Shown: piece by piece, positions 1 through 64,000 of the stretch
How the letters are laid out: each line of letters opens with the position of its first letter
Position numbering within the stretch: the first letter of the stretch is position 1
Assembly (NCBI GenBank): GCA_035653615.1
Contig: DASRBN010000003.1
Location: forward strand, 1-64,000
Direction of reading: 5' to 3'
Length of the DNA stretch: 64,000 nucleotides
Source: Ktedonobacteraceae bacterium
GTDB taxonomy: Bacteria; Chloroflexota; Ktedonobacteria; Ktedonobacterales; Ktedonobacteraceae
Made by a program: the position numbers and the translations under genes
Notes under the pieces: model-generated
Databases searched by the model: none
Told to the model about the DNA's origin: nothing
The model's input: the letters and a program-made list of their open reading frames with translations, nothing else

Positions 1-78
1 TTCATCTCGTTGGGCCAGTCGCTCATGCAAGTCTTTATTCTCTTGTCGAAGCTGAAGCAGTTCTTCTTCTGGCGTCAT
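1..78 (-). CDS. Transposase N-terminal fragment (cut by window edge)
   Basis: Reading the minus strand from the ATG at 78 gives 26 codons that stay open to the window edge. The peptide begins MTPEEELLQLRQENKDLHER, a charged heptad-like coiled coil. Such N-termini are typical of IS66-type and related transposases in this kind of genome, but no catalytic region is visible, so the family is a guess. A short AAGG-like stretch precedes the ATG. The gene continues to the left of the window. It could instead be another coiled-coil protein. Confidence 0.5.
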   Translation of the reverse strand, partial: MTPEEELLQLRQENKDLHERLAQRDE

Positions 79-196
79 GCCCTTACTCTACAGGATGTTG
101 AACTCTTTGGCAAATCTCTAGGACACCTGAGTAGTTACAAAAATTGTAAAATAGCCTGTCGTGATTTTTTGATACCCCCTGCTTTCTTAGAGAAAC

Positions 197-354
197 CTGG
201 TGATTACCCATAAGCGTGCCAGGGATTCTTCGTTGCACTCAGAATGACAGGCCCCGGATAAAGCCGGGTGTGTCCGAGGTCTGTCATTCTGAGTGCAACG
301 AAGAATCCCCGCCCCCAACTCGTCCAGCCGTCTCGATTTCAGTGTAATCACCAG
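197..354. mobile_element. MITE-like element with 11-bp terminal inverted repeats
   Basis: The outer ends are CTGGTGATTAC (197-207) and its exact reverse complement GTAATCACCAG (344-354). They enclose a perfect inverted repeat with 29-bp arms (222-250 and 281-309). The left end and the following bases, through TGCCAG, recur with few changes at 51980-52004, next to a different hairpin. The small size, terminal inverted repeats, absence of coding capacity and a second related copy fit a miniature inverted-repeat element. No clear target-site duplication was seen, so mobility is inferred. Confidence 0.55.
222..309. repeat. Perfect 29-bp inverted repeat, CATTCTGAG family
   Basis: The left arm at 222-250 and the right arm at 281-309 are exact reverse complements, separated by a 30-nt GC-rich spacer. 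The arms contain CATTCTGAGTGCAACGAAG. The same core, with GCG for TGC, occurs at 9422-9511 (imperfect arms), 17088-17111 (inside a larger palindrome) and 28101-28125 (half copy). As RNA it would form a very stable stem. Confidence 0.85.
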
Positions 355-530
355 TAGAGAAATGGCTTGTAGTGCCGCCGGAATTATGCTATTATATCGG
401 TGATAATCGGTTTCCTCTCATAAAAATGAAGGAGACTATCACTCAAAAACAAGGTAGGGGTCAAGGCGCACACCGGGGGAAGCGACCTGGACGCGAAGCA
501 ACACATGACAAGATACAAGAGGAGCGTGCC

Positions 531-1184
531 ATGATCGAACAAACCAGCAATCCAATCGAACGCTACTATGACTGCCACCCCACCGAGGAGGACGTGATGG
601 GGGAAACATCTGTTCATGCCATGCTCGTTCACTATCTCATGGAGGTTCTCAACTGGCTGATGCACAAGCAGGTCTGTGCTGTGCATGAGAACCTCAATTT
701 CTATCTGACTCCTAAGGAGGATGAGCATCCTTTTGCCCCCGATATTGCGGTAATCAAGGGCGTTTTGTGGCAGTTCATACCCAGCTACTATATCGGCGTA
801 GATGGGCCTGCGCCACAGGTCGTCTTCGAGATTGCCTTGAAAGAAACCTGGAGGAAGGACCTGGAAGAGAAGCCATGGCTCTATGCCCACGCCGGTATAG
901 AAGAGTACTATGCCTATGATCCGCATAAGCTCCCGCTGGCGCATAGCCGGAAAAGAGGGCACCGCCTGTTCGGCTGGCGCCTTGACCGCGCTACAGGGCA
1001 GATGCTTCCGGTAGAATATAGGCCGGATGGCAGTCTGTGGAGTCCTCGCCTTGAGAGTTTCTTAGTACCGGAAGGTGCGTATTTGCGTCTCTATGATAGA
1101 CAAAAGCAACTACGCCTCACGGAAGCCGAGGCCCTGGCCAGGAAATTGCGCTCTCTCGGCATTGATCCAGATCAACTGATTTGA
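531..1184 (+). CDS. Uma2-type (DUF820) PD-(D/E)XK nuclease-like protein
   Basis: This 217-residue protein resembles the Uma2/DUF820 family, a PD-(D/E)XK nuclease-fold group that is abundant in Cyanobacteria and Chloroflexota and mostly of unknown role. Family-like features are the N-terminal TEEDVMGETS segment, PDIAVIKG with the conserved PD, and VVFEIALKET, where E and K would complete the active site, followed by EKPWLYAHAGIEEYYAYD. The start at 531 is chosen because GAGGAG lies six bases upstream; the frame is open further left but looks non-coding. The C-terminal 30 residues are helical and charged, as in many family members. There is no neighbour to suggest a partner. A 192-residue frame on the opposite strand (384-962) is treated as a shadow. 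Confidence 0.8.
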   Translation: MIEQTSNPIERYYDCHPTEEDVMGETSVHAMLVHYLMEVLNWLMHKQVCAVHENLNFYLTPKEDEHPFAPDIAVIKGVLWQFIPSYYIGVDGPAPQVVFEIALKETWRKDLEEKPWLYAHAGIEEYYAYDPHKLPLAHSRKRGHRLFGWRLDRATGQMLPVEYRPDGSLWSPRLESFLVPEGAYLRLYDRQKQLRLTEAEALARKLRSLGIDPDQLI

Positions 1185-1223
1185 AGTATGGGAACAGGAT
1201 GTGCATAATCATCCTTGGCACGT

Positions 1224-2960
1224 CTACTTGATCCTATACCCATACTTCAGCCTGTCTCCGTCCTTCTCGTTATTGAAGATCCAGCCGACGACCGCGCCGA
1301 TTTGAATATCGTCGTACAGGTAAATCTCCTGGGTGACAGCGGCGGAGCCTTTCCCATAGGCGTGCTGGCGGCTTTTCTCCATTTCCTGGAAGCGCCTCTG
1401 CCAGTTGGCAAAATTCCTGGGCCGCAGGTCGATCCAGCCTTTCTCTGCCCAGATGTCGATGTCGTCGTTTGTCACTTCGATGTCACAATCGCTACATTCC
1501 GGGATGCGGATGTAGGGACCGCGTATAATGCGCGTGCCATCGGGTACGAGGACAGGCAGGCCGAGCGAAACGATGGTCTGCAACATCTTTTCGTGCTGTC
1601 TTGATTGCAGGAGCGCGTACACCTGCTCGGAAATCTGCTCCGGCGTTACTGCCAGCGCTTCTCGCAAGGATTTGTAGACCAGTTTGAGCAGTTCGGCCTC
1701 CCACAGCAGTTTGGAAAGCTCCGGTGGCCCCAGGTGGCCCAACGCGACACTGTGCGTATCGGTCTCCTCCTCGAGCTGCGTCAATGCTTCCAGGACGCGC
1801 GGTCGCAGGTATCCTGCCCTGTAAGTTGGATTCATCACCGCGCCATCGATAGCCGCGATCACATCACGCCCGGTGTTGCTGCCCCGAATCTCCAGTATCA
1901 CTTCGTGCGCGATCTCTTCAGGAGTGACGAACTGCATCTGGCCGAGGTCGGTAATGGTTTCGAACTCACCCTTGGTGAACAGCCCATTTTCACCGGTATC
2001 GACGACCGGGAGCATAAGCGTGCCGAGGTTTTGATACTCACCCTCATCCTGGCGTAACACGAGGCGCTGGCCCAGCGTTTCAATATGGTACTCGAAGCGC
2101 TCCTGCAACTTGCCTGATTTGTCATGACCCCTGAAAGGGCGGCAGGCCACATCGGCATAACCGATCATACCACCGGGCTTGATCTCCTTCACGATGGGGC
2201 CGCCGGCGGTGCGTGCCATCAGGAATAACAGCCCGGTGTGCGCGAAAGCAACCGCCGACTTGGTAATCAGCTTGGCGGATGGTTTGTCCTCGCTATGTGT
2301 ATAGGGGACGTTGAGGCCCATGCCGCCGGTGCCGGTGGTGCCAATTTTGAGATACATGCGCGTGCCGACTTCCACCATCACTTTGTGCAGCAACAACACG
2401 TGGCGGATCAGTTCGGGCATCGACTGGCTCAACAGCAGTTCGTAGATGAGGCGTTCGGCCCTGGGTGATTGGCTTTGCACTCGTGTGAGATTGTCCTGCT
2501 GAATATCCTGTAACAGGCTATCGAACTGTTTTCGCGTTTCTATCGAAGCTGAATACACATCTTGATAGCTGATGGCGGTGGCAGTATTGATGCTATCGAT
2601 AATGATATCAGGCCGGTGCTTGCGCACCAGGTTGACCAGGTGCGAGCGTTCATATGCGTCTTCGAGCCTGCCAAACAAATCCTCGAAGAGCGTTTCTCTA
2701 CGCGCGGAATCTTCTAATAATTTTCCCGGTGGCAGAAAGGCGTATTCCTGACGCACAAAGATGTTGCCCTTTTCGGCAGCCCATTCGATAGATTGATCTT
2801 TGTGTGTCTCTTGCAATTCTTGAAGAGCGGGATAGACTTCGTCGCCCAGCGAGGCGATGACGATCTTACGTGGGGTTAAATGAGCCGCGACGCGGTGCGC
2901 GATTTGTTTTCCGGCCAATCCGGCGCCGCCGAGGATGAGGAAGCATTCGTCGTTGAGCAT
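1224..2960 (-). CDS. Large NAD(P)-binding Rossmann protein, function unknown
   Basis: This 578-residue protein starts MLNDECFLILGGAGLAGKQI, with a GGAGLAG dinucleotide-binding loop right at the N-terminus. That loop is seen in short-chain dehydrogenase/reductase-like and epimerase-like folds. Residues around 110-130 (RPDIIIDSINTATAISYQD) resemble the substrate-side strand and helix of that fold. The middle contains glycine-rich GTTGTGGMGLN and KPGGMIGYADVACRP. No signal peptide or membrane segment is visible. The start at 2960 follows CAGGAG by eight bases; an upstream in-frame start at 3008 has no such site and adds an unconserved-looking extension. It is divergent from the methyltransferase at 3073, with about 110 bp between starts. 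It is a conserved-looking protein that I cannot assign to a reaction. Confidence 0.7.
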   Translation of the reverse strand: MLNDECFLILGGAGLAGKQIAHRVAAHLTPRKIVIASLGDEVYPALQELQETHKDQSIEWAAEKGNIFVRQEYAFLPPGKLLEDSARRETLFEDLFGRLEDAYERSHLVNLVRKHRPDIIIDSINTATAISYQDVYSASIETRKQFDSLLQDIQQDNLTRVQSQSPRAERLIYELLLSQSMPELIRHVLLLHKVMVEVGTRMYLKIGTTGTGGMGLNVPYTHSEDKPSAKLITKSAVAFAHTGLLFLMARTAGGPIVKEIKPGGMIGYADVACRPFRGHDKSGKLQERFEYHIETLGQRLVLRQDEGEYQNLGTLMLPVVDTGENGLFTKGEFETITDLGQMQFVTPEEIAHEVILEIRGSNTGRDVIAAIDGAVMNPTYRAGYLRPRVLEALTQLEEETDTHSVALGHLGPPELSKLLWEAELLKLVYKSLREALAVTPEQISEQVYALLQSRQHEKMLQTIVSLGLPVLVPDGTRIIRGPYIRIPECSDCDIEVTNDDIDIWAEKGWIDLRPRNFANWQRRFQEMEKSRQHAYGKGSAAVTQEIYLYDDIQIGAVVGWIFNNEKDGDRLKYGYRIK

Positions 2961-3072
2961 CCATATACTCCTGAGCATGTGAAACAGGCAGTTCATCCTG
3001 CCTGACAATATATTGTTGTATCTTAATAGTATCCTTTATGACAGTATTCTGTCCAGTTGCAAAGGAGCCATA

Positions 3073-3609
3073 ATGAACCACGACGACCACGTACATTTGC
3101 TGCGCAAGGGCATACCTGAATCAGGGGGCGTATGGGCCGATCTCGGCTCGGGCGGCGGGGCATTTACCCTCGCGCTGGCCGATTTGATCGGAGCGACGGG
3201 AGAAATCTATTCTATCGATAAAGATGCCGGCGCGCTGCGGCAGCAGGAAAAGGCCATGCAAGCGCGTTTTCCCAACGTGACTGTCCATTATATCAACGCC
3301 GATTTTACGCGTAAGCTCGATTTGCCCTCGCTGGATGGCATCGTCATGGCTAACTCGCTACATTTTGTGCGTAAGAAGGAACCGGTTTTGCAACTGGTGC
3401 GGGGCTACCTGCGACCGGGAGGCAGCTTCTTGCTGGTTGAGTACAACGCTGATCGCGGCAATATGTGGGTACCTTATCCCCTCTCGTATCCTACCTGGGA
3501 GTCGCTGGCCCGGCAAAATGGATTCAGCGACACACACCTGCTCGCGACCGTTCCCAGCCGTTTTTTTGGCGAGATTTATTCCGCTGCCAGCCTGCTATTC
3601 CCATCTTAA
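3073..3609 (+). CDS. Class I SAM-dependent methyltransferase
   Basis: The 178-residue protein has the seven-stranded methyltransferase signature. Motif I is VWADLGSGGGAFTLALAD near residues 22-39, an acidic strand-2 end follows at YSIDKDAG, and the strand-4 motif is LDGIVMANSLHFV with LRPGGSFLLVEY after it. The methyl acceptor cannot be read from the sequence. The order and short length resemble small UbiE-like enzymes. The start at 3073 has AAAGGAG five bases upstream. It is transcribed away from the Rossmann gene at 1224-2960, so the two probably share a divergent promoter region. Confidence 0.85.
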   Translation: MNHDDHVHLLRKGIPESGGVWADLGSGGGAFTLALADLIGATGEIYSIDKDAGALRQQEKAMQARFPNVTVHYINADFTRKLDLPSLDGIVMANSLHFVRKKEPVLQLVRGYLRPGGSFLLVEYNADRGNMWVPYPLSYPTWESLARQNGFSDTHLLATVPSRFFGEIYSAASLLFPS

Positions 3610-3695
3610 AAGCTTTCCCACAATGTATACACAGGTTTGCTTCTCATCGTGCTAGTTCCTGAAAGGGAGTGATTCTCTAGTATGAAGGAGAGCAT

Positions 3696-3929
3696 ATGGC
3701 AATACCACAAACGATTTTACGCTCAGATGAACACGCGCAGCATCTCTGGCAAGCAGCGCATGATAGCGCCGTCAAAACCTATGGAGAAGGAGGGCGTGCC
3801 CATCGTGTCGCCTATGCTGCCTTAAAGCATGAATACGAGAAAAAAGGCGACAAATGGGTCAGGAAAGCGGAGAAAGGCCCTTCTGAGCCGTCATCCACAT
3901 CGATGAAACACGCGCGCTTGAACCATTAG
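3696..3929 (+). CDS. chaB: ChaB-like small protein
   Basis: The 77-residue protein matches the ChaB family pattern: an N-terminal helical region ending HLWQAAHDSAVKTYGEG, then AHRVAYAALKHEYEKKGDKWVRK. ChaB was first named as a regulator of the ChaA cation antiporter in Escherichia coli, but this function is poorly tested, and the family is often seen in stress-resistance contexts. No ChaA gene is present in the window. The start has AAGGAG seven bases upstream. The basic C-terminal tail after GDKWVRK has no match I recognise. Confidence 0.8.
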   Translation: MAIPQTILRSDEHAQHLWQAAHDSAVKTYGEGGRAHRVAYAALKHEYEKKGDKWVRKAEKGPSEPSSTSMKHARLNH

Positions 3930-4000
3930 ACCGTAGCGAACAGTGGGAACGAGGGGATATGCCCGAAACCTTCCCATCAACAATGTAAGGAACCTAGTCT

Positions 4001-4999
4001 ATGCAACTCCCCGCTTATGTGCAGATGGAACCTGTGGGCCAGTGCAACCTGCGCTGTCAGATGTGTTCGATCCAGTTTCGCCGGGATGGTCCGCCTTATG
4101 GCCCGCCCGCTTTTATGAACTTCGAGGCGTTTACGCGCATGATCGACCAGTTCGTCGATGTGCGAGAATTGCACCTGCAAGGACTCGGCGAACCGATGAT
4201 GCACCCGCGCTTTTTTGATATGGTGGCATATGCCGTCGCAAAAGGCATCCGCGTCAGCACCAATTCCAATCTCACGTTATTGAATGAGAGGCGGGCGGAA
4301 CGGTGCGTGACCAGCGGATTGGATTGCCTGCACGTCTCGCTGGATGGCGCGACGGCGCAGACCTACGAGCGTATTCGCGTGCGCGCGCACTATGACCGCG
4401 TCGTCGCCAATCTGGAGCGACTGCTGGCCGCGCGCAAACGCCTGGGAAGCGACCATCCCCATATACACCTGGTGATGGTTGTGATGCGGCAGAACCTGCA
4501 TGAGTTGCCGCAGATCGTGCGCCTGGCGCATGGCTGGTCAGTAGAGGAGATGTTTGTGCAGCACCTGTGCCATGATTTTGGTGAGTCGAGCCTGCCTTCA
4601 TACTACCGGCCGATGCGAGAGTTTGTGCAGGAACAAACGCTGCTTGAGGAAGATCCACAACGCGTCGCCTATTATTTTGACGAAGCGCGTGCTGTGGCCC
4701 AGGAACTGGGAGTGAAGTTGCGCCTGCCGCGCACGCAGCCGCGCCAGTATGCGCCCAGCACTCCTGGTTCGCAGCGCTGTAGCTGGCCGTGGCAGGGCGC
4801 CTATATCAGCTACCAGGGCTATGCCATGCCATGCTGCATGGTGTCAACCCCGGACCGCATCAACTTCGGCAATATGGCCGAGCGGGGAGTCGAGGAGACA
4901 TGGAACAGCCCGGACTTCCAGGCGTTCCGCGATCAACTCGCCTCGGACGAACCACCGGAGATTTGCCGCTCGTGCGCCATCTATTCAGGGACGTTTTAG
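4001..4999 (+). CDS. Radical SAM/SPASM domain protein
   Basis: The 332-residue protein carries the radical SAM cluster motif CNLRCQMC (Cys15, Cys19, Cys22), followed by LHLQGLGEPMMHP, the usual GGEP-like SAM-binding segment, and LDCLHVSLDGATAQTYERIR. The C-terminal part has cysteines in CSWPWQGAYIS, MPCCMV and CRSC, spaced like a SPASM auxiliary-cluster domain. Such enzymes modify peptides or other substrates, or act in cofactor synthesis. No precursor peptide gene is obvious next to it. The methyltransferase at 5200 lies on the same strand behind a 200-bp repeat-filled gap, so a joint role is possible but unproven. A weak AAGG site precedes the start. Confidence 0.85.
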   Translation: MQLPAYVQMEPVGQCNLRCQMCSIQFRRDGPPYGPPAFMNFEAFTRMIDQFVDVRELHLQGLGEPMMHPRFFDMVAYAVAKGIRVSTNSNLTLLNERRAERCVTSGLDCLHVSLDGATAQTYERIRVRAHYDRVVANLERLLAARKRLGSDHPHIHLVMVVMRQNLHELPQIVRLAHGWSVEEMFVQHLCHDFGESSLPSYYRPMREFVQEQTLLEEDPQRVAYYFDEARAVAQELGVKLRLPRTQPRQYAPSTPGSQRCSWPWQGAYISYQGYAMPCCMVSTPDRINFGNMAERGVEETWNSPDFQAFRDQLASDEPPEICRSCAIYSGTF

Positions 5000-5008
5000 T
5001 GGCCGGGG

Positions 5009-5190
5009 CCGATCATGGTGTTTGATAACATAGTCCGGCAAGGGACACGGGCTGATCAATCGGCGATGGGCGCGGTATGCCTGTCCCCCAGACAGGACTG
5101 CCCGGCCCCTACGGCGCAGCCGTGGGGGTATGTGTCGGCCCGTAGGCCCCGATTTATCGTGGGCACCGCCGATTTATCGGCCCTTTGGGG
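5009..5190. repeat. Mosaic intergenic repeat, GCCGAT family
   Basis: This gap between two plus-strand genes is built of repeat modules. Bases 5009-5043 match 61837-61871 with few changes. Bases 5071-5096 are the reverse complement of 61806-61830 with one base of difference in length. Bases 5139-5183 match 28218-28262 with a few mismatches. The cores are copies of GCCGATNNATCGGC or close variants. The modules can fold into several hairpins. The last module ends just upstream of the ribosome binding site of the next gene. Confidence 0.75.
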
Positions 5191-5199
5191 GTATAGCAC

Positions 5200-5973
5200 A
5201 TGCACATCCAGACCACCGAACCATTGCACCTTGATGCCGCGACATTCCGCACGCTACTGCAATTGCAAGGCCCATCATTGGGTTTATGGCGCGCGGCTGA
5301 GGTAGCTGCCCTGCGCGAGCAGGTATTTGAACCGCCCGTGCTTGATCTTGGCTGCGGGGATGGGCTGGTCACTTCGATGGTCCTCTCGAAAGTCGAAATA
5401 GGGTTGGACCCGGACGAAAAAGTGCTGGAACGAGCGGCACAGCGCCACGTCTATGAACGGTTTGAAGCTGTTCCCGCCGAGGAAATGCGGCTGCCGGATG
5501 CGAGTATTGGAACAGTGCTGAGCAATTCTGTGCTTGAACACCTGCCCTGCCTGGATGCCGTGCTTGCGGAAGTCGCGCGGGTGCTGCGCCCGGGTGGGCA
5601 CTTGATATTTACCTGTCCCACGGAAGCATTCAGCAGGTGGCTTGTCCTGCCCTCTGCCCGCTATGCAGCCTGGCGCAACCGCCAACTCCGCCATCTCAAC
5701 CTGTGGCCAACGGAGCGCTGGATAGAACATCTCAATAATGCCGGACTTGAGGTGGAACTGGTACGCCCCTATCTGAGGCATGGATGGGTGAGCCTGTGGG
5801 ACGCGCTGGAGCTCGCTCAGCAGGTATGGATAGCCGATAAACGGCTGGTCGGGATGATCTGGCGACGTATCCCATCATCTTCGATGGATCGCCTCGCGCG
5901 GAAAGCATCGCAGTTGAACCTTGCGGCTTCCGTTCCAGGTGGGGGCCGTTTGATCGTAGCGCGCAAATGCTAA
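5200..5973 (+). CDS. SAM-dependent methyltransferase (UbiE/Methyltransf_11 type)
   Basis: The 257-residue protein has the class I methyltransferase motifs VLDLGCGDGLVTSMVL (motif I, near residue 47), an acidic strand-2 end at IGLDPDEKVL, SIGTVLSNSVLEHLP (motif II), and EVARVLRPGGHLIFTCPTE (motif III). The remainder includes aromatic-rich segments such as WLVLPSARYAAWRNRQLRHLNLWP that probably form the substrate lid. The substrate is unknown. A GGGGGT stretch lies eight bases before the start. It follows the radical SAM gene on the same strand after a repeat. Confidence 0.85.
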   Translation: MHIQTTEPLHLDAATFRTLLQLQGPSLGLWRAAEVAALREQVFEPPVLDLGCGDGLVTSMVLSKVEIGLDPDEKVLERAAQRHVYERFEAVPAEEMRLPDASIGTVLSNSVLEHLPCLDAVLAEVARVLRPGGHLIFTCPTEAFSRWLVLPSARYAAWRNRQLRHLNLWPTERWIEHLNNAGLEVELVRPYLRHGWVSLWDALELAQQVWIADKRLVGMIWRRIPSSSMDRLARKASQLNLAASVPGGGRLIVARKC

Positions 5974-6088
5974 AGGCATAGACCCTGTCCAGAGCGACCC
6001 CTGGCAGTCTTACATGGATAGCTTTTGCAATGGCCCGAGCCGCTTCCTAAAAACCTGTACGTGTAAGCACTCGCGGACGCGCTCTATC

Positions 6089-6298
6089 TCAGATATTCTG
6101 GTTGGCGAGATTCACCAGCGGTGGGAATGGCGAGGGCGTTTCGGGCGCTCGCTCGATAAGTTCCTCACGCACAATACTGACATCGGACGGCGCGCTGATG
6201 CCGATCTTCACGCGCTCGCCCTCGACCGCCAGGATGGATATGCTGATGTCCCCATCGACAATAATACTTTCACCAACTTTACGTCGCAATACAAGCAT
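6089..6298 (-). CDS. csrA: Carbon storage regulator CsrA
   Basis: This is a 69-residue CsrA, an RNA-binding homodimer that blocks or stabilises mRNAs at GGA sites. The family hallmarks are MLVLRRKVGESIIV at the N-terminus, IVDGDISISILAVEGERVKIGISAP in the middle (quoted in two overlapping pieces of the same strand run), and VSIVREEL with the conserved RE near residue 44. The C-terminal tail is slightly extended. AAGGAG lies six bases before the start. It is the last of three same-strand genes, fliA, flgM, csrA, with gaps of about 170 bp, so it may have its own promoter (see 6363-6389). CsrA is common beside flagellar genes, but none are seen here. Confidence 0.92.
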   Translation of the reverse strand: MLVLRRKVGESIIVDGDISISILAVEGERVKIGISAPSDVSIVREELIERAPETPSPFPPLVNLANQNI

Positions 6299-6362
6299 GC
6301 CTGGCTCCTTCTCTAGAAGAGGCTAACCGGGGCGTCCTCGCGCCGCGTTGCGACAAAGACAC

Positions 6363-6389
6363 ATGTCGGTCTTAAACTTCTATGTTTCA
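6363..6389 (-). promoter_or_regulatory. Possible sigma-28-type promoter before csrA
   Basis: On the minus strand the sequence reads TGAAACAT, 11 bases, then ACCGACAT. The sigma-28 consensus is TAAAGTTT, 11 bases, GCCGATAA. The spacing is exact and the central CCGA and AA are kept, but several positions differ. It lies about 65 bases upstream of csrA. The presence of a sigma-28-family gene in the same cluster makes the match more interesting than chance, but it is weak. Confidence 0.25.
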
Positions 6390-6472
6390 ACATAACTGCA
6401 ATAAATTATTTAGTGGCGCGTAGAGGATACTCACATCCCTTAGACGCGCCGGTTCTGTGGAACAGGTACTAT

Positions 6473-6772
6473 TTACTTGAGCATTTTCTGCGCGATTGCT
6501 TTGCTATCTATAAAATACGTGCCCGCTGCGATTTCCGTGACGAGCGCTTCGACCAGCGCCGTGCGTATTTCCGGCTGGCTGCGAGCGACCCGCATCCCCT
6601 GCTCCATTGCAGGCGAAAGCGGCTCACTCGCCTGAACCGGGCTTGTAGTGGAGGCAACAGGAACAGTCGCGGCCTCGGTACTCACCCGCTCGATGGTTTG
6701 CCATACACGGACTGCCATAGTCTCTTGAGCCACCTGTAAATCACTACCAGCATTTTTAATGCCTGTTTTCAT
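6473..6772 (-). CDS. flgM: FlgM-like anti-sigma factor
   Basis: The 99-residue protein has a disordered-looking N-terminal half rich in A, T, S, P and V, and a C-terminal helix segment RSQPEIRTALVEALVTEIAAGTYFIDSKAIAQKML that is quoted here in spirit as RTALVEALVTEIAAGTYFID. This matches the sigma-binding region of FlgM, in which an xxxIANGTYxVDxxxIAxKML pattern is standard. FlgM binds and holds sigma-28. The start at 6772 places AGGA about six bases upstream; an ATG two codons earlier sits too close to that site. The sigma factor gene lies directly upstream on the same strand, which supports the pairing. Confidence 0.8.
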   Translation of the reverse strand: MKTGIKNAGSDLQVAQETMAVRVWQTIERVSTEAATVPVASTTSPVQASEPLSPAMEQGMRVARSQPEIRTALVEALVTEIAAGTYFIDSKAIAQKMLK

Positions 6773-6936
6773 GAACATTCCTCACAATCTCAATATTATG
6801 CGTATTTGCTACCAGTCACTCCATCTGTACCCATGTAACCACACTTTTCTGTATCGGCACTCGCTGGCAATTCAGTAGAGGCCAATGGCAGTGTTTTTAC
6901 GATGTCGCCCGAAACTTTTCCGCCGCGAACTTACCT

Positions 6937-7755
6937 CTACTTATCTATTACGTGCGCATGTTGCACTTTTTTACTACGCGCCTTTTCCTGCCGGAGATGA
7001 AAGGCTGAGCGCAAGCGCAGGATGGCCTGCATGTGCAGTTGACATACACGCGATTCGGATACGCCCATGATTTTACTGATTTCTTTCATCGTCAGTTCCT
7101 CCTGGTAGTATAAAGAGAGTAGTAAACGTTCGCGCTCAGGGAGCTGGTCAATGGTGGTGCTGAGTAGTTGCAGCATTTCATGCTTCTCTGCTTGTTCGAG
7201 CGGATCAGGTGTCGAGTGATCCTCGATCAAATCGCCAAGCGAAAGAGCTCCCTCGTTCTCCTGCTGCGCCACTGCTCCAAGAGGAGCGTCCAGGGATAAG
7301 ATCATGGCACCCGCTTCGAGTAACATCTGGCGGTAGCGATCAAGCGAGACGTTCAAGGCCTTTGCGGCTTCAACTTCTGTCGCGGGTCGTCCATAATGCT
7401 GCTCCAGTTGTGCCAGCGCCTGTTCGATCTGTCGCACCCGCGCTACTGCGGAGCGTGGTAGCCAGTTGAGGGTGCGTAACTGGTCTATGACCGCGCCGCG
7501 AATGCGTGAGGTCGCAAAGGCCTCGAAGCGAATACCGCGCGCGGGATCGTAGCGATCGATAGCGTTAATCAATCCTATCATGCCATAGCTGAGCAAATCA
7601 TCTGCCTCGAGCAGGCTGGTGGAGGGAATACCCAGCCTTCCGACAACATATCGAGCCAGAGGGGCATATGCGGCGATCAGTTCTTCACGCAATTCCGGAC
7701 GCCTGGTGGCAACAAAATCCGCCCAAAGCTCGTCTATGGTTGCTGATACACTCAT
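6937..7755 (-). CDS. fliA: RNA polymerase sigma factor of the FliA/WhiG class
   Basis: The 272-residue protein has sigma-70 group 3 architecture. Region 2 contains LLSYGMIGLINAIDRYDP and GIRFEAFATSRIRGAVIDQL. Region 3 is around RVRQIEQALAQLEQHYGR. Region 4 is LPERERLLLSLYYQEELTMKEI followed by the helix-turn-helix SESRVCQLHMQAILRLR. In swimming bacteria this class runs late flagellar genes; in Streptomyces the homologue WhiG starts spore formation. AAGGA lies seven bases before the start. A small hairpin (7782-7800) sits in the leader. The genes flgM and csrA follow on the same strand. No flagellar gene occurs in the window, so a developmental role is a fair alternative. Confidence 0.9.
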   Translation of the reverse strand: MSVSATIDELWADFVATRRPELREELIAAYAPLARYVVGRLGIPSTSLLEADDLLSYGMIGLINAIDRYDPARGIRFEAFATSRIRGAVIDQLRTLNWLPRSAVARVRQIEQALAQLEQHYGRPATEVEAAKALNVSLDRYRQMLLEAGAMILSLDAPLGAVAQQENEGALSLGDLIEDHSTPDPLEQAEKHEMLQLLSTTIDQLPERERLLLSLYYQEELTMKEISKIMGVSESRVCQLHMQAILRLRSAFHLRQEKARSKKVQHAHVIDK

Positions 7756-7781
7756 ATGTTTGTCCTTCTAACTAGACCCCT

Positions 7782-7800
7782 TACCTGCCCTGAGCAGGTA
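7782..7800 (-). promoter_or_regulatory. Small hairpin in the sigma factor leader
   Basis: The minus strand reads TACCTGC, a five-base loop, then GCAGGTA, a perfect 7-bp stem about 27 bases before the sigma factor start. The loop with its closing bases carries an AGGG, and the ribosome binding site AAGGACAAA carries a GGA. Paired GGA-type sites in a leader are what CsrA binds, and csrA is in the same cluster. This is a suggestion only. Confidence 0.3.
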
Positions 7801-8016
7801 CTTGATGAGTCGAGTGTAGCCAGTTTCCGGTGTGACGAATATTGACATTGGTCGCTTGCTTGCTATACCAGAAGTCCCCTTTTTGTGTCGATGGGCGGAA
7901 AAGCAGGGGAAAGAGCTATTGTTGGCGGCCTGCCGGTCGATTGAATTGATAGAAATGAAGATAAGGCGAGAGGATATGCCATATACCCTCTTGTGGTGAT
8001 ATTGAGGAGAAGCACT

Positions 8017-8304
8017 ATGAAAAACCAGACTCCCTCATCTATGGGAGGGAAGCCAGAACATAACGAGCGAGGCGGTAACAGGCAGCACACCGGTGTCGAG
8101 AAAACTGTGGTAGGCAACAGACAGGAGCAGGTTTTCCTGGATTATCTGTTGGAGATGGATTTCACGTGGGAGGAGGCGCAAAAACTGATTCAGTTACGCG
8201 AGAATCTCTGCGAGAACAGCGAAATGCGGCAACGTATGGCTGACGATTGCCGCATGCAATTTGCTCGCTGGCTCTACGAACAGGGGGAGATAAAAGAAGC
8301 ATAG
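8017..8304 (+). CDS. Small conserved-looking protein, function unknown
   Basis: The 95-residue protein has a polar, likely disordered N-terminal 35 residues and then a helical, acidic segment with DYLLEMDFTWEEAQKLIQL and a helix ending RRM-like with QFARWLYEQGEI. No signal peptide or membrane segment is present. The start at 8017 has GAGGAG seven bases upstream, and an upstream in-frame start is not supported. It is divergent from the sigma factor gene with about 260 bp between starts, so the two could be co-controlled. I do not recognise a family. Confidence 0.6.
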   Translation: MKNQTPSSMGGKPEHNERGGNRQHTGVEKTVVGNRQEQVFLDYLLEMDFTWEEAQKLIQLRENLCENSEMRQRMADDCRMQFARWLYEQGEIKEA

Positions 8305-8305
8305 A

Positions 8306-8368
8306 AAGCCGATCAATCGGCGGCGGGCGATGGCCGGTTTACCGTGCCCACCGCCGATTGATCGGCTT
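8306..8368. terminator. Convergent terminator made of a GCCGAT-family hairpin
   Basis: The arms 8306-8323 and 8351-8368 are exact 18-bp reverse complements containing GCCGATCAATCGGC, with a further GGGC/GCCC pair inside. The hairpin starts one base after the stop of the small protein gene and ends seven bases before the stop of the TauE gene, so it fills the space between two converging genes. A symmetrical stem there can act on both strands. The core is also one of the interspersed repeat family. Confidence 0.7.
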
Positions 8369-8375
8369 CTGGCCA

Positions 8376-9209
8376 TTATATCAACTTGACGCCCGAAATC
8401 ACCAGCACCGTTGCCAGGACAGGACGCATATAGCGATCAGGGATGTACTTGCTTGCCCGGCTGCCTATCAGTACGCCAGGCAGCGAGCCGATCAGCAGCA
8501 TACCCGCGATTCCCCAATTAATCGTGCCGGAACTCAGGTAGCCAATCGCGCCGGCCGCCAGCAGCATAAAGGCCTGGAAAACATCCGTTCCCACCAGTTG
8601 CTTCGGCGTGAGCCTGGGGAAGAGGAAAGCGATTGAGACGATGATCAATGTGCCACTGCCTACCGAGGTCAGACCAACCAGGAACCCGACGAACGCACCA
8701 ACCAGAATGGTGACGATAGGCCGGTAGCGCTTCTCCCAGAGATTTGGCCCGGCAGTCACGGCCTGGCTATCACCCTGTGCCAGAGCTGCCTGCTTCTCGC
8801 GCTCCAACCTTCTCTGCTCTATGCGGCGCATGAGGAATGGCTTCAAGACCAGCAGCACCGCGACCAGGATCAATGTGAAACCGAGGGCGTGCAGGATGAC
8901 GCCATTGATCAGATTGCCATAGTGCTTGCGAATGAGCTGCACCAGCCCAACACTCAGGAGTGTGGCCGGTACGCTGCCACAGGCCAGCCAGAGGGCGACA
9001 CTGAAATCCACCTGCTTCTGCCGTATGTGTACAATCGATCCTACCGCTTTGGTTACGGTGGAATAGGCGATATCCGTACTCACAGCCCATACAGGTGGAA
9101 TGCGGAAAACCAGAATCATGATGGGAGCGAGCAGCGAACCGCCTCCCATACCGGTAAGGCCTACCAGGAAGCCGATCAGCAATCCAACGAGCGAGAAACG
9201 ATAATCCAA
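8376..9209 (-). CDS. TauE/SafE-family anion exporter
   Basis: This 277-residue integral membrane protein has two similar halves, each beginning with a glycine-rich segment: LLIGFLVGLTGMGGGSLLAP at the N-terminus and VGAFVGFLVGLTSVGSGTLI in the middle. This is the pattern of the TauE/SafE (sulfite or sulfoacetate export) family, with about eight membrane helices. A cytoplasmic charged loop (RRIEQRRLEREKQ) joins the halves. The start is TTG at 9209, with GGAAGGGG five bases upstream. The substrate is uncertain; sulfite-related anions are the usual guess. It has no sulfur genes next to it, although sat and cysC lie 25 kb away. Confidence 0.85.
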   Translation of the reverse strand: MDYRFSLVGLLIGFLVGLTGMGGGSLLAPIMILVFRIPPVWAVSTDIAYSTVTKAVGSIVHIRQKQVDFSVALWLACGSVPATLLSVGLVQLIRKHYGNLINGVILHALGFTLILVAVLLVLKPFLMRRIEQRRLEREKQAALAQGDSQAVTAGPNLWEKRYRPIVTILVGAFVGFLVGLTSVGSGTLIIVSIAFLFPRLTPKQLVGTDVFQAFMLLAAGAIGYLSSGTINWGIAGMLLIGSLPGVLIGSRASKYIPDRYMRPVLATVLVISGVKLI

Positions 9210-9638
9210 GTGGCACCCCTTCCGTTTGAATTGAAATATGTTTCAACTAGCTCAACCGCTTGAAACCACTGTAACATATTTTATTCATAACTTCAAGTCA
9301 TTTATGACATTCTTTTATGTTATGAAATATTGCTATGATTTTTGCTGAGTATCATTTTGAAAAGTTATCAATCACATTCAATATGGTTATAGAATGTGCC
9401 CTGGCCGATGTCTTCGGGCGCGGGATTCTTCGCTGCGCTCAGAATGACATAGCCCCGGAGACACCTGGCTGTGTCCGGGGGCATGACATTCTGAGCGTAG
9501 CGAAGAATCCCTGCCTAACTTCTAAGAATCGCCGGCGCTATACTTATTGACCAGGTAAGTATAAATAGATATACTTCATGAAATGAAGTATCCGTTCTAC
9601 TGGCAGATGGGCAAATGAGCTAGAAAGGGACAGTAGAG
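9210..9638. other. Intergenic stretch with a hairpin repeat
   Basis: Upstream of the TauE gene the DNA is AT-rich (9240-9400) and could hold its promoter, but I see no convincing paired boxes. The inverted repeat at 9422-9511 takes up the middle. From 9512 to 9638 there is no feature apart from the ribosome binding site AAAGGGA of the next small ORF. Confidence 0.5.
9422..9511. repeat. Inverted repeat, CATTCTGAG family
   Basis: The left arm 9422-9450 and right arm 9483-9511 are reverse complements over 29 bp with two mismatches. The arms contain CATTCTGAGCGTAGCGAAG. It is the same family as 222-309, and the spacer is again GC-rich with a short internal stem (GCCCCGGA and TCCGGGG). Confidence 0.8.
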
Positions 9639-9827
9639 ATGAATCTTTTTGCTCCGGCGGCCTGGCTAAACGCACTTTCTGATAGCCAGCTTCAGCTTTT
9701 GACAGTCTTAGGTGTTATACTGGGCATTTTTGGCTTCATGTATCTCACTTCGGAAATATTTCCTCATCGCATTCTTGAGAGGATCATCCAGATCGTCACC
9801 ATGTTGCTCATCACCACCGCTTTCTGA
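9639..9827 (+). CDS. Small membrane protein, probably the front part of a decayed gene
   Basis: The 62-residue frame starts after AAAGGGA and encodes LQLLTVLGVILGIFGFMYLT, a membrane helix, and then a second hydrophobic stretch starting IIQIVTMLLITTAF. The TGA at 9825 cuts this second helix. Reading on in the same frame gives another 30 codons of hydrophobic sequence that lead straight into WD40-type sequence (9828-10128). The most likely history is a membrane-anchored WD40 protein that has gained a stop. It may still be made as a small protein. Confidence 0.4.
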   Translation: MNLFAPAAWLNALSDSQLQLLTVLGVILGIFGFMYLTSEIFPHRILERIIQIVTMLLITTAF

Positions 9828-10128
9828 GTGCTATGTATTCTGTTCTTTCTAAAATTCCCCATGTTTGGTGTGGCAGGGCTGGCTTTTTCTGGCAGCATAG
9901 TTCTTAGTTCAGGCTTAAGTGGGGTAACGGCTATAACCTGGTCGCCGGATGGTACGCATCGTTTCTGGAAGCTTTGATAAAACGGTGCAGGTATGGTATG
10001 TACAAACAGGCGACCTGATGCGCACATTTCCGGATTCTAATGCTGTGTATGCCGTTGCCTGGTCACCGGATGGCACGCGCGTCGCTGCCGGGGATGGGAG
10101 TGGCTATATTAATATCTGGAAGGTATGA
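9828..10128 (+). pseudogene. WD40-repeat gene remnant
   Basis: After the TGA at 9825 the frame continues through SGVTAITWSPDGT, a typical start of a WD40 blade. A two-base loss near 9968 then shifts the frame. In the new frame the sequence reads IVSGSFDKTVQVWYVQTGDL, followed by AVAWSPDGTRVAAGDGSGYI and NIWKV before a stop at 10128. These are one complete blade and flanking halves. A functional WD40 protein has about seven blades, so most of the gene is gone. One stop and one frameshift mark it as dead. Confidence 0.75.
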
Positions 10129-10235
10129 ATTCTGTGGCGGGCGACCACAAGGGCCCCCGCCACTCCGCTCACCTCTTTCTGCGCCTTCCGTGTATTCACT
10201 TCAGGCAGCATATAATTGGGGAAGCAGGACCATCC

Positions 10236-11735
10236 TTAATTGGCCGTGTGCCAGAGAGGCGCCAGCGAACCGGAGCCGGTTGGATTCGCCTGCGCAGTGA
10301 TCGTACCGCCCTTTATTAAGAGTGCATCCTCAGGCGTTGTGTATGCCGCCTCGTGACAAACTACGCCCAACATGCACGTTGATCCGGTATCCGGTTTCTG
10401 GGCCACCATAAACACTGGCACCGCGTCGTCGTCTGGCACGATGGTAGTCGCCATGTAATCACCGGGCATATAGCCCTGGTCGGTGTGCGCCAGCCAGGTC
10501 AGTTTGAACGGCCCGCTCACCTGCTCCGCCGGGCTCCAGCTGTTGCCACCATTTTCTGACGAGATAAAACCGATATCGAGCATGCATGTACTGGTCGAGC
10601 AGTTTGCGTTCGGGTAAGAGTAGTAAATCAGCCCGAGATGAGCCTGTCCCTGGAATATCCTGACTCCTATACCCGGCAGGAAGTGATCGACCCCACTGCC
10701 GACAGGATCAATCGGAATGAGCTGAACCGGTGTCCATGAGATGCCATCCTTAGAGGTGCTCATCACGATATCGTTCGCCGTACACCCTGGCTCGAAGCGA
10801 CAGTCCGCCCAGACAACGTAGACCGTGCCAGAAGCGTCTACCTGGGCGGAGACGAGGCCCAGGCCATTGCGCACGAAAGACGGTTCGATGAACAGGTCAA
10901 ATCCAGTAATTTTGATAGTCTTGCTCCAACTCTTTCCGCCATCGGTAGAGCGGAAAGCTGAGACATTGGCAATAGAAAAGTTCTTCTTGAACACGGTGAT
11001 GGGGACGATGACGTTCCCGTTGGGCTGCACAACCGGTTGCCCGCCAATGACCAGAGCATGATCGGCGGTCGTCTTCGCGGGCCCCCATGTCAATCCGCCA
11101 TCAGTGGATGTGCTCATCTGCACAAGGTTATTCCTGGAGGGGTCATCGAACTCGGTATAGCAGTTACCATAGAAAGGGCTGCTTTTCCAGGTATCGCACG
11201 TTGTCCAGTTCTTGTCGTTGAAATCACCCGAATTATTTACCACTACGGGGTTGCTCCATGTCAATCCGCCATCGGTCGAGCGGCTGGCAATCACATCAAC
11301 AGGCCCGGTCGAGGGATTGACAATCCCCAGCAATGAGATGATCCAGACTCTGTGCCGGGGATCGTAGGCAACCGAGGGATCGCTGACACGGGGATATGGT
11401 CCAGGTGGTGTTGCATAGATTGTCGTACCTGGCAAGAAGCCATGTTTCCAGGTAAGGCCACCATCGTGGGAAGTTGCCCAGCCAATGTTGGAAGCTCCCC
11501 CATTAAAAAAGCGGCCAGACTGGAAAGTCGCGACGGCCGTCGAGCCAAAGGAATAGACATCCGGCTCAACCTGTGTTTTGTGCTGGCTGGTGCCGTTGGT
11601 GTATGGATCACTACTGATCTGGATGAGCGTTTCATTGGCGAAGACGAGGCCGGTTGATGCGAGGGAAAGCAGCAATGCAAGCATCGCGCTTAAAATAAGT
11701 CTGCTTCCTCCAGCAAGTCGAATAACGCGAAGCAT
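10236..11735 (-). CDS. Secreted Asp-box (BNR repeat) sialidase-fold protein
   Basis: The 499-residue protein starts with a signal peptide (LILSAMLALLLSLASTGLVFANE, hydrophobic run near residues 12-33). It then contains several Asp-box motifs of the SxDGGxTW type: SHDGGLTWKHG, STDGGLTWSNP, STDGGLTWGPA, STDGGKSWSK and a final SENGGNSWSP. These place it in the six-bladed propeller group of sialidases and related proteins. I could not identify the full sialidase arginine triad and FRIP motif, so enzyme activity is open; many such proteins only bind glycans. AAGGAGG lies eight bases before the start. It stands alone, with the neighbouring genes on other strands or far away. Confidence 0.75.
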   Translation of the reverse strand: MLRVIRLAGGSRLILSAMLALLLSLASTGLVFANETLIQISSDPYTNGTSQHKTQVEPDVYSFGSTAVATFQSGRFFNGGASNIGWATSHDGGLTWKHGFLPGTTIYATPPGPYPRVSDPSVAYDPRHRVWIISLLGIVNPSTGPVDVIASRSTDGGLTWSNPVVVNNSGDFNDKNWTTCDTWKSSPFYGNCYTEFDDPSRNNLVQMSTSTDGGLTWGPAKTTADHALVIGGQPVVQPNGNVIVPITVFKKNFSIANVSAFRSTDGGKSWSKTIKITGFDLFIEPSFVRNGLGLVSAQVDASGTVYVVWADCRFEPGCTANDIVMSTSKDGISWTPVQLIPIDPVGSGVDHFLPGIGVRIFQGQAHLGLIYYSYPNANCSTSTCMLDIGFISSENGGNSWSPAEQVSGPFKLTWLAHTDQGYMPGDYMATTIVPDDDAVPVFMVAQKPDTGSTCMLGVVCHEAAYTTPEDALLIKGGTITAQANPTGSGSLAPLWHTAN

Positions 11736-12208
11736 CTTTGTTCCTCCTTACCGTCAAGAGATAATACACCCCTCAGATAGCTGGACTATAAGGGCGGGCC
11801 TGATAAAGGCCCCTACAAGGAACGCCTGGAGAGGACTTGATTCTAGTACTTCAGAATCGCTATTACCGGAAGTATCTTCTAGAAATGTATCAGCAGAGGA
11901 TGCATATCAGGATTACCGAATTTGTACAGCCAACCCGTTTTACATTCATCAGTCTCCTGATAGCATCATCTTTGTTTTAGATTTATTGATGTGATGGATA
12001 TACGCTTGTTAAGCATGTAGAAACTGGTGAAACAATAGTTACTGCCCCCATGAAAGAGTAACATATAGAAATCCCCCTGTCAATTGTAGATCACCCTCTC
12101 GGCCTTATTGCGCTCATGCTCCAGGTAGAGTATAATGCGCTCGGTAGCTCGTCAATTGCTGTGACTGAACCTTCGCATATACTTCTATGTGCCCAATGAG
12201 GAGGTGTT
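11736..12208. other. Intergenic stretch with promoter for the hydrolase gene
   Basis: No gene is supported here. A plus-strand frame running from 11578 to 11994 crosses the 5' end of the Asp-box gene and shows no family resemblance. The stretch contains an AT-rich part (11840-12080) and the promoter candidate at 12108-12136. Confidence 0.5.
12108..12136 (+). promoter_or_regulatory. Sigma-70-like promoter
   Basis: TTGCGC at 12108-12113 and TATAAT at 12131-12136 are separated by 17 bp. The hydrolase gene starts 72 bases downstream of the -10 box, with GAGGAGG close to its ATG. Box quality and spacing are good. Confidence 0.5.
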
Positions 12209-13003
12209 ATGGAAACGCACCTGGAAATTCGCACGAAACTGCCTGAATCCGATCCACATGCCACGCCGTTGCTCTTTGTACATGGCGCGTGGCACGATGC
12301 GTGGTGCTGGGCGGAGCATTTTCTTCCCTATTTCGCGCAACACGATTATATCTCCTATGCCTTAGACCTGCGTGGGCACGGCAAAAGTCAGGGACGTGAC
12401 CGGCTGCGCTGGACGACCATCGCCGATTATGTCTCGGATATTGAGCAGGTCGCGAGCCAGTTGGAGAGGGCTCCGGTTCTCATTGGTCATTCGATGGGAG
12501 GGCTGGTCGTACAGAAATATCTCGAGAAGCATACAGCGCCGGCGGCAGTATTGCTTGCCTCTGTACCGCCGAGCGGTGCCCTGCGTACCACATTGAGCAT
12601 TGCCGTTCGCCACCCCCTTGCGTTCCTCAAAGCCAATCTTACACTAAGTCTCTACCCAATCATCGGCACGCCGGCCCTTACGCGCGAGGCATTTTTCTCG
12701 CCGGATATGCCCGAAGAGAAGGTGCAGGCATACTTTGCGCGCATGCAAGACGAATCGTATCGCGCATTCCTGGACATGATGATCTTCAGCTTGCCGCATC
12801 CAAAGCGAGTAAACACCCCCATGCTCGTGCTTGGAGGAGGAAGGGATCGCATCTTTACTCGTAAGGAAGTCGAGGCGACCGGGCGTGCTTATGGCACGCA
12901 GGCCGAAATTTTTCCTACCATGGCGCATGATTTGATGTTGGAAGAGGGCTGGCAGGCCGTGGCAGACCGCATACTGGTGTGGCTTGAAGAGTTGGGCCTG
13001 TGA
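12209..13003 (+). CDS. Alpha/beta hydrolase
   Basis: The 264-residue protein has the alpha/beta hydrolase core. The oxyanion segment is LLFVHGAWHDAWCWAEHF, the nucleophile elbow is GHSMGG (serine near residue 95), the acid is probably the aspartate in LGGGRDRIF, and the histidine is in PTMAHDLML near the C-terminus. The HGAWH form is common in esterases, lactonases and related enzymes, and the substrate cannot be deduced. There is no signal peptide, so it is cytoplasmic. GAGGAGG precedes the start, and a promoter lies at 12108-12136. The GH65 cluster follows on the same strand after 64 bp, so it may share its transcript. Confidence 0.88.
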   Translation: METHLEIRTKLPESDPHATPLLFVHGAWHDAWCWAEHFLPYFAQHDYISYALDLRGHGKSQGRDRLRWTTIADYVSDIEQVASQLERAPVLIGHSMGGLVVQKYLEKHTAPAAVLLASVPPSGALRTTLSIAVRHPLAFLKANLTLSLYPIIGTPALTREAFFSPDMPEEKVQAYFARMQDESYRAFLDMMIFSLPHPKRVNTPMLVLGGGRDRIFTRKEVEATGRAYGTQAEIFPTMAHDLMLEEGWQAVADRILVWLEELGL

Positions 13004-13067
13004 GCGCGCTATATGGTATAGTCAGAATATGATAAGTTATTCTCCCACGCTCATGAAGGAGAGATTT

Positions 13068-13160
13068 ATGTCTGAACTGCCCACCTCTACTTTGCCGGAT
13101 AGAACGGCTCTCTTCCTCGTCACGGTTTCCCGCATAATTAGACTGGAGAACGAGCGATGA
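13068..13160 (+). CDS. 30-residue leader ORF coupled to the GH65 gene
   Basis: An ATG at 13068 follows AAGGAG by seven bases and opens a 30-codon frame (MSELPTSTLPDRTALFLVTV and ten more residues). Its TGA stop overlaps the ATG of the GH65 gene as ATGA at 13157-13160. The stop-start overlap and the strong binding site suggest translational coupling. The peptide matches nothing that I recognise. A second ORF of the same length and arrangement precedes the RIO kinase at 60710. It is too short to prove as coding by eye. Confidence 0.45.
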   Translation: MSELPTSTLPDRTALFLVTVSRIIRLENER

Positions 13161-15535
13161 ACGGAAATCCAACTTTCGCAATTGAGGAATGGAGTGTTCG
13201 CGAGACAGAACTTCAACTCGATTCCCTGGCGGAGACGGAATCAATTTTTGCTCTTTCCAATGGACATATTGGACTGCGAGGCAATCTGGATGAAGGGGAG
13301 CCGCACGGCCTTCCCGGTACCTACCTGAACTCTTTCTATGAATTGCGCCCTCTTCCCTATGCAGAGGGAGGCTATGCCTACCCGGAATCGGGGCAGACGA
13401 TCATCAATGTCACCAATGGCAAGCTCATTCGCCTTCTCGTCGACGATGAACCTTTTGATGTTCGCTATGGCACCGTCCGCAGTCACGAGCGAGAACTCGA
13501 TTTTCGCGATGGCGTCCTGCGCCGCAACGTTTGCTGGACCTCTCCCGCGGGGCGCACGGTCAAGGTCTCGTCCACGCGCCTGGTCTCGTTCACGCAGCGA
13601 GCCATCGTGGCCATCAACTACGAGGTCGAGCCTGTTGATGCCGAGATACGTTTCGTTGTGCAGTCTGAACTGGTCGCCAATGAGGCGCTCCCCCAGCAGA
13701 GCAGGGATCCGCGGGTAGGGGCCGCTCTTCAGTCCGCGCTTGTGTCTGAGGAACACACGGCTAAAAACGCCGCCGGGCTGCTGCTCCATCGTACCAGGGT
13801 CAGTGGTCTGCTCATGGGGGCCGTAATGGACCATCACATCGAGGGCCCACCTGGAATGCTCATCGAGTCTGGAAGCTCGGAGGATGTTGTTCGAGTGTCT
13901 ATTGCCGGCCGGCTGAAGCCAGGCGAACGCTTGCGGATCGTTAAACTGATTGCCTATGGCTGGTCGAGCCTGCGTTCGCGGCCGGCCATTCATGACCAGA
14001 TCGTCGCGGCGGTCACTACTGCTCAAATGAGTGGCTGGGAGGGCCTGCTCGCTGAGCAGCGGGCCTACCTGGACGACTTCTGGTCGCGTGCAGTCGTCGA
14101 GCTGGAGGGCGATGCGGAGATCCAGCAGGCCGTGCGCTTTGCCCTCTTCCATGTTTTGCAGGCAGGAGCGCGGGCGGAACGCCGGCCTATCCCGGCCAAG
14201 GGATTGACGGGCACCGGCTACGATGGCCACGCATTTTGGGATACAGAGATCTACGTCCTGCCTGTGTTGACGCTGACCGCGCCTAACGCCGCCGCCGACG
14301 CCTTACGCTGGCGCTATTTGACGCTCGACATGGCGCGGGCGAATGCTCGCCAACTGGGGCAGCGCGGAGCCGCCTTCCCATGGCGAACCATTCGTGGAAC
14401 CGAGTGTTCGGGATACTGGCCCGCGGGCACCGCCGCTTTCCATATCAACGCGGACATCGCATACGCGGTTGCCAACTATATCAGCGTTACCGGCGATACT
14501 GCGTTCGAGGAGGAAGTGGGCCTGGAGTTGCTCATCGAGACGGCGCGGCTCTGGTGTTCGCTTGGCTTCCTCAATTCCACAACCGGCCAGTTCCGCATCG
14601 ACGGAGTTACCGGGCCTGACGAGTACAGCGCGCTCGTCGATAACAATGTCTATACCAACCTCATGGCACAGCATAACCTGCGTTGGGCAACTGAGGCGGT
14701 GCAGCGTCATCCCGAGAAAGCACGCGCGCTTGGTGTGGAGAGCGAAGAGGTCGCCAGCTGGAGCGAGGCAGCTGAGAAGATATTCATTCCCTATGACGAG
14801 CGCCTGGGAGTAACTACACAGGATGAGAACTTTACTGAGCACGAGGTGTGGGACTTCGCCGGTACCTCGCCGGATCAATACCCCTTGCTCTTGCACTTCC
14901 CTTACTTTGAGCTCTATCGCAAACAGGTTCTCAAGCAGGCCGACCTGGTGCTGGCGATGTACCTGCGGAGCGACGCATTCACCGCGGAGCAGAAGGCGCG
15001 TAACTTTGCGTACTACGAGCCTTTGACCGTGCGCGATTCCTCGCTGTCGGCTGCCGTGCAGGCAGTCCTGGCGGCTGAAGTAGGCCAGCTTCAACTCGCC
15101 TATGATTACCTGGGTGAGGCCGCGCTTGTTGATCTCCACAATCTGCATCACAACGTACAGAACGGGCTTCACATGGCATCACTGGGAGGAGCCTGGTCTG
15201 CATTGGTCGCGGGATTCGGCGGTATGCGCATCCAGGACGGTTCGCTCTCCTTCGGACCGCGGCTGCCTGAGGCGCTGGGGCGGCTGGCTTTCCACATCAT
15301 GTTCCGTGGCAGTCGCTTGCGCGTCGAGGTGACAGCTACGGAGGCAACGTACCGCCTGCTTGATGGCCCGCCGCTGAAGGTGCGCCATCATGGTGAGGAG
15401 ATACTGTTGGACGTGGATGCGAGAGTCACACGGCCCATTCCGCCCATAAAAGCGGGGCCGCGCCCGCCCCAGCCGCCTGGGCGTGTGCCGATTCCGAGGA
15501 AGGCAGGCGCACGCACCACGAGGCAACTGGAGTAA
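13157..15535 (+). CDS. Glycoside hydrolase family 65 disaccharide phosphorylase
   Basis: The 792-residue protein is a GH65 enzyme. These split alpha-linked disaccharides such as trehalose, maltose or kojibiose with phosphate, giving beta-glucose 1-phosphate and a sugar. The N-terminal domain has the typical SVRETELQLDSLAETESIFA and NGHIGLRGNLDEG start. The catalytic barrel shows GYDGHAFWDTEIYVLP and TGPDEYSALVDNNVYTN, in which the acid is Glu489. The C-terminal jelly-roll domain is complete, and a proline- and arginine-rich tail of about 35 residues follows it. Which disaccharide is used cannot be told by eye. GGAG lies about eight bases before the start, which overlaps the leader ORF. A glucokinase at 50834 could feed the released glucose into metabolism, though it is far away. 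Confidence 0.9.
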   Translation: MNGNPTFAIEEWSVRETELQLDSLAETESIFALSNGHIGLRGNLDEGEPHGLPGTYLNSFYELRPLPYAEGGYAYPESGQTIINVTNGKLIRLLVDDEPFDVRYGTVRSHERELDFRDGVLRRNVCWTSPAGRTVKVSSTRLVSFTQRAIVAINYEVEPVDAEIRFVVQSELVANEALPQQSRDPRVGAALQSALVSEEHTAKNAAGLLLHRTRVSGLLMGAVMDHHIEGPPGMLIESGSSEDVVRVSIAGRLKPGERLRIVKLIAYGWSSLRSRPAIHDQIVAAVTTAQMSGWEGLLAEQRAYLDDFWSRAVVELEGDAEIQQAVRFALFHVLQAGARAERRPIPAKGLTGTGYDGHAFWDTEIYVLPVLTLTAPNAAADALRWRYLTLDMARANARQLGQRGAAFPWRTIRGTECSGYWPAGTAAFHINADIAYAVANYISVTGDTAFEEEVGLELLIETARLWCSLGFLNSTTGQFRIDGVTGPDEYSALVDNNVYTNLMAQHNLRWATEAVQRHPEKARALGVESEEVASWSEAAEKIFIPYDERLGVTTQDENFTEHEVWDFAGTSPDQYPLLLHFPYFELYRKQVLKQADLVLAMYLRSDAFTAEQKARNFAYYEPLTVRDSSLSAAVQAVLAAEVGQLQLAYDYLGEAALVDLHNLHHNVQNGLHMASLGGAWSALVAGFGGMRIQDGSLSFGPRLPEALGRLAFHIMFRGSRLRVEVTATEATYRLLDGPPLKVRHHGEEILLDVDARVTRPIPPIKAGPRPPQPPGRVPIPRKAGARTTRQLE

Positions 15536-15937
15536 GCGGGGCGAGGCCGCGTAAGCTTCCACTTTTGGGATCGCGCATAGGCACGATCAATCGGCCCCTA
15601 CGGCACAGCCAGGGGGTCGATTGATGCAGCGTGGTGCCGGAGTATTTTGTCAAACTTTATAATCGGTAAGCTGTATATCCCTGCCCTCCACTTACGCGGT
15701 CAGCGCGTAGATGGAGCGCCAAGACTTCTCTGCCTAAAATAGGCAGCCCTGTAACCTCCCCACGTATTCACTTACAGCACGACGTGCTTAAGAGAAGGAC
15801 CTCCGCATACAACGCCCAACCGTTTTTCACAGAGTATACAGGTGTCAGGCCTGTCTCTCTCTACGGGAAAGTTGTGCCCAGATTTCGAAGCACCTTATAG
15901 AACACACAATGCGCGAAAGGCGCAGAAAGAAGATTTC
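15536..15937. other. Intergenic stretch with a hairpin repeat
   Basis: The part up to 15625 contains the GCCGAT-family hairpin (15586-15625), which probably ends the GH65 transcript. From 15640 to 15937 I see no feature I can support. The frame of the next gene is open further upstream, but the sequence there looks non-coding and the Tat signal sets the start at 15938. Confidence 0.5.
15586..15625. repeat. GCCGAT-family hairpin downstream of the GH65 gene
   Basis: ATCAATCGGCCCC at 15586-15598 pairs with GGGGTCGATTGAT at 15613-15625, with one mismatch near the middle. The loop reads TACGGCACAGCC and resembles the loop modules in the 5009-5190 repeat. It lies 50 bases after the GH65 stop and could act as its terminator, though no clear T-run follows. 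Confidence 0.65.
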
Positions 15938-17035
15938 ATGCCAAAAATCACGCGACACTCGATTAATACTACCAGCCGCCGTTCCTTTTTGCGCAACGGG
16001 CTGGCAGCAGCAGGAGCGGGCGCTCTCGGCACCGGCCTGTTTGCCAATGGCGTAACGGCCCTTGCCAGAGAAAAAAGCAGTGGCATCACCAAAGGTGACG
16101 CGGCTATTCTCCGCTTCCTGGCCGCAGCCGAGCTTATCGAAAGCGACCTGTGGCAGCAGTACAACGAACTTGGCGGCATCCAGGACAGCGAGGTTCCGGG
16201 CGGAAGTGGTAGTCCGGCCTACGTCAAGGCTCTGGAAGTGCTTGATAGTGACATGCCGCAGTACATCCACGACAATACCGATGATGAGTTCAGCCATGCT
16301 GCTTTCATCAACGCCTACCTGGTTTCCAAAGGCGCGGAGCCGGTCAACCTCGACAAGTTCCGCACGCTGCCGAGCAGTCAAGCCACCGGCGCGCAGCAGA
16401 TCGGACGCCTCACCAACCTTATGCAGCTCACTGTAGATACTACCTGGTGGACACGCTATCGCAGCAGCACGGGGAATCCCGATTTCGGCGATACCTTCCC
16501 CCCGGCCGTTCCCGGTTTGTTGAAAGGCCAGTTCCCGGCCATTCCGCGTTCCGACGCCGACCTGCACCCCAAGGACCACCTGCAGGCGATTGCCAACACC
16601 GCTGGATTCCACTTCGCGTTTATCGAACAGGGGGGTACGAGCCTCTATCCCTCGTTGGCCCAGCGGGTCATCAATCCAGAAGTGCTGCGTATCCTGCTCA
16701 GCATCGGGCCAACCGAGACGGCGCACTTCCAGACCTGGCACGACAAGGCCGGTAATGCGAAGCCGCTGACCGATCCTACCAATGGGCTGGTGTTTCCCGA
16801 CCTCAATTCCCCTCCCTTTGGCGGCGAGGAATTCCAGACCAACCTGATTATGCCCGAACCGACCATTTTCCTGAGCCGCAAGTTCCCGCCTGTTTCGATC
16901 ATTCGCCCGACGGCGACGCAGGGAGCGGCAATGGGCGCGGTCAAGGCCTTGACGGATGATGGGCTGTTCATCGGCCAATCACGAGAGTTCTTTAATCTCC
17001 TGCACCAACTGGCACAGGCTGCAGACGCGGCGTAG
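15938..17035 (+). CDS. Tat-exported ferritin-like domain protein
   Basis: The 365-residue protein begins with a twin-arginine signal (SRRSFLRNGLAAAGAGALGT, residues 12-31), so it is folded before export. The mature part has ferritin-like helices: AAILRFLAAAELIESDLWQQ with an acidic pair, DEFSHAAFINAYL with an E/H metal-type motif, and later FHFAFIEQGG and TETAHFQTWHDKAG. These E-x-x-H patterns match the Ferritin_2 type of exported di-metal proteins, whose function is poorly known. The start at 15938 is chosen by the Tat signal; the ribosome site (AGAAAGAAGA) is only fair. It is followed by a 100-nt palindrome that probably ends its transcript. Confidence 0.82.
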   Translation: MPKITRHSINTTSRRSFLRNGLAAAGAGALGTGLFANGVTALAREKSSGITKGDAAILRFLAAAELIESDLWQQYNELGGIQDSEVPGGSGSPAYVKALEVLDSDMPQYIHDNTDDEFSHAAFINAYLVSKGAEPVNLDKFRTLPSSQATGAQQIGRLTNLMQLTVDTTWWTRYRSSTGNPDFGDTFPPAVPGLLKGQFPAIPRSDADLHPKDHLQAIANTAGFHFAFIEQGGTSLYPSLAQRVINPEVLRILLSIGPTETAHFQTWHDKAGNAKPLTDPTNGLVFPDLNSPPFGGEEFQTNLIMPEPTIFLSRKFPPVSIIRPTATQGAAMGAVKALTDDGLFIGQSREFFNLLHQLAQAADAA

Positions 17036-17049
17036 CCCGCGTAGGGTTT

Positions 17050-17151
17050 TGCAGCGCCCCAGGGGCCTGTCATTGACCCAGGGACATGTCATTCTGAGCG
17101 CAGCGAAGAATGACATGCCTCAAGGTCAATGGCAGGCTCCCGGGCGCTGCA
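17050..17151. repeat. Nested 100-nt palindrome, probable terminator
   Basis: Three stems nest inside one another. The outer is TGCAGCGCCC (17050-17059) with GGGCGCTGCA (17142-17151). The middle is GCCTGTCATTGACC with GGTCAATGGCAGGC, one mismatch. The inner is CATGTCATTCT with AGAATGACATG around 17085-17116, which contains a CATTCTGAGCGCAGCGAAG repeat copy (17088-17111). The whole sits 15 bases after the ferritin-like gene and 53 before the stop of the converging PBP gene, so it may end both transcripts. Confidence 0.75.
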
Positions 17152-17203
17152 GGTCAGAAACCTGCACGTGTAAGTCAACCGGGACAGGGACGAGTCGCTG
17201 TCC

Positions 17204-19474
17204 CTACAGAACACCGGGCCATCCCAGGCCCCAATCTGTCCACGGGAGGCCCTTAATATACCAGTCGGTAGTGGTCAGACCTTCGGGATAGGTGACGGTG
17301 CGTTTCACTACACCGGGTGGGACGGCAAAGCCCGTGGGCGTGTGGCCCTGTTCGGCCAGCAGCATGCCCTCGTGCCAGATGGGACCCGCGCCATCAACGC
17401 CGATCACATTGATCATCGGCGAATTATCGTTGTTGCCCGCCCAGACACCCATCACGTAGTCGTTCGTATAGCCGATGGTCCAGTTGTCCGCGAAGTTCTG
17501 CGATGTACCGGTTTTGACAGCCGATGGATAGACGGTGCCAGGGTCGCCCGCGTAACATTGCGACTGCGTGTTGCTATACAGGTACAACATGCTGCATGCT
17601 CCGAATTCGAAGGTGCGCGCCTGGTTGTCACTGAGTACGTTGGTCATCAGGAAGGCGATTTGCGGGCTGATGACGCGGTAGCCATTGGTATCGAACAGGT
17701 AAATCAACTTTCCCTGCGTATCGTAAACCGCGCTGATCGCATGCGGCGGTACGCGCACCCCACCATCGGCAAAAACGCCGTAGGCCGCGGTCATATCCAG
17801 CAGGTGAACGCCCAGTGTTCCCAGCACCATCGTGTAGTTGGGCGTGCCGTTGTAGCTGGTGATGCCCATCTTCAGAGCAGTGTTGAGCGCGTCATCCACG
17901 CCCGTTTTATACAGCACCTTAACGGCCGGCACATTGAACGAGTTTTGCAGCGCGGCGCGAATGGAGAGCAGGCCATGATAGCTCTGATCATAGTTGTGCG
18001 GCGAATATGAGGGCAGGCCACAGCACATAGGCACACTGACCGGCGCGTCCAGCACCGGCATGCCCGGGCTTAGACCCTTTTCGAATGCGGTAGCATAGAC
18101 AAAAGGCTTGAAAGCCGAGCCTGGCTGGCGATATCCCTGCGTAGCCACGTCGAACTGCCCGTACTGTCGATTGTTCGGATCGATATTGCCTAGCAGGACA
18201 TTGATGGCGCCGGTGTGGAAATTGATCAAGACCTCGGCTGCATCGGTAAGATGATGGGCCGCGGACAAGGCCTGCACATTCTCCTGCGCAATCTTGAGGA
18301 TCTTGTTTTGCAGCGGCAGATCAAGCGTTGTCTCTACCACCAGTCCTGACCGCGACAGGTCCGGTAGCTTGATGTGTAAGGTGTTGGCCAGTTCGTTCAG
18401 CGCGTAGTTCACAAAGTGAGGGGCCAGCGAGTTATTCACTATGCCGGGATGCAAGAAATCTGGCCTCTGTGCTTCAACGATGGCCTCGCGCTCCTGCAAC
18501 GAGGTGATATATCCTTGCAGGTACATCTCGTTTAGCACCGCCCTCATACGCGTGAAAGTTGCCACCGGGTGCAAGAAAGGATTGTATAGCGTGGGATTCT
18601 GGGGGATGCCGGCCAGCATAGCCGCCTGCGCAATGTCAAGTTGCGCCGCGCCCGTAGTAGTGGATGTATCTCGCAGGTCAAAGTAGATAAATGCGGCTGC
18701 CTCGGCTCCATAGGCCTGGTTACCGTAATATGTCGTATTGAGATACATATCCATGATCTGCTGCTTGGTGTAGTAGCGGGTAGCCTCCGGGGCCAGGATG
18801 ATCTCCTGGAGCTTGCGCATGATCGTATCCTGGTTGCCGACGACGACGTTTTTGATCAATTGCTGCGTGATGGTGCTACCACCAGCCACAACGCGCCCGT
18901 TTGTCACATCCGAGAGGGCGGCTCGCACGATGCCGGTAATATCATAGCCGGGATTCGTCCAGAAATTCTGGTCTTCGATGGCAATTTCAGCATGCATAAG
19001 ATTTGCCGAAATGTTGTTCAGTGGCTCAGATACCTGCAGGCCCTGGTCCACGGCTTCATAGATCAAGATGTCATGTTCGTCATACATACGCAAGCTATCT
19101 CCAGGCAGCAAATCAACCAGCGTGGCGATTTTTCCCTGGTAGTGTTCGTTGACCGCGTTCGTGAAGGAGTTGTACCCGGCAAAAAAGCCCCCCGCCAGTG
19201 CCGCTACGATGATCATGGCGAAGCTCAGGGGCATGATCGACCAGCGTATGCCAACGCGATCCGTGGCCTGATATTGCTGATTGGTGCGGCGCAGATTCTT
19301 ACGTTTCAAATGCCGGCGCACATACCAGCCGGCGGGATGAATGCGTTGATCCGGGAAATCGTAATGGACCCTGACTTGAGAGGAGGGCACGCGCTCATTT
19401 GGACGATCTACGAGAGGCTTGTTGTTGTTGGGTAGTAATTTAGGCACCGTGTTTGCCGACCTGTGGGTCTGCAT
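17204..19474 (-). CDS. Class A penicillin-binding protein (PBP1a type)
   Basis: The 756-residue bifunctional cell-wall enzyme polymerises glycan strands and crosslinks peptides outside the membrane. It has a basic cytoplasmic tail of about 75 residues, one membrane helix (about 80-100), then the GT51 glycosyltransferase domain with IAIEDQNFW (catalytic Glu167) and VAGGSTITQQLIKN. The transpeptidase domain has PGSAFKPF (nucleophile Ser453), an SxN motif in LQNSFNVPA, and KTGTSQNF near the C-terminus. All expected catalytic motifs are present. AAAGGAGG lies six bases before the start. Length and order are normal for the family. Confidence 0.93.
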   Translation of the reverse strand: MQTHRSANTVPKLLPNNNKPLVDRPNERVPSSQVRVHYDFPDQRIHPAGWYVRRHLKRKNLRRTNQQYQATDRVGIRWSIMPLSFAMIIVAALAGGFFAGYNSFTNAVNEHYQGKIATLVDLLPGDSLRMYDEHDILIYEAVDQGLQVSEPLNNISANLMHAEIAIEDQNFWTNPGYDITGIVRAALSDVTNGRVVAGGSTITQQLIKNVVVGNQDTIMRKLQEIILAPEATRYYTKQQIMDMYLNTTYYGNQAYGAEAAAFIYFDLRDTSTTTGAAQLDIAQAAMLAGIPQNPTLYNPFLHPVATFTRMRAVLNEMYLQGYITSLQEREAIVEAQRPDFLHPGIVNNSLAPHFVNYALNELANTLHIKLPDLSRSGLVVETTLDLPLQNKILKIAQENVQALSAAHHLTDAAEVLINFHTGAINVLLGNIDPNNRQYGQFDVATQGYRQPGSAFKPFVYATAFEKGLSPGMPVLDAPVSVPMCCGLPSYSPHNYDQSYHGLLSIRAALQNSFNVPAVKVLYKTGVDDALNTALKMGITSYNGTPNYTMVLGTLGVHLLDMTAAYGVFADGGVRVPPHAISAVYDTQGKLIYLFDTNGYRVISPQIAFLMTNVLSDNQARTFEFGACSMLYLYSNTQSQCYAGDPGTVYPSAVKTGTSQNFADNWTIGYTNDYVMGVWAGNNDNSPMINVIGVDGAGPIWHEGMLLAEQGHTPTGFAVPPGVVKRTVTYPEGLTTTDWYIKGLPWTDWGLGWPGVL

Positions 19475-19928
19475 GGCGACCTCCTTTCGCAGTCGTTACC
19501 AGGCGGGTAGATTCCATCCTGGATGGGAAGAAGAATAAAGATAAAGAGACTAATAGTAGAGAAACGGAGAGTTACCAAAGAACACATGACCAGCATTTGC
19601 TTCTAGTTAAGAACGAATTTCTGGTTGGAAAGCACTAAGCAGAACACTAACAAGCAGGTGGTTCACGAAGACCCCTGTAATATACTACGTTCGTGAGGTG
19701 CCATTCGTCGCACTTAATAAGATGTTCATTTTTGGCATTCTATAGCGATTGAATTTTTAGATATATCAATAATCTAAAACCATTTGAGCCGCCTGGTACC
19801 GGAAGGAGTATTATGATCGAGCAGATTCCGAAAAAATTGATTTGCTTAAGCCTTTTGTATTGTTCACATTGCTTAATCTGATCAGGGGTGCTATAGTAAT
19901 CAAAACGATACAGCGGGTGAAAAAATCT
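19475..19928. other. Divergent intergenic stretch before the receiver gene
   Basis: The DNA is AT-rich, particularly 19530-19570 and 19730-19790, and should hold promoters for both the PBP gene (minus) and the receiver gene (plus). TCACGAA at 19673-19679 pairs with TTCGTGA at 19690-19696. A short ORF with a strong ribosome site lies at 19813-19881 (separate entry). I could not pick clear -35/-10 pairs. Confidence 0.4.
19813..19881 (+). CDS. Possible 22-residue leader ORF before the receiver gene
   Basis: GGAAGGAG stands five bases before an ATG at 19813 that opens a 22-codon frame ending at the TGA 19879-19881. The receiver gene itself, starting 48 bases later in another frame, has only a poor ribosome site. 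The short frame could be a leader peptide or the remains of a longer N-terminus lost by a frameshift. No similarity is known. Confidence 0.3.
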   Translation: MIEQIPKKLICLSLLYCSHCLI

Positions 19929-20294
19929 ATGCAGAGCAAGAAGAAAAAAATTCTGGTTGTCGATGATGAACCAGATATTTTAGAGTTTCTTCAGGTGATT
20001 CTGGAGGAAGAGGGATACAATGTTCTGACCTCACAGAAGGCGGAGTACCTGGAGCAACTGCATAATGGAGGGTTGCCCGATCTCATCCTGCTGGATGTGC
20101 TGCTGTCGGGCAAGGATGGCCGTGAGATCGTCAAATACCTCAAGCAGCAGGAGGAGACGAAGCACATTCCCGTCATTATGTTCTCGGCGCATCCGAGCGC
20201 CGAACAAACGGCAAAGGAAGCGGGGGCCGAGGATTTTCTCGCCAAGCCGTTCGAGATCGATGAATTGTTGGAGAAGGTGGCGAAATTTATTTAA
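19929..20294 (+). CDS. Single-domain response regulator (CheY-like receiver)
   Basis: The 121-residue protein is a bare receiver. Acidic residues lie in KILVVDDEPDILEF, the phosphoacceptor is Asp56 in LPDLILLDVLLSGKDG, a serine/threonine-type switch lies in VIMFSAHP, and the lysine is in EDFLAKPFEIDELLEKV. There is no output domain, so it must work through a partner or as a phosphate relay. No kinase is adjacent. The start at 19929 is the first methionine before the basic stretch QSKKKK; a GTG three codons upstream is possible. Its stop is two bases from the stop of the converging ppk2 gene. Confidence 0.88.
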   Translation: MQSKKKKILVVDDEPDILEFLQVILEEEGYNVLTSQKAEYLEQLHNGGLPDLILLDVLLSGKDGREIVKYLKQQEETKHIPVIMFSAHPSAEQTAKEAGAEDFLAKPFEIDELLEKVAKFI

Positions 20295-20296
20295 TA

Positions 20297-21142
20297 TTAC
20301 TTCTCCTGTTCGTTTGGCACCGCGTGTATTTTCTCTAATTCGGCAAGTTCCTCCTTGCCGCGTTCTTCCAGTTCGGCTTTCCATGCATCTGCGTACTGGC
20401 GCATGGTGTGTACGAGGGTGTGGGCGATGGCCAGGTTGCGAAACCATTTGTGGTTGGAGGGGACGATATACCAGGGGGCCGCGCTGGTGCTGCACCGTGA
20501 TAAGGCATCTTCGTATGCCTGCTGGTAGTCGTTCCAGTACTTGCGTTCGGACCAATCGGAGGCGGAAAGCTTCCAGGCCTTATCCTTATCCTGTTCCCGC
20601 GCCTGCAGTCGCTCTGTCTGCTCATCGAAGCTGATATGCAAAAAGAATTTGAGAATGATAGTCTTGCTATTAGCGAGCAGTTGCTCAAAATGGTTGATTT
20701 CAGCGTAGCGCTGGCTCCATACTTTTTCCGGCACCAGGTTGTGGACGCGCGCTATTAGCACATCTTCATAGTGAGAACGGTTGAAAATGCCGAGCACGCC
20801 CTTGCCTGGCGTAACCTTGTGAACGCGCCACAAGAAATCATGCGCCAGTTCCTCCGGTGTCGGCTCCTTAAATGAATGCACATAGCAGCCCTGCGGATTT
20901 ACATGCGAGAACACATGACGAATGGTGCCGTCCTTGCCGCTGGTATCCATTCCCTGCAAGACGATCAGCAGACTATTTTGCTGCGCCGCCGCCAGCAATT
21001 CTTGTAGCTCGCTCAGTTCTTTACTCAAATCGGCCAGTTCATCCTCAGCGTCATGGTGACTGGCATGCTTGTCCGTATAATCCGGGTCGTAATCCTGGAG
21101 ATGTACCTTACTGCCCTCTTCAATCTTCCAGACGTATTTCAT
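20297..21142 (-). CDS. ppk2: Polyphosphate kinase 2 family phosphotransferase
   Basis: The 281-residue protein is a single-domain PPK2, a cytoplasmic enzyme that moves phosphate between polyphosphate and nucleotides. Family marks are the Walker A-like LLIVLQGMDTSGKDGTIRHV, the CYVHSFKEPTPEELAHDFLW segment, GVLGIFNRSHYEDVL, and the lid-region KLSASDWSERKYWNDYQQAY. The C-terminus has PWYIVPSNHKWFRNLAIAHT. The length fits class I or III single-domain enzymes; nucleotide preference is not readable. The start at 21142 has AGGAGG seven bases upstream, which is better than the ATG 33 bases further out. Confidence 0.92.
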   Translation of the reverse strand: MKYVWKIEEGSKVHLQDYDPDYTDKHASHHDAEDELADLSKELSELQELLAAAQQNSLLIVLQGMDTSGKDGTIRHVFSHVNPQGCYVHSFKEPTPEELAHDFLWRVHKVTPGKGVLGIFNRSHYEDVLIARVHNLVPEKVWSQRYAEINHFEQLLANSKTIILKFFLHISFDEQTERLQAREQDKDKAWKLSASDWSERKYWNDYQQAYEDALSRCSTSAAPWYIVPSNHKWFRNLAIAHTLVHTMRQYADAWKAELEERGKEELAELEKIHAVPNEQEK

Positions 21143-21377
21143 GTGCGTGCTCCTCCTGATGGGCGCGTTCAACAAACTATTCCTTAGAGATAACTATAGC
21201 ACAAATCGCTTAAAGCAAGCTGAGAACGTGAGATTTTATCCTTGACACCCGTGCCAGGCGCTGGCTATACTTAAGACCGGACCTCTAAATTTCCCGGTAT
21301 GCCAATGGTCGTATCCCTTGTGATGGAGCCAGGGGGGCTCCAGTTCAGTCGTATGCATCGGATAAGGAGATCAGATC

Positions 21378-22367
21378 ATGCACATCAACTACCCGCGCGG
21401 CATCGTCCTCAAGCTACTCGCACCCATTGTCACACTGCTCTTCCTGCTGGTACTGACAGTCTCGCCTGCCCTGGCAAAGGCCGGCAACATCAAGGAATTT
21501 ACGGTTCCCACTCCTCAAAGCTCGCCCGAAGGCGTTGTGCCCGGCCCTGATGGCAACCTGTGGTTCACTGAGAACAACGGCAACAACATCGGACGCCTCA
21601 CGCCCTCCGGCAAATTCACCGAATTTCCCATCCCTACAAAGAACAGCATTCCTATTGGCATCACCCTCGGTCCCGACGGCAATTTGTGGTTCGATGAGTT
21701 CAAGGGGAACAAGATCGGACGCATCACCCCTTCCGGCCAGATAACAGAGTTTCGCATCCCGACTCCTGATAGCCGGCCCGACTTCATCATCACCGGTCCC
21801 GACGGCAACCTGTGGTTTGACGAATTCAAAGGCAACAAAATTGGCCGCATCACTACTTCTGGTCAGATCACAGAATATCCCATTCCCAGCCCAAAGAGCT
21901 TCCCCGGCTACCTCGTGCTCGGCTTCGACGGCAATCTCTGGTTCACGGAACAGACTACTGTGAAGATTGCGTACATCACTCCTAAAGGTAAGTTCAAAGA
22001 GTTTCCGGTTCCCACGCCCAAAAGCGATCCATTCGGACTCGCCCAGGGTCCCGACGGCAATCTCTGGTTCACCGAAGCCAATAAAGACAGGATTGGGCGT
22101 ATCACTCCCTCTGGCCAGATCGCGGAATTTGCCATTCCCACGCCCAGCAGCGTGCCATTCGCCATCACCGCCGGACTGGATGGTAATATGTGGTTCACCG
22201 AACTGGATGGGAACAACATTGGTCGCATCACTCTCTCCGGCCAGATCACGGAATACCCCATCCCCACCGCCAGCAGCGCTCCAACCGGCATCACGCCCTA
22301 CGTAGGCGGAAATATCTGGTTTGCCGAATCTGGTGGCAACAAGATTGGGCGTATTACCACACATTGA
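21378..22367 (+). CDS. Secreted Vgb-type seven-bladed propeller
   Basis: The 329-residue protein has a signal peptide (hydrophobic run LKLLAPIVTLLFLLVLTV, cleavage after ALA near residue 34) and seven repeats of about 42 residues built on GPDGNLWFTE, NKIGRITPSG and QITEFPIPTP. This is the pattern of virginiamycin B lyase (Vgb) and its relatives. However, the mature protein has no histidine except the last residue, while Vgb needs catalytic histidines and glutamates. A streptogramin lyase role is therefore unlikely, and it is better called a secreted propeller of unknown role. AAGGAG lies nine bases before the start. A strong terminator follows at 22414-22461. Confidence 0.85.
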   Translation: MHINYPRGIVLKLLAPIVTLLFLLVLTVSPALAKAGNIKEFTVPTPQSSPEGVVPGPDGNLWFTENNGNNIGRLTPSGKFTEFPIPTKNSIPIGITLGPDGNLWFDEFKGNKIGRITPSGQITEFRIPTPDSRPDFIITGPDGNLWFDEFKGNKIGRITTSGQITEYPIPSPKSFPGYLVLGFDGNLWFTEQTTVKIAYITPKGKFKEFPVPTPKSDPFGLAQGPDGNLWFTEANKDRIGRITPSGQIAEFAIPTPSSVPFAITAGLDGNMWFTELDGNNIGRITLSGQITEYPIPTASSAPTGITPYVGGNIWFAESGGNKIGRITTH

Positions 22368-22413
22368 TGAGCTTTGACAAGCAAATGGAACAATGCTAGA
22401 GCAAAAGGCGTTG

Positions 22414-22461
22414 TACGGCTCCTGGAGGACGTACCCTTGGGGTCGCCTTCCAGGAGCCGTA
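22414..22461. terminator. Bidirectional hairpin terminator
   Basis: TACGGCTCCTGGA at 22414-22426 pairs perfectly with TCCAGGAGCCGTA at 22449-22461, a 13-bp stem with a 22-nt loop. It lies between the convergent propeller gene (stop 22367) and membrane protein gene (stop 22480). The loop sequence ACGTACCCTTGGGG resembles the loops at 37511-37620. Confidence 0.75.
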
Positions 22462-22479
22462 TTCGCTTGCCTTCTAAAT

Positions 22480-23160
22480 TTATGGCAATCGCCCAGGCGA
22501 TCTCAGTACGAACCAGATGCTCAATCCACAAAATAGTACCAGCACTACCTCAATAGCCATGCCAATAATCAGGGAGTTGTAGTGCGTTTCTCCAATCTGT
22601 CCCTGCATGAAGAGCGCGTGGCTGGCAGGATTAAGGGCCATCGTATGCAAGACCAGAGCTATGGCATTGACCAGCATGACAATAAAGGCCCCCAGGCAGG
22701 CTCCTACGATGGCAGCCGTCCGCTGCCCCAAATAGCGGGTAGAGAGGCCGGCCACCATTCGTCCTGCTACAAGACTGAGAAGGAGAAGGCCCGCAAAAGC
22801 GATGAAGAAGACCAGGAAGGTCGCGGGATAGCGCACCAGCAACCCACCGAAGCCGCCGAAGATGATGAGGAGCGAGATCAGAATAAGCCCGAATACAACA
22901 GAGGGAGTGGAGCGTGTGATAGCGTATCCAACGATAGCGCAGACGGCGACGCAGGCCACAAGCGCCGAGAGATAAACAGCATCGTAGCTGAAGCGTACCA
23001 GCGGCGATGCGCTATAGGCTGCCTGGGTCAAAGGATTGCCATCTTCGAGCAGATAGAGACTGATACTGACCAGTAGTGAGACGATGAATGTGATGATGGT
23101 CGCAGCCACAGCAATCCACAGGCGCGGGCGAACGTTCTGAGTCAGTCCTTGAGAAGCCAT
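22480..23160 (-). CDS. Six-helix membrane protein, function unknown
   Basis: The 226-residue protein consists almost entirely of hydrophobic segments. There are about six membrane helices: IAVAATIITFIVSLLVSISL, VYLSALVACVAVCAIVGYAI, VVFGLILISLLIIFGGFG, FLVFFIAFAGLLLLSLVAG, AAIVGACLGAFIVMLVNAIA and IGMAIEVVLVLFCGLSIWFV. The loops are short and carry no motif that I recognise. AAGGAGG lies eight bases before the start. It is transcribed toward the propeller gene and ends at a shared terminator. Confidence 0.7.
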   Translation of the reverse strand: MASQGLTQNVRPRLWIAVAATIITFIVSLLVSISLYLLEDGNPLTQAAYSASPLVRFSYDAVYLSALVACVAVCAIVGYAITRSTPSVVFGLILISLLIIFGGFGGLLVRYPATFLVFFIAFAGLLLLSLVAGRMVAGLSTRYLGQRTAAIVGACLGAFIVMLVNAIALVLHTMALNPASHALFMQGQIGETHYNSLIIGMAIEVVLVLFCGLSIWFVLRSPGRLP

Positions 23161-23265
23161 GTAGCATTCCTCCTTATGAGCAAGTTCTGTAGCAAGTTTG
23201 CCATAAAATTCTGGCTGCCGCTACTCCTCAGATGCTGTAGTGGTTGCACTCAAGTGCCTGGATAA

Positions 23266-24318
23266 TCAGCTCATAGGATATGCCATAAAAAACCTGTACA
23301 TTGCCAGGCTCGCGCTCGGCCCCAATGGATCGCTGAACAGACCGGCACTGCCGCCCGACCAGGCATGTCCCATACCGTTGATGAGCCAGTATTCCTGAAC
23401 CTTGTTCCCCGCGTTGTCGTTCCAGCGGTATACAGTATAAGAGTGACCACCTGGAACCTGGCCATCTGTAATACTGCTGGGATGGTTGAAGTCGGCGTCA
23501 TAGGTGCCGTGTGAGGCGAGAAAATCTGTTTCCATCCATTGCCGCACCACCTGGGTTCCGTTGATAGGCGCGATGACAGGGTCAGATGTGCCGTGAAAAA
23601 CGATGGTTGGAACGACGCGAGCATAGCTACCCATCGCGGCAAATGCGGCTTTCCCCTGCTGAATCGGGTCTGGCCCTCCCTGGAGAAATGCTCCCCCGCC
23701 GCTCTGTATAGAAGTGATAGCGCCATATTCCATTCCCGAATGGACGCCGATGGCCGCGAAGATATCAGGGTAAGTGGCACTCAGAATAACCGACATTGCG
23801 CCACCGGCAGAGATGCCCGTGACATAGATGCGACGCGGGTCAATCGTCCATTGCGTAACCCGGCCCTCGATCTGCTGCACGATTCCGGCGATAATGGCCG
23901 GTTCTCCGCTACCACGAAACTGGTTCGCCGGATCATACCAGTTCCAGCATAGATCAGCGTTGTAGATGCTCAATTGTTGCGGATAGGCGACAATAAAATT
24001 GTATTCGTCTGCCAGCCGGTTCATCTGAGTGCTGGCCGCGAAATCCTGCACCGTTTGAGTACAGCCGTGCAGCATGACGAGGAGCGGAACCGGCGTACCA
24101 GCCTGGTAGTTCGCGGGCGTGTAGACAAAATATGGGCGGCTACCGGCGGGGCCATTGTAGAGAAATTGCTGCCACTGCGAACTGCTTGCGTGCGCTCCAC
24201 TGTGAACATGCGCCAGAAATGCGGCAGGCACTACAAAAATGGATAGCGAGACGATGAAAAGGCGGATACGGAAAGAAACTCCCTGGCATCCCTGGAATGT
24301 TCGGTTCAGTATACGCAA
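23266..24318 (-). CDS. Secreted PHB-depolymerase-type esterase (LpqC/CE1-like)
   Basis: The 350-residue protein has an N-terminal signal (IRLFIVSLSIFVVPAAFLAH, then an AHA-S cleavage region near residue 45). The esterase domain carries the oxyanion segment VPLLVMLHGCTQTVQDFA, the lipase box GISAGGAMS (nucleophile serine), an aspartate in FHGTSDPVIAP and a histidine in GMGHAWSGG. This is the poly(3-hydroxybutyrate) depolymerase / feruloyl esterase-like group. It acts outside the cell, but the true substrate (polyester, acetyl-xylan or feruloyl ester) is not readable. There is no separate substrate-binding domain. GGAG lies about six bases before the start. Confidence 0.88.
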   Translation of the reverse strand: MRILNRTFQGCQGVSFRIRLFIVSLSIFVVPAAFLAHVHSGAHASSSQWQQFLYNGPAGSRPYFVYTPANYQAGTPVPLLVMLHGCTQTVQDFAASTQMNRLADEYNFIVAYPQQLSIYNADLCWNWYDPANQFRGSGEPAIIAGIVQQIEGRVTQWTIDPRRIYVTGISAGGAMSVILSATYPDIFAAIGVHSGMEYGAITSIQSGGGAFLQGGPDPIQQGKAAFAAMGSYARVVPTIVFHGTSDPVIAPINGTQVVRQWMETDFLASHGTYDADFNHPSSITDGQVPGGHSYTVYRWNDNAGNKVQEYWLINGMGHAWSGGSAGLFSDPLGPSASLAMYRFFMAYPMS

Positions 24319-24413
24319 TTATTATGCTCCGTCTAGTATGATCTAATGCATATTGTAGCATTGCCCATTTTTGCCGGAAAGGACTTGTGTTACGTGCGCA
24401 GGACTTCCCCCAG

Positions 24414-25262
24414 TTACTCTTTTGTCCACCTGGTACCCTCTGCCGTCCGTTCGAGGCGGCCTGGCGGCATATGCGCCGGAAGGAGTAAGGCATTTTCGGC
24501 CAGCGCGGCCTCTACGAGCCTTTGTCGGCTGGCGAGCGTCATATCGACATTCGCCCAACTTGCCATCCATGCCGGGTGCTCGATCTCGATGGGGTCGTGA
24601 TAAAGGTCGCCCAGGCAGCAGAGCGTCTGCCCCTCTGAATGGACGCGCACGATTTGATGACCGGGTGATTCGCCGGGAGCGGCGAGAATACGAACAGCGG
24701 GAAGCAGGTCAACATCCCCCTCGACCAGTTCCAATACACCTGCCGTGCGCAGTACTCCTAGCGTGCGGCTCTCTAAAGAATCAGGGACCTTAAGCGCTTC
24801 CTGGATGTCGGGGTCTTCCCAATCTGCTCGCCCAACGAAGTAGCGGGCATTGGGGAAAGCGGGCACATAGTGTCCATCGCGCTCGATTGTCGTGCCCGAA
24901 TAATGGTCGAAGTGCAGGTGGGTAATAACGACGTGTGTGATATCGCCGGGAGCAATGCCTCTTTCAAGCAGTTGATCGATCAGGCTGGGAGGCGGTGTAT
25001 AGCCGGGCGGCACATAGGGCGTATTCAGCTCGACCGCGACCGCGTAGTCGCCAGCGTCGACCAGCACCGAGGCTCCTGGCAGGGCAATGTGTACGCACTG
25101 GCTGGGGAAAGACAATGGTTTTTCAAATTCGGCGGCATAGCGAGGTCGCCACTCGCTTTCAGGAACGTTCATCACTTCCGACAGTTTGAACGTCAGGTCA
25201 CCGACGTTGATGATGGTGATCCGGGCGGTGCCAAGCTGGATGGTGCGGGAATAGTCAGGCAT
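24414..25262 (-). CDS. MBL-fold metallo-hydrolase
   Basis: The 282-residue protein has the metallo-beta-lactamase-fold signature. The metal motif is VVITHLHFDHYSG (HxHxDH), preceded by ASVLVDAGDYA; further ligands are the histidine in APGESPGHQIV, the aspartate in CCLGDLYHDP and the histidine in LLPAHMPP. The arrangement resembles the N-acyl-homoserine lactonase / AttM-like group, which also contains many general hydrolases. There is no signal peptide. The start at 25262 has AGGGAG six bases upstream; a further upstream methionine lacks a site. It ends about 95 bases from the esterase start on the same strand, and the polymerase-like gene lies just upstream, so the three may share a transcript. 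Confidence 0.85.
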   Translation of the reverse strand: MPDYSRTIQLGTARITIINVGDLTFKLSEVMNVPESEWRPRYAAEFEKPLSFPSQCVHIALPGASVLVDAGDYAVAVELNTPYVPPGYTPPPSLIDQLLERGIAPGDITHVVITHLHFDHYSGTTIERDGHYVPAFPNARYFVGRADWEDPDIQEALKVPDSLESRTLGVLRTAGVLELVEGDVDLLPAVRILAAPGESPGHQIVRVHSEGQTLCCLGDLYHDPIEIEHPAWMASWANVDMTLASRQRLVEAALAENALLLPAHMPPGRLERTAEGTRWTKE

Positions 25263-25281
25263 GGTATCTCCCTCACGTTCG

Positions 25282-26706
25282 CTACAACTTGCGGGTCGCT
25301 CGTCCACGACTACGCACCGGCGGGGGGTAGTAGGCGGGGGTGACGCTGATGATATCGCCGATGCGTACCTGCACTTGCAGGTAGCGTGTGCCTGGGCGGT
25401 GATAGTGCGCGAACAGCATCAGCACGTGGTGCGCAATCACATCGGCCTCATCCGTGTGACGCGAGAGGATCATCTGCCCCCCGATGGTCTCTTCTGCCGA
25501 AGTGACGGCCATCTCTTCTCCATCTTCTCCCAGCACCAGCTTGCGTGTCTCGCGCCGCACAAGCTGGTTCGGCCACAGCATCAGGGCAATGATACGCCCT
25601 TTCAGGCGTTGCTCGCGCAGTCGCTCGCTAAGGTAGTTGGCGAGCCTGCGAATGGCCGCGCATGTCTCATCGGCATCGGCGGCGTGGTTGAAGCGCACGC
25701 GCGCGTTCTGGCTCAGCGGTGGCGCGTCAGGTACAACCAGGCTGGTATCTTCACCCCGTGAGACGGCATAGAGCCAGCTACCTAGACGACCCAGGCGGCG
25801 GCGCAATCCCTCTTCCGTCAAAGACGCTACCTGTGCGAAGGTCGTGATGCCGAAATCTTTGAGGTGCGCGACCAGTTCAGCCACGGCCACCGCGTCGAAT
25901 TGCTCGCTCTTGCCCTCGACTTCAGGTGGGCGTGAGGCATGGCTGCCATTGCCCTGTTCCGCCAGTTCCGGCAGGGCGCCCGGTACACCTGTTCCGGCGG
26001 CGCGTAATTGCAGCAGCATGGAAAGCGGCAGCGTCTGTACAAACGAGGCCTCGCGGCCAGGTGGAATATACAGCACCCCCTGCCGGCCATCTTTGCGGCT
26101 CATCAGGGCGGCCAGTTCGGCTATCGCCTTACCGTTAGCAACGCCGATCAGCGCAGTCAGGCCGATCTCCGCGATTTCCGCGCACAAGCGCTCGGCTAGC
26201 GAGACGGGCGAATCGAAAGGCAGCTCGCAGCCGCGCAGGTCAATGAAGGTATCGGCTATCGGAATCGATTCGATAATGCGTGAGTAGGCCCGGTAACGCT
26301 CGCGCAGTTGATGAAGGAACGGTTGATAGCGATCATATGAGGCCGGCAGGAAGCGTGCGCGCGGAGCCAGTCGATAGGCGCGGCGCAGCGGCATACCAGG
26401 ACTGACACCTAATCGTATAGCGCCAGGCGAAGCGTCAATCACGCGTCCCGGCTCGTTTGGACGGCCAGTACCCGTACCAACTACGAAACTCTGCCCGCGC
26501 AGTGAAGGATCAAACAGCTCCTCAAGCGTGCAGTAGAAGTGACGAATGCGCACATGCATAATGCCTTGCCGCAGGCGAGCTCGTTCTGCTGCTCGAACGG
26601 CATCCGGTATATCTAACGGCCTGCCGGAGATCAAACGATCAGGCGCCGCGTCATTCGGCGTGCGTGTAGTATCAGGGGCTGGAATGTTAAGGTTATATTG
26701 ATGCAT
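25282..26706 (-). CDS. Y-family DNA polymerase-like protein with degenerate active site
   Basis: The 474-residue protein follows the palm-fingers-little finger layout of DinB/ImuB proteins. The first active-site strand, normally HIDMDCFFA-like, reads MHVRIRHFYCTLEELF from residue 50, so the first metal-binding aspartates are missing. The second motif, normally SIDEAYLD-like, reads IPIADTFIDL (residues 148-156), so the catalytic acidic pair is changed to AD. The helix-hairpin-helix and little finger follow (FGITTFAQVASLTEEGLRRR and onward). Loss of these residues is usual in ImuB, the inactive partner in mutasome cassettes, but no imuA or dnaE2 is nearby. The start is uncertain: 26706 gives a 49-residue extension with a weak site, and ATG at 26559 has AAGG close upstream. 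Confidence 0.8.
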   Translation of the reverse strand: MHQYNLNIPAPDTTRTPNDAAPDRLISGRPLDIPDAVRAAERARLRQGIMHVRIRHFYCTLEELFDPSLRGQSFVVGTGTGRPNEPGRVIDASPGAIRLGVSPGMPLRRAYRLAPRARFLPASYDRYQPFLHQLRERYRAYSRIIESIPIADTFIDLRGCELPFDSPVSLAERLCAEIAEIGLTALIGVANGKAIAELAALMSRKDGRQGVLYIPPGREASFVQTLPLSMLLQLRAAGTGVPGALPELAEQGNGSHASRPPEVEGKSEQFDAVAVAELVAHLKDFGITTFAQVASLTEEGLRRRLGRLGSWLYAVSRGEDTSLVVPDAPPLSQNARVRFNHAADADETCAAIRRLANYLSERLREQRLKGRIIALMLWPNQLVRRETRKLVLGEDGEEMAVTSAEETIGGQMILSRHTDEADVIAHHVLMLFAHYHRPGTRYLQVQVRIGDIISVTPAYYPPPVRSRGRATRKL

Positions 26707-27082
26707 CGTATTTTCTGACTCGTCTTTACTTTTAGCATGTATTATAGCGCAATATAGTACAATATAGCATATTTTTGCCTTCGCATGTTAAAGGGCGGTA
26801 GGGATGGCTCCTGCTCTGCTGTCCACCATGTATATTATATCGATCAAGGGGCATCAGAAGTTGCTTCCTTGGACTCCTTTTCATCACAGTTCCTGGATGA
26901 TGCTACTATTATAACCAACGCAAGAGACGCGAAGAGTTCGCGTATCAATATCTATGTTTTATATCCACGTTACAGTATAATACCCATGAGATGATTCTGG
27001 AAACGAGAACATCATTATAGTAGGGGCAGCGGCTTGTCCCTGTCCCGTGCGTCGTGCCTGTCCTTAAGAAGAGGAGCGAAAA
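26707..27082. other. Divergent intergenic stretch, AT-rich
   Basis: The minus strand has TATAAT at 26746-26741, 35 bases before the polymerase-like gene, but its -35 is poor. The plus strand has TATAAT at 26976-26981, about 100 bases before the Clp N-domain gene, also with a poor -35. CAATATAG occurs twice in tandem around 26749-26767. GGGACAGG-like modules lie around 27014-27060 and resemble those at 17180-17206 and 33978-34002. Confidence 0.4.
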
Positions 27083-28090
27083 ATGCACAATCGCGACAGA
27101 TTTGACAAGTTTACCGAGCGGGCCAGGCGTGTACTGGCATACGCGCAGGAAGAGGCGCAGCATTTCCAGCACAACTATATCGGCACGGAGCATCTTTTGT
27201 TGGGGCTTGTACGTGACGGCGATGGAGTCGCGGCCAAAGTCTTGCAGGGGCTTGGTGTGGAACTGCCGAAGGTACGCGAAGCAGTTGAGTTCATTATCGG
27301 TCGTGGAGATCGCATCGTTCTGGGAGAAATCGGCCTCACCCCGCGCGCCAAGAAAGTGATAGAGCTGGCCGTGGACGAGGCGCACCGCCTGAATCATCAC
27401 TATATTGGCACAGAGCATCTTCTCCTCGGGTTGGTACGCGAAGGCGAAGGAATTGCCGCCGGGGTACTGGCCAGCTTTGGCCTGAATCTGGAGCGAGTCC
27501 GCATGCAAACTTTTGCTACACTTAGCCGCGCACCTGGACGCACTCAGCAATCCCAGGAACCGCCTCAAGAAAACCAGGCGGCAGCATATGATATACCGGC
27601 TCCTCTGGATGATCAGGGGAAGCGCTCCACTTCCTATTCAGGAAGTGCCGAAGATGGATTTACCGACCAGGGGAAGCGCGTACTCGCTTATGCGCAGGAA
27701 GAAGCCCATCGCTTCCAGCACAATTACATCGGTACGGAACACCTGTTACTCGGCTTGATACGCGAACAGGAGGGTATCGCAGCACGGACTCTACAAAATC
27801 TTGGCGTTAGTCTAGATAAAGTGCGTAGCTCGGTGGAATTCATTATCGGTCGTGGAGATCGCGTCGTTCTGGGAGAAATCGGCCTCACCCCGCGCGCCAA
27901 GAAAGTGATTGAGTTGGCCGTTGACGAGGCGCGCCGCATGAATCACCCCTACATCGGAACCGAACACCTGCTGCTCGGCTTGTTAGAGGAAGGTCAGGGT
28001 ATCGCTGCAGGCGTACTGCAAAGCCTGGGCCTCAATCTGGACAAAGTGCGCAGAGAGACGCTACGACTACTTCATGAACAAGAATCGTGA
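27083..28090 (+). CDS. Free-standing tandem ClpC N-domain protein
   Basis: The 335-residue protein is made only of Clp N-terminal domains and has no AAA+ ATPase. Two double-repeat ClpC-type N-domains (about residues 1-150 and 190-335) are joined by a polar linker with TQQSQEPPQENQAA. Each contains two EHLLLGL helices, an IGRGDRIVLGEIGLTPRAKK segment and VIELAVDEA. ClpC N-domains bind adaptors, phosphoarginine-marked proteins and some peptide antibiotics. A free protein of this kind could compete with ClpC for ligands, as proposed for ClpC2-like proteins of mycobacteria. At DNA level 27285-27370 and 27836-27921 are nearly identical, so the duplication is recent or kept alike by conversion. GAGGAG lies six bases before the start. 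Confidence 0.85.
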   Translation: MHNRDRFDKFTERARRVLAYAQEEAQHFQHNYIGTEHLLLGLVRDGDGVAAKVLQGLGVELPKVREAVEFIIGRGDRIVLGEIGLTPRAKKVIELAVDEAHRLNHHYIGTEHLLLGLVREGEGIAAGVLASFGLNLERVRMQTFATLSRAPGRTQQSQEPPQENQAAAYDIPAPLDDQGKRSTSYSGSAEDGFTDQGKRVLAYAQEEAHRFQHNYIGTEHLLLGLIREQEGIAARTLQNLGVSLDKVRSSVEFIIGRGDRVVLGEIGLTPRAKKVIELAVDEARRMNHPYIGTEHLLLGLLEEGQGIAAGVLQSLGLNLDKVRRETLRLLHEQES

Positions 28091-28100
28091 GGGCAGCCGT

Positions 28101-28262
28101 GTCATTCTGAGCGCAGCGAAGAATCTTTATTAGCAAAACTGGCCATTCGAGTGGTTCAGTTGTGTCATTCCCGGTTGTGGTTGGTAAAGTTCATCATCGG
28201 CCAGCGCCACAGGCATTCCCGTAGGTCCCGATTTATCGTGGACATCGCCGATTGATCGGCCA
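28101..28262. repeat. Half CATTCTGAG copy followed by a GCCGAT-family module
   Basis: GTCATTCTGAGCGCAGCGAA at 28101-28120 (extending to 28125) is a half copy of the hairpin family seen at 222 and 9422, without its partner arm. Bases 28218-28262 match 5139-5183 with a few changes, including a CCGATTTATCG core. The two modules fill most of the gap between the Clp N-domain gene and the next ORF. Confidence 0.7.
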
Positions 28263-28351
28263 GCGCCGGATTATGACGCATCAGTACAATAATTAGTAAG
28301 AAGCCACCAATAAATAGTTGGCAAAAGATATGTTACGTGGGAGGGATGTGG

Positions 28352-29365
28352 ATGGAAAGCCAGAAAACCGCAACTACGGAAAACAGCGTACAGAGCAACA
28401 GCTCAGTCACCGCCCAGGATGCCAGGAGTCTATCGCAGGAGCTACCGGAAAACGAACAGACTGTCGATCTCGTTCAGGAATCTATGAAAGGCAGCAACGA
28501 GGGCGGGATGGATAGAAACGGGTGGCAAGGGAGTGAAGGCGATGAGAGCCGCGTGGCGGGTACAGCAGCGCTGGCAATGATGCTAGGGCAACTGGTAGGT
28601 TATTTCAGCGGAAAGGCCGATGCCGATGACCTGGACGTACTCAGCTTCAGCCTTCATCACCTGTTCTGCCGCCTCGATCTCCTTTTCCGCGGGGCCTTGC
28701 CAGCTTTGATGCAGCTGCCAAAGCCAGACGAACGCCCCATAGAGACATCGCCTGCTGCCTGTCCTCGCCAACAGTACTGGAAGCAGCTCCATATCATCAA
28801 TCGCGCCCTTGACCGCATGGAACCGCTTTGTCAGTTGCTCAGCGATGCTACAGAATGTATTCTCGATGCTTTTGATAGCTCTATTTCCGTGATACTTGCG
28901 ACCGGTGCTGAGCAGCCACAAACACCATCTCTCCAGGCTGCACCTGTAGGAACAGCGCCTGGTGCCTGTCCGCCCCGCGAGGAACAAGACTGGCCGCATA
29001 TGATCGATCAAGAACACTGGCAGCAGGCTCTTACAACAATTACGGAAAGCCTGATACATTGGGAAGAGTGCTACCAGAACAATGTTTCTTTCGCCACGCA
29101 ATTTGTCCACCTGCCGGCTATAGCGCCCTCCTCACTCGCTCAGCTCGATAGCGCTTTTGCTACGTTGCTGGATTGCGGCGGAGCCATTTTTGGCGATATT
29201 TTGCCTTCATTCCGCACTACTTCCCAGATTGATGATACTGTCATCGCGGCCCTATTGTTCGACTTGATGCAGCAGTCTGACCAGTTACTGGTACAGTTCG
29301 AAATCACGCTTGAACCCATCAGCGCCTTGCTACAACAATTCTCTATACGTAATGCCACAGTGTGA
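28352..29365 (+). CDS. Protein of unknown function
   Basis: The 337-residue protein has a polar, glutamine- and serine-rich N-terminal 75 residues, likely disordered, and a long helical remainder with many L, A, Q and D residues, for example SFSLHHLFCRLDLLF, WKQLHIINRALDRMEPL and LLFDLMQQSDQLLVQFEITL. There is no signal peptide, membrane helix or known motif. The start at 28352 has GGGAGG six bases upstream; earlier in-frame GTG and ATG codons overlap that site. It lies on the same strand as, and about 150 bp before, the GGDEF/MshEN-like gene, and the two may be cotranscribed. Confidence 0.6.
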   Translation: MESQKTATTENSVQSNSSVTAQDARSLSQELPENEQTVDLVQESMKGSNEGGMDRNGWQGSEGDESRVAGTAALAMMLGQLVGYFSGKADADDLDVLSFSLHHLFCRLDLLFRGALPALMQLPKPDERPIETSPAACPRQQYWKQLHIINRALDRMEPLCQLLSDATECILDAFDSSISVILATGAEQPQTPSLQAAPVGTAPGACPPREEQDWPHMIDQEHWQQALTTITESLIHWEECYQNNVSFATQFVHLPAIAPSSLAQLDSAFATLLDCGGAIFGDILPSFRTTSQIDDTVIAALLFDLMQQSDQLLVQFEITLEPISALLQQFSIRNATV

Positions 29366-29512
29366 GTTTCCGACGCGGGAGACGTATCTTAACCATAAAC
29401 AGGCTCTTTTAACACGATTGTAACCGCAATCAAGCACTTTTCCCAACGTCCGCTCCGTAACATTAAGTAGTAATAACTACAACTATAGAGAACCATATCA
29501 AGGAGCCGTAGG

Positions 29513-30361
29513 ATGGGCAATGAAGCTACTTCTCCTCTTTTGAAGGATCAGGCAATCAATGCCTATGTATATGAAACAGTAGATACATCTTCTGATGTTG
29601 TAACTGCCTTCGAACGCATTCTAACGACCTATGCTGATCCTGTGGCTCTGGTAGTTATTACTCTTGCCTACGAGAATGAAGAGAAGGCTGCCTTCGAACA
29701 TACAAGGATGACCCGGCATAGTACCGATCATCTGATGCAGAACCTGCGCCCGCTCGTGCGCAAAACCGATCACGCTTTTCTCCTCGATCACCGCATGTAT
29801 TTCCTCTTGTTGGGCGCTAATGAGCAAGGGGGACAAATTGTACAGAGCCGCCTCTGGGAAGCCCTGCTCTGGCGCGTCCACAATATGACGGGGAGAGAAG
29901 TTGTACGCCCGCGTGCTATGTCCATCGGCTACAGCGCTTATCCTGGCACTGCTGCCAGCATCCCTGACTTTCTAGAGGAAGCGAGCAATGCGCGTATGCG
30001 CTTCGACCTGCTGCCCGAAAAAACTACCCGTAAGACTGGTGCCCGGCAATCGCGGCACTCCTTGCTGCAAGCAGAGAACGATGAGGAACTACCCGCCCTG
30101 GCACGCAAACTTGGCATTCCTTACCTTACGCTCCTGCCAAACAAATTGCCGCATGGCTTACAGAACATCGTCAACCCTAAGCTCGCCCATGAATTGCACT
30201 GCTACCCCCTTGGGCGCGAGCGCAATATGCTTACCGTCGCGATGCTCAACCCTCAAGATCGCTCCGCCCTGGATCGCTTGCACCAGGAAACCGGATTGCA
30301 TATCTTCCCTGTTCTGGCGCATCCCCATGCATTAGAAACTGCTCTAGAACAATTGGTGTGA
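29513..30361 (+). CDS. Degenerate GGDEF domain fused to MshEN-like domain
   Basis: The 282-residue protein appears to have two parts. Residues 30-175 follow the GGDEF fold pattern: LMQNLRPLVRKTDHAFLLDH, then YFLLLGAN where the GGDEF signature should be, then AMSIGYSAYPGTAASIPDFL and EEASNARMRFD. The signature loop is replaced by HRMYFLLL, so no cyclase activity is expected. Residues 195-282 (LARKLGIPYLTLLPNKLPHG, LAHELHCYPLGRERN, MLTVAMLNPQD) resemble the N-terminal domain of type II secretion and MshE ATPases, which in MshE binds cyclic di-GMP. No ATPase domain follows. It may be a cyclic di-GMP sensor. AAGGAG lies nine bases before the start. Confidence 0.65.
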   Translation: MGNEATSPLLKDQAINAYVYETVDTSSDVVTAFERILTTYADPVALVVITLAYENEEKAAFEHTRMTRHSTDHLMQNLRPLVRKTDHAFLLDHRMYFLLLGANEQGGQIVQSRLWEALLWRVHNMTGREVVRPRAMSIGYSAYPGTAASIPDFLEEASNARMRFDLLPEKTTRKTGARQSRHSLLQAENDEELPALARKLGIPYLTLLPNKLPHGLQNIVNPKLAHELHCYPLGRERNMLTVAMLNPQDRSALDRLHQETGLHIFPVLAHPHALETALEQLV

Positions 30362-30368
30362 AAAACGT

Positions 30369-30397
30369 TTGAAGCTTCTCCAATCTACTGTTATAAT
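30369..30397 (+). promoter_or_regulatory. Sigma-70-like promoter before the epimerase gene
   Basis: TTGAAG at 30369-30374 and TATAAT at 30392-30397 are 17 bp apart, a strong arrangement. Transcription would start around 30404 and run into the epimerase gene at 30471. It begins only eight bases after the stop of the preceding gene. Confidence 0.65.
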
Positions 30398-30412
30398 TGG
30401 GCAGGGTGCCAC

Positions 30413-30435
30413 CGGGTGTGAGACCCGTATTTTTC
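30413..30435 (+). terminator. Short hairpin with T-run in the epimerase leader
   Basis: CGGGT at 30413-30417 pairs with ACCCG at 30423-30427 and is followed by TATTTTTCT. The stem is only 5 bp but GC-rich. It could end transcripts of the gene upstream. Because the promoter at 30369-30397 lies before it, it would also sit at the very start of the epimerase transcript, like an attenuator. Confidence 0.4.
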
Positions 30436-30470
30436 TGTTGTATCAAATGTGGTGAAAGGATACATTCCTG

Positions 30471-31406
30471 ATGAGAATTCTCGTTACAGGTGGAGCCGGT
30501 TTTATTGGCTCGCACATTGTTGATCAATATATAGCAGCCGGTCACGAGGTCAGTATTGTCGATAATCTGTGGCACGAAGGGGGAGGCAAAAAGGTCAATA
30601 TCAATCCTGAAGCCCGATTCTTCCAGGCTGATATTACCGACGAAGCCCGCCTGCAATCCATCTTCGATGAGGTGCGCCCAGAGATTGTCTGCCACCAGGC
30701 CGCGCAGCATAGCGTATCGATCTCTACGAAATATCCTCAACTCGATGCGCGTGTCAACGTCCTTGGTTTACTCAACGTCCTCACGAACTGCGCGCGTGTC
30801 GGAACGCGCAAGATCATCTTCGCCTCATCCGGCGCCACCTATGGCACCCCTACGCATCTACCCATCAATGAGGAAACGCCGCAACGCCCCGAGTCGCCCT
30901 ATGGCATCACCAAGATGGTAACGGAACACTACCTGCGTTACTGGCAAGATGCCTACGGTCTCAACTATACTGCGCTGCGCTACGGAAATGTCTATGGCCC
31001 GCGCCAGGACCCCAATGGAGAAGCCGGTGTAATAGCGATCTTTGCCAAACGCTTCCTCAAGCATGAGCCGGTGCGCATTGACTGGGACGGCGAACAGCAG
31101 AAAGATTATGTCTACGTCGAAGATGTAGCCCACGCCAACCTGCTGGCAATCGACCACGGCGATAACGATATCTTCTGCGTTGCCACCGGCCACGGCACTT
31201 CCGTTAACGAGATCTATCGCATCCTGGTGCAGATCACGCATTACGAACCGGAGATCGTGCGCGCTCCCAAGCGTCCCGGCGATATCTACCTGGCCCATTT
31301 CGATTGCAGCAAGGCCGCGCGCATCCTTGGCTGGCAGCCTGAAGTATCGATAGAGCAGGGCATCGAGCGCACCGTTGATTTCTTCCGCGAACACCCGGAC
31401 TTTTGA
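30471..31406 (+). CDS. NAD-dependent sugar-nucleotide epimerase/dehydratase
   Basis: The 311-residue protein is an extended short-chain dehydrogenase. The cofactor loop is MRILVTGGAGFIGSHIVDQY, the active site has FASSGATYG and YGITK (Tyr and Lys of the catalytic pair), and the later RYGNVYGPRQDP and PKRPGDIYLAHFDCSKAARI segments match UDP-glucose 4-epimerase-like enzymes. It converts a nucleotide sugar, most likely UDP-glucose/galactose or a relative; exact substrate is not readable. A promoter and leader hairpin lie upstream. The B3/B4 gene follows within 12 bases on the same strand, and a convergent heptose/sulfate gene run faces it. Confidence 0.88.
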   Translation: MRILVTGGAGFIGSHIVDQYIAAGHEVSIVDNLWHEGGGKKVNINPEARFFQADITDEARLQSIFDEVRPEIVCHQAAQHSVSISTKYPQLDARVNVLGLLNVLTNCARVGTRKIIFASSGATYGTPTHLPINEETPQRPESPYGITKMVTEHYLRYWQDAYGLNYTALRYGNVYGPRQDPNGEAGVIAIFAKRFLKHEPVRIDWDGEQQKDYVYVEDVAHANLLAIDHGDNDIFCVATGHGTSVNEIYRILVQITHYEPEIVRAPKRPGDIYLAHFDCSKAARILGWQPEVSIEQGIERTVDFFREHPDF

Positions 31407-31417
31407 GCAGCTGGAAA

Positions 31418-32131
31418 ATGACGACCTTCCGCTATGCTACTGAACTACTGGCTCGTTATCCCGGTGTCGTGGGCGGCGTTATCCTGGCATCGGGCATGAC
31501 CAATGGTCCAACGCCGCCAGGCTTGCTGGCCGCATTTCAAGCTGAACAGCAAGCCGTGCTGAATCGTCTCGGCGACACACCTTTGAGCCAACTTCCCGCG
31601 CTGGCGGCGTGGCGAAGCGCCTTTCGCGGCTTCGGCGTAGACCCGACACAGTATCGAAGCGCTGCCGAATCATTGCTGCGCCGTTTGACCAAAAAAGGCG
31701 ATATTCCGAGCATCAATTTGCTGGTCGATCTTGGAAACCTGGTCAGCATTCGCTACGCCTTGCCGGTGGCAGTCTTCGATACGCGGGCCTTACAGGGAGC
31801 GGTGACAGTTCATTTTGCCGGCGGCTCCGAACGTTATACAACGTTGGGTGAGAGCGAAGTAGACCATCCAGAGCCGGGCGAGGTTGTATTCTCGGATGAA
31901 ACCGGGCTGGTAATCGCGCGCCGCTGGTGCTGGCGGCAGAGCGATCAAAGCGCGGCCCAGGAAGATACGACCGCCGCGATCATTACAGTCGAGGCGCATC
32001 ACTCGAACGGGCGCCGGGATGTTGAGGCCGCGCTGCATGATCTGCTGGCGCTGCTGGAAGAGTACGCGGGCGGGAGGTTTAAAGCAGGGATACTGGATAG
32101 AGAGAATCCGCTGATTTCGGATGCTCTGTAA
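31418..32131 (+). CDS. B3/B4 domain protein (PheT editing-domain-like)
   Basis: The 237-residue protein resembles the B3/B4 domain of the phenylalanyl-tRNA synthetase beta subunit, which there edits mischarged tRNA. Characteristic segments are LPALAAWRSAFRGFGVDPTQ, YRSAAESLLRRLTKKGDIPS, INLLVDLGNLVSIRYALPVA and FDTRALQGAVTVHFA. Free-standing members may act on tRNA in trans or on another substrate. The ATG at 31418 is chosen; a TTG at 31403 overlaps the epimerase stop as TTGA and is also possible. Neither has a clear ribosome site, which fits translational coupling to the epimerase gene. Confidence 0.82.
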   Translation: MTTFRYATELLARYPGVVGGVILASGMTNGPTPPGLLAAFQAEQQAVLNRLGDTPLSQLPALAAWRSAFRGFGVDPTQYRSAAESLLRRLTKKGDIPSINLLVDLGNLVSIRYALPVAVFDTRALQGAVTVHFAGGSERYTTLGESEVDHPEPGEVVFSDETGLVIARRWCWRQSDQSAAQEDTTAAIITVEAHHSNGRRDVEAALHDLLALLEEYAGGRFKAGILDRENPLISDAL

Positions 32132-32199
32132 TGTATGTCAGCTTCTCGCACTCCTCACTACTTTGCAAAAAAGAGTGTGCCCTACTGTTAAGAGAAAAC

Positions 32200-32793
32200 T
32201 CAATTCGTTCCTGCCAGCGCCAGCGTCTGCGCATAGGCGCGCACCACTTCGCGCATATGTCGCGTAATCACATGGGTGAGAATCATGTGCGCGTCCTCTT
32301 CCTGCTCGATGTTCTGGCCGGGGGCAAGTACATAGGCGTCGACGATATCCTTCAGCTTGCCACCTTTTGCGCCCAGCAGGCCGATGGTTGCGGCACCCGT
32401 GCGTCTCGCCAGCTGCATAGCGTTAATCACATTCGGCGAGTTGCCGCTGGCACTGATACCGAGCGCGATATCACCAGCTTCGATCATGTTCGCCAGCTGC
32501 TCGGCAAAGATATGTTCGTATGCCGTATCGTTGCTCCAGGCGGTAATCAATGGCACGTGATCGGTTAAGGAAATGGCTTTGAGACGTGGGGCACCGGCTG
32601 TAATCGTGTTCTTCGAGAGATCAAGCGCGAAGTGTGAGGCTGTAGCCGCGCTGCCGCCATTGCCCATAATAAAAATGCGGTGCCCGTTATAATATGCCTC
32701 CTCCAGCAACAGGAAGACCTGCTCAAGATGGGGTAGCGATATTGCTCGCATCATCTGCTCGAGTTCATTGAAGTACTGCTTAACGGTTTCCAA
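32200..32793 (-). CDS. gmhA: SIS-domain phosphoheptose isomerase (GmhA-like)
   Basis: The 197-residue protein has a SIS sugar-isomerase domain: YYNGHRIFIMGNGGSAATAS near residues 34-53, LGISASGNSPNVINAMQLA in the middle, and GLLGAKGGKLKDIVDAYVL. GmhA converts sedoheptulose 7-phosphate into D-glycero-D-manno-heptose 7-phosphate. The HFALDLSKN run corresponds to the DLSKN-type active-site part of GmhA. The start is TTG at 32793, after AAGGGGG with about eight bases of spacing. It follows the heptose kinase gene by 33 bases on the same strand, so the two work in one pathway. Confidence 0.85.
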   Translation of the reverse strand: METVKQYFNELEQMMRAISLPHLEQVFLLLEEAYYNGHRIFIMGNGGSAATASHFALDLSKNTITAGAPRLKAISLTDHVPLITAWSNDTAYEHIFAEQLANMIEAGDIALGISASGNSPNVINAMQLARRTGAATIGLLGAKGGKLKDIVDAYVLAPGQNIEQEEDAHMILTHVITRHMREVVRAYAQTLALAGTN

Positions 32794-32826
32794 AGATTAC
32801 TTCCCCCTTAACAATTTACTAGGAAA

Positions 32827-33942
32827 TCAAGGCCGGCGCGTTTGCAGCTGCGGCGATTGCTCGTCAGGCACTTGAGAATCTTCCAGTTTCGTCAGTTTTG
32901 GCTCTGTATAGGGTTCAACCCAGTGCGGGCTGAAGCTGGCAACATTGAGTATAACCGAGGCCCCCTGATGATCGAAGCGGAAATTCATGCGCTTCAATCC
33001 GCGGTTCTCCAGCACAGTCGTCACCGTATCCTGGTGTTCTTCGGGGCAATAGAGCATCAAGAAGCCCCCGCCTCCGGCGCCGGTGATCTTACCTGCTGCC
33101 GCGCCATGCTCCAGCGCCATCGCGTAGCATTCGTCGATGAAGCCCGTTGACAGGCCTGGTGCTAGACGCCGCTTCTCCTGCCACGAATAGTGCAGCAGTC
33201 GCGCGAACTCGTCCAGATCGCCCCGCTCCAGGCATGCCTGCACATCGATTGCCACCTGCTTAATGTTGTGCAGCGCCTGCAGCACAGCGTCATCGCGTTC
33301 TTCCGTGGATTTGCGCTGGTGCTTCAAAATCGAGGTCGATTCGCGCGAACTGCCTGTAAAGAACAGCATCAGACGCCTCTCGAGCGTCTGCTGAACATCG
33401 CGCGCAATCTTGATTGGTTCGACTGTAACGCCGCTACTGGTGAAAGTGATTTTATTCAGGCCACCAAAGGCTGAAGCGTATTGATCCTGCTTGCCGATCG
33501 GCATACCCATCTTCGAAATCTCGATATAGGAGGCGAGTTCCGCCACCTGCTGTTTGGTCATCGGTTGCTCGAGCAGGGTAGAGATCGCGCGCACCATGGT
33601 CACGGCGGCGGCGCTCGATGAGCCTAATCCGGTGCCGGGAGGCACCTCGCTAGCAACAAAGAGATTGATACCGCGGCGAATACCGAAATGATGCAGAATA
33701 GCCTTGGGAAGAGCAAGATCACCATTCCAGAAGAGATCATTATAGGGTGAGTGGCGAAACAGTGAGCGGTAATCAGCAGAGATAACCTGGAGATCATCGG
33801 ATTCATCGGTAGTAATAATGGCATAGAAATATTTATTAATAGCAGTGCTTACAACTATACCGCCATATTTAGCGTAATATGCTTCGAGGTCGGTCCCACC
33901 TCCACCAAAACTGATGCGCATCGGGGCTCTAGCAATTAGCAT
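32827..33942 (-). CDS. hddA: GHMP-family heptose-7-phosphate kinase (HddA-like)
   Basis: The 371-residue protein is a GHMP kinase. The N-terminus is RAPMRISFGGGGTDLEAYYA, the ATP loop is ASEVPPGTGLGSSSAAAVTM, and the third motif is AAGKITGAGGGGFLMLYCPE. This combination with FGGGGTD is typical of D-glycero-alpha-D-manno-heptose 7-phosphate kinase, which makes the 1,7-bisphosphate on the way to GDP-heptose. GmhA directly downstream supports this. The next enzymes (GmhB phosphatase and HddC nucleotidyltransferase) are not seen in the window. The last 35 residues are polar and not conserved in type. AGGAG lies nine bases before the start. Confidence 0.87.
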   Translation of the reverse strand: MLIARAPMRISFGGGGTDLEAYYAKYGGIVVSTAINKYFYAIITTDESDDLQVISADYRSLFRHSPYNDLFWNGDLALPKAILHHFGIRRGINLFVASEVPPGTGLGSSSAAAVTMVRAISTLLEQPMTKQQVAELASYIEISKMGMPIGKQDQYASAFGGLNKITFTSSGVTVEPIKIARDVQQTLERRLMLFFTGSSRESTSILKHQRKSTEERDDAVLQALHNIKQVAIDVQACLERGDLDEFARLLHYSWQEKRRLAPGLSTGFIDECYAMALEHGAAAGKITGAGGGGFLMLYCPEEHQDTVTTVLENRGLKRMNFRFDHQGASVILNVASFSPHWVEPYTEPKLTKLEDSQVPDEQSPQLQTRRP

Positions 33943-34018
33943 ACATTCGTTCTCCTACACAGATGCCACAGTCTCCAGGGACAGCGCCTTGTGCCTGTCC
34001 TTTGCCCAGAACGGAAAT

Positions 34019-34057
34019 ATTTCTTCCAGGACAACTTGCGGTCGCCCTGGAAGAAAT
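34019..34057. terminator. Hairpin between sat and the heptose kinase gene
   Basis: ATTTCTTCCAGG at 34019-34030 pairs perfectly with CCTGGAAGAAAT at 34046-34057, a 12-bp stem with a 15-base loop. GGAATG and CATTCC form a second small stem at about 34079-34099. Both lie in the 167-bp gap after the sat stop. They could reduce or end transcription between sat and hddA, or protect the sat mRNA end. No long T-run follows. Confidence 0.55.
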
Positions 34058-34109
34058 CTCGTATTGTTCTCTGAACGGGAATGGAAGAAATCGCATTCCT
34101 ATCCATATA

Positions 34110-35276
34110 TTACGCTACAGGTTGGCGCATAGCTTCAATTAGTACTTTTGCGACCTCTGGGCGTGAAAATTCGCGCGGTGGAATCTCTCCTGCCTGCAAC
34201 ATCTGGCGCACCTTTGTGCCGCTCAACGTGACATGTTGATCATTACCGTGCGGGCAGGTCTTTGCCGAGGCCATCGAATCGCAGGCGCGGCAGAAGAAGG
34301 TGTGGTCGAAGAACATCGGTGTAATGCCAAGCTTCGCCGGGTCGAATTCTGAAAAGATGTGGTGAGCGTCATAGGTGCCGTAGTAGTTGCCCACACCGGC
34401 ATGGTCGCGCCCAACGATGAAATGCGAGCATCCATAGTTCTTACGCATCAATGCATGGAAGACGGCTTCTCGCGGCCCTGCATAGCGCATGGCGGCGGGA
34501 AGGACGCCCAGGACGACGCGGTTCGCCGGATAATAGTTCTCCAGCAGCACTTCATAGCAGCGCATGCGCACATCGGCGGGAATATCGTCGCCCTTGGTAT
34601 CTCCTACCAGCGGATGCAGGTACAGGCCGTCGACGGTCTCAAGCGCGCACTTCTGGATATATTCATGCGCGCGATGAACAGGATTGCGCGTCTGGAAGCC
34701 TACAACACGCTTCCAGCCACGCTCGGCAAAGATCTGGCGCGACTGCGTGGGCGTGAAACGATATTTGGCAAAAGCCTGGTTTTGCAACGCCACAACCCGT
34801 ACCGGCCCGCCCAGCAGCACATCGCCCTGCTGGTAAAGGACTTTTACGCCGGGATGCGCGTCTTCGGTCGTGCGATAGACCTTGCTGGCCTCGTGCTCCT
34901 TATCATAACCAAATTTCTCCTGAATGGTCATGACGGCCTGTAGGGTTCCTTCTGCATTGACCAGCGCTACCTGTGAGCCTTCTTTGAGCGAAGCTGCCTG
35001 CTCCGTACTGGTAGCAAGCGTGATCGGCACCGACCATGGCAGGCCATTGCCCAGGTGCATGTCGTTGACGACGCCCAGGTAATCAGCGCGGTTCATAAAG
35101 CCGCCGAGGGGGCTGTAAGCGCCGTTGGCCAGCATTTCCAGGTCGGCCAGCTGGCGCGAGCCTACTTCTATGCGCGGCAGGCTTCTTGCGCGCTCCTGCA
35201 ATTCGGCGCGTTCCTGCTCGCCTGCCATGTTCACTACCAGTTCTCCTCCGTGAGGAGCGATCAATCCATTTATCAT
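34110..35276 (-). CDS. sat: Sulfate adenylyltransferase (ATP sulfurylase)
   Basis: The 388-residue enzyme makes adenosine 5'-phosphosulfate (APS) from ATP and sulfate in the cytoplasm. It belongs to the homo-oligomeric Sat type, with PUA-like N-terminal part ([16 protein letters not shown]) and catalytic motifs [15 protein letters not shown] (QxRNPxHxxH) and [16 protein letters not shown] metal-site segment [20 protein letters not shown] near the C-terminus has cysteines spaced like the zinc site of some bacterial and archaeal Sat proteins. AAAAGGTG lies eight bases before the start. cysC lies 68 bp upstream on the same strand, so APS is probably passed to PAPS. Confidence 0.95.
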
Positions 35277-35344
35277 ACGTTTAACACCTTTTTTCTAGTG
35301 AAGTGTGATAACCCTGTCAAACTCTCTAATCTGGTCTCTACAAT

Positions 35345-35941
35345 TTACAGGTAGCCCAGGGCCGCCAGGCGGTCGGTGACGACTTTGGCATCCTCTTCGG
35401 GCATCTCTTCCGGTTCCAGATAGCCCAGTTCTTCCAGCTTGGCAAAGATGCGCGTAACGCTCTCTTCAACGGTTTCCTTATCGGTTTCGACGATCAACTC
35501 GGGGTTCTCCGGCTCCTCGTAAGGATCATCAACGCCGGTAAAGCCCTTGATCTTGCCTTCGTCGACCAGCTTGTACAGGCCTTTTACGTCGCGCTGGCGG
35601 CAAACCTCGATGGGGCATTTGACATACACTTCGACAAAATTGCCGATTTCTTTACGCGCCCATTCGCGTGCCTCGCGATAGGGAGCGATGGCGGCGGAAA
35701 TACAAATCACGCCATTGCGCGTCAGCAGACTACAAACGAAAGCGATGCGTTTGATATTGGTATCGCGATCCTCGCGGCTAAAGCCAAGGCCCTTGCTCAG
35801 GTGCGTGCGCACAATATCGCCGTCCAACACTTCAACGTTGCGACCGCGCTCGCGCAGGCGCTTCTCGATGACATCAGAAAGGGTGCTTTTGCCTGATCCA
35901 GAAAGCCCTGTGAACCAGATGGTAAAACCGGTATTTGCCAT
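35345..35941 (-). CDS. cysC: Adenylylsulfate kinase
   Basis: The 198-residue protein phosphorylates APS to PAPS. Motifs are the P-loop [18 protein letters not shown], the [20 protein letters not shown] substrate loop, and [19 protein letters not shown], the family's mobile lid. A C-terminal tail of about 25 residues with [11 protein letters not shown] is longer than usual. PAPS is used by sulfotransferases or PAPS reductase; neither is in the window, which leaves the sulfate sink open. It is the middle of a minus-strand run with the phosphatase-like gene upstream and sat downstream. Confidence 0.94.
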
Positions 35942-35966
35942 GTATGTGTTATTCTCCTCTACTTAC

Positions 35967-36010
35967 AAAGCCGATCAATCGGCGGTGGGCGCGATGAATC
36001 GGCCCCTACG
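35967..36010. repeat. GCCGAT-family module between the phosphatase-like gene and cysC
   Basis: AAAGCCGATCAATCGGCGG at 35967-35985 is the same as 8305-8323, and the following bases GTGGGC and GATGAATCGGCCCCTACG match other modules of the family. The module fills part of the 121-bp gap and could fold into a hairpin in the transcript that links the two genes. Confidence 0.75.
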
Positions 36011-36062
36011 ATATTTCATTTTCGCTCGCACAAGGACATAGTATACCATGCCCCTGCCTGTG

Positions 36063-37475
36063 TTAAAAAACCTGGCCCTGCATATCGGCAGGGACCGGTA
36101 CGTCGAGTTGCTTCAGAATAGATGGCGCCATGTCCATCAGCTGGAGGCCAGACAGTTCGCGTCCGCCCGGACCCTCGTGCGCGTCAGGGTCATGCTTAAT
36201 CACGATACCAAACTGCGCGTGGTTGCAATCGTCTGGCCCGGTATCGTTATCGAAGGTGTAAATTGAACCATGACCAACCGAGCCGACAGAGCGCCAGAAG
36301 AGGTCTCCGAAGTAGACGATCAGGTCTGGTGGCACGCCGTTGCACGCCTTGTAGATTTCCTGTGGCTTAAAGACGCGCGTGCCAATATTCGCGCCGGTAT
36401 GGTCGGGCAGGGCCTCTAATTTCGCCTTCAGTTCGTCGCGCAGCGCCTCAACCTCAGAGGGCTTGACGATGCCCTGCGGTTCGCGCCCTTCGATATTGAG
36501 GAAGATACGAGCGTAATAACCGCCGTCTCCCCAGACACGCGTCTTGCTCCAATCGATTTCACACCGGTCGATAGCCGTAAGGGTCGCCGGCTGCGATTTC
36601 AGTGTGAGGTAGCCCTCGCGGATGAGCCATTCGTTGACGCAAATGCCACCATCCATCTTCTTAGCGCCATGATCGGAGACAATGTAAACGGTCGTATTTT
36701 CCTCATCTATCAGGTCCAGGATTTGCCCAATCTCATTGTCGAGATAGCGATAATAATTATGGATACTCTCGTTATAGATCGGATGCACCTCATATTTGTG
36801 GTGCGTGGGATCATGATATTTCCATAAGCCATGGTGAATGCGATCCGTCCCCATCTCCACAAACATGAAGAAATCCCAGTCCTTTTCCGCAATCCACTTT
36901 TTGACCAGTTTAAAGCGCTTTTCGGTCATAGTATAGATCTGGCGCAGCAAGTAATCCTTATCCTCAGTACGGAAGTTCGGGACATCTACCAGGTACTCAC
37001 CCACTGTGGCCGAGATCTCCTGCATCACAGAGGCGGGATACGTATACGGCCGTTCGGGATTAGTGGTAGACGGCGTCAGGAAACAACCGACTTGAATGCC
37101 GTTGACCGGCTTGGGAGGATAGGTTTGTGGCACACCGACGGTGATGACTTTTTTACCGGCGCGTGAAAGCACATCCCAGACACGGTCGGTCTTAACCGAG
37201 TTGGAATTGGCGAGCGTATTCTTCTCATAAGAATAGTCGCCGCGATTGCGAAAGCCATAGAATCCCAATGTGCCCGGATCCTTGCTCGACATCATCGAAC
37301 TCCACGCGGGAACGGTGATGGCAGGGATGCAGCTTTCGAGCTTACCCCAGACACCGTTATCCATCACCCGTTTGAAATTCGGCAACTCATCGCGCCATTG
37401 CTCAAAAACGAGTTCCGGTGGGGCGCAATCCAGGCCGATCACCAGAACTTTTTTTCGCTTTGTGCCGAGACTCAT
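36063..37475 (-). CDS. Alkaline phosphatase superfamily (phosphodiesterase-type) protein
   Basis: The 470-residue protein belongs to the type I phosphodiesterase/nucleotide pyrophosphatase branch of the alkaline phosphatase superfamily. Metal and nucleophile motifs are VLVIGLDCAPPELVF (aspartate near residue 16), CIPAITVPAWSSMMS (threonine nucleophile), MGTDRIHHGLW, YIVSDHGAKKMDG and DCNHAQFGIVI. There is no signal peptide, so it is cytoplasmic. It is first in the minus-strand run with cysC, sat, hddA and gmhA. It could split a phosphodiester, a nucleotide sugar, or a sulfate or phosphate ester made by that pathway; the sequence does not decide. AAAGG lies ten bases before the start. Confidence 0.82.
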   Translation of the reverse strand: MSLGTKRKKVLVIGLDCAPPELVFEQWRDELPNFKRVMDNGVWGKLESCIPAITVPAWSSMMSSKDPGTLGFYGFRNRGDYSYEKNTLANSNSVKTDRVWDVLSRAGKKVITVGVPQTYPPKPVNGIQVGCFLTPSTTNPERPYTYPASVMQEISATVGEYLVDVPNFRTEDKDYLLRQIYTMTEKRFKLVKKWIAEKDWDFFMFVEMGTDRIHHGLWKYHDPTHHKYEVHPIYNESIHNYYRYLDNEIGQILDLIDEENTTVYIVSDHGAKKMDGGICVNEWLIREGYLTLKSQPATLTAIDRCEIDWSKTRVWGDGGYYARIFLNIEGREPQGIVKPSEVEALRDELKAKLEALPDHTGANIGTRVFKPQEIYKACNGVPPDLIVYFGDLFWRSVGSVGHGSIYTFDNDTGPDDCNHAQFGIVIKHDPDAHEGPGGRELSGLQLMDMAPSILKQLDVPVPADMQGQVF

Positions 37476-38251
37476 GCAAATCTGCCTTTCAAAGTATGGT
37501 CATTGCCGGGAGGGCGCACCTTGTGGCGCCCTTACAATGATCACTAGATAGCTCCATAAGGGTTGGGCGTTATCATTGCAAGGGCGTACCCTTGTGGGCG
37601 CCCCCGATTTCCCCCTCACCTGTGTGGTCATCCTCTGCAGAGGTCCAACAATTTCGAACTGAGCATAACACTACCGACCCTTGAATAGTGTTACTAAGCA
37701 GTGAAGAAGTGGTTATGAATTTACATATATCGTTATGCTTACTCAACCACATCTTTCATTGTCTCCAATAAGGATTGTAACAGATGTTGCACTTGATTGG
37801 AAGAGTCACGCCCAAAATGGCTATTTTGTACCAATAAAAGCAACATTCGTCACATTCTGATTCCTGGCATGAAAGTGCTGCGGAAATCAGATACGTCACT
37901 TCCGGTGTGCTTATTTCGACGTAGACCCAAAAAATCAGTATTGCCTCGTACAATTCATCATCGGCCAGAATCGAGATTGCTTCATGTTGGATAATTCACA
38001 TGAATTTTGTAAGCTCCGTTATGGCAGTCAAGCCTGTCTCGGGATATAGTACGATATACACAGCTACATCTATCGATACGGCTGCCTGACACGCTTGCCG
38101 ACCTTGCCGAGGGGGTAGGTGCGATAGGAACATCAAAACGGTAGGGTATCTCAGGTGATACCCTTTACGTGTAACGCAGGATGGCTCCCTTTTTGTTTTG
38201 CCTGGTGCCGTCCTTCACTTTTACTCAGTTAGTAGGAAAGGAACAATTAGA
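37476..38251. other. Long divergent intergenic stretch with hairpin modules and ino1 leader
   Basis: Two related GC-rich hairpins lie at 37511-37532 (GGGCGC...GCGCCC) and 37580-37606 (AGGGCG...CGCCC), each with an ACC(C)TTGTGG loop. CATTG and CAATG flank them. From 37620 to 38000 the DNA is AT-rich; short frames there look non-coding. From 38010 on is the probable leader of ino1, with an 8-bp hairpin at 38143-38164. No clear promoter pair was found. Confidence 0.45.
38143..38164 (+). promoter_or_regulatory. Hairpin in the ino1 leader
   Basis: AGGGTATC at 38143-38150 pairs with GATACCCT at 38157-38164 around a six-base loop, then TT follows. A second T-run (CCCTTTTTGTTTTG) lies at 38187-38200, about 50 bases before the ino1 start. 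The order of structured leader and T-run resembles a regulated leader, but I recognise no riboswitch consensus. Confidence 0.35.
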
Positions 38252-39409
38252 ATGAGTAGTAAAAAAGTGCGCGTCGCTATTGTCGGAGTGGGCAACTGTG
38301 CCAGTTCGCTGGTGCAGGGCGTGCATTATTATCGTGAAGCGCAGGCTGATGATTTTGTGCCCGGCCTCATGCATGTGAATCTGGGCGGCTATCATATAAG
38401 CGATATCGAATTCTCCGCGGCATTTGATATTGATGTAAATAAAGTGGGAAAAGATATCAGTGAGGCAATTTATGCTCCGCCAAATAATACGTATCGTTTT
38501 GCAGACGTGCCGAAATTAGGAGCAAAGGTCTATCGTGGTATGACTCATGACGGGCTGGGGAAATACCTCTCGAAGGTGATTACCAGGGCACCGAAGCAGA
38601 CGTCTGATATCGTCAAAATTCTGAATGATACCGGCACGGATGTGGTGATAAACTACCTTCCTGTTGGCTCGGAGACGGCGACGAAATGGTATGTTGAGCA
38701 GGTTTTGCAGGCAAAGGTCGGTTTTGTGAACTGTATCCCCGTGTTTATTGCGCGCGAGCAGTACTGGCAAGATCGCTTCAAGGCCGCCAATCTGCCGATG
38801 ATCGGCGATGATATCAAGAGCCAGGTGGGCGCGACCATCGTGCATCGCATGCTGGCACGCCTGTTCCGCGAGCGTGGTGTGAAGCTGGAGCGCACGATGC
38901 AGCTCAACGTAGGCGGCAATACCGACTTCTATAATATGCTGGAGCGCGAGCGGCTCGAATCCAAGAAGATCAGTAAAACAAATGCCGTGACGAGCCAGCT
39001 GGATTATGAGCTGGGAGGCGACAATGTGCATATCGGGCCGTCCGACTACGTAGCCTGGCTGACTGACCGTAAATGGGCCTACATTCGCCTGGAGGGACGC
39101 ACTTTCGGTGACGTGCCTTTGAATATGGAACTGAAGCTGGAAGTATGGGATTCGCCCAATTCAGCCGGTGTGGTCATCGATGCCGTGCGCATGGTGAAGC
39201 TGGCGCTGGATCGCGGCATCAGTGGCACACTCGAAGGGCCAAGCGCCTACCTGATGAAATCTCCGCCCATCCAGTATCACGACGACCTGGCGCGCGAAAT
39301 GACGGAAGCCTTCATCCGGGGCGAGGGCATAGATAAAAAGCAGGAGACCCCGGCGATTGAACTCTCTAATGGCCATAAGTCCGATGCTCCGGTGGATGTG
39401 ATTCAATAA
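38252..39409 (+). CDS. ino1: Inositol-3-phosphate synthase
   Basis: The 385-residue enzyme turns glucose 6-phosphate into 1L-myo-inositol 1-phosphate with NAD+. It has the N-terminal Rossmann motif [20 protein letters not shown], the catalytic region [12 protein letters not shown] and [18 protein letters not shown], and [12 protein letters not shown] and [20 protein letters not shown], all typical of the actinobacterial/archaeal type. The start at 38252 has AAAGGA nine bases upstream; an upstream in-frame start is not supported. Inositol phosphate feeds phosphatidylinositol or mycothiol-type products. Two glycosyltransferases and a reductase follow on the same strand. Confidence 0.93.
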
Positions 39410-39503
39410 AAATCAGGTGATTGCAAGTTCCTATCTTCTTGACGCCAATCGGGTGCTTCTTGCGTGCTGAAAGTGTAGCATCCAATTGGGAAAGGAGATA
39501 GGA

Positions 39504-40355
39504 ATGGCGACCGTCGATATCCTCTTGCCGACATATAATCGCCTCACATCACTGGTAATGACCCTCTCCGGTGTGGCAGTGCAAACGCTTACCGATCTGA
39601 GGGTGATCGTCGCCGACCAGAGCGAGCAACCGGTTGAGCAAGAACAGGTTATTCAAACGCTGCGGCGCGTAATTGAAGCGCGCGGTGGCTCCATCGCATG
39701 GCATACACGCCCTCAAATTCACGGCATTGCCGAACAGCGCGATTTTCTCTTGCGGCAGGCGACCGCGGAAGCTGTGCTGTACCTCGATGACGACGTTTTT
39801 ATGGAACCGTGGGTAGTGGAGCGCCTGCTACAAACGCTGCAAGAGCAACGGTGCGGATTTGTAGGAGCCTTTCCTGCCGGACTATCGCATCGCGACGACG
39901 TGCGTCCAGAGCAGCAGATTGTTGAGTATTGGGAAGGGCCGGTGCGGCCGGAAGTAGTCGAGCCGGATTCGCCCCGGTGGGAGCGCTGGCAATTGCATCG
40001 CGCCGCCAATCTCTATCACGCCAGTCAATCGTTGCCGCCGGGAGAATTTCGACTGTACAAGGTAGCCTGGATTGCCTCGTGCATTCTCTATGATCGCGCC
40101 AAACTATGGGAAGTGGGCGGCTTCTCGTTCTGGCCGCGCCTGCCGCGCTACCACTCGGGCGAGGAGGTGCTGGTGCAAAACCTGCTGATGCGCCGCTGGG
40201 GTGGGTGCGCCATCATGCCTTCGGGCACCTATTATACCCAGGTTCCTACGACCGTGCTGAACGACGCGGGCACGGTTGATGGACACGCGCTGGCTCTGCT
40301 GCCTGAGATGGTGAAGCGCTATGCGCCGGGACGTATTGAGGCCGGGTCTATATAA
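39504..40355 (+). CDS. Family 2 glycosyltransferase
   Basis: The 283-residue protein has a GT-A fold: VDILLPTYNRLTSLVMTLSG at the N-terminus, LRVIVADQSEQP, a DXD-type metal motif in EAVLYLDDDVFMEPWVVERL, and a late acidic region in RYHSGEEVLVQNLLMRRWGG. There is no membrane helix, so it works at the inner face of the membrane or in the cytoplasm. Donor and acceptor are unknown. AAAGGAG lies seven bases before the chosen ATG, six codons after the first possible start. The GT9 gene begins two bases after its stop, so they form an operon. Confidence 0.88.
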   Translation: MATVDILLPTYNRLTSLVMTLSGVAVQTLTDLRVIVADQSEQPVEQEQVIQTLRRVIEARGGSIAWHTRPQIHGIAEQRDFLLRQATAEAVLYLDDDVFMEPWVVERLLQTLQEQRCGFVGAFPAGLSHRDDVRPEQQIVEYWEGPVRPEVVEPDSPRWERWQLHRAANLYHASQSLPPGEFRLYKVAWIASCILYDRAKLWEVGGFSFWPRLPRYHSGEEVLVQNLLMRRWGGCAIMPSGTYYTQVPTTVLNDAGTVDGHALALLPEMVKRYAPGRIEAGSI

Positions 40356-40357
40356 CT

Positions 40358-41482
40358 ATGAGTAATCCGTTGTTACCAGGGTTATTGCGACGCCTTCCCC
40401 AATCTCCGCGTAAAGTCGTGTTACTGCGAGCCTCGCGCATCGGCGATTTCATTTGCGCGACTCCAGCATTCCGTGCGTTGCGCGCCGCGCTACCACAGGC
40501 AGAGATCAGCATGATTACACTGCCCATGCTGCGCGACCTGGTCTTGCGCTCGCCGTACCTGGATCGCTTCATCGCCTTCCCCGGCTTTCCCGGCATCGCC
40601 GAACAATTTTTTGATGCGCGGCGAACGCTCTCATTCTTCCAGCAGATGCAGGCGGAGCAATTCGACCTCGCGATACAGATGCAAGGGTCAGGGGTCAACT
40701 CCAATCCATTTATGTTGCTGATGGGAGCGCGTGCCACCGCGGGATTTATACGCCAGGGTGATAGCGCCGGCAGATTGGATGCAGCTTTCCCCATTCCTGA
40801 GCGCTGCCATGAGATACGGCGCATACTGGCGTTGATGACATTTCTCGGCGTGCCAGAGCAGGGCGAGGAGACAGAGTTTCCACTGTGGGCAGAGGATGCC
40901 ATGGCGGCGGAAATACTGCTGGCAGGAATATCGCAACCATTGATTGGCCTGCACATGGGTGCGCGCGATTTGACGCGGCGCTGGGCATACGAGCGGTTCG
41001 CCGCCGTAGCGTTCCAGTTGCAGCGCAGGTACGGTGGAACGATTGTCATCATTGGCGAGGCAGAAGATTGCCCCGCGGGCGAGAAACTGGCCCAGGAATT
41101 GCCCGGCTCGTATCGAAACCTGGCGGGAAAGACATCGCTTGCTGAGCTGGGAGCCGTCATTTCACGACTTGCCGTGCTGGTAACGAATGATACGGGGCCT
41201 GCCCACATTGCCTATGCATTGAAAACGCCGGTGGTCACGATCTTCGGTAGTGGCGATCCACAAACATACGCGCCGCTATCGCCCGGCCCTTTTCGCCCCT
41301 TAGTTTATAAGGTGCCCTGTCGTCCTTGCGGTTATACTGAATGTCCAATCGGCTATCAATGCCTGGAGGGTGTCACGGTACAGCAGGTGGTGGAGGCCGC
41401 GGAAGAGGTGATGGCGCGTACATGTTACCATTCAAATACTCGTGACGTATATCCAGTGAAACAGAAGGGAGAATCGAGGTAG
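40358..41482 (+). CDS. Family 9 glycosyltransferase (heptosyltransferase-like)
   Basis: The 374-residue protein has the GT-B layout of the ADP-heptose:LPS heptosyltransferase family. The N-terminal domain has KVVLLRASRIGDFICATPAF, and the C-terminal domain has IGLHMGARDLTRRWAYERFA, TSLAELGAVISRLAVLVTND and NDTGPAHIAYALKTPVV, the donor-binding signature. A cysteine-rich stretch VPCRPCGYTECPIGYQCLEG near the C-terminus also occurs in many GT9 proteins. The heptose genes gmhA and hddA 7 kb away make a heptose donor plausible. It overlaps a tight operon between GT2 and the aldo/keto reductase. Confidence 0.88.
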   Translation: MSNPLLPGLLRRLPQSPRKVVLLRASRIGDFICATPAFRALRAALPQAEISMITLPMLRDLVLRSPYLDRFIAFPGFPGIAEQFFDARRTLSFFQQMQAEQFDLAIQMQGSGVNSNPFMLLMGARATAGFIRQGDSAGRLDAAFPIPERCHEIRRILALMTFLGVPEQGEETEFPLWAEDAMAAEILLAGISQPLIGLHMGARDLTRRWAYERFAAVAFQLQRRYGGTIVIIGEAEDCPAGEKLAQELPGSYRNLAGKTSLAELGAVISRLAVLVTNDTGPAHIAYALKTPVVTIFGSGDPQTYAPLSPGPFRPLVYKVPCRPCGYTECPIGYQCLEGVTVQQVVEAAEEVMARTCYHSNTRDVYPVKQKGESR

Positions 41483-41486
41483 AAAC

Positions 41487-42296
41487 ATGGAACAGCGAGC
41501 GCTGGGAAAAACTGGCCTGCGGGTGCCTGTCGTCGGCATGGGCACCTGGCGTACCTTTGACGTGCGTGGAGCAGCGGCCGAGAGCAATGCGCGCAAAATT
41601 GTGGATACAGCGCTGGCAGCGAGCGCGAACTTTTTCGACTCCTCGCCAATGTATGGTGAAGCCGAGCGCGTACTTGGCGGCGCGTTGCAGGGGCGACGAG
41701 ATCAGGCTATTGTAGCAACCAAAGTCTGGGCGCAGGCTACGAGCGAGGGGCAGAGGCAGATACAATACGCGCTCAAAGTCTTTGGTGGTCATGTCGATCT
41801 CTACCAGGTACACAATCTTGTCAACTGGCGCGAGTATCTGCCTATACTGGAGCGTCTGCGCGACGCGGGTCAGATAAAAGCCATAGGCGCTACCCACTAC
41901 AGCAGTTCCTCGTTTCCAGAATTACGCCAGGTAATGCAGACGGGCCGCATTACCGCTATACAAATACCCTACAATCCTGTGCAGCGTGAGGTTGAGCGCG
42001 AAATTCTGCCGCTTGCGCATGATCTTGGCCTGGGCGTCGTCGTGATGCGGCCATTCGCGGAGGGTCAATTGACGCGCTACAGCCCCCCGGAGCGCGACCT
42101 GGAACCACTGAAAAGCTTCGGCGTGACGACCTGGGGGCAGGTATTGCTGAAATGGGTATTAAGCGATCCACGCTGCCACGTCGCTATTCCCGCCACTCGC
42201 CGTGCCGGGCGCATGCAGGAGAACGCAGCCGCCGGCGAGCCACCATGGTTTGGACCGGATGAGCGCGCCTATGTGCAGCGACTGGCAGGATATTGA
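41487..42296 (+). CDS. Aldo/keto reductase
   Basis: The 269-residue protein has the family's NAD(P)H-dependent barrel signature. GKTGLRVPVVGMGTWRTFD starts it, the catalytic tetrad is Asp and Tyr in NFFDSSPMYGEAERVLGGAL, Lys in AIVATKVWAQ and His in VDLYQVHNLVNW, and the cofactor site is in IPATRRAGRMQENA. The substrate is unknown. The start lies four bases after the GT9 stop, so it is translated from the same message and may act on a sugar. A small hairpin CCCGG/CCGGG at 42361-42375 may end the transcript. Confidence 0.9.
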   Translation: MEQRALGKTGLRVPVVGMGTWRTFDVRGAAAESNARKIVDTALAASANFFDSSPMYGEAERVLGGALQGRRDQAIVATKVWAQATSEGQRQIQYALKVFGGHVDLYQVHNLVNWREYLPILERLRDAGQIKAIGATHYSSSSFPELRQVMQTGRITAIQIPYNPVQREVEREILPLAHDLGLGVVVMRPFAEGQLTRYSPPERDLEPLKSFGVTTWGQVLLKWVLSDPRCHVAIPATRRAGRMQENAAAGEPPWFGPDERAYVQRLAGY

Positions 42297-42490
42297 GATG
42301 AGAAAGTAAAGAACTTCTCATTTATGCCGGCAGTAAAAAACTGGAACACCTGGCTTGAACCCCGGCGCCTCCGGGTATTCTAAAAAAGGATAGCTGTATC
42401 GTATAATCTGAGCAGGGGATTGTGATTTTCGATAGATAGGGGTGATCAAGAAAATATTCTGGCAGTTGCTATCCAACAGGAGGTAGCCCT

Positions 42491-43804
42491 ATGCTTACAA
42501 CCATCATACAAATTATTCTCACCCTGCTCTTCGCATTCCTGGTGCCTATTCTGAGCGCGATGGTCATCAACTACCTGGAGCGCAAGATCATGGCATGGAT
42601 GCAGGACCGCATTGGACTGCTGCACACAGGTCCCCAGGGCAGCATGCAACTGGTTGCCGATGTCGGTAAGATGCTGCTGAAAGAAGACGTAAACGCGGCA
42701 AAGACCGATAAGTATGTCTTCTTACTTGCTCCATCCGTTTTCATTGCTCCTATGATCGCCTCATTCGCCGTGCTGCCTTTCTCGCCGTTCATCGGCCTCC
42801 CTGGGACAGCGCTGGCAACCGGCATCGTATACCTGGTAGCGATGAGTTCACTTGATGTGATCGGCGTTGTAATGGCCGGTTGGGGTTCCAATAACAAGTA
42901 CTCTCTAATTGGCGGACTCCGGTCCGCTGCGCAAATGATCTCCTATGAACTGCCACTGGTGCTGGCGCTGGTGGGAGTAATCATGTTGACGAGCGTGCTG
43001 GCGGGTTCTGCCGGATATCTGGGGAGCGCGAATATCGGCACCATCTCCATCCGGGAGATCATGAATTTTCAGAATGCTTCCGCGTGGCCGGGTCAGGGCA
43101 TACCATTCTTCGATTTCCTCTTCAAGGGGAATACGCCCTGGGCCTGGTTCATCCTGGTGCAGCCTTTGATGTTGCTCATCTATTATATCTGCGGACTGGC
43201 TGAGACGAACCGCTCACCTTTTGATTTGCCGGAGGCAGAATCAGAACTGGTTGCCGGCTATCTCACCGAGTATAGCGGCATTCGCTGGGGACTCTTCTTC
43301 CTGGGCGAATATGGCAATATGACAATTGTCTCGGCGATTACGACTTCGCTGTTCCTGGGCGGCTGGGCCGGTCCGGGCGTTGGCTACCTGACGGCTCCTG
43401 GAATGGCCTTCGGATGGGTCTTGCTAGGGAATATACTGGGATTCATCTACTTCATGCTCAAGGTCTACCTGCTCTGCAGCGTATTCATCTGGGTGCGCGG
43501 CACGCTGCCCCGGTTGCGTTCCGACCAGTTGATGCAATTTGCCTGGCTGATCCTTATCCCGGCAACGTTGGGTAACATCGTGCTCACGGCAATCCTCTAC
43601 CTTGTAGTGAGCAGTCTGGGGCTATCAAATGTGATATTCCTGGTGATAGTGGGCGCAATTAACTGGCTGTTACTCTTTGGTTTCATCCGGCTGGTGGCTC
43701 GTGCGACTGTGAACTCGACGCGGCATGCGCAGGCCCCGGCAATGCACGCAACCGCGTTGCGGCGAGTCGCTGCACAGTTGCCGGAACATGTTGAGACAGC
43801 ATGA
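42491..43804 (+). CDS. nuoH: NADH-quinone oxidoreductase subunit H
   Basis: The 437-residue membrane protein is the NuoH (ND1) subunit of respiratory complex I. Family marks are NYLERKIMAWMQDRIGLLHT, GPQGSMQLVADVGKMLLKED near residues 51-70, and the quinone-site region LAETNRSPFDLPEAESELVA and GYLTEYSGIRWGLFFLGEYG. About eight to nine membrane helices are visible. The length is at the upper end of the family, with a long C-terminal tail after the last helix. AGGAGG lies six bases before the start. No other nuo gene lies in the window, which is unusual. Confidence 0.93.
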   Translation: MLTTIIQIILTLLFAFLVPILSAMVINYLERKIMAWMQDRIGLLHTGPQGSMQLVADVGKMLLKEDVNAAKTDKYVFLLAPSVFIAPMIASFAVLPFSPFIGLPGTALATGIVYLVAMSSLDVIGVVMAGWGSNNKYSLIGGLRSAAQMISYELPLVLALVGVIMLTSVLAGSAGYLGSANIGTISIREIMNFQNASAWPGQGIPFFDFLFKGNTPWAWFILVQPLMLLIYYICGLAETNRSPFDLPEAESELVAGYLTEYSGIRWGLFFLGEYGNMTIVSAITTSLFLGGWAGPGVGYLTAPGMAFGWVLLGNILGFIYFMLKVYLLCSVFIWVRGTLPRLRSDQLMQFAWLILIPATLGNIVLTAILYLVVSSLGLSNVIFLVIVGAINWLLLFGFIRLVARATVNSTRHAQAPAMHATALRRVAAQLPEHVETA

Positions 43805-43810
43805 GGACAA

Positions 43811-44842
43811 CTACTGGTACATCACCATCAATGGTGGAGGGTCCAGCGCCAGCACATCCTGTGGCGTCATCAACGGCTTGTCCAGATTATAGAACAGTTT
43901 GAAGCCGGGGTACTGGATCAACTGATCCTTATCGAAGATCTGGTAATCGTCGATTTTTTCACCGGGAGTTCCGAAGCCGTCGACGCTCGTGACAATCTCT
44001 ACACCCGGCTGGATGCGAATTTTCTGCCAGTCTGGCAGCATCGATTCGCGGAACTGGTGAATGATCAGTATCTTTGTCGGCAGGTGCTGCGTTTCGACGA
44101 GATTGGAGAGCTGGTCAATCACCCAGTTGATCTCAGAGGCGTACATACGGCCAAATTCCACGCCGGGGATATCGCCGGGAGCCATATCGAATTCGGGGTC
44201 GAGCGATAAATCAACTCCAGGCCTCTCAAGATAGGGCCAGACGTTCGTGACTTCCTTCTGAACCGTGCTGTGCCCAATTTGCATATCAAAGAAAAAGAGG
44301 GACTGGTTGGCGTTGGCGAGGTCGATATAGTGTTCGATGGAATCATCAGGCATGCGATAGGTCCAGGAGCCATCGGCCATCGGTACCGGCTGTGCCACAG
44401 GTGATACGTAATCAAGCCCTGTTACGACGGGATGCGTAGGGTCGAGGTCGGCGTAGACCTGCGCCTGCTGCCGCAGCCGCGCAATTAGATCATCATCTGA
44501 ATAGGCGCCGATTGGACCCATAGCCGAAGATAGGGGATTGCCATAATAGAGCACCAAGCGATTGGTGGGCAGCGATACCCGCCACATCCAGCCATTGGGA
44601 CCCTGTGCCTTGCGCTGTAAGGCAAGCTCGGCTTCGGCATTCTGGTCTGCTAGCGCCGGGTCAGTATTAGTTATCGCCGTCGGAGAAGGATCTGGCGTAC
44701 CAGTCTTTATAGCCTGTTTCTGTGGTGATGCCTGTCCAACCCCTGCACAGCTGGAGAGAAATAATAGCCCGGTAATAAGCAGTACTGGCAGCCAGGTCAG
44801 TTGCCCTTTTGCCACCTTAAACGTAGATTGACACCTATTCAT
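43811..44842 (-). CDS. Lipoprotein of unknown function
   Basis: The 343-residue protein has a lipoprotein signal (LPVLLITGLLFLSSCAGVGQ; lipobox LSSC with the lipid-bearing cysteine near residue 32), a Thr/Pro-rich linker, and a globular domain starting about residue 80 with SLPTNRLVLYYGNPLSSAMG, DLDPTHPVVTGLDYVSPVAQ and a YIDLANANQSLFFFDMQIGH segment. The pattern of repeated strand-helix units with acidic ends (FFFDMQIG, VDLSLDPEFDMAP) hints at a barrel fold, but I know no function. The start at 44842 has AAGGGG about ten bases upstream and gives a proper signal; the GTG at 44905 adds an unlikely polar extension. It faces the nuoH gene, with the stops seven bases apart. Confidence 0.7.
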   Translation of the reverse strand: MNRCQSTFKVAKGQLTWLPVLLITGLLFLSSCAGVGQASPQKQAIKTGTPDPSPTAITNTDPALADQNAEAELALQRKAQGPNGWMWRVSLPTNRLVLYYGNPLSSAMGPIGAYSDDDLIARLRQQAQVYADLDPTHPVVTGLDYVSPVAQPVPMADGSWTYRMPDDSIEHYIDLANANQSLFFFDMQIGHSTVQKEVTNVWPYLERPGVDLSLDPEFDMAPGDIPGVEFGRMYASEINWVIDQLSNLVETQHLPTKILIIHQFRESMLPDWQKIRIQPGVEIVTSVDGFGTPGEKIDDYQIFDKDQLIQYPGFKLFYNLDKPLMTPQDVLALDPPPLMVMYQ

Positions 44843-44978
44843 AAATATTTTTACCCCTTGCTTGCTCTTCTCGGGTTTACTCAGTTGTTGTTCATGCTTT
44901 GCCACACCGTAATACTATATCTCATATTATTCTTAAACGGTCAAGATCGACATTTGTCAATACATAAGCCTCGAACAT

Positions 44979-45014
44979 AACGAGGCCCAGGCATTTCGAC
45001 GCCTGGGCCTCGTT
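44979..45014. terminator. Strong hairpin terminator
   Basis: AACGAGGCCCAGGC at 44979-44992 pairs perfectly with GCCTGGGCCTCGTT at 45001-45014, a 14-bp stem with an eight-base loop. It lies 24 bases beyond the htrA stop on the minus strand and upstream of the lipoprotein gene. The stem is very stable; no long T-run follows on the minus strand, so it may slow rather than fully stop polymerase. Confidence 0.75.
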
Positions 45015-45037
45015 GTGTTGAATGAATTCGTCTAGTA

Positions 45038-46483
45038 CTAACTGCCGGGCTGCAGTTCGCCTAATTTGACATTGATGGTTTTTTGCTGGCTGCCGCGATA
45101 GATGTGAACGGCAACGGTATCGCCGGGATTGTGGTTGGCAAGTACGCTGCCGAGCGTGTTGGTATCGGTTATCTGGGTGTTATCGATTCCCACGATCACA
45201 TCGCCAGCCTGCAGGCCTGCCGAGGCCGCGGCTCCGCCGGAAACGACATTGACAATCAACGCACCTGAATTGACGGACAGGTTATCCTGGGCGGCCAGTG
45301 TTGGATCGACGCTTACCACCTCTACACCGAGAGCTGCCCGACCGGTGTGCGTCACATGCCCGGTGGCGATAATCTGCGGCGCGATGAAACTGACGCGGTT
45401 GGATGGAATAGCAAATCCAATGCCGTTGGCAGGAGTGTTAAACTCTGGATCAACCAGTGTAAGCGTTGGGATACCGATCAAGTTTCCCTGCATATCTACC
45501 AGCGCGCCGCCGCTATTGCCCGGATTGATCGGAGCATCGGTTTGAATAGCGTTTGGAATGGTTGAACCGCCCTGCCCTTCGCTTACGGTGCGATTAAGGG
45601 CGCTGATAATACCATTGGTCACGGATTCGGTAATCCCCAGCGGGTTGCCAATCACGAGTACGTCCTGCCCTACCTGCAACTTTGAGGAATCGCCAATGGT
45701 TGCCACCGCCATATTCGCCGGAGGATTGATTTTAATAATCGCCAGGTCATCGGCGGGATCGGTGCCGGTTAGCTGGGCAGTGAGCTTCTTGCCATTGGAG
45801 AGAACGACCTGAATGCTCTGCGCGCTTGAAACGACGTGATTATTGGTGACAATATATCCCCGGCGGTCGATAATCACGCCGGAGCCAATCGCGCCACCAT
45901 TGGGGGTAGTGACATTCACCTGCACGACGGCAGGCTCTACTTTCGCGATCACCGCTTCGCGCACGGCCTCAATATTGTTGCCGGTAAGCGCCGGGACGGT
46001 GGCTGCCGGCGTAGCGCCCGGTTCCAATGTTCCCGTGCTTCCGGTGCCAGGAGCAGCGCTTGTTCTGCCAAATTGCCAGCCAGCAAACAGGCCAATGCCA
46101 AAGATAAGGATCAGCAGAACTACCAGGAGCAGGATAGCCCCGGCGCGTGCCCCACCCGAGCGCCTGGGCCGCGGACTATTGGGCCCCGTCATAGCAGGCC
46201 CCGGCATTTGTCCAGGTTGAGTCGAGTAGTTGTTTGGGGCTTGCCACGTCCCCGAAGGCACCTGGCCGGACGGCTGTTGTGGCTGTGGTGGTCGCGATGT
46301 AGATTCATACCAGGACGGCGATTGCCAGCCTGCTGTCTGATCGGGAGTCCAGCCCTGTCCCTGGCCGGATGAATGCTCGCCCGCTACCTGTCCTTGCTCC
46401 GCATTACCTGGGTTATTTGCCTTGCCCGCATTATCCGAATAGGGTACCGGTTCTTCATGATCTTCATATGGATCGCGCATCAT
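45038..46483 (-). CDS. htrA: HtrA/DegP-type serine protease with PDZ domain
   Basis: The 481-residue protein has a cytoplasmic N-terminal 110 residues rich in P, Q and G, one membrane helix (about 114-135), and an outer trypsin-like domain. The triad is His216 (VTNNHVVSS), Asp246 (PADDLAIIKI) and Ser324 (NPGNSGGALVD). A PDZ domain follows from about residue 385 (AALGVEVVSVDPTLA, GLQAGDVIVGIDN). It is a membrane-bound quality-control protease for damaged exported proteins. Two ATGs start the frame, with GGAGG just upstream. It is divergent from an OmpR-type two-component system; such pairs often control htrA genes. Confidence 0.93.
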   Translation of the reverse strand: MMRDPYEDHEEPVPYSDNAGKANNPGNAEQGQVAGEHSSGQGQGWTPDQTAGWQSPSWYESTSRPPQPQQPSGQVPSGTWQAPNNYSTQPGQMPGPAMTGPNSPRPRRSGGARAGAILLLVVLLILIFGIGLFAGWQFGRTSAAPGTGSTGTLEPGATPAATVPALTGNNIEAVREAVIAKVEPAVVQVNVTTPNGGAIGSGVIIDRRGYIVTNNHVVSSAQSIQVVLSNGKKLTAQLTGTDPADDLAIIKINPPANMAVATIGDSSKLQVGQDVLVIGNPLGITESVTNGIISALNRTVSEGQGGSTIPNAIQTDAPINPGNSGGALVDMQGNLIGIPTLTLVDPEFNTPANGIGFAIPSNRVSFIAPQIIATGHVTHTGRAALGVEVVSVDPTLAAQDNLSVNSGALIVNVVSGGAAASAGLQAGDVIVGIDNTQITDTNTLGSVLANHNPGDTVAVHIYRGSQQKTINVKLGELQPGS

Positions 46484-46640
46484 AATGAACCTCCATAACT
46501 TTCTTAAAAAGTATGATAACGACTGTTTTTAACACGCATTTATTGCATCTGCGTATACTGTATCTCACCTTTTTGAGAATTCTAACAGGAAAATGTAAAA
46601 TCTTTGTAAGGGTACATCTTACTCGTCCATCGCGCAGGTC

Positions 46641-46656
46641 TTACAAAAACTTTACA
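46641..46656 (+). promoter_or_regulatory. Direct TTACA repeats, possible response-regulator operator
   Basis: TTACA at 46641-46645 and again at 46652-46656 are 11 bp apart, one helical turn. OmpR/PhoP-type regulators typically bind such direct repeats. The site lies 17 bases upstream of the -35 box of the adjacent OmpR-type gene and also upstream of htrA. Binding is inferred. Confidence 0.35.
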
Positions 46657-46672
46657 ATTTCTGAGAGCCTTC

Positions 46673-46700
46673 TTGATATTTTAGCTGTATGCTGTAGAAT
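46673..46700 (+). promoter_or_regulatory. Sigma-70-like promoter of the two-component operon
   Basis: TTGATA at 46673-46678 and TAGAAT at 46695-46700 are 16 bp apart. It lies about 160 bases upstream of the response regulator start. Confidence 0.5.
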
Positions 46701-46861
46701 GTGCAGTATGGAGAGTTGGTCACAGGCTCTCCTGCTGCAAGAGCCTTTCCCTTTATCTATCCAATAGAGAGGGAACGCTACAACCGGCAAGGTGGATGAG
46801 CGTGATGGGTGAGCTTCAGAGTCAATGGCCCGGCAGGAATTATCTTTAAACGAATAGATAC

Positions 46862-47608
46862 ATGAAAATACTTATTATCGAAGATGAAGCAAATATCGCC
46901 CAGGTGCTGCGACTGTACCTGGAGCAGGCAAATTATACCGTGCTGGTCGCAAGCGATGGGGTGGCTGGCCTGGAATTGCACGCGCGCGAACATCCTGACC
47001 TTGTTATCCTCGACCTGATGTTGCCCGCGCTCGACGGCATGGAAGTCTGCCGCCGCATACGCGCCTGGGCCAATACCCCTATTCTGATGCTCACGGCGCG
47101 CCAGGGCGAAGAGGATCGCATCGCCGGCCTGGAGCTTGGAGCAGATGATTACCTGGTGAAACCATTCAGCCCTCGCGAGGTAGTGAGCCGCGTTAAGGCC
47201 ATCCTGCGCAGGACGGCCGTCCAGGTGCCCGCTATGAGCGGTGCGAGCGAAAATGGGGCCGCCGCTCCTGATAAAGGCAAGATAGCAGAGTCCGGGGAGC
47301 ACCTGCATTTCGGCGGCCTGCATATCAATGTTCCCGCGCGTCGCGTCGAGGTCAGAGGGCAGGATGTGCCGCTGACGGCCAAGGAATTTGATTTGCTGGT
47401 AACCCTTGCCTCCTCACCGGATCGCGTCTTTACCCGCGAATCATTGCTGGATCAGATCTGGGGCTACACCTATCTGGGCGATGGCCGCACGGTCGATGTG
47501 CATGTCGGCACTTTGCGTAAGAAAATAGAGGGAGCAGCCGGTAGTGAGGCGGCCCATATGATCAAAACGGTCTGGGGGGTGGGCTACAAATTTGTGCCTG
47601 AGGGCTAG
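46862..47608 (+). CDS. OmpR/PhoB-family response regulator
   Basis: The 248-residue protein has an N-terminal receiver with acidic pocket in LIIEDEANI, phosphoacceptor Asp51 in LVILDLMLPALDG, a threonine in PILMLTARQG and lysine in DDYLVKPFSPREVVSRV. A linker of about 35 residues leads to a winged-helix DNA-binding domain with RVEVRGQDVPLTAKEFDLLV, ESLLDQIWGYTY and RTVDVHVGTLRKKIE. The kinase gene starts two bases after its stop, so the pair is an operon. The ribosome site is weak. It may control its own promoter and the divergent htrA gene. Confidence 0.94.
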   Translation: MKILIIEDEANIAQVLRLYLEQANYTVLVASDGVAGLELHAREHPDLVILDLMLPALDGMEVCRRIRAWANTPILMLTARQGEEDRIAGLELGADDYLVKPFSPREVVSRVKAILRRTAVQVPAMSGASENGAAAPDKGKIAESGEHLHFGGLHINVPARRVEVRGQDVPLTAKEFDLLVTLASSPDRVFTRESLLDQIWGYTYLGDGRTVDVHVGTLRKKIEGAAGSEAAHMIKTVWGVGYKFVPEG

Positions 47609-47610
47609 CC

Positions 47611-49188
47611 ATGCTGGAACGCTTCTCTTTCCCCTCGCTGGGTCTACGTACAAAACTCGCGCTAAGTTATCTCGCCGTCGCCCTTAGCGCTATCCTTGTC
47701 CTCGTAATTGTGGTTTCAATTGCCGTCCAGAACTACTTTTATACAGCGCAGCGCGATCAACTACGCTCAAGCGCCGAATCTTACGCGCAGCAAATCGGCC
47801 AGCTTTACCAGCGTGATGGAAGCAACTGGAGCAATGTGCCACCAATCGATCTCTACGGCCCTGACCTCTTTATCGTCATCGATCAAAGCGGTAATGCTCA
47901 CAGCGGGCGTTCATTTCACGAAGTAGCCCAGGAAGATTTTCCTGCTATCAATCAGGCGTTGGAGCAGGCGCTGCAGGGCCATGAAATGGAAGGCAGCCTG
48001 CAAGGTTCTGCCGGTGATAGCAATGCTTTTTCAGGCCCATACATCAGCGTACCAATTTATGATAATGGGCAAACCAATGGCCACATTGTTGGCGCTTTAC
48101 TACTCGCCGAGCCAAATCAATATCCCAGGGGCTTTTCGCCGTATGAGTTTCTGGCGAATGTCGACCAGATCATCCTGATCGCGGGCGCGGTGATTGCCGT
48201 GGGCGCGGTAATCTTTAGCCTGCTGCTGGCACGCCGCCTGGCTTCGCCGCTCGTATCGCTCACAGCTGCCGCCGAGCAGATGAAAAACGGCGACTATTCA
48301 CAACGAGTAGAGCCGCCAAAATCCCAGGATGAAATAGGGGCGCTGGCATCGTCTTTTAACGCGATGGCGGCCAGGATCGAGGCCGATGTCAACGAATTGC
48401 GCCGCCAGGAGCAGGTGCGCCGCGATCTCGTCGCCAATATCGCCCACGATCTCATCACTCCCCTGACGGCCATCCAGGGCTTCAGCGAAGCATTGGCCGA
48501 CGATGTGATTGCCGATCCCAAATCGCGGCAGGAGACGGCGCAGCTGATTGGCCGCGAGGTGCAGCGCCTGCGCCGCATGGTAAGAGATATGCAGCAAATG
48601 TCATCGCTCGAAACGGGCCGTGTCTCGCTGGATATCGCGCCACTGAACCTGCAATCGCTGGTCGATGAAACACTGGCCGTTATCGGTCCCGAGTGCGAGC
48701 AGGCAGGCATCGCGGTCTATAACGAGATTGCTCCGACAACTCCACCGGTGCTCGCGGACAGCGACCGCATCACGCAGGTGCTGCTCAACCTGCTGGACAA
48801 CGCGCGCCGCCACACTCCATCCGGCGGCAAGATCATCATCGGCGCCAGCATCGACGCATCGGAGCCGTCCCGGCAGCAGGGAACGCCCGCGGGCCATTCG
48901 CGATGGCTCACCATATGGGTGAGCGACACAGGAGTCGGCATCGGTCCCGTAGACCTGCCCTACATCTTTGACCGTTTCTTCCGCATCGACCGTTCGCGCA
49001 CCGGCTCAAGCGGCGGTGGAAGTGGCCTCGGCCTCTCCATCGTCAAGGCGATCATCACCGCGCACGGGGGAACAATCTGGGCCGAAAGCACGCCCGGCAT
49101 GGGCACTCGTATCTCGTTTACGCTGCCCATCGCCATCAAACAGCCGCAGAATCAGGAGCAGAACGCTGCCGTTGATCTAAAGCCGTGA
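47611..49188 (+). CDS. Membrane sensor histidine kinase
   Basis: The 525-residue kinase has two membrane helices (about 14-37 and 188-210) around an outer domain of about 145 residues, then a HAMP linker, the dimerisation domain with VANIAHDLITPLTAIQGFSE (His279), and a HATPase domain with QVLLNLLDNARRHTP (N box), VSDTGVGIGPVDLPYIFDRF (G1 and F boxes) and GSGLGLSIVKAIITAHGG (G2). All catalytic motifs are present. The input signal is unknown; htrA control suggests envelope stress. Its TGA lies inside the large palindrome at 49184-49246. Confidence 0.94.
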   Translation: MLERFSFPSLGLRTKLALSYLAVALSAILVLVIVVSIAVQNYFYTAQRDQLRSSAESYAQQIGQLYQRDGSNWSNVPPIDLYGPDLFIVIDQSGNAHSGRSFHEVAQEDFPAINQALEQALQGHEMEGSLQGSAGDSNAFSGPYISVPIYDNGQTNGHIVGALLLAEPNQYPRGFSPYEFLANVDQIILIAGAVIAVGAVIFSLLLARRLASPLVSLTAAAEQMKNGDYSQRVEPPKSQDEIGALASSFNAMAARIEADVNELRRQEQVRRDLVANIAHDLITPLTAIQGFSEALADDVIADPKSRQETAQLIGREVQRLRRMVRDMQQMSSLETGRVSLDIAPLNLQSLVDETLAVIGPECEQAGIAVYNEIAPTTPPVLADSDRITQVLLNLLDNARRHTPSGGKIIIGASIDASEPSRQQGTPAGHSRWLTIWVSDTGVGIGPVDLPYIFDRFFRIDRSRTGSSGGGSGLGLSIVKAIITAHGGTIWAESTPGMGTRISFTLPIAIKQPQNQEQNAAVDLKP

Positions 49189-49246
49189 GGCAGAGATGTG
49201 GAGGCGAAAAATCGCCGATTTTTCGCCTCCACATCTCTGCCTCACG
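49184..49246. terminator. Perfect 63-nt palindrome containing both convergent stop codons
   Basis: Bases 49184-49214 are the exact reverse complement of 49216-49246, with one central base. The kinase stop (TGA, 49186-49188) and the methyltransferase stop (TGA on the minus strand, 49242-49244) sit at mirror positions within the arms. The stem contains GAGGCGAAAAATCG and would be extremely stable in RNA from either strand. It should work as a two-way terminator. Confidence 0.85.
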
Positions 49247-50129
49247 ATCTTACGCCTACCAGCGTCCTCAGAAAACACATACCGCAGAACGATTCGTCGC
49301 GAATCTCCTTTTGCGCCTCCGCGAAAACTGCCTCGAACTCCTCTGCTGTTGTCACTTTTGCTTGTAACAGGAAAGGCAGTACCTGGTTGCCAGAGACGAA
49401 TGCCTGGCGCGCAAACACCTCGTGACCCGTTGTGCCGACCGATACTTCGAGCGCGTAGGCTCTGTCCTGCGCGATGCGAAACCCGGCATCGCGCAGCCAG
49501 CGGCCCATGCGCGGTGTAATGCCCAGCGAGTAGCCAGGCACGAACGCTCGTCCCGTCGCCTGCAACGCTTGCAACACCAATATGGACAGGCGCTGGCACG
49601 CGGGACTGGTAGTGATAGGCAATTCCGCTTCAGTCCACACGAAAAAGCCTCCTGGCCGGCATAGGTGAGCCAGAGAATGAATCAACGACGGAAACGCTTG
49701 CACCGTCACATCACCCAGCAAGAAACGCATGTGAATGAGATCAAAGGAACCGGGCGCAAACATTTCACCGCGGAGATGATGCATATCCTGCACCATATAG
49801 CTGATATTCGATATATGTCCAAAAACATACCGCCGGGCCTGGTCGATGAAGTAGGAACTTTTATCGATCCCGACAACCCGCATATCGGGATGCCGCCACG
49901 CCATCTCGTAGGCCCACGCGCCAACGCCGCAGCCCACGTCGAGAACCTGGCGAACGCGAGAGAGATCAAGCCCGGATGGCAAAACGTCACCCATCAATTC
50001 GGTCAAACGCCGGTGTTGCAGCATCAAACGCGCCACCTCGGCCTCGTTCTCCATGAAAAAAGGCACGGAGCTATTTGCGAGCCGCTTTTGATTCTCCTCA
50101 GGAGGAGGAGTAGAAGCATTTGTGTTCAT
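49242..50129 (-). CDS. SAM-dependent methyltransferase
   Basis: The 295-residue protein has a class I methyltransferase domain: VRQVLDVGCGVGAWAYEMAW (motif I), MRVVGIDKSSYFIDQAR, FDLIHMRFLLGDVTVQAF, and HLCRPGGFFVWTEAEL (motif III). The N-terminal 40 residues are polar. The last 100 residues (RMGRWLRDAGFRIAQDRAYA onward) cap the active site. The methyl acceptor is unknown. The ATG at 50129 is chosen over a TTG five codons earlier; the ribosome site is poor in both cases. It converges on the kinase gene. Confidence 0.83.
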   Translation of the reverse strand: MNTNASTPPPEENQKRLANSSVPFFMENEAEVARLMLQHRRLTELMGDVLPSGLDLSRVRQVLDVGCGVGAWAYEMAWRHPDMRVVGIDKSSYFIDQARRYVFGHISNISYMVQDMHHLRGEMFAPGSFDLIHMRFLLGDVTVQAFPSLIHSLAHLCRPGGFFVWTEAELPITTSPACQRLSILVLQALQATGRAFVPGYSLGITPRMGRWLRDAGFRIAQDRAYALEVSVGTTGHEVFARQAFVSGNQVLPFLLQAKVTTAEEFEAVFAEAQKEIRDESFCGMCFLRTLVGVRS

Positions 50130-50245
50130 AACAACTATTCCCAAAAAGTATTGTTTTTCTGCCAGGGAATCGGCAGATTATGTTCATGAAGAGATTATAA
50201 CAAATTGCCTATGTCTTTTTCAATAACTTCCGAATTACAATTGTA

Positions 50246-50275
50246 TCTTTACATAAAATGACTTACGTCTTTACA
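50246..50275 (+). promoter_or_regulatory. Two TCTTTACA boxes before the HTH gene
   Basis: TCTTTACA occurs at 50246-50253 and 50268-50275, start to start 22 bp, two helical turns. The second copy ends two bases before the ATG of the HTH gene. This fits an operator for a dimeric regulator, possibly the HTH protein itself. No ribosome site is visible in this space. Confidence 0.35.
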
Positions 50276-50277
50276 GT

Positions 50278-50826
50278 ATGTCCATGAAAGAAGATAGAGA
50301 GAATATTAATAGACGAGACTTCGTGACGACGAACGAGGCTGCCGAAATGCTCGGCCTTTCCTACTATACCGTCTACGAATATATTCGTGAGAAACGGCTA
50401 GTCGCGGAGATTGTCGGTGGCATCTACATGATCCCCAAAAAGGCGGTTGAGGAATTTCGTCCCAGGCCGACCGGTCGTACCCGCACGAAGCCACCCGCCT
50501 GGCGTTCTTATCGGGCCGGAGCCAAAGTGCGTGCTATGGATATTCAGGTGCGCGCCCACGAGGGCCAGCAGCAGCGCTTGATAGAGAAACTGAAGGCCAT
50601 GCAGGAAAACCAGCAATACCTCTTTCCCGGCACCATGCAGCGCTACATCTTCGCGGACGACGCCGATCCCCTCAATGTGACCATCACGCTGATCTGGAAA
50701 GATACCGAAATGCCCGACGAGTCCGTAGTCCAGGATGAACTGAAAGGCTTCAGACAGGAATTAGCGGACGTGCTGGATTGGGAGACGGCGCAGTATCGGA
50801 CGAAGCAGGCGATTATTCATACATGA
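50278..50826 (+). CDS. Excisionase/MerR-type HTH protein with C-terminal barrel-like domain
   Basis: The 182-residue protein begins with a helix-turn-helix of the excisionase/HTH_17 type: FVTTNEAAEMLGLSYYTVYE, then YIREKRLVAEIVGGIYMIPK and KAVEEFRP. A basic linker (PTGRTRTKPPAWRSYRAGAK) leads to a C-terminal domain of about 90 residues with PGTMQRYIFADDADPLNVTI and TLIWKDTEMPDESVVQDELK, which looks like a dimeric alpha/beta-barrel. It may be a transcription regulator that senses a small ligand. No ribosome site precedes either ATG (50278 or 50284), so the message may be leaderless. Confidence 0.72.
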   Translation: MSMKEDRENINRRDFVTTNEAAEMLGLSYYTVYEYIREKRLVAEIVGGIYMIPKKAVEEFRPRPTGRTRTKPPAWRSYRAGAKVRAMDIQVRAHEGQQQRLIEKLKAMQENQQYLFPGTMQRYIFADDADPLNVTITLIWKDTEMPDESVVQDELKGFRQELADVLDWETAQYRTKQAIIHT

Positions 50827-50833
50827 ACTACTT

Positions 50834-51817
50834 CTACATCCCGAATCCATAAGAAGCCGCTCCCAGCAGCGCGATATCGGGATTGAGAATGACATGCACC
50901 GGCACCTCAGACATCATGTGGGTGAAACGTCCCTTGTGCTGGAACGCTTGCATGAAACGCTTTTCATGTAGATAAGGGAGGATGCGTGGTGGGATGCCGC
51001 CGCCGATGTAGACGCCGCCGTTGGCCAGCACTTTCAGCATGAGGTTGCCTGCCTCCGCGCCTAGAATGGCTACAAATGTATTGAGGGTGGCCGTGCAGAG
51101 TTCGCAATCCAGGTCGGGATCGAGAGCCGTGTTCATAATGATCAGTGTGCGATCTCTGGCCCCTGCCAGGCGTTCGGCCATCCAGCCTGGCTCTTCCGCG
51201 TAGCCGCTATCTTTGAGGTAATCATAAATATTTGGTATGCCCTTGCCTGAACAGACACGCTCGTAACTGACATGGGGGAAACGCTGCATAACGTAACGGA
51301 GCAGTTCGAGTTCGAAGAGGTTAGTAGGCGCGAAATCGGCATGCCCACCCTCCGAGTTGTGCGCCTGGTACGCCGTTCCGTTCCAGGTAAGATAGGCTTC
51401 GCCCAGCCCTGTGCCGGGCGCGATTACGGCCAATGTGCCATGCGGAACCGGCTGGCCCACGTTGATCGTATCGAGGTCGCTTGCCTCGAGAAAAGGCACG
51501 GCATGAGCGATGGATTCCAGGTCATTCAGCAGTTTGACGGTGGGAATATTGAGGTCCTGCGCTAGCTGGCTCTCTTTCATAACCCAGGAGAGATTGGTAA
51601 TCGTGGCCGCGCCTTCGACGACGGGTCCCGCTACACCGAAGCAGGCCTGCTCTATTTTGAAATCGTGCTTTGCCAGGAACTTACGCGCAGCTACTTCCAG
51701 GCCGGTATAGTCTGCGCTGGGGAATATTTCCTCGGCGAGGGGTACGCGCCATCCTTGCTCTTGCGAAAAGACCGCGAGCTTTGTCTTCGTGCCACCGATA
51801 TCACCGGCAAGTAACAT
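50834..51817 (-). CDS. glk: Glucokinase
   Basis: The 327-residue protein phosphorylates glucose with ATP. It belongs to the Glk family and not the ROK family: the phosphate loop is LLAGDIGGTKTKLAVFSQ, the sugar site has ITNLSWVMKESQLAQDLN and KLLNDLESIAHAVP, and later come VIAPGTGLGEAYLTWNG, HNSEGGHADFAPTN and GGVYIGGGIPPRILP. No ROK cysteine motif is present. AAGGAG lies about ten bases before the start. Its stop is eight bases from the stop of the converging HTH gene. Glucose released by the GH65 phosphorylase is one possible source of substrate. Confidence 0.93.
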   Translation of the reverse strand: MLLAGDIGGTKTKLAVFSQEQGWRVPLAEEIFPSADYTGLEVAARKFLAKHDFKIEQACFGVAGPVVEGAATITNLSWVMKESQLAQDLNIPTVKLLNDLESIAHAVPFLEASDLDTINVGQPVPHGTLAVIAPGTGLGEAYLTWNGTAYQAHNSEGGHADFAPTNLFELELLRYVMQRFPHVSYERVCSGKGIPNIYDYLKDSGYAEEPGWMAERLAGARDRTLIIMNTALDPDLDCELCTATLNTFVAILGAEAGNLMLKVLANGGVYIGGGIPPRILPYLHEKRFMQAFQHKGRFTHMMSEVPVHVILNPDIALLGAASYGFGM

Positions 51818-51979
51818 GAAAAGGCTTCTCCTTCATTTATACGTAATGTGATATACAGATAGGTTTCTTCTTCCCTGGAAAATGGCCAGCAATTAGCAAT
51901 GATACGTGCATGGGTGCTACCTATCATATAGATAATTCAATGTTACCCGCAATGTGAAGGTGTTCGCAAGGGAAAATAA

Positions 51980-52031
51980 CTGGCGATTACCCAGAAGCCT
52001 GCCAGAGATGCTGAACGCAGTGAAGCATCTC
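51980..52031. repeat. Second copy of the CTGGYGATTAC element end with hairpin
   Basis: CTGGCGATTACCCA at 51980-51993, then AAGC and TGCCAG to 52004, repeats 197-221 with few changes. A hairpin follows: GAGATGCT (52005-52012) with AGCATCTC (52024-52031). The hairpin differs from the one in the first copy, so ends and hairpins seem exchangeable. The right end of the element is missing. The stop of the large macroglobulin-like gene lies 16 bases further on. Confidence 0.65.
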
Positions 52032-52046
52032 CGGCGCGAAATCCTC

Positions 52047-55000
52047 TTACTCCACCACGACACTCATCAATCCTGGATTGCCCACTTGCTCCTCCTTGAA
52101 CATGTTGCGCACGATGACGGCCCAGTGCTGCCCATTCTCCCTGGCCTGCTCGCGGTCCGAGATGCCGAGCCAGCGCAGGAGATTTTGCTCCGCTTCTGCA
52201 TCTTTTAGCTGCGGCAAGCTGGTTGGGCTGATGGCAGCTAATGGTACGCGCAGTTCGTTTTTCTCGCAGAAATCCAGGCTGAAGCGTTTGACCTGGCCGC
52301 CACCAGCAATACGTGCCAGCGCGTCTGGGAGACAGACGTGCGCGATCAGGCCCGGCTCGTAACGCGGTACGCTGATGACGAGGTCAAGCGCGTCACCGGC
52401 CTTGAAGTGATCCTGCGCATGACCGCCGCGCTCCAGGCGAACCTTCACGGGCAAGCTGCTTTTGAAGGCGCTCCAGTCTTCAATGAACTCCGAGGTCACT
52501 TCCGCGGCTATAACCCCTTGCGTGCAGCGCAATGTCTCAACTTTGCCGCTGGAAGCCAGGGCCTCCGCCAGTGACATCTCCTGCCCATTGAGTTGCACGC
52601 GTCCGCCCTCGGCAGCGGACACGATACCTGACTCGCGCAGGCCCAGCATCAGGGCCAGGCATGCTGCCGTGTCTACCGTACTGTAGAGCCGTCCTTCCGC
52701 GTTCAACTGGCCGGTGAGGTAGTTGGTGGCTGCGATAACTTTTGGCAGATCGCTCGCCTCTTTTGTGGCAAGCAGGGCCGCCGCTGCGTAGGCGGTTTCC
52801 GCGCGTGTCGAAACGGCCATGCCGAAGAATTGCGGCATCGAACGGTCTGACTGCATTTCTACGTATGTCTGGCCGTTATGCTCGGTGAGACGCGAACGCA
52901 CGTATGCCGCCGCGTCATCCCTATCTTTCTGCGAGCTACTCTTCGTGAGAATCTGGTACGCGGACTGGCAATCGCTGATCTTTTCCGGTGGATTCTCGAT
53001 CTTGTAGTAGCTCGCCGCGTCCAGCGCCATGGCTGCGATATCGTCAAGCATTTCGCGCAGCGCCTGCTGTTTAATGCCCGCCTGGTCAGCTGATGGCAGC
53101 TTGAGCAGATTTTTCACGGCCATCGGCGCGTAGTGCGTATCGGGCTTGCGCGAGCCGCCCTCCTCCGGCGGGTAGAAGCAGAAACCGTGTTTCGGCAGGT
53201 ACATGCTCTTGAGGCGTTTATACCAGATCGGAATGGCGGCCTCGTATTCGCGAGCGACTTCAACATGTTCCATGTTGACGATATAGCCCGTGAACATGGC
53301 GAAGAGTTTGGTGGAGGTTTGCTCGACGCAGCCAAAAGGATACATCGCCGCGCCCTCCACGATGACCTGGAACGGCGCATCGAGTCCAGGCAGAGGCCGA
53401 ATCTCCAGCACGCGTGGTTCGCGGGCAGTGACCTCTTCACCCGGAGTCAGGATGTGCAGGTGGCGCACAATATGGCGCAATTTTCCCGGTTCGGTGACAT
53501 AGCGCTCGCTGGCATCGATGCCACCCTTGCGCGCATCACGTACTGTTGCCGTAATTGCCCCAGGCTTCACCGGAAAACGCACCACGGAGCCGGATGGAAT
53601 GGGTAGGCCGGGCGTGACCGCCTCACCATTCTCAAAAAACAGCGGGACGACCTCATTATCATGCCGCACTTCGACGATGGCACCGCCGGATGCCGCCCCA
53701 ACATCGAGCCTGCCCAATACAGGGTCGCCTGGGCGCACAAAAGGCGAGATGGTCAGCTCTCCGTAAACTGGTTGCACAGTATCAAGCGTGGTCTCAACTC
53801 GCTGCCAGTCCAGGCTATCGGGCGCAAGGGCAAAAGCCTCGATGCTGTAGCGCGTCATGCTATCCCCCAGCTTTACCTCAACGCTCGTTTCTCCCTGTAC
53901 CTTTACGATGTTGTTGTAGACAATCTCAGCAAATTGCAGCCGTAGCTGGGGCATTGCCTGGATCGTCTGAACGGGCGATGCGACGGCGACATTTGAGGTG
54001 GCCTGGGCAGTGGACGGCATAAATTGCCCCTCATTGGGTAATGCTGCCGCGGGGGGAAGGGGTCGAGCCGCGGCAGTGAATTGAGGTGCGATGACGGTTT
54101 GATCCAGGGGCATAGCCGCTACCAGGGGACGCACACCTCCCCCGTTGGCGGTGCGATACATGATACGTCTCGGCCCCACTTCTGACAGTTTGCGCTCGAC
54201 GGCACCGGTACGCGCCTGATCGCGCCATTGTGTGAGGTTTTGCTTGATGCGAGCGGCCAGTTCTACCTGTGGGTCTCCGGGAGCAACCAGGCGCTGATCC
54301 TTTACGATCAATTGCACCGGTATAACGCTACCGGCTTTGCCTGTTTTGAGCGTGATATGAATGCGCGCCCCGGGCTTCGCCTCTTTGGGAGCCTCGCAAT
54401 GCAGGTGAATGGTAGATGGTCGCAGCACGCTGCACCAGCCCTCCCAGGCCTTACCTTCGATGAACGCTCCCAGCAGCACGATGCCATAAGGTATGGGGAT
54501 GGGCAAATGCAGGCTCTTTTCCGCCTGCACATGCCTGTACAGGTGTTCCTCGCTGGTTCCGCGCGCGGGATCGACCACCACCACGCGCAGCAATTCAGCG
54601 TCGACACGCGCGGTAATTTCGACCTCGCTGCCAACCACGCGCTGCACCAGGAATGGCTCGGTGTTACTGCCGCCGCGCGAGATGTAGATGCCGCGGCAGG
54701 GATTCGATTGCGCCGAGGGCAACAGGCTGATCTCGCGTATCTCGCCCAGTTCGCTAATGACCAGGGTTTCGCGCCGGGCCTGCTCCGATCCCTTCAGGGC
54801 GACGGTGGCCGTGCGTTCTCCTGCGAAAATGTTCAGGGTATAGGGTCCGGCGCCGGTCAGCTTCACCACGCCCCGGCACAGGCCTTCGCGATTGCAGGTC
54901 AGTTTCTCGCGATTACCGGCCCGCTGCCCTCGCTCCTGCAATTCCACCTCTAGCGGGCCGCTGTAGGGCTGTCCAAAAGCAGTGACTTTCAGCACGTAGC

Positions 55001-55589
55001 GCAGTGTATTGCCACTCAAATTCTGCTCGGTCAACTCCGCGTTCAAGGGCGCTAATCGATACTCCGCGACCTCAAAATGGCAGAGGTCGCTATCCATGCC
55101 CTCGAGATCGGCTTCGTATCTGCCCTCCGGCAAGCCTTGCATCGACCAGAGGCAAAGCCCGAACTCATCCAGTGTGAATGGGTAGGTGGCATAGGGATTG
55201 CCGTTCAAACGCAGTGCCAGCTTCATACCGGCTTTGGGATGCTGCGGCGCGGTAATGAGCAGGCGCACAGTATCACGATTGGCTGCGTAGAGCGCCTTAT
55301 CGCTTGTGAGCGCGACCAGTTCCGGGCGCGGCACAGGCGAAGCCGCGATAGTTGCTCCTGGCAGCGCTATCTCGTCCTTTCCCCGGAAGAGAATCGCAGC
55401 CTGCGCCTCGCCCTGCTGGACGCCAGAGCTGGCCAGGACACGATCCATACCTGAACGAGCAAGCCAGTTCGCCTTGAGGAAGACAAACCATTTGCCTACC
55501 AGTGCGGCATCTCCAAGTCTTTCAACCAGCGCATAATCGGTAATATGTACAGAGGAATCATGGTCTACCTGTGGTGTTTGTGGTATCAT
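52047..55589 (-). CDS. Alpha-2-macroglobulin-like protein without signal peptide
   Basis: The 1180-residue protein has the key marks of the alpha-2-macroglobulin/complement family. The thioester motif is PFGCVEQTSTKLFA, with Cys754 and Gln757, and it is followed by an alpha-helical toroid-like region (YLPKHGFCFYPPEEGG, TRAETAYAAAALLATKEASD, STVDTAACLALMLGLRESG). Before it, repeated beta-sandwich segments (for example PVYGELTISPFVRPGDPVLG) resemble MG domains, with a Pro/Ala-rich insert near residue 520-545. Family members trap proteases and are normally lipoproteins or secreted. Here the N-terminus (MIPQTPQVDHDSSVHITDYA) has no signal or membrane helix. The start at 55589 has AAGGG six bases upstream; a start 14 codons earlier also gives no signal. 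Confidence 0.82.
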   Translation of the reverse strand: MIPQTPQVDHDSSVHITDYALVERLGDAALVGKWFVFLKANWLARSGMDRVLASSGVQQGEAQAAILFRGKDEIALPGATIAASPVPRPELVALTSDKALYAANRDTVRLLITAPQHPKAGMKLALRLNGNPYATYPFTLDEFGLCLWSMQGLPEGRYEADLEGMDSDLCHFEVAEYRLAPLNAELTEQNLSGNTLRYVLKVTAFGQPYSGPLEVELQERGQRAGNREKLTCNREGLCRGVVKLTGAGPYTLNIFAGERTATVALKGSEQARRETLVISELGEIREISLLPSAQSNPCRGIYISRGGSNTEPFLVQRVVGSEVEITARVDAELLRVVVVDPARGTSEEHLYRHVQAEKSLHLPIPIPYGIVLLGAFIEGKAWEGWCSVLRPSTIHLHCEAPKEAKPGARIHITLKTGKAGSVIPVQLIVKDQRLVAPGDPQVELAARIKQNLTQWRDQARTGAVERKLSEVGPRRIMYRTANGGGVRPLVAAMPLDQTVIAPQFTAAARPLPPAAALPNEGQFMPSTAQATSNVAVASPVQTIQAMPQLRLQFAEIVYNNIVKVQGETSVEVKLGDSMTRYSIEAFALAPDSLDWQRVETTLDTVQPVYGELTISPFVRPGDPVLGRLDVGAASGGAIVEVRHDNEVVPLFFENGEAVTPGLPIPSGSVVRFPVKPGAITATVRDARKGGIDASERYVTEPGKLRHIVRHLHILTPGEEVTAREPRVLEIRPLPGLDAPFQVIVEGAAMYPFGCVEQTSTKLFAMFTGYIVNMEHVEVAREYEAAIPIWYKRLKSMYLPKHGFCFYPPEEGGSRKPDTHYAPMAVKNLLKLPSADQAGIKQQALREMLDDIAAMALDAASYYKIENPPEKISDCQSAYQILTKSSSQKDRDDAAAYVRSRLTEHNGQTYVEMQSDRSMPQFFGMAVSTRAETAYAAAALLATKEASDLPKVIAATNYLTGQLNAEGRLYSTVDTAACLALMLGLRESGIVSAAEGGRVQLNGQEMSLAEALASSGKVETLRCTQGVIAAEVTSEFIEDWSAFKSSLPVKVRLERGGHAQDHFKAGDALDLVISVPRYEPGLIAHVCLPDALARIAGGGQVKRFSLDFCEKNELRVPLAAISPTSLPQLKDAEAEQNLLRWLGISDREQARENGQHWAVIVRNMFKEEQVGNPGLMSVVVE

Positions 55590-55931
55590 CTCAATCCCTT
55601 TCGTCTTCGCGAATGTCGTGCGTTTTGTCAAAAATCCATGACCGGTCCGTATGTTATTATGTACGTCACCTGCTGGGAGCAGTTGTACTGTTCCAGAAAA
55701 ATGATGAAAGCATGTCCATTATGTTGTCGGATTTACCTTACACTATGTTTGCCAAAAGCACAAGGGAGAATAGCAGGGATGAGGTGCCTTACAGCGTATA
55801 GTATAATAGACGAAATGCCAACACATTTCCATTTTTACGATTGAAGCGCCCGCAGGATAGCGGCAGCTACTAATCCTGCTATGCGATGGCTTGATATGCC
55901 CGCGTATCCTGTACAGAAGGAAAGATAACGA
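55590..55931. other. Divergent intergenic stretch with a -10 box
   Basis: The region separates the macroglobulin-like gene from the first S53 protease gene. A TATAAT lies at 55802-55807, 125 bases before the protease start, without a good -35 at the usual spacing. The other short frames here are not supported. A GGAAAG ribosome site precedes the protease gene. Confidence 0.4.
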
Positions 55932-57269
55932 ATGGTTCTGCATAAAGTGAAGCTAACATTTGTGTGTATCATTGCGCTGCTTCTCTTGCTGACTGCTTGC
56001 GCTCCGCCGGGCGGCAGTAGCGATGCGGGAACAACGCCTACACCGCGTGTTGTAAAGACGCCGACAGCTGCTGCCTCGCCCACCAGCACAACCGCCGATA
56101 TCTGCCCGGGCCAGTTGCGTTCTATCCCCAATTGCTTTACCCCTCATGCTCTACGCGTAGCCTATGGCATGGAGACCCTCACGGAGCAGGGATTTACCGG
56201 TAAGGGACAGACGGTCGTTGACATTGTCTCGTTTGGCAGCCCGACCTTGCAGCAAGACATGAATGTATTTGATCAGCAGTTTGGCCTGCCCTCGATCAAC
56301 GTTCAGGTGCTATCCCCAATCGGCACCAAACCGTTTGATCCCAACAATCAAGATATGGTGGGCTGGGCGGTTGAGACGGAACTGGATGTGCAGATCATTC
56401 ACGCTATGGCCCCGGATGCGGGTATTGTTGTGCTGACCAGCCCGGTTGACGAAACGGAGGGCACTATTGGCCTGCCTCAATTCCTCCAGTTGGAGCAATA
56501 CGCCGTCTCGCATCACCTGGGCCAGATTTTTTCGCAGAGCTTTGTAGCGACGGAGGTCACGCTTACCGATAGCGCCGGGCAAAAGCTGGTCAAGCAATTT
56601 GCCGACTTTTATCAGCAGGCTACGACACAGCAGGGATGGACAATCGTCTCGGGTTCGGGCGATCATGGCGCCACCGATTACTCGAATATTGCCGCCACGC
56701 AATTTTCGCCCACTCCCACCGTCGATTTCCCGGCGGATGTCCCCTGGGTAACTGCCGTGGGAGGCACAAGGCTTCAGCGGAACGGCAATGGTTTTACTGA
56801 AACGGCCTGGCCCGATAGTGGTGGTGGTATCAGCAAGTTCTTTGGTGAACCGGATTACCAGAAGAGCCTGCCTGCCGCAGTTCAGGGACAATTGAATGGT
56901 CATCGTGGTCTACCGGATGTAGCAGCTGATGCCGATCCCGCGACCGGCATGGCCTTTTATATCGGTGGGCAGTGGCAGCAGGTGGGAGGCACCAGCGCGA
57001 GTACGCCGCTCTGGGCGGGAATTATCGCCGTGGCTGATCAAATGGCCGGCCATCCCCTCGGCTTCATCAATCCTGGTATCTATAAAGTGGCTACCTCGCC
57101 CAGTGTGCAGCAGGATTTCCGCGATATCACTATTGGCAATAACAGTTTCTCACAGGGACAGGCCAGGGTTACCGGATTCGATGCGGTCCCGGGCTGGGAC
57201 CCTGTTACCGGCTGGGGCGCGCCCAATGCGCAAAAACTGCTGCCGGATTTGATTGCCGCCTTAAAATAA
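55932..57269 (+). CDS. S53 (sedolisin/kumamolisin-like) lipoprotein protease, copy 1
   Basis: The 445-residue protein has a lipoprotein signal (ALLLLLTACAPPGGSSDAG) and then, after a Thr/Pro linker, a sedolisin domain. The triad is Glu148 and Asp152 in VETELDVQIIHAM and Ser355 in GGTSASTPLWAG; the oxyanion aspartate lies in VSGSGDHGATDYS; the calcium site is at DPVTGWGAPNAQKLL. Sedolisins act in acid conditions outside the cell. The usual N-terminal prodomain of about 180 residues is missing, because the catalytic domain begins near residue 70 (HALRVAYGMETLTEQGFTGK). The segment normally SWG reads QSFVATEV. A close paralogue follows after 37 bases. Confidence 0.9.
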   Translation: MVLHKVKLTFVCIIALLLLLTACAPPGGSSDAGTTPTPRVVKTPTAAASPTSTTADICPGQLRSIPNCFTPHALRVAYGMETLTEQGFTGKGQTVVDIVSFGSPTLQQDMNVFDQQFGLPSINVQVLSPIGTKPFDPNNQDMVGWAVETELDVQIIHAMAPDAGIVVLTSPVDETEGTIGLPQFLQLEQYAVSHHLGQIFSQSFVATEVTLTDSAGQKLVKQFADFYQQATTQQGWTIVSGSGDHGATDYSNIAATQFSPTPTVDFPADVPWVTAVGGTRLQRNGNGFTETAWPDSGGGISKFFGEPDYQKSLPAAVQGQLNGHRGLPDVAADADPATGMAFYIGGQWQQVGGTSASTPLWAGIIAVADQMAGHPLGFINPGIYKVATSPSVQQDFRDITIGNNSFSQGQARVTGFDAVPGWDPVTGWGAPNAQKLLPDLIAALK

Positions 57270-57306
57270 GGAAACATCTCACAGAGACTGAAGGAGAACA
57301 CAAGGA

Positions 57307-58647
57307 ATGATGCAGAAAAATAGATTGTTCGCGCCTGTAGTGGTCCTGTTGCTACTCCTGATTTCAGCATGCGCGCCATTGGGAGGCAATACAGCAGCAG
57401 GTACGCCTACCCCCAGACCCACAAGGCAAGCGGTGAAAACCGGGAGTCCCACGCAGACTCCCGATGACACGATTACCGAGACATGCCCCGCGACCATTTT
57501 TAGCTCGCCAACTTGCCAGACTCCTCAGTCCTTGCGCGTTGCTTATGGAGTGGAATCGCTCATCCAGCGCGGTTATACCGGGAAGGGACAGACGGTGGTC
57601 GATATTGTTTCCTTTGGCAGTCCGACCTTGCAGCAAGATATGGATGTGTTCGATAAGCAATTTGGCCTGCCACCAATAACGATCAAGGTCATTTCGCCGA
57701 TCAATGAACCGCCCTATGACCCCAACGGCGACCGCGGCGGCTGGGCGCTCGAAACCGAACTGGACGTAGAGATCATTCATGCCATCGCTCCCGGCGCCGG
57801 AATCGTTGTGCTGGTGAGTCCCGTTGCTGAAACGGAGGGCACCGTTGGCCTACCCGAATTTCTGCAACTTGAGCAATACGCCCTCGATCATCACCTGGGT
57901 AACATCGTCTCACAGAGCTGGGGCGCATCCGAGGTGACATTGAAAGACTCCGCGGGGCAACAGGAGATACACAAATGGGATGCATTCTTCAAGCAGGCTA
58001 CCACCCAGGAGGGAATCAGCTTCTTCTCCGCTTCCGGCGATAATGGGGCCACCGATTATACCGACCTTCAGGCATCGAAACTCTCGCCTACTCCGACAAC
58101 CAGCTTCCCAGCCGACGATCCATGGGTTACCAGCGTTGGTGGAACGGCGTTGGATAGTTCTGGAGAAACCGCCTGGCATATGAGCGGCGGCGGGTTTAGC
58201 TCATTTTTCCCGGAACCCTCATTCCAGCAGACATTGCCGTCTGGCGACCAGGGCGAACTGAACCACCGGCGCGGTGTTCCTGATGTAGCCGCCGACGCCG
58301 ATCCCAACACGGGGCTGGCGATCTATACTGCCGGTCATTGGGACCTGGGCGGCGGCACCAGTGCCAGCACGCCTCTGTGGGCCGCCATCATGGCAATAGG
58401 CGATCAGATGGCGGGTCATCCGCTGGGTTACATCAATCCTACGCTCTACAAGCTGGCCGAATCCGGCAGCTACACGCAGGATTTCCACGACATTACGTCG
58501 GGCAACAATTCGGTCAGTAATAGTCAGGTGGATGTGCAGGGCTATAATGCCCTCCAGGGCTGGGACCCCATCACAGGCTGGGGCTCGCCCAACGCCGAAA
58601 AATTACTGCCCGCCCTCATTGCAGCCATGAACGGAGGAACCGCTTAG
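57307..58647 (+). CDS. S53 (sedolisin/kumamolisin-like) lipoprotein protease, copy 2
   Basis: The 446-residue protein is a tandem paralogue of the preceding gene with the same layout: lipoprotein signal (LLLLLISACAPLGGN), short linker, no prodomain, catalytic domain. The triad is Glu149 and Asp153 in LETELDVEIIHAI and Ser352 in GGTSASTPLWAAI; the oxyanion segment is SASGDNGATDYT and the calcium site is DPITGWGSPNAEKLL. The conserved SQSWGASEV is intact here, unlike in copy 1. AAGGAG and AAGGA precede the start. DNA identity to copy 1 is high around 57585-57670, pointing to duplication. Both genes are probably on one transcript. Confidence 0.9.
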   Translation: MMQKNRLFAPVVVLLLLLISACAPLGGNTAAGTPTPRPTRQAVKTGSPTQTPDDTITETCPATIFSSPTCQTPQSLRVAYGVESLIQRGYTGKGQTVVDIVSFGSPTLQQDMDVFDKQFGLPPITIKVISPINEPPYDPNGDRGGWALETELDVEIIHAIAPGAGIVVLVSPVAETEGTVGLPEFLQLEQYALDHHLGNIVSQSWGASEVTLKDSAGQQEIHKWDAFFKQATTQEGISFFSASGDNGATDYTDLQASKLSPTPTTSFPADDPWVTSVGGTALDSSGETAWHMSGGGFSSFFPEPSFQQTLPSGDQGELNHRRGVPDVAADADPNTGLAIYTAGHWDLGGGTSASTPLWAAIMAIGDQMAGHPLGYINPTLYKLAESGSYTQDFHDITSGNNSVSNSQVDVQGYNALQGWDPITGWGSPNAEKLLPALIAAMNGGTA

Positions 58648-58744
58648 CAAAACACTGGATTTTTGGAGCAAGCAGAAGTATAATTGATACGAAGCGCATA
58701 TATTGTGAGTGATGCGATATCTTCAGAAAAATGGATTTCGTATC

Positions 58745-60109
58745 ATGCCTGAAACTGCATCTGCTACTACAGTCACTAAAACCGAGCAACAGAACACTGA
58801 TACCGGCGAGGCCGATGAGATCTCGGTATCCGATCTCATCACGCAGATACGCTATGCGACCGGGCTTGGCTGGTCCATGACCGAATTATTAGGTCGCTGC
58901 GTCATTCTCAGGCGTGTTTTAGAAATCATGCCCCCTCATAAACCTGATTTTTTCGCTCATACGGAAATCCTTTCACCTATTCGTGATCAACGCGAAAGAG
59001 CGCTTGCTGTGGTAGGTCGCATCCGCTTTCTGGCAAAGCAGCTGGGTGTGAATGGCTCGAAGGTCGTAGAGCAAGATGAAACCCCGAATAACGGCTATAG
59101 GATCAGCGAGAACGGTAAATATTATATAGACATGCTGAACGATAGAGTCAATGAGTTGTGCAGTGTGGATACGAAGCCGGAAGCCTACAAGAACATAAGC
59201 GCCAGCATAAATGCCCTGCTCTACTTCTGGAACGAAGAGATTCAGGTGATTCTCCAGCAGCTGCCTCCGCCGGTCTACAATGGATATACCGTTGGGCGCG
59301 GCTTTTCCACCATTCGCTGGTACATCGGTATTGGTGAAGCCGATCCTGCCTTCTATCAATCTCACGCCAATAGCAATAATCACCGGCGACGACCAGAAGA
59401 AAATGCCTTACAGGGCGAGGCAAGAAATGCCTTGATAAGCGAAGCCTCACTGTTTAAATTGCATGATCATCTCCAGAGCCTGTCTATTTACTTACAGCCA
59501 CTCGTTCCGCAGGCATTGACGAACAGCCTCATCATCTGGGGAAAAGCTATCATAGAGAATCCGCAAGCGCTGAGCAAAGAGGCGCAACACAATAGCGAGC
59601 ATGTGAAGATGAAGCGCGCTTTGATAAAACAAGCCACCATCTGGCATGACCTGCTTACAGGTGAGCGCGATCCTACCACTTTCATAAACCCTCAAGTAAT
59701 CATCCGGCATTTCGTTGGCAGGCTGCTGCTTTTTATTCTACCTTTCCTTCTGGGCGGCCTTCTTCTTGCCGTGGCTGTTTTTGTTATTCTTACGTATTTG
59801 CAGGCACGCGTTGCTCCCTCAATGCAAGCGATGCCTGCTAACCCTCAAGGGCAATCCATTACGGATACCATTCAGAACACGGTAACGGCGCTTATTGCCG
59901 CAGCCGCAACCATTCCCTTTATCCGCACGTGGTTTTTATCGAGTACTAAGACCGCGACGGACTTTATCAGCAAGCATCCCGATACTATCACCACCGCCGG
60001 TAAAAATGCCCTTGATCTCCTCTGGCAGCAATCTCAGCAGGTGGCCGTCAATCAGAAGACGCTCGTATCACCTCGCTCCAATCCCCCTGATGTGGATGAT
60101 GGAGACTGA
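58745..60109 (+). CDS. Membrane-anchored protein of unknown function
   Basis: The 454-residue protein has a polar N-terminus, a long cytoplasmic-type helical region (about residues 30-330) and two C-terminal membrane helices: LLLFILPFLLGGLLLAVAVF and TVTALIAAAATIPFIRTWFL. A short charged tail ends in PPDVDDGD. No domain is recognised. The start is uncertain: ATG 58745 and ATG 58712 are both possible, and neither has a good ribosome site. It follows the protease pair on the same strand after about 95 bases with no obvious terminator. Confidence 0.6.
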   Translation: MPETASATTVTKTEQQNTDTGEADEISVSDLITQIRYATGLGWSMTELLGRCVILRRVLEIMPPHKPDFFAHTEILSPIRDQRERALAVVGRIRFLAKQLGVNGSKVVEQDETPNNGYRISENGKYYIDMLNDRVNELCSVDTKPEAYKNISASINALLYFWNEEIQVILQQLPPPVYNGYTVGRGFSTIRWYIGIGEADPAFYQSHANSNNHRRRPEENALQGEARNALISEASLFKLHDHLQSLSIYLQPLVPQALTNSLIIWGKAIIENPQALSKEAQHNSEHVKMKRALIKQATIWHDLLTGERDPTTFINPQVIIRHFVGRLLLFILPFLLGGLLLAVAVFVILTYLQARVAPSMQAMPANPQGQSITDTIQNTVTALIAAAATIPFIRTWFLSSTKTATDFISKHPDTITTAGKNALDLLWQQSQQVAVNQKTLVSPRSNPPDVDDGD

Positions 60110-60620
60110 GCGGAATGTTACGTGTCGATTGCCATTGATTTCTTCGTTAAAATATGGTACGCTTGTCGTGAAATTCAAAGAAAATGGAGGTAGCAAATAT
60201 GTCAGCGAAGGTCATTCCTTGTGTCTTCACCCGGAGTGGTTATCCTCGCTAAGCATACCCGGCCTGCAACAGATCGAAAAAATAGGAAGTCGTTGTTTTC
60301 ACCTGCGCAGATTGAAATTGCGCGGTAACTCGTTCGACATCTCCCTGCTTTTCCGCGAGCATGATACGTGTTCGCGAGCCTTTCTGGTTATGCGCAGCCT
60401 GCGATATGCTCCAGCCCCCTTTCAGGCTGCCGGAATACCACCTCTGAAGATACATTTTCCACTCTATTCAACCCGATCCTTTTGATGTGATTTTTTGCCC
60501 ATTGGCATGTTCGTACAAGAGGCGTTCTTGCTCTGTCTTTGTACCATTATGGGCACGATCACATCGCCAGATGTCATACATATCCCATTTATGTGATGCG
60601 CGAAAGAAAGGAGGTGGCCT
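60110..60620. other. Intergenic stretch without a supported gene
   Basis: An ATG at 60199 after GGAGG opens a 17-codon frame (MSAKVIPCVFTRSGYPR), possibly a truncated gene start. A minus-strand frame at 60249-60455 has no ribosome site and no recognisable family. From 60480 to 60620 I see only the strong ribosome site of the leader ORF at 60621. Confidence 0.4.
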
Positions 60621-60713
60621 GTGAAGCAACAGCAATTACGGCGGGAAACAATGCGAAAACAGTTTCAATTCAACAGGTTCAACATCTTAACCATGAAGGA
60701 GCATAGAGCTTGA
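60621..60713 (+). CDS. 30-residue leader ORF coupled to the RIO kinase gene
   Basis: A GTG at 60621 follows AAAGGAGGT by about five bases, a near-perfect ribosome site. The frame encodes 30 residues, starting MKQQQLRRETMRKQFQFNRF, rich in Q, R and K. Its TGA stop at 60711-60713 overlaps the TTG start of the kinase gene as TTGA. This suggests translational coupling. The size and overlap are the same as for the leader ORF of the GH65 gene (13068-13160), though the peptides are unrelated. Coding status is not proven. Confidence 0.5.
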   Translation: MKQQQLRRETMRKQFQFNRFNILTMKEHRA

Positions 60714-61720
60714 AACAGCCTTTCCAAGATGATTTCGAGGAAGAAACCGTCACTTTTGTAAAAATGAAGCCGGATGCCCGCGAACGCTACCTTTTGCGCA
60801 AAGCGACTCACGTCAAACCAACGAAAAAAAACAGCTACGAAGGCAGTTCGCAGGTGCAACGCTGGTTAAAGGAGCAGGCCTACGACTACGAACCGGAGGT
60901 TGAGCAACAGCAGCAATCGTCGTTTCGTCCGGCGTTTCTGACCGGACGGCGGGATGCCCCCTGGATACTCTCGTCGCTCACGCCGCTGTATGACCAGAAA
61001 CTCATCACGGACATCGTGCATGAAGTCAGCAGTGGTAAGGAAGCAACGGTATTCTGCTGCGTAGCTCATCCCGATACCGGCGAGGAGTTTTTGGCCGCCA
61101 AGATTTACCGCCCGCGTATGTTCCGCGCCCTGCGCAACGATGCGGTGTATCGTTATAGCCGCGTCCAGCGCGACGAGCAGGGTCAGGCCGAACATGGCAA
61201 CAGTCGCCGTGGGAGTGCTGCCACCCGCAAGACCGAGCGCGGGCGAGCTGCTCAGGTCGCCTCCTGGATCGAGTACGAGTACCTGACGCAGCGTCTCATG
61301 TATGAGCATGGGGCAGACGTTCCGCGCCCATTCGCGCACGCCGGCAACGCCATTCTGATGGAATACATCGGCGCAAGAGATCAGGCGGCATTACGCCTGA
61401 GCGACGTGGAGCTTGAGCCAGAGGAAGCGCGGGAACACTTCGCCTGTATTCTATGGAATATCGAGCTGGCGTTGATACACGGGCGTATCCACGGCGATCT
61501 CTCGGCGCATAACATCCTCTACTCTGAGGGCAAAGTCACGTTGATCGACTTCGCGCAGGCGGTCGATCCCTATCACAATTCGGATGTGTATTCATTGCTT
61601 GCCCGAGATGTGGAGCGTACTTGCCAGTACTTTGCCCGTTACGGTCTGAAGTCCGACGCGCGCAAGCTCGCACACGACATATGGACGCGCCATATGGGGC
61701 CGATCCCCCAGCTCGTCTGA
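60710..61720 (+). CDS. RIO-type serine kinase
   Basis: The 336-residue protein is a RIO1-like atypical kinase. The ATP site is EVSSGKEATVFCCVAHPDTG, the lysine is in FLAAKIYRPRMFRALRND, the catalytic loop is HGRIHGDLSAHNILYSEGKV, and the metal loop is VTLIDFAQAVDPYHNSDVY. The N-terminal 95 residues are charged and helical with KPTKKNSYEGSSQVQRWLKE. In archaea and eukaryotes RIO kinases serve in small-subunit ribosome maturation; bacterial members are scattered and their role is unknown. The start is TTG at 60710, with AAGGAG eight bases upstream, overlapping the leader ORF. Confidence 0.88.
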   Translation: MKQPFQDDFEEETVTFVKMKPDARERYLLRKATHVKPTKKNSYEGSSQVQRWLKEQAYDYEPEVEQQQQSSFRPAFLTGRRDAPWILSSLTPLYDQKLITDIVHEVSSGKEATVFCCVAHPDTGEEFLAAKIYRPRMFRALRNDAVYRYSRVQRDEQGQAEHGNSRRGSAATRKTERGRAAQVASWIEYEYLTQRLMYEHGADVPRPFAHAGNAILMEYIGARDQAALRLSDVELEPEEAREHFACILWNIELALIHGRIHGDLSAHNILYSEGKVTLIDFAQAVDPYHNSDVYSLLARDVERTCQYFARYGLKSDARKLAHDIWTRHMGPIPQLV

Positions 61721-61902
61721 GTATCCGTCGGGGCCGGGCAGCCCTCTCAGTATCAAAAGTCTGGGCTGGTGGGCCAACCGGGAGTATCCGTCGGAGCCGG
61801 GCAGCCCTGTCTGGGGACAGGCATACCGCGCCCAGCGCCGATTATGGTGTTTGATAAACTACTCCGGCAAAGCACGTCAGGCCGATTTATCGGCCTGGCG
61901 CC
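61719..61902. repeat. Mosaic repeat region after the RIO kinase gene
   Basis: GAGTATCCGTCGGGGCCGGG (to GCCCT) at 61719-61745 repeats directly at 61782-61808 with one mismatch. Bases 61806-61830 are the reverse complement of 5071-5096, and 61837-61871 match 5009-5043 in direct orientation. A GCCGAT-family stem follows: CAGGCCGAT (61878-61886) with ATCGGCCTG (61889-61897). The first copy starts within the kinase stop codon. Confidence 0.75.
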
Positions 61903-61984
61903 ACTTTCTGAATGAGATTCGTGATGAAAGAGAAGACTGCATTATGGTAAGTACATCAACAGCTCTTTAGAAAGAGAAATACAC

Positions 61985-62362
61985 ATGGCAGCAACAGAAC
62001 GATCCACCGTCATTGGCGTCTTCAGCAGTGAAGGAATAGCGCGGCAGGCGGTGCATGATTTGCAGCAGGCAGGGTTTGACTCGAACCAGATATACTATGC
62101 AGACCCTTACGGAAGCGCAAAGAAAGACTTCTGGCAGGGGTTCAAACATTTCTTCTCCGGCCGTAGAGGTAGTGTTTCTGAACAGAACGTGGCAAATGAA
62201 CTCGATGAACTGGGCTTGCCTCGCAACGAGGTTCAGTATTATGAGCAAGAGTTCAAAGATGGAAATTATATCGTCGCTGTGCATGCCCCTGGCCGCGAGC
62301 AAGAGGCATTGAGCATTCTACGCAGTGATGGCGCTTACAACTACGATGTTGAGATTCATTGA
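61985..62362 (+). CDS. General stress protein 17M-type domain protein
   Basis: The 125-residue protein resembles the GSP17M/YflT heat-induced stress protein family, small cytoplasmic proteins of unknown mechanism. The pattern is VIGVFSSEGIARQAVHDLQQ, AGFDSNQIYYADPYGS, an acidic helix VANELDELGLPRNEVQYYEQ, and DGNYIVAVHAPGREQEALSI at the end. The ferredoxin-like beta-alpha-beta order is kept. The ribosome site is weak (AGAAAGAG). It stands alone between the repeat region and a converging gene. Confidence 0.78.
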   Translation: MAATERSTVIGVFSSEGIARQAVHDLQQAGFDSNQIYYADPYGSAKKDFWQGFKHFFSGRRGSVSEQNVANELDELGLPRNEVQYYEQEFKDGNYIVAVHAPGREQEALSILRSDGAYNYDVEIH

Positions 62363-62382
62363 ACTCTTCGCGCGGGCACTTC

Positions 62383-63030
62383 TTACGCCAGGCTCTTTGA
62401 TTCATCCCACGAAACAGAGGCGACCAGCACAATCAGCGCAAGCACACCGGCAATGTCGGCGGTGTCGCGGAAGAGCAACTGGTTGGCGGCGGGCACATAA
62501 TCTTGTAGCATGAACATCAGGTAGTCGGTAGTGAACAAGAAGAATGCACTGCTCATGAACAGGCTGAAGCGCGCTGGCTGGTTGGTGTACGCCCAGAAGT
62601 AACCGCAGAGAATGAGAATACAGACGCTGACCCGCGCGAAGCCGAGCAATGCGCGTGCCGTAATGGCAATTGGCGGTAGGGCGGGGGATAGCAGCAAGAG
62701 TATCAAAAGCAGGGCGAAGGTTATGATATTCAAATTCATCAGACCACGCAGGTAGCTATCCGAACTTTGTGCCAGGCTGAGCAAGATAAATAAAAAGCCA
62801 ATCGTTTGTCCGATGTATAAGAACCAATCAGTTTGCAAGTGTACTACTGTAATGTAGTTGGCGGTGTAATCGGCCGCGGCAGAGATACACACAAGCAACA
62901 TCGACAACCCCAGGATAAAGAGGCGGTACTGGCGGAAATGCGCGTAAATATCAAACGAACGCACCGAGATAAACAACGATACCAGACACAGCGACACATC
63001 CAGCAGGTTGGGTATCACATTATTATTCAT
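62383..63030 (-). CDS. Multi-pass membrane protein, function unknown
   Basis: The 215-residue protein has about six to seven membrane helices, including LDVSLCLVSLFISVRSF, LFILGLSMLLVCISAAADY, FLYIGQTIGFLFILLSLA, IITFALLLILLLLSPALP, VSVCILILCGYFWAYT and VLALIVLVASVSW. Loops are short with few charges. The layout resembles unnamed sensor-like membrane proteins, but no motif decides. AAGGAG lies about ten bases before the start. The GAF-like gene ends 75 bases upstream on the same strand, so the two are probably cotranscribed. Confidence 0.65.
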   Translation of the reverse strand: MNNNVIPNLLDVSLCLVSLFISVRSFDIYAHFRQYRLFILGLSMLLVCISAAADYTANYITVVHLQTDWFLYIGQTIGFLFILLSLAQSSDSYLRGLMNLNIITFALLLILLLLSPALPPIAITARALLGFARVSVCILILCGYFWAYTNQPARFSLFMSSAFFLFTTDYLMFMLQDYVPAANQLLFRDTADIAGVLALIVLVASVSWDESKSLA

Positions 63031-63105
63031 GAAGTTGCTTCTCCTTCCAGATCACTACATATCATACCTGATCTACTATCCGCATACGGGCCGGTGTTCC
63101 CCTTA

Positions 63106-64000
63106 CTAGAATCCTTCAACACGCACGCCCTGGGGAGTGTATAGTTCTATATATTGCAAGGACAACAGTATCTGTAGCGCCTTGTATGCTTCCTGCATCG
63201 TCATAGAGGCATCGGTGCAAATCTCGGTCACCGATTTACGGCTATCTATGGCATCATAAAAGCGCCGCGCTAACCTATCTGAGATCACGACCGGACTGGC
63301 AAAAGGATTACTGGAAAGCATCAAGCGTGCATCCTGTTTTTTGTGCGGAATCAGTTCCGCCAGCGCCGGTAGTGTTCCTGATGAGGACTGCTCCTGGCCT
63401 GCTGTTACGTTGCCAGCATTGCCAGTGACGGTGCTGAAAAGGCCCCGGCCTTCGGCGACCGCGATGGCCTGTTCGAGGATGATGCTCATGGTTGAGACCA
63501 GTTCGCGCTGTGGATAGTGCGTCATAAACAACAATGCCACTATCACCATTTGAGCCGGAGGGCCGGAAGGAAGAAACTGCTGCCCGGGCCGCGCATACAT
63601 GTTCCTGCTACTGAAGCAACAGATGCAAAAATGCAATCCATAGCGTTTCAATAATGATGCCAGGTATTGAGGGAATACCTGCTCCACCGGCTGGGCAAAA
63701 GGGGCGCCTGCTCCCCTGGCGATTTGTTCCACGGTGGGGGCAACCTTCTCGCCGATGATATGCACCGGTTGTGAAGGGTCGCGGTAGTCCATTGCTCGCA
63801 ATTGAGCCGGAGAGCGAGCAGAGCGGGAATTCTCGCATGTCCAGAATTGAGCAATTGATACGTCGAAGCTTTGAGTGACGACAGAGCCTAGCCACTGAAA
63901 CATTTGCTCAGGCGCGTGCATATTGTCAATCACCTGCCGCAGCTGCGTCAGGATGGTCAGGCGATACCCTCGGATATTCTGTGGAAAGAAGGTATCATCG
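63106..64000 (-). CDS. GAF-like regulatory protein (5' end beyond window)
   Basis: The frame is open through the right edge, so the first methionine at 63933 is not the start; codons before it read LTILTQLRQVIDN and continue to base 64000. The visible part (about 298 residues) has a GAF-like segment (QMFQWLGSVVTQSFDVSIAQ, FWTCENSRS) and LVSTMSIILEQAIAVAEGRG, which resembles the dimer helix. The C-terminus (VVISDRLARRFYDAIDSRKS, VTEICTDASMTMQEAYKALQ, ILLSLQYIELYTPQG) looks like a winged-helix domain of the DUF4388/PatA type. It may be a signalling protein working with the membrane protein downstream. Confidence 0.6.
   Translation of the reverse strand, partial: DDTFFPQNIRGYRLTILTQLRQVIDNMHAPEQMFQWLGSVVTQSFDVSIAQFWTCENSRSARSPAQLRAMDYRDPSQPVHIIGEKVAPTVEQIARGAGAPFAQPVEQVFPQYLASLLKRYGLHFCICCFSSRNMYARPGQQFLPSGPPAQMVIVALLFMTHYPQRELVSTMSIILEQAIAVAEGRGLFSTVTGNAGNVTAGQEQSSSGTLPALAELIPHKKQDARLMLSSNPFASPVVISDRLARRFYDAIDSRKSVTEICTDASMTMQEAYKALQILLSLQYIELYTPQGVRVEGF

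What the first reader, a model, noticed from the sequence alone, without database searches (positions are those of the whole stretch)
52047..55589. Very large thioester macroglobulin-like protein with no export signal
The protein keeps the CVEQ thioester motif (Cys754 to Gln757) and the helical domain after it. Bacterial alpha-2-macroglobulins trap proteases outside the inner membrane and carry a signal peptide or lipobox. Here neither of two possible starts gives a hydrophobic N-terminus. It may be cytoplasmic, exported by another route, or the thioester may do something else. It is next to two exported S53 proteases, which could be coincidence or a protease/inhibitor pairing.
Basis: partly seen in the sequence, partly recalled or inferred. 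Interest (0 to 1): 0.65.

Follow-up and report, generated by a model that had tools for sequence, protein, structure and literature searches.

The report
Leaderless bacterial alpha-2-macroglobulin (thioester protease trap)
Some soil bacteria of the Ktedonobacter group carry a shortened relative of the blood protease trap alpha-2-macroglobulin that keeps the bait-and-thioester parts but has no export signal, so it probably works inside the cell, where no bacterial member of this family is known to act.

Summary
Window 52047-55589 (-) encodes a 1180-residue protein with Cys754-Val-Glu-Gln757 and no signal peptide. Two further full-length members, from two other genera, agree: in-frame stops lie 6 and 9 codons upstream of their starts, so a mis-called start is not the cause. 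It is a divergent but real alpha-2-macroglobulin: profile match to canonical A2Ms (98%, E 2e-13), fold matches to human A2M, C3-C5 and Salmonella A2M, a hypervariable bait-like stretch, invariant CxEQ, and a C-terminal Met-Phe where canonical A2Ms have the thioester lock. All 41 complete canonical A2Ms checked in the phylum carry export signals and have 0.05-0.39% Cys; this family has none and 1.0-1.2% Cys. Best reading: a cytoplasmic A2M, a new variant of a known kind. The S53 neighbours are not pure coincidence: the order recurs in Ktedonosporobacter, and degraded A2M copies sit at the same spot in two further genomes. But the S53 genes are nearly universal in the class, persist where A2M has decayed, and A2M lies elsewhere in another family. 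Inherited position explains this as well as a protease/inhibitor pairing. Trapping activity, location and target are untested.

The parts
52047..55589 (-). Leaderless alpha-2-macroglobulin-like protein, 1180 aa, ATG start
55595..55600 (-). AAGGGA, plausible ribosome-binding site of the ATG start
   Evidence: read from sequence
54225..55307 (-). Beta-strand-rich MG-like domains, residues about 95-455
   Evidence: model, partly low confidence; Foldseek to A2M/C3/C5 across the length
53955..54227 (-). Bait-like region, residues about 455-545: Ala/Pro/Gly-rich, 1-3 identical columns per 30, many indels
   Evidence: conservation profile
53670..53945 (-). FxE...LGDS(M/L)TxYSIEA region, equivalent to the FPET...PDSITTW segment of A2M (Pfam PF00207)
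52620..53381 (-). Thioester-containing helical domain (TED), residues about 737-990
   Evidence: VIA Z 13.2 to human A2M, 250 residues, rmsd 4.0
53319..53330 (-). Thioester motif Cys754-Val-Glu-Gln757, preceded by invariant Tyr750
52071..52112 (-). C-terminal VRNMFKEEQVGNPG (residues 1160-1173); Met1163-Phe1164 sits where canonical A2Ms have the Met-Tyr lock over the thioester
   Evidence: lock described in PMC4498604
55932..57269 (+). S53a: kumamolisin-like lipoprotein peptidase without prodomain, divergent neighbour
57307..58647 (+). S53b: second S53 lipoprotein peptidase

Best explanation
The gene encodes a shortened type-I-like alpha-2-macroglobulin that stays in the cytoplasm. Inferred mechanism: the protein folds with a buried Cys754-Gln757 thioester shielded by aromatic residues before the motif (Tyr750, Phe752) and by Met1163-Phe1164 of the C-terminal domain. 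A protease cuts the flexible bait stretch (about 455-545), the domains shift, the thioester is exposed and the protease is covalently trapped. Acting inside the cell, it would guard the cytosol, or be released as a trap on lysis. Shown here: homology, motif and lock conservation, bait-like variability, conserved lack of an export signal, cysteine content typical of cytosolic proteins. Inferred: thioester formation, location, trapping, target.
For: Profile-profile match to canonical Chloroflexota A2Ms 98%, E 1.9e-13, covering residues 542-809 including CxEQ. Foldseek with the whole model: the 38 best chains are all A2M-family or complement structures, Salmonella A2M among them; TED model Z 13.2 to human A2M. 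CxEQ and Tyr(-4) invariant in four relatives, VRNMFKEEQ likewise. Hypervariable, indel-rich stretch directly before the FPE motif, where the bait region lies. Relatives' starts: in-frame stops 9 and 6 codons upstream, GGAGG before the K. rubrisoli ATG. 41 of 41 complete canonical A2M ORFs of the phylum have a hydrophobic leader, lipobox or Tat-lipobox, and at most 0.39% Cys, while this family has 12-14 Cys (1.0-1.2%), eight of them invariant in all three full-length members. No conserved transmembrane segment.
Against: No experiment. Export without a signal peptide cannot be excluded. The family is rare (intact or partial in 4 of 47 genomes of the class) and decayed in three more, so it is dispensable. 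The TED lacks about 37 residues found in canonical members, which might affect thioester chemistry. Models have low mean confidence (pLDDT 45 and 61). Charged-residue content does not separate it from exported A2Ms; only cysteine does.
Confidence: 0.55

Rival explanations
1. It is the dedicated inhibitor or immunity protein of the adjacent S53 pair: the S53 enzymes lack the usual inhibitory prodomain, and cytosolic A2M traps copies that fold before export.
For: Divergent S53b-S53a/A2M order in the window and in K. rubrisoli, remnants at the same place in G013 and G001. S53s align only to mature kumamolisin, not to its about 188-residue prodomain, and keep the E/D/D/S residues.
Against: 45 of 47 genomes of the class hold S53 relatives of this type but few hold A2M. 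S53 genes stay intact beside decayed A2M. In G030 A2M has no S53 within about 6-10 kb, and in G010 the S53/CHAP locus lacks it. S53 peptidases are generally acid-active (general knowledge), so little activity is expected in the cytosol.
Confidence: 0.15
2. It is exported by a signal-less route or released by lysis, and acts outside like other bacterial A2Ms.
For: The characterised bacterial A2Ms in the papers read act outside the cytoplasm (PMC3328433, PMC4498604, PMC5764988). In K. rubrisoli it is followed by a CHAP-domain cell-wall hydrolase gene.
Against: Many conserved cysteines; no signal, no conserved transmembrane segment; the CHAP gene is present in the class without A2M.
Confidence: 0.2
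3. The thioester scaffold has been turned to another use, such as covalent tagging of intracellular targets (compare cytosolic human C3), not protease trapping.
For: A His-containing D-(T/H)-(H/F)-(Y/W)-A-P motif aligns near the region of the transacylation residue of C3 (approximate alignment; position in C3 from general knowledge); cytosolic C3 tags invading bacteria (PMC9095555).
Against: A bait-like hypervariable stretch is kept, as expected for a trap. The His is not at one fixed column.
Confidence: 0.1

Closest known systems
Type I bacterial A2M (E. coli ECAM/YfhM, Salmonella SaA2M)
   Same: MG-like domains, bait region, CxEQ thioester domain, C-terminal MG with Met-aromatic lock, fold matches
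   Different: No signal peptide or lipobox, 1180 instead of about 1650 residues, no pbpC partner seen, Cys-rich, Pfam scores near or below cut-off
Canonical Chloroflexota A2Ms (e.g. G313, G182)
   Same: Same MG7-TED segment order; aligned over residues 542-809
   Different: Canonical ones carry a leader, lipobox or Tat-lipobox and 1-8 Cys; the one scanned (G313) has full Pfam MG2/BRD/TED/receptor domains; none found in the class Ktedonobacteria
Cytosolic human complement C3 (alternative start)
   Same: Thioester superfamily member without signal peptide in a reducing compartment
   Different: Isoform of a secreted protein; here the gene itself is leaderless throughout the family
Type II bacterial A2M (MagD)
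   Same: Bacterial macroglobulin with a bait region
   Different: MagD lacks CxEQ, is periplasmic and sits in a six-gene operon

Membership tests
Alpha-2-macroglobulin superfamily | Macroglobulin / TED fold | tested here: met
   Foldseek and VIA-align top matches; hhalign 98%, E 1.9e-13
Alpha-2-macroglobulin superfamily | Curated family score (Pfam PF00207, PF07678; NCBIfam) | tested here: inconclusive
   PF00207 20.3 bits against 21, 23.2 and over cut-off in the genome search; PF07678 below cut-off; NCBIfam none
Type I bacterial A2M | CxEQ motif at the start of the TED | tested here: met
   Invariant in four relatives
Type I bacterial A2M | Bait region before the FPE motif | tested here: met
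   Position and hypervariability only; cleavage not tested
Type I bacterial A2M | Signal peptide or lipobox, location outside the inner membrane | tested here: not met
   None from any start in three genera; 41 of 41 canonical controls have one
Type I bacterial A2M | pbpC (PBP1c) neighbour | tested here: not met
   Neighbours are glucokinase and S53 in the window, S53 and CHAP in K. rubrisoli
Type I bacterial A2M | Methylamine-reactive thioester, covalent protease trapping | not testable with these tools
   needs purified protein
S53 peptidase (neighbours) | Kumamolisin homology and E/D/D/S catalytic residues | tested here: met
S53 peptidase (neighbours) | N-terminal inhibitory prodomain | tested here: not met
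   Match to prokumamolisin 1t1e begins at chain residue 189; only about 65 residues precede it in the query

The most novel reading that the evidence does not exclude
A bacterial complement-like thioester protein that works in the cytoplasm as an intracellular protease trap, guarding the cytosol, possibly against the cell's own prodomain-less S53 proteases.
Probability: 0.4. Interest if true: 0.75.

Novelty: new variant of a known kind. Interest (0 to 1): 0.52.

Why it matters
The bacterial macroglobulins described in the papers read here are exported guards of the periplasm. A conserved leaderless branch with the trap parts kept would show that bacteria also use thioester traps inside the cell, a parallel to cytosolic C3 in human cells, and would give a compact protein for studying thioester chemistry in a reducing compartment.

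Tried and rejected
Mis-called start or frameshift hiding a signal: rejected. Unrelated protein with a chance CVEQ: rejected by profile and fold comparison. phmmer of the single sequence against PDB and the NCBIfam scan found nothing; the four-sequence profile reached human A2M only at E about 0.001. No relatives in plasmids or viral contigs and no PADLOC defence family. Charged and polar amino-acid composition did not discriminate location. S53 tree labels (A2M present / remnant) do not cluster beyond shuffles, so A2M presence does not mark a distinct S53 clade. Laying the whole genome in the Python box was not available. A shared 11-mer in the intergenic region is too weak to use.

Full report
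Observation. The minus-strand ORF 52047-55631 encodes the protein; ATG 55589 is the likely start, with AAGGGA upstream. CxEQ is at 754-757. From ATG or TTG there is no hydrophobic segment, and no other frame upstream supplies one.

Relatives. Searching 61 relatives, the class (47 genomes) and 400 genomes of the phylum found full-length relatives only in Ktedonosporobacter rubrisoli (G004, 58% identity) and in G030 of another family of the order (52%). G010 has a relative cut by a contig end (65%). G013 (about 60 N-terminal residues joined closely to the last 66-70), G001 (about 49 residues) and G003 (24 residues) hold remnants. In K. rubrisoli an in-frame stop lies 9 codons before the ATG, with GGAGG in front of the start; in G030 the stop is 6 codons before it. 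The lack of a signal is therefore real and conserved.

What it is. Pfam sees only weak PF00207 and TED matches. Profile-profile comparison with three canonical Chloroflexota A2Ms gives 98%, E 1.9e-13 over the FPE-MG7-CUB-TED stretch. The full-length model is poor (pLDDT 45) but its best 38 Foldseek matches are all A2M-family or complement structures; the thioester-domain model (pLDDT 61 overall, most helical blocks 65-92) matches human A2M at Z 13.2 over 250 residues. The tool warns that helical folds can reach such Z by chance, but whole-length matches and motifs agree. YP(F/Y/H)GC(V/I)EQ(T/S)S, the LGD(S/A)(L/M)T segment and the terminal NMFKEEQxGNPG line up with the canonical P(Y/F)(G/A)CxEQ, (P/A)DS(I/L)TTW and (M/Y)Yx(P)(E/D) motifs. 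In SaA2M the equivalent Tyr and Met-Tyr residues shield the thioester (PMC4498604). The stretch 455-545 has 1-3 identical columns in 30, against about 10-20 on either side, and many gaps, as a bait region would. The TED is about 37 residues shorter than in canonical members.

Location. As a control, 42 canonical A2M ORFs from other Chloroflexota were read; 41 have a closed 5' end. All 41 show an export signal: 38 by a hydrophobic 15-mer of mean 1.9 or more, and three by Tat-lipobox sequences read by eye. Cysteine content of the 42 is 0.05-0.39%. This family has 1.0-1.2% Cys, eight positions invariant among three full-length members. Proteins exported to an oxidising environment usually avoid free cysteines (general knowledge), so a cytoplasmic site is favoured, not proved. 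No canonical A2M was found in the class.

Neighbourhood. In the window and in K. rubrisoli, A2M is divergent from two S53 lipoprotein genes. The remnants in G013 and G001 lie between the same S53 pair and a CHAP gene, and the G003 remnant lies beside the CHAP gene. So the likely ancestral order was [S53b S53a]<->[A2M CHAP]. But in nine genomes an S53 gene or pair faces CHAP without A2M between, 45 of 47 genomes have S53 relatives, G030 has A2M without S53 nearby, and the G010 S53/CHAP locus has no A2M. The association may be inherited position. The S53s have catalytic residues but no prodomain, which keeps the immunity idea open.

Known work. Papers read describe bacterial A2Ms as exported, membrane-anchored or periplasmic. 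No paper in the library joins Ktedonobacter and macroglobulin. A leaderless cytosolic C3 exists in human cells. I rate this a new variant of a known kind.

Noticed in passing
window 55932-58647; L009, L010, L013, L057-L072: Class-wide locus of prodomain-less kumamolisin-like lipoproteins facing a CHAP-domain hydrolase gene and a small Cys-rich protein of about 115 residues; function unknown.
   Followed up: partly
L010 8031-8467; L013 4787-4933; L055 2266-2337: Three remnants of the A2M-like gene at different stages of decay at or next to the same locus.
   Followed up: yes
window 55735-55745 (-): TAGTGTAAGGT shared with the K. rubrisoli A2M/S53a intergenic region; possibly a promoter or operator, possibly chance.
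   Followed up: partly
L057, L012 (genome G010): A2M-like gene near an LLM-class (F420-type) oxidoreductase-like gene on a short contig; the S53/CHAP locus of this genome lacks A2M.
   Followed up: partly
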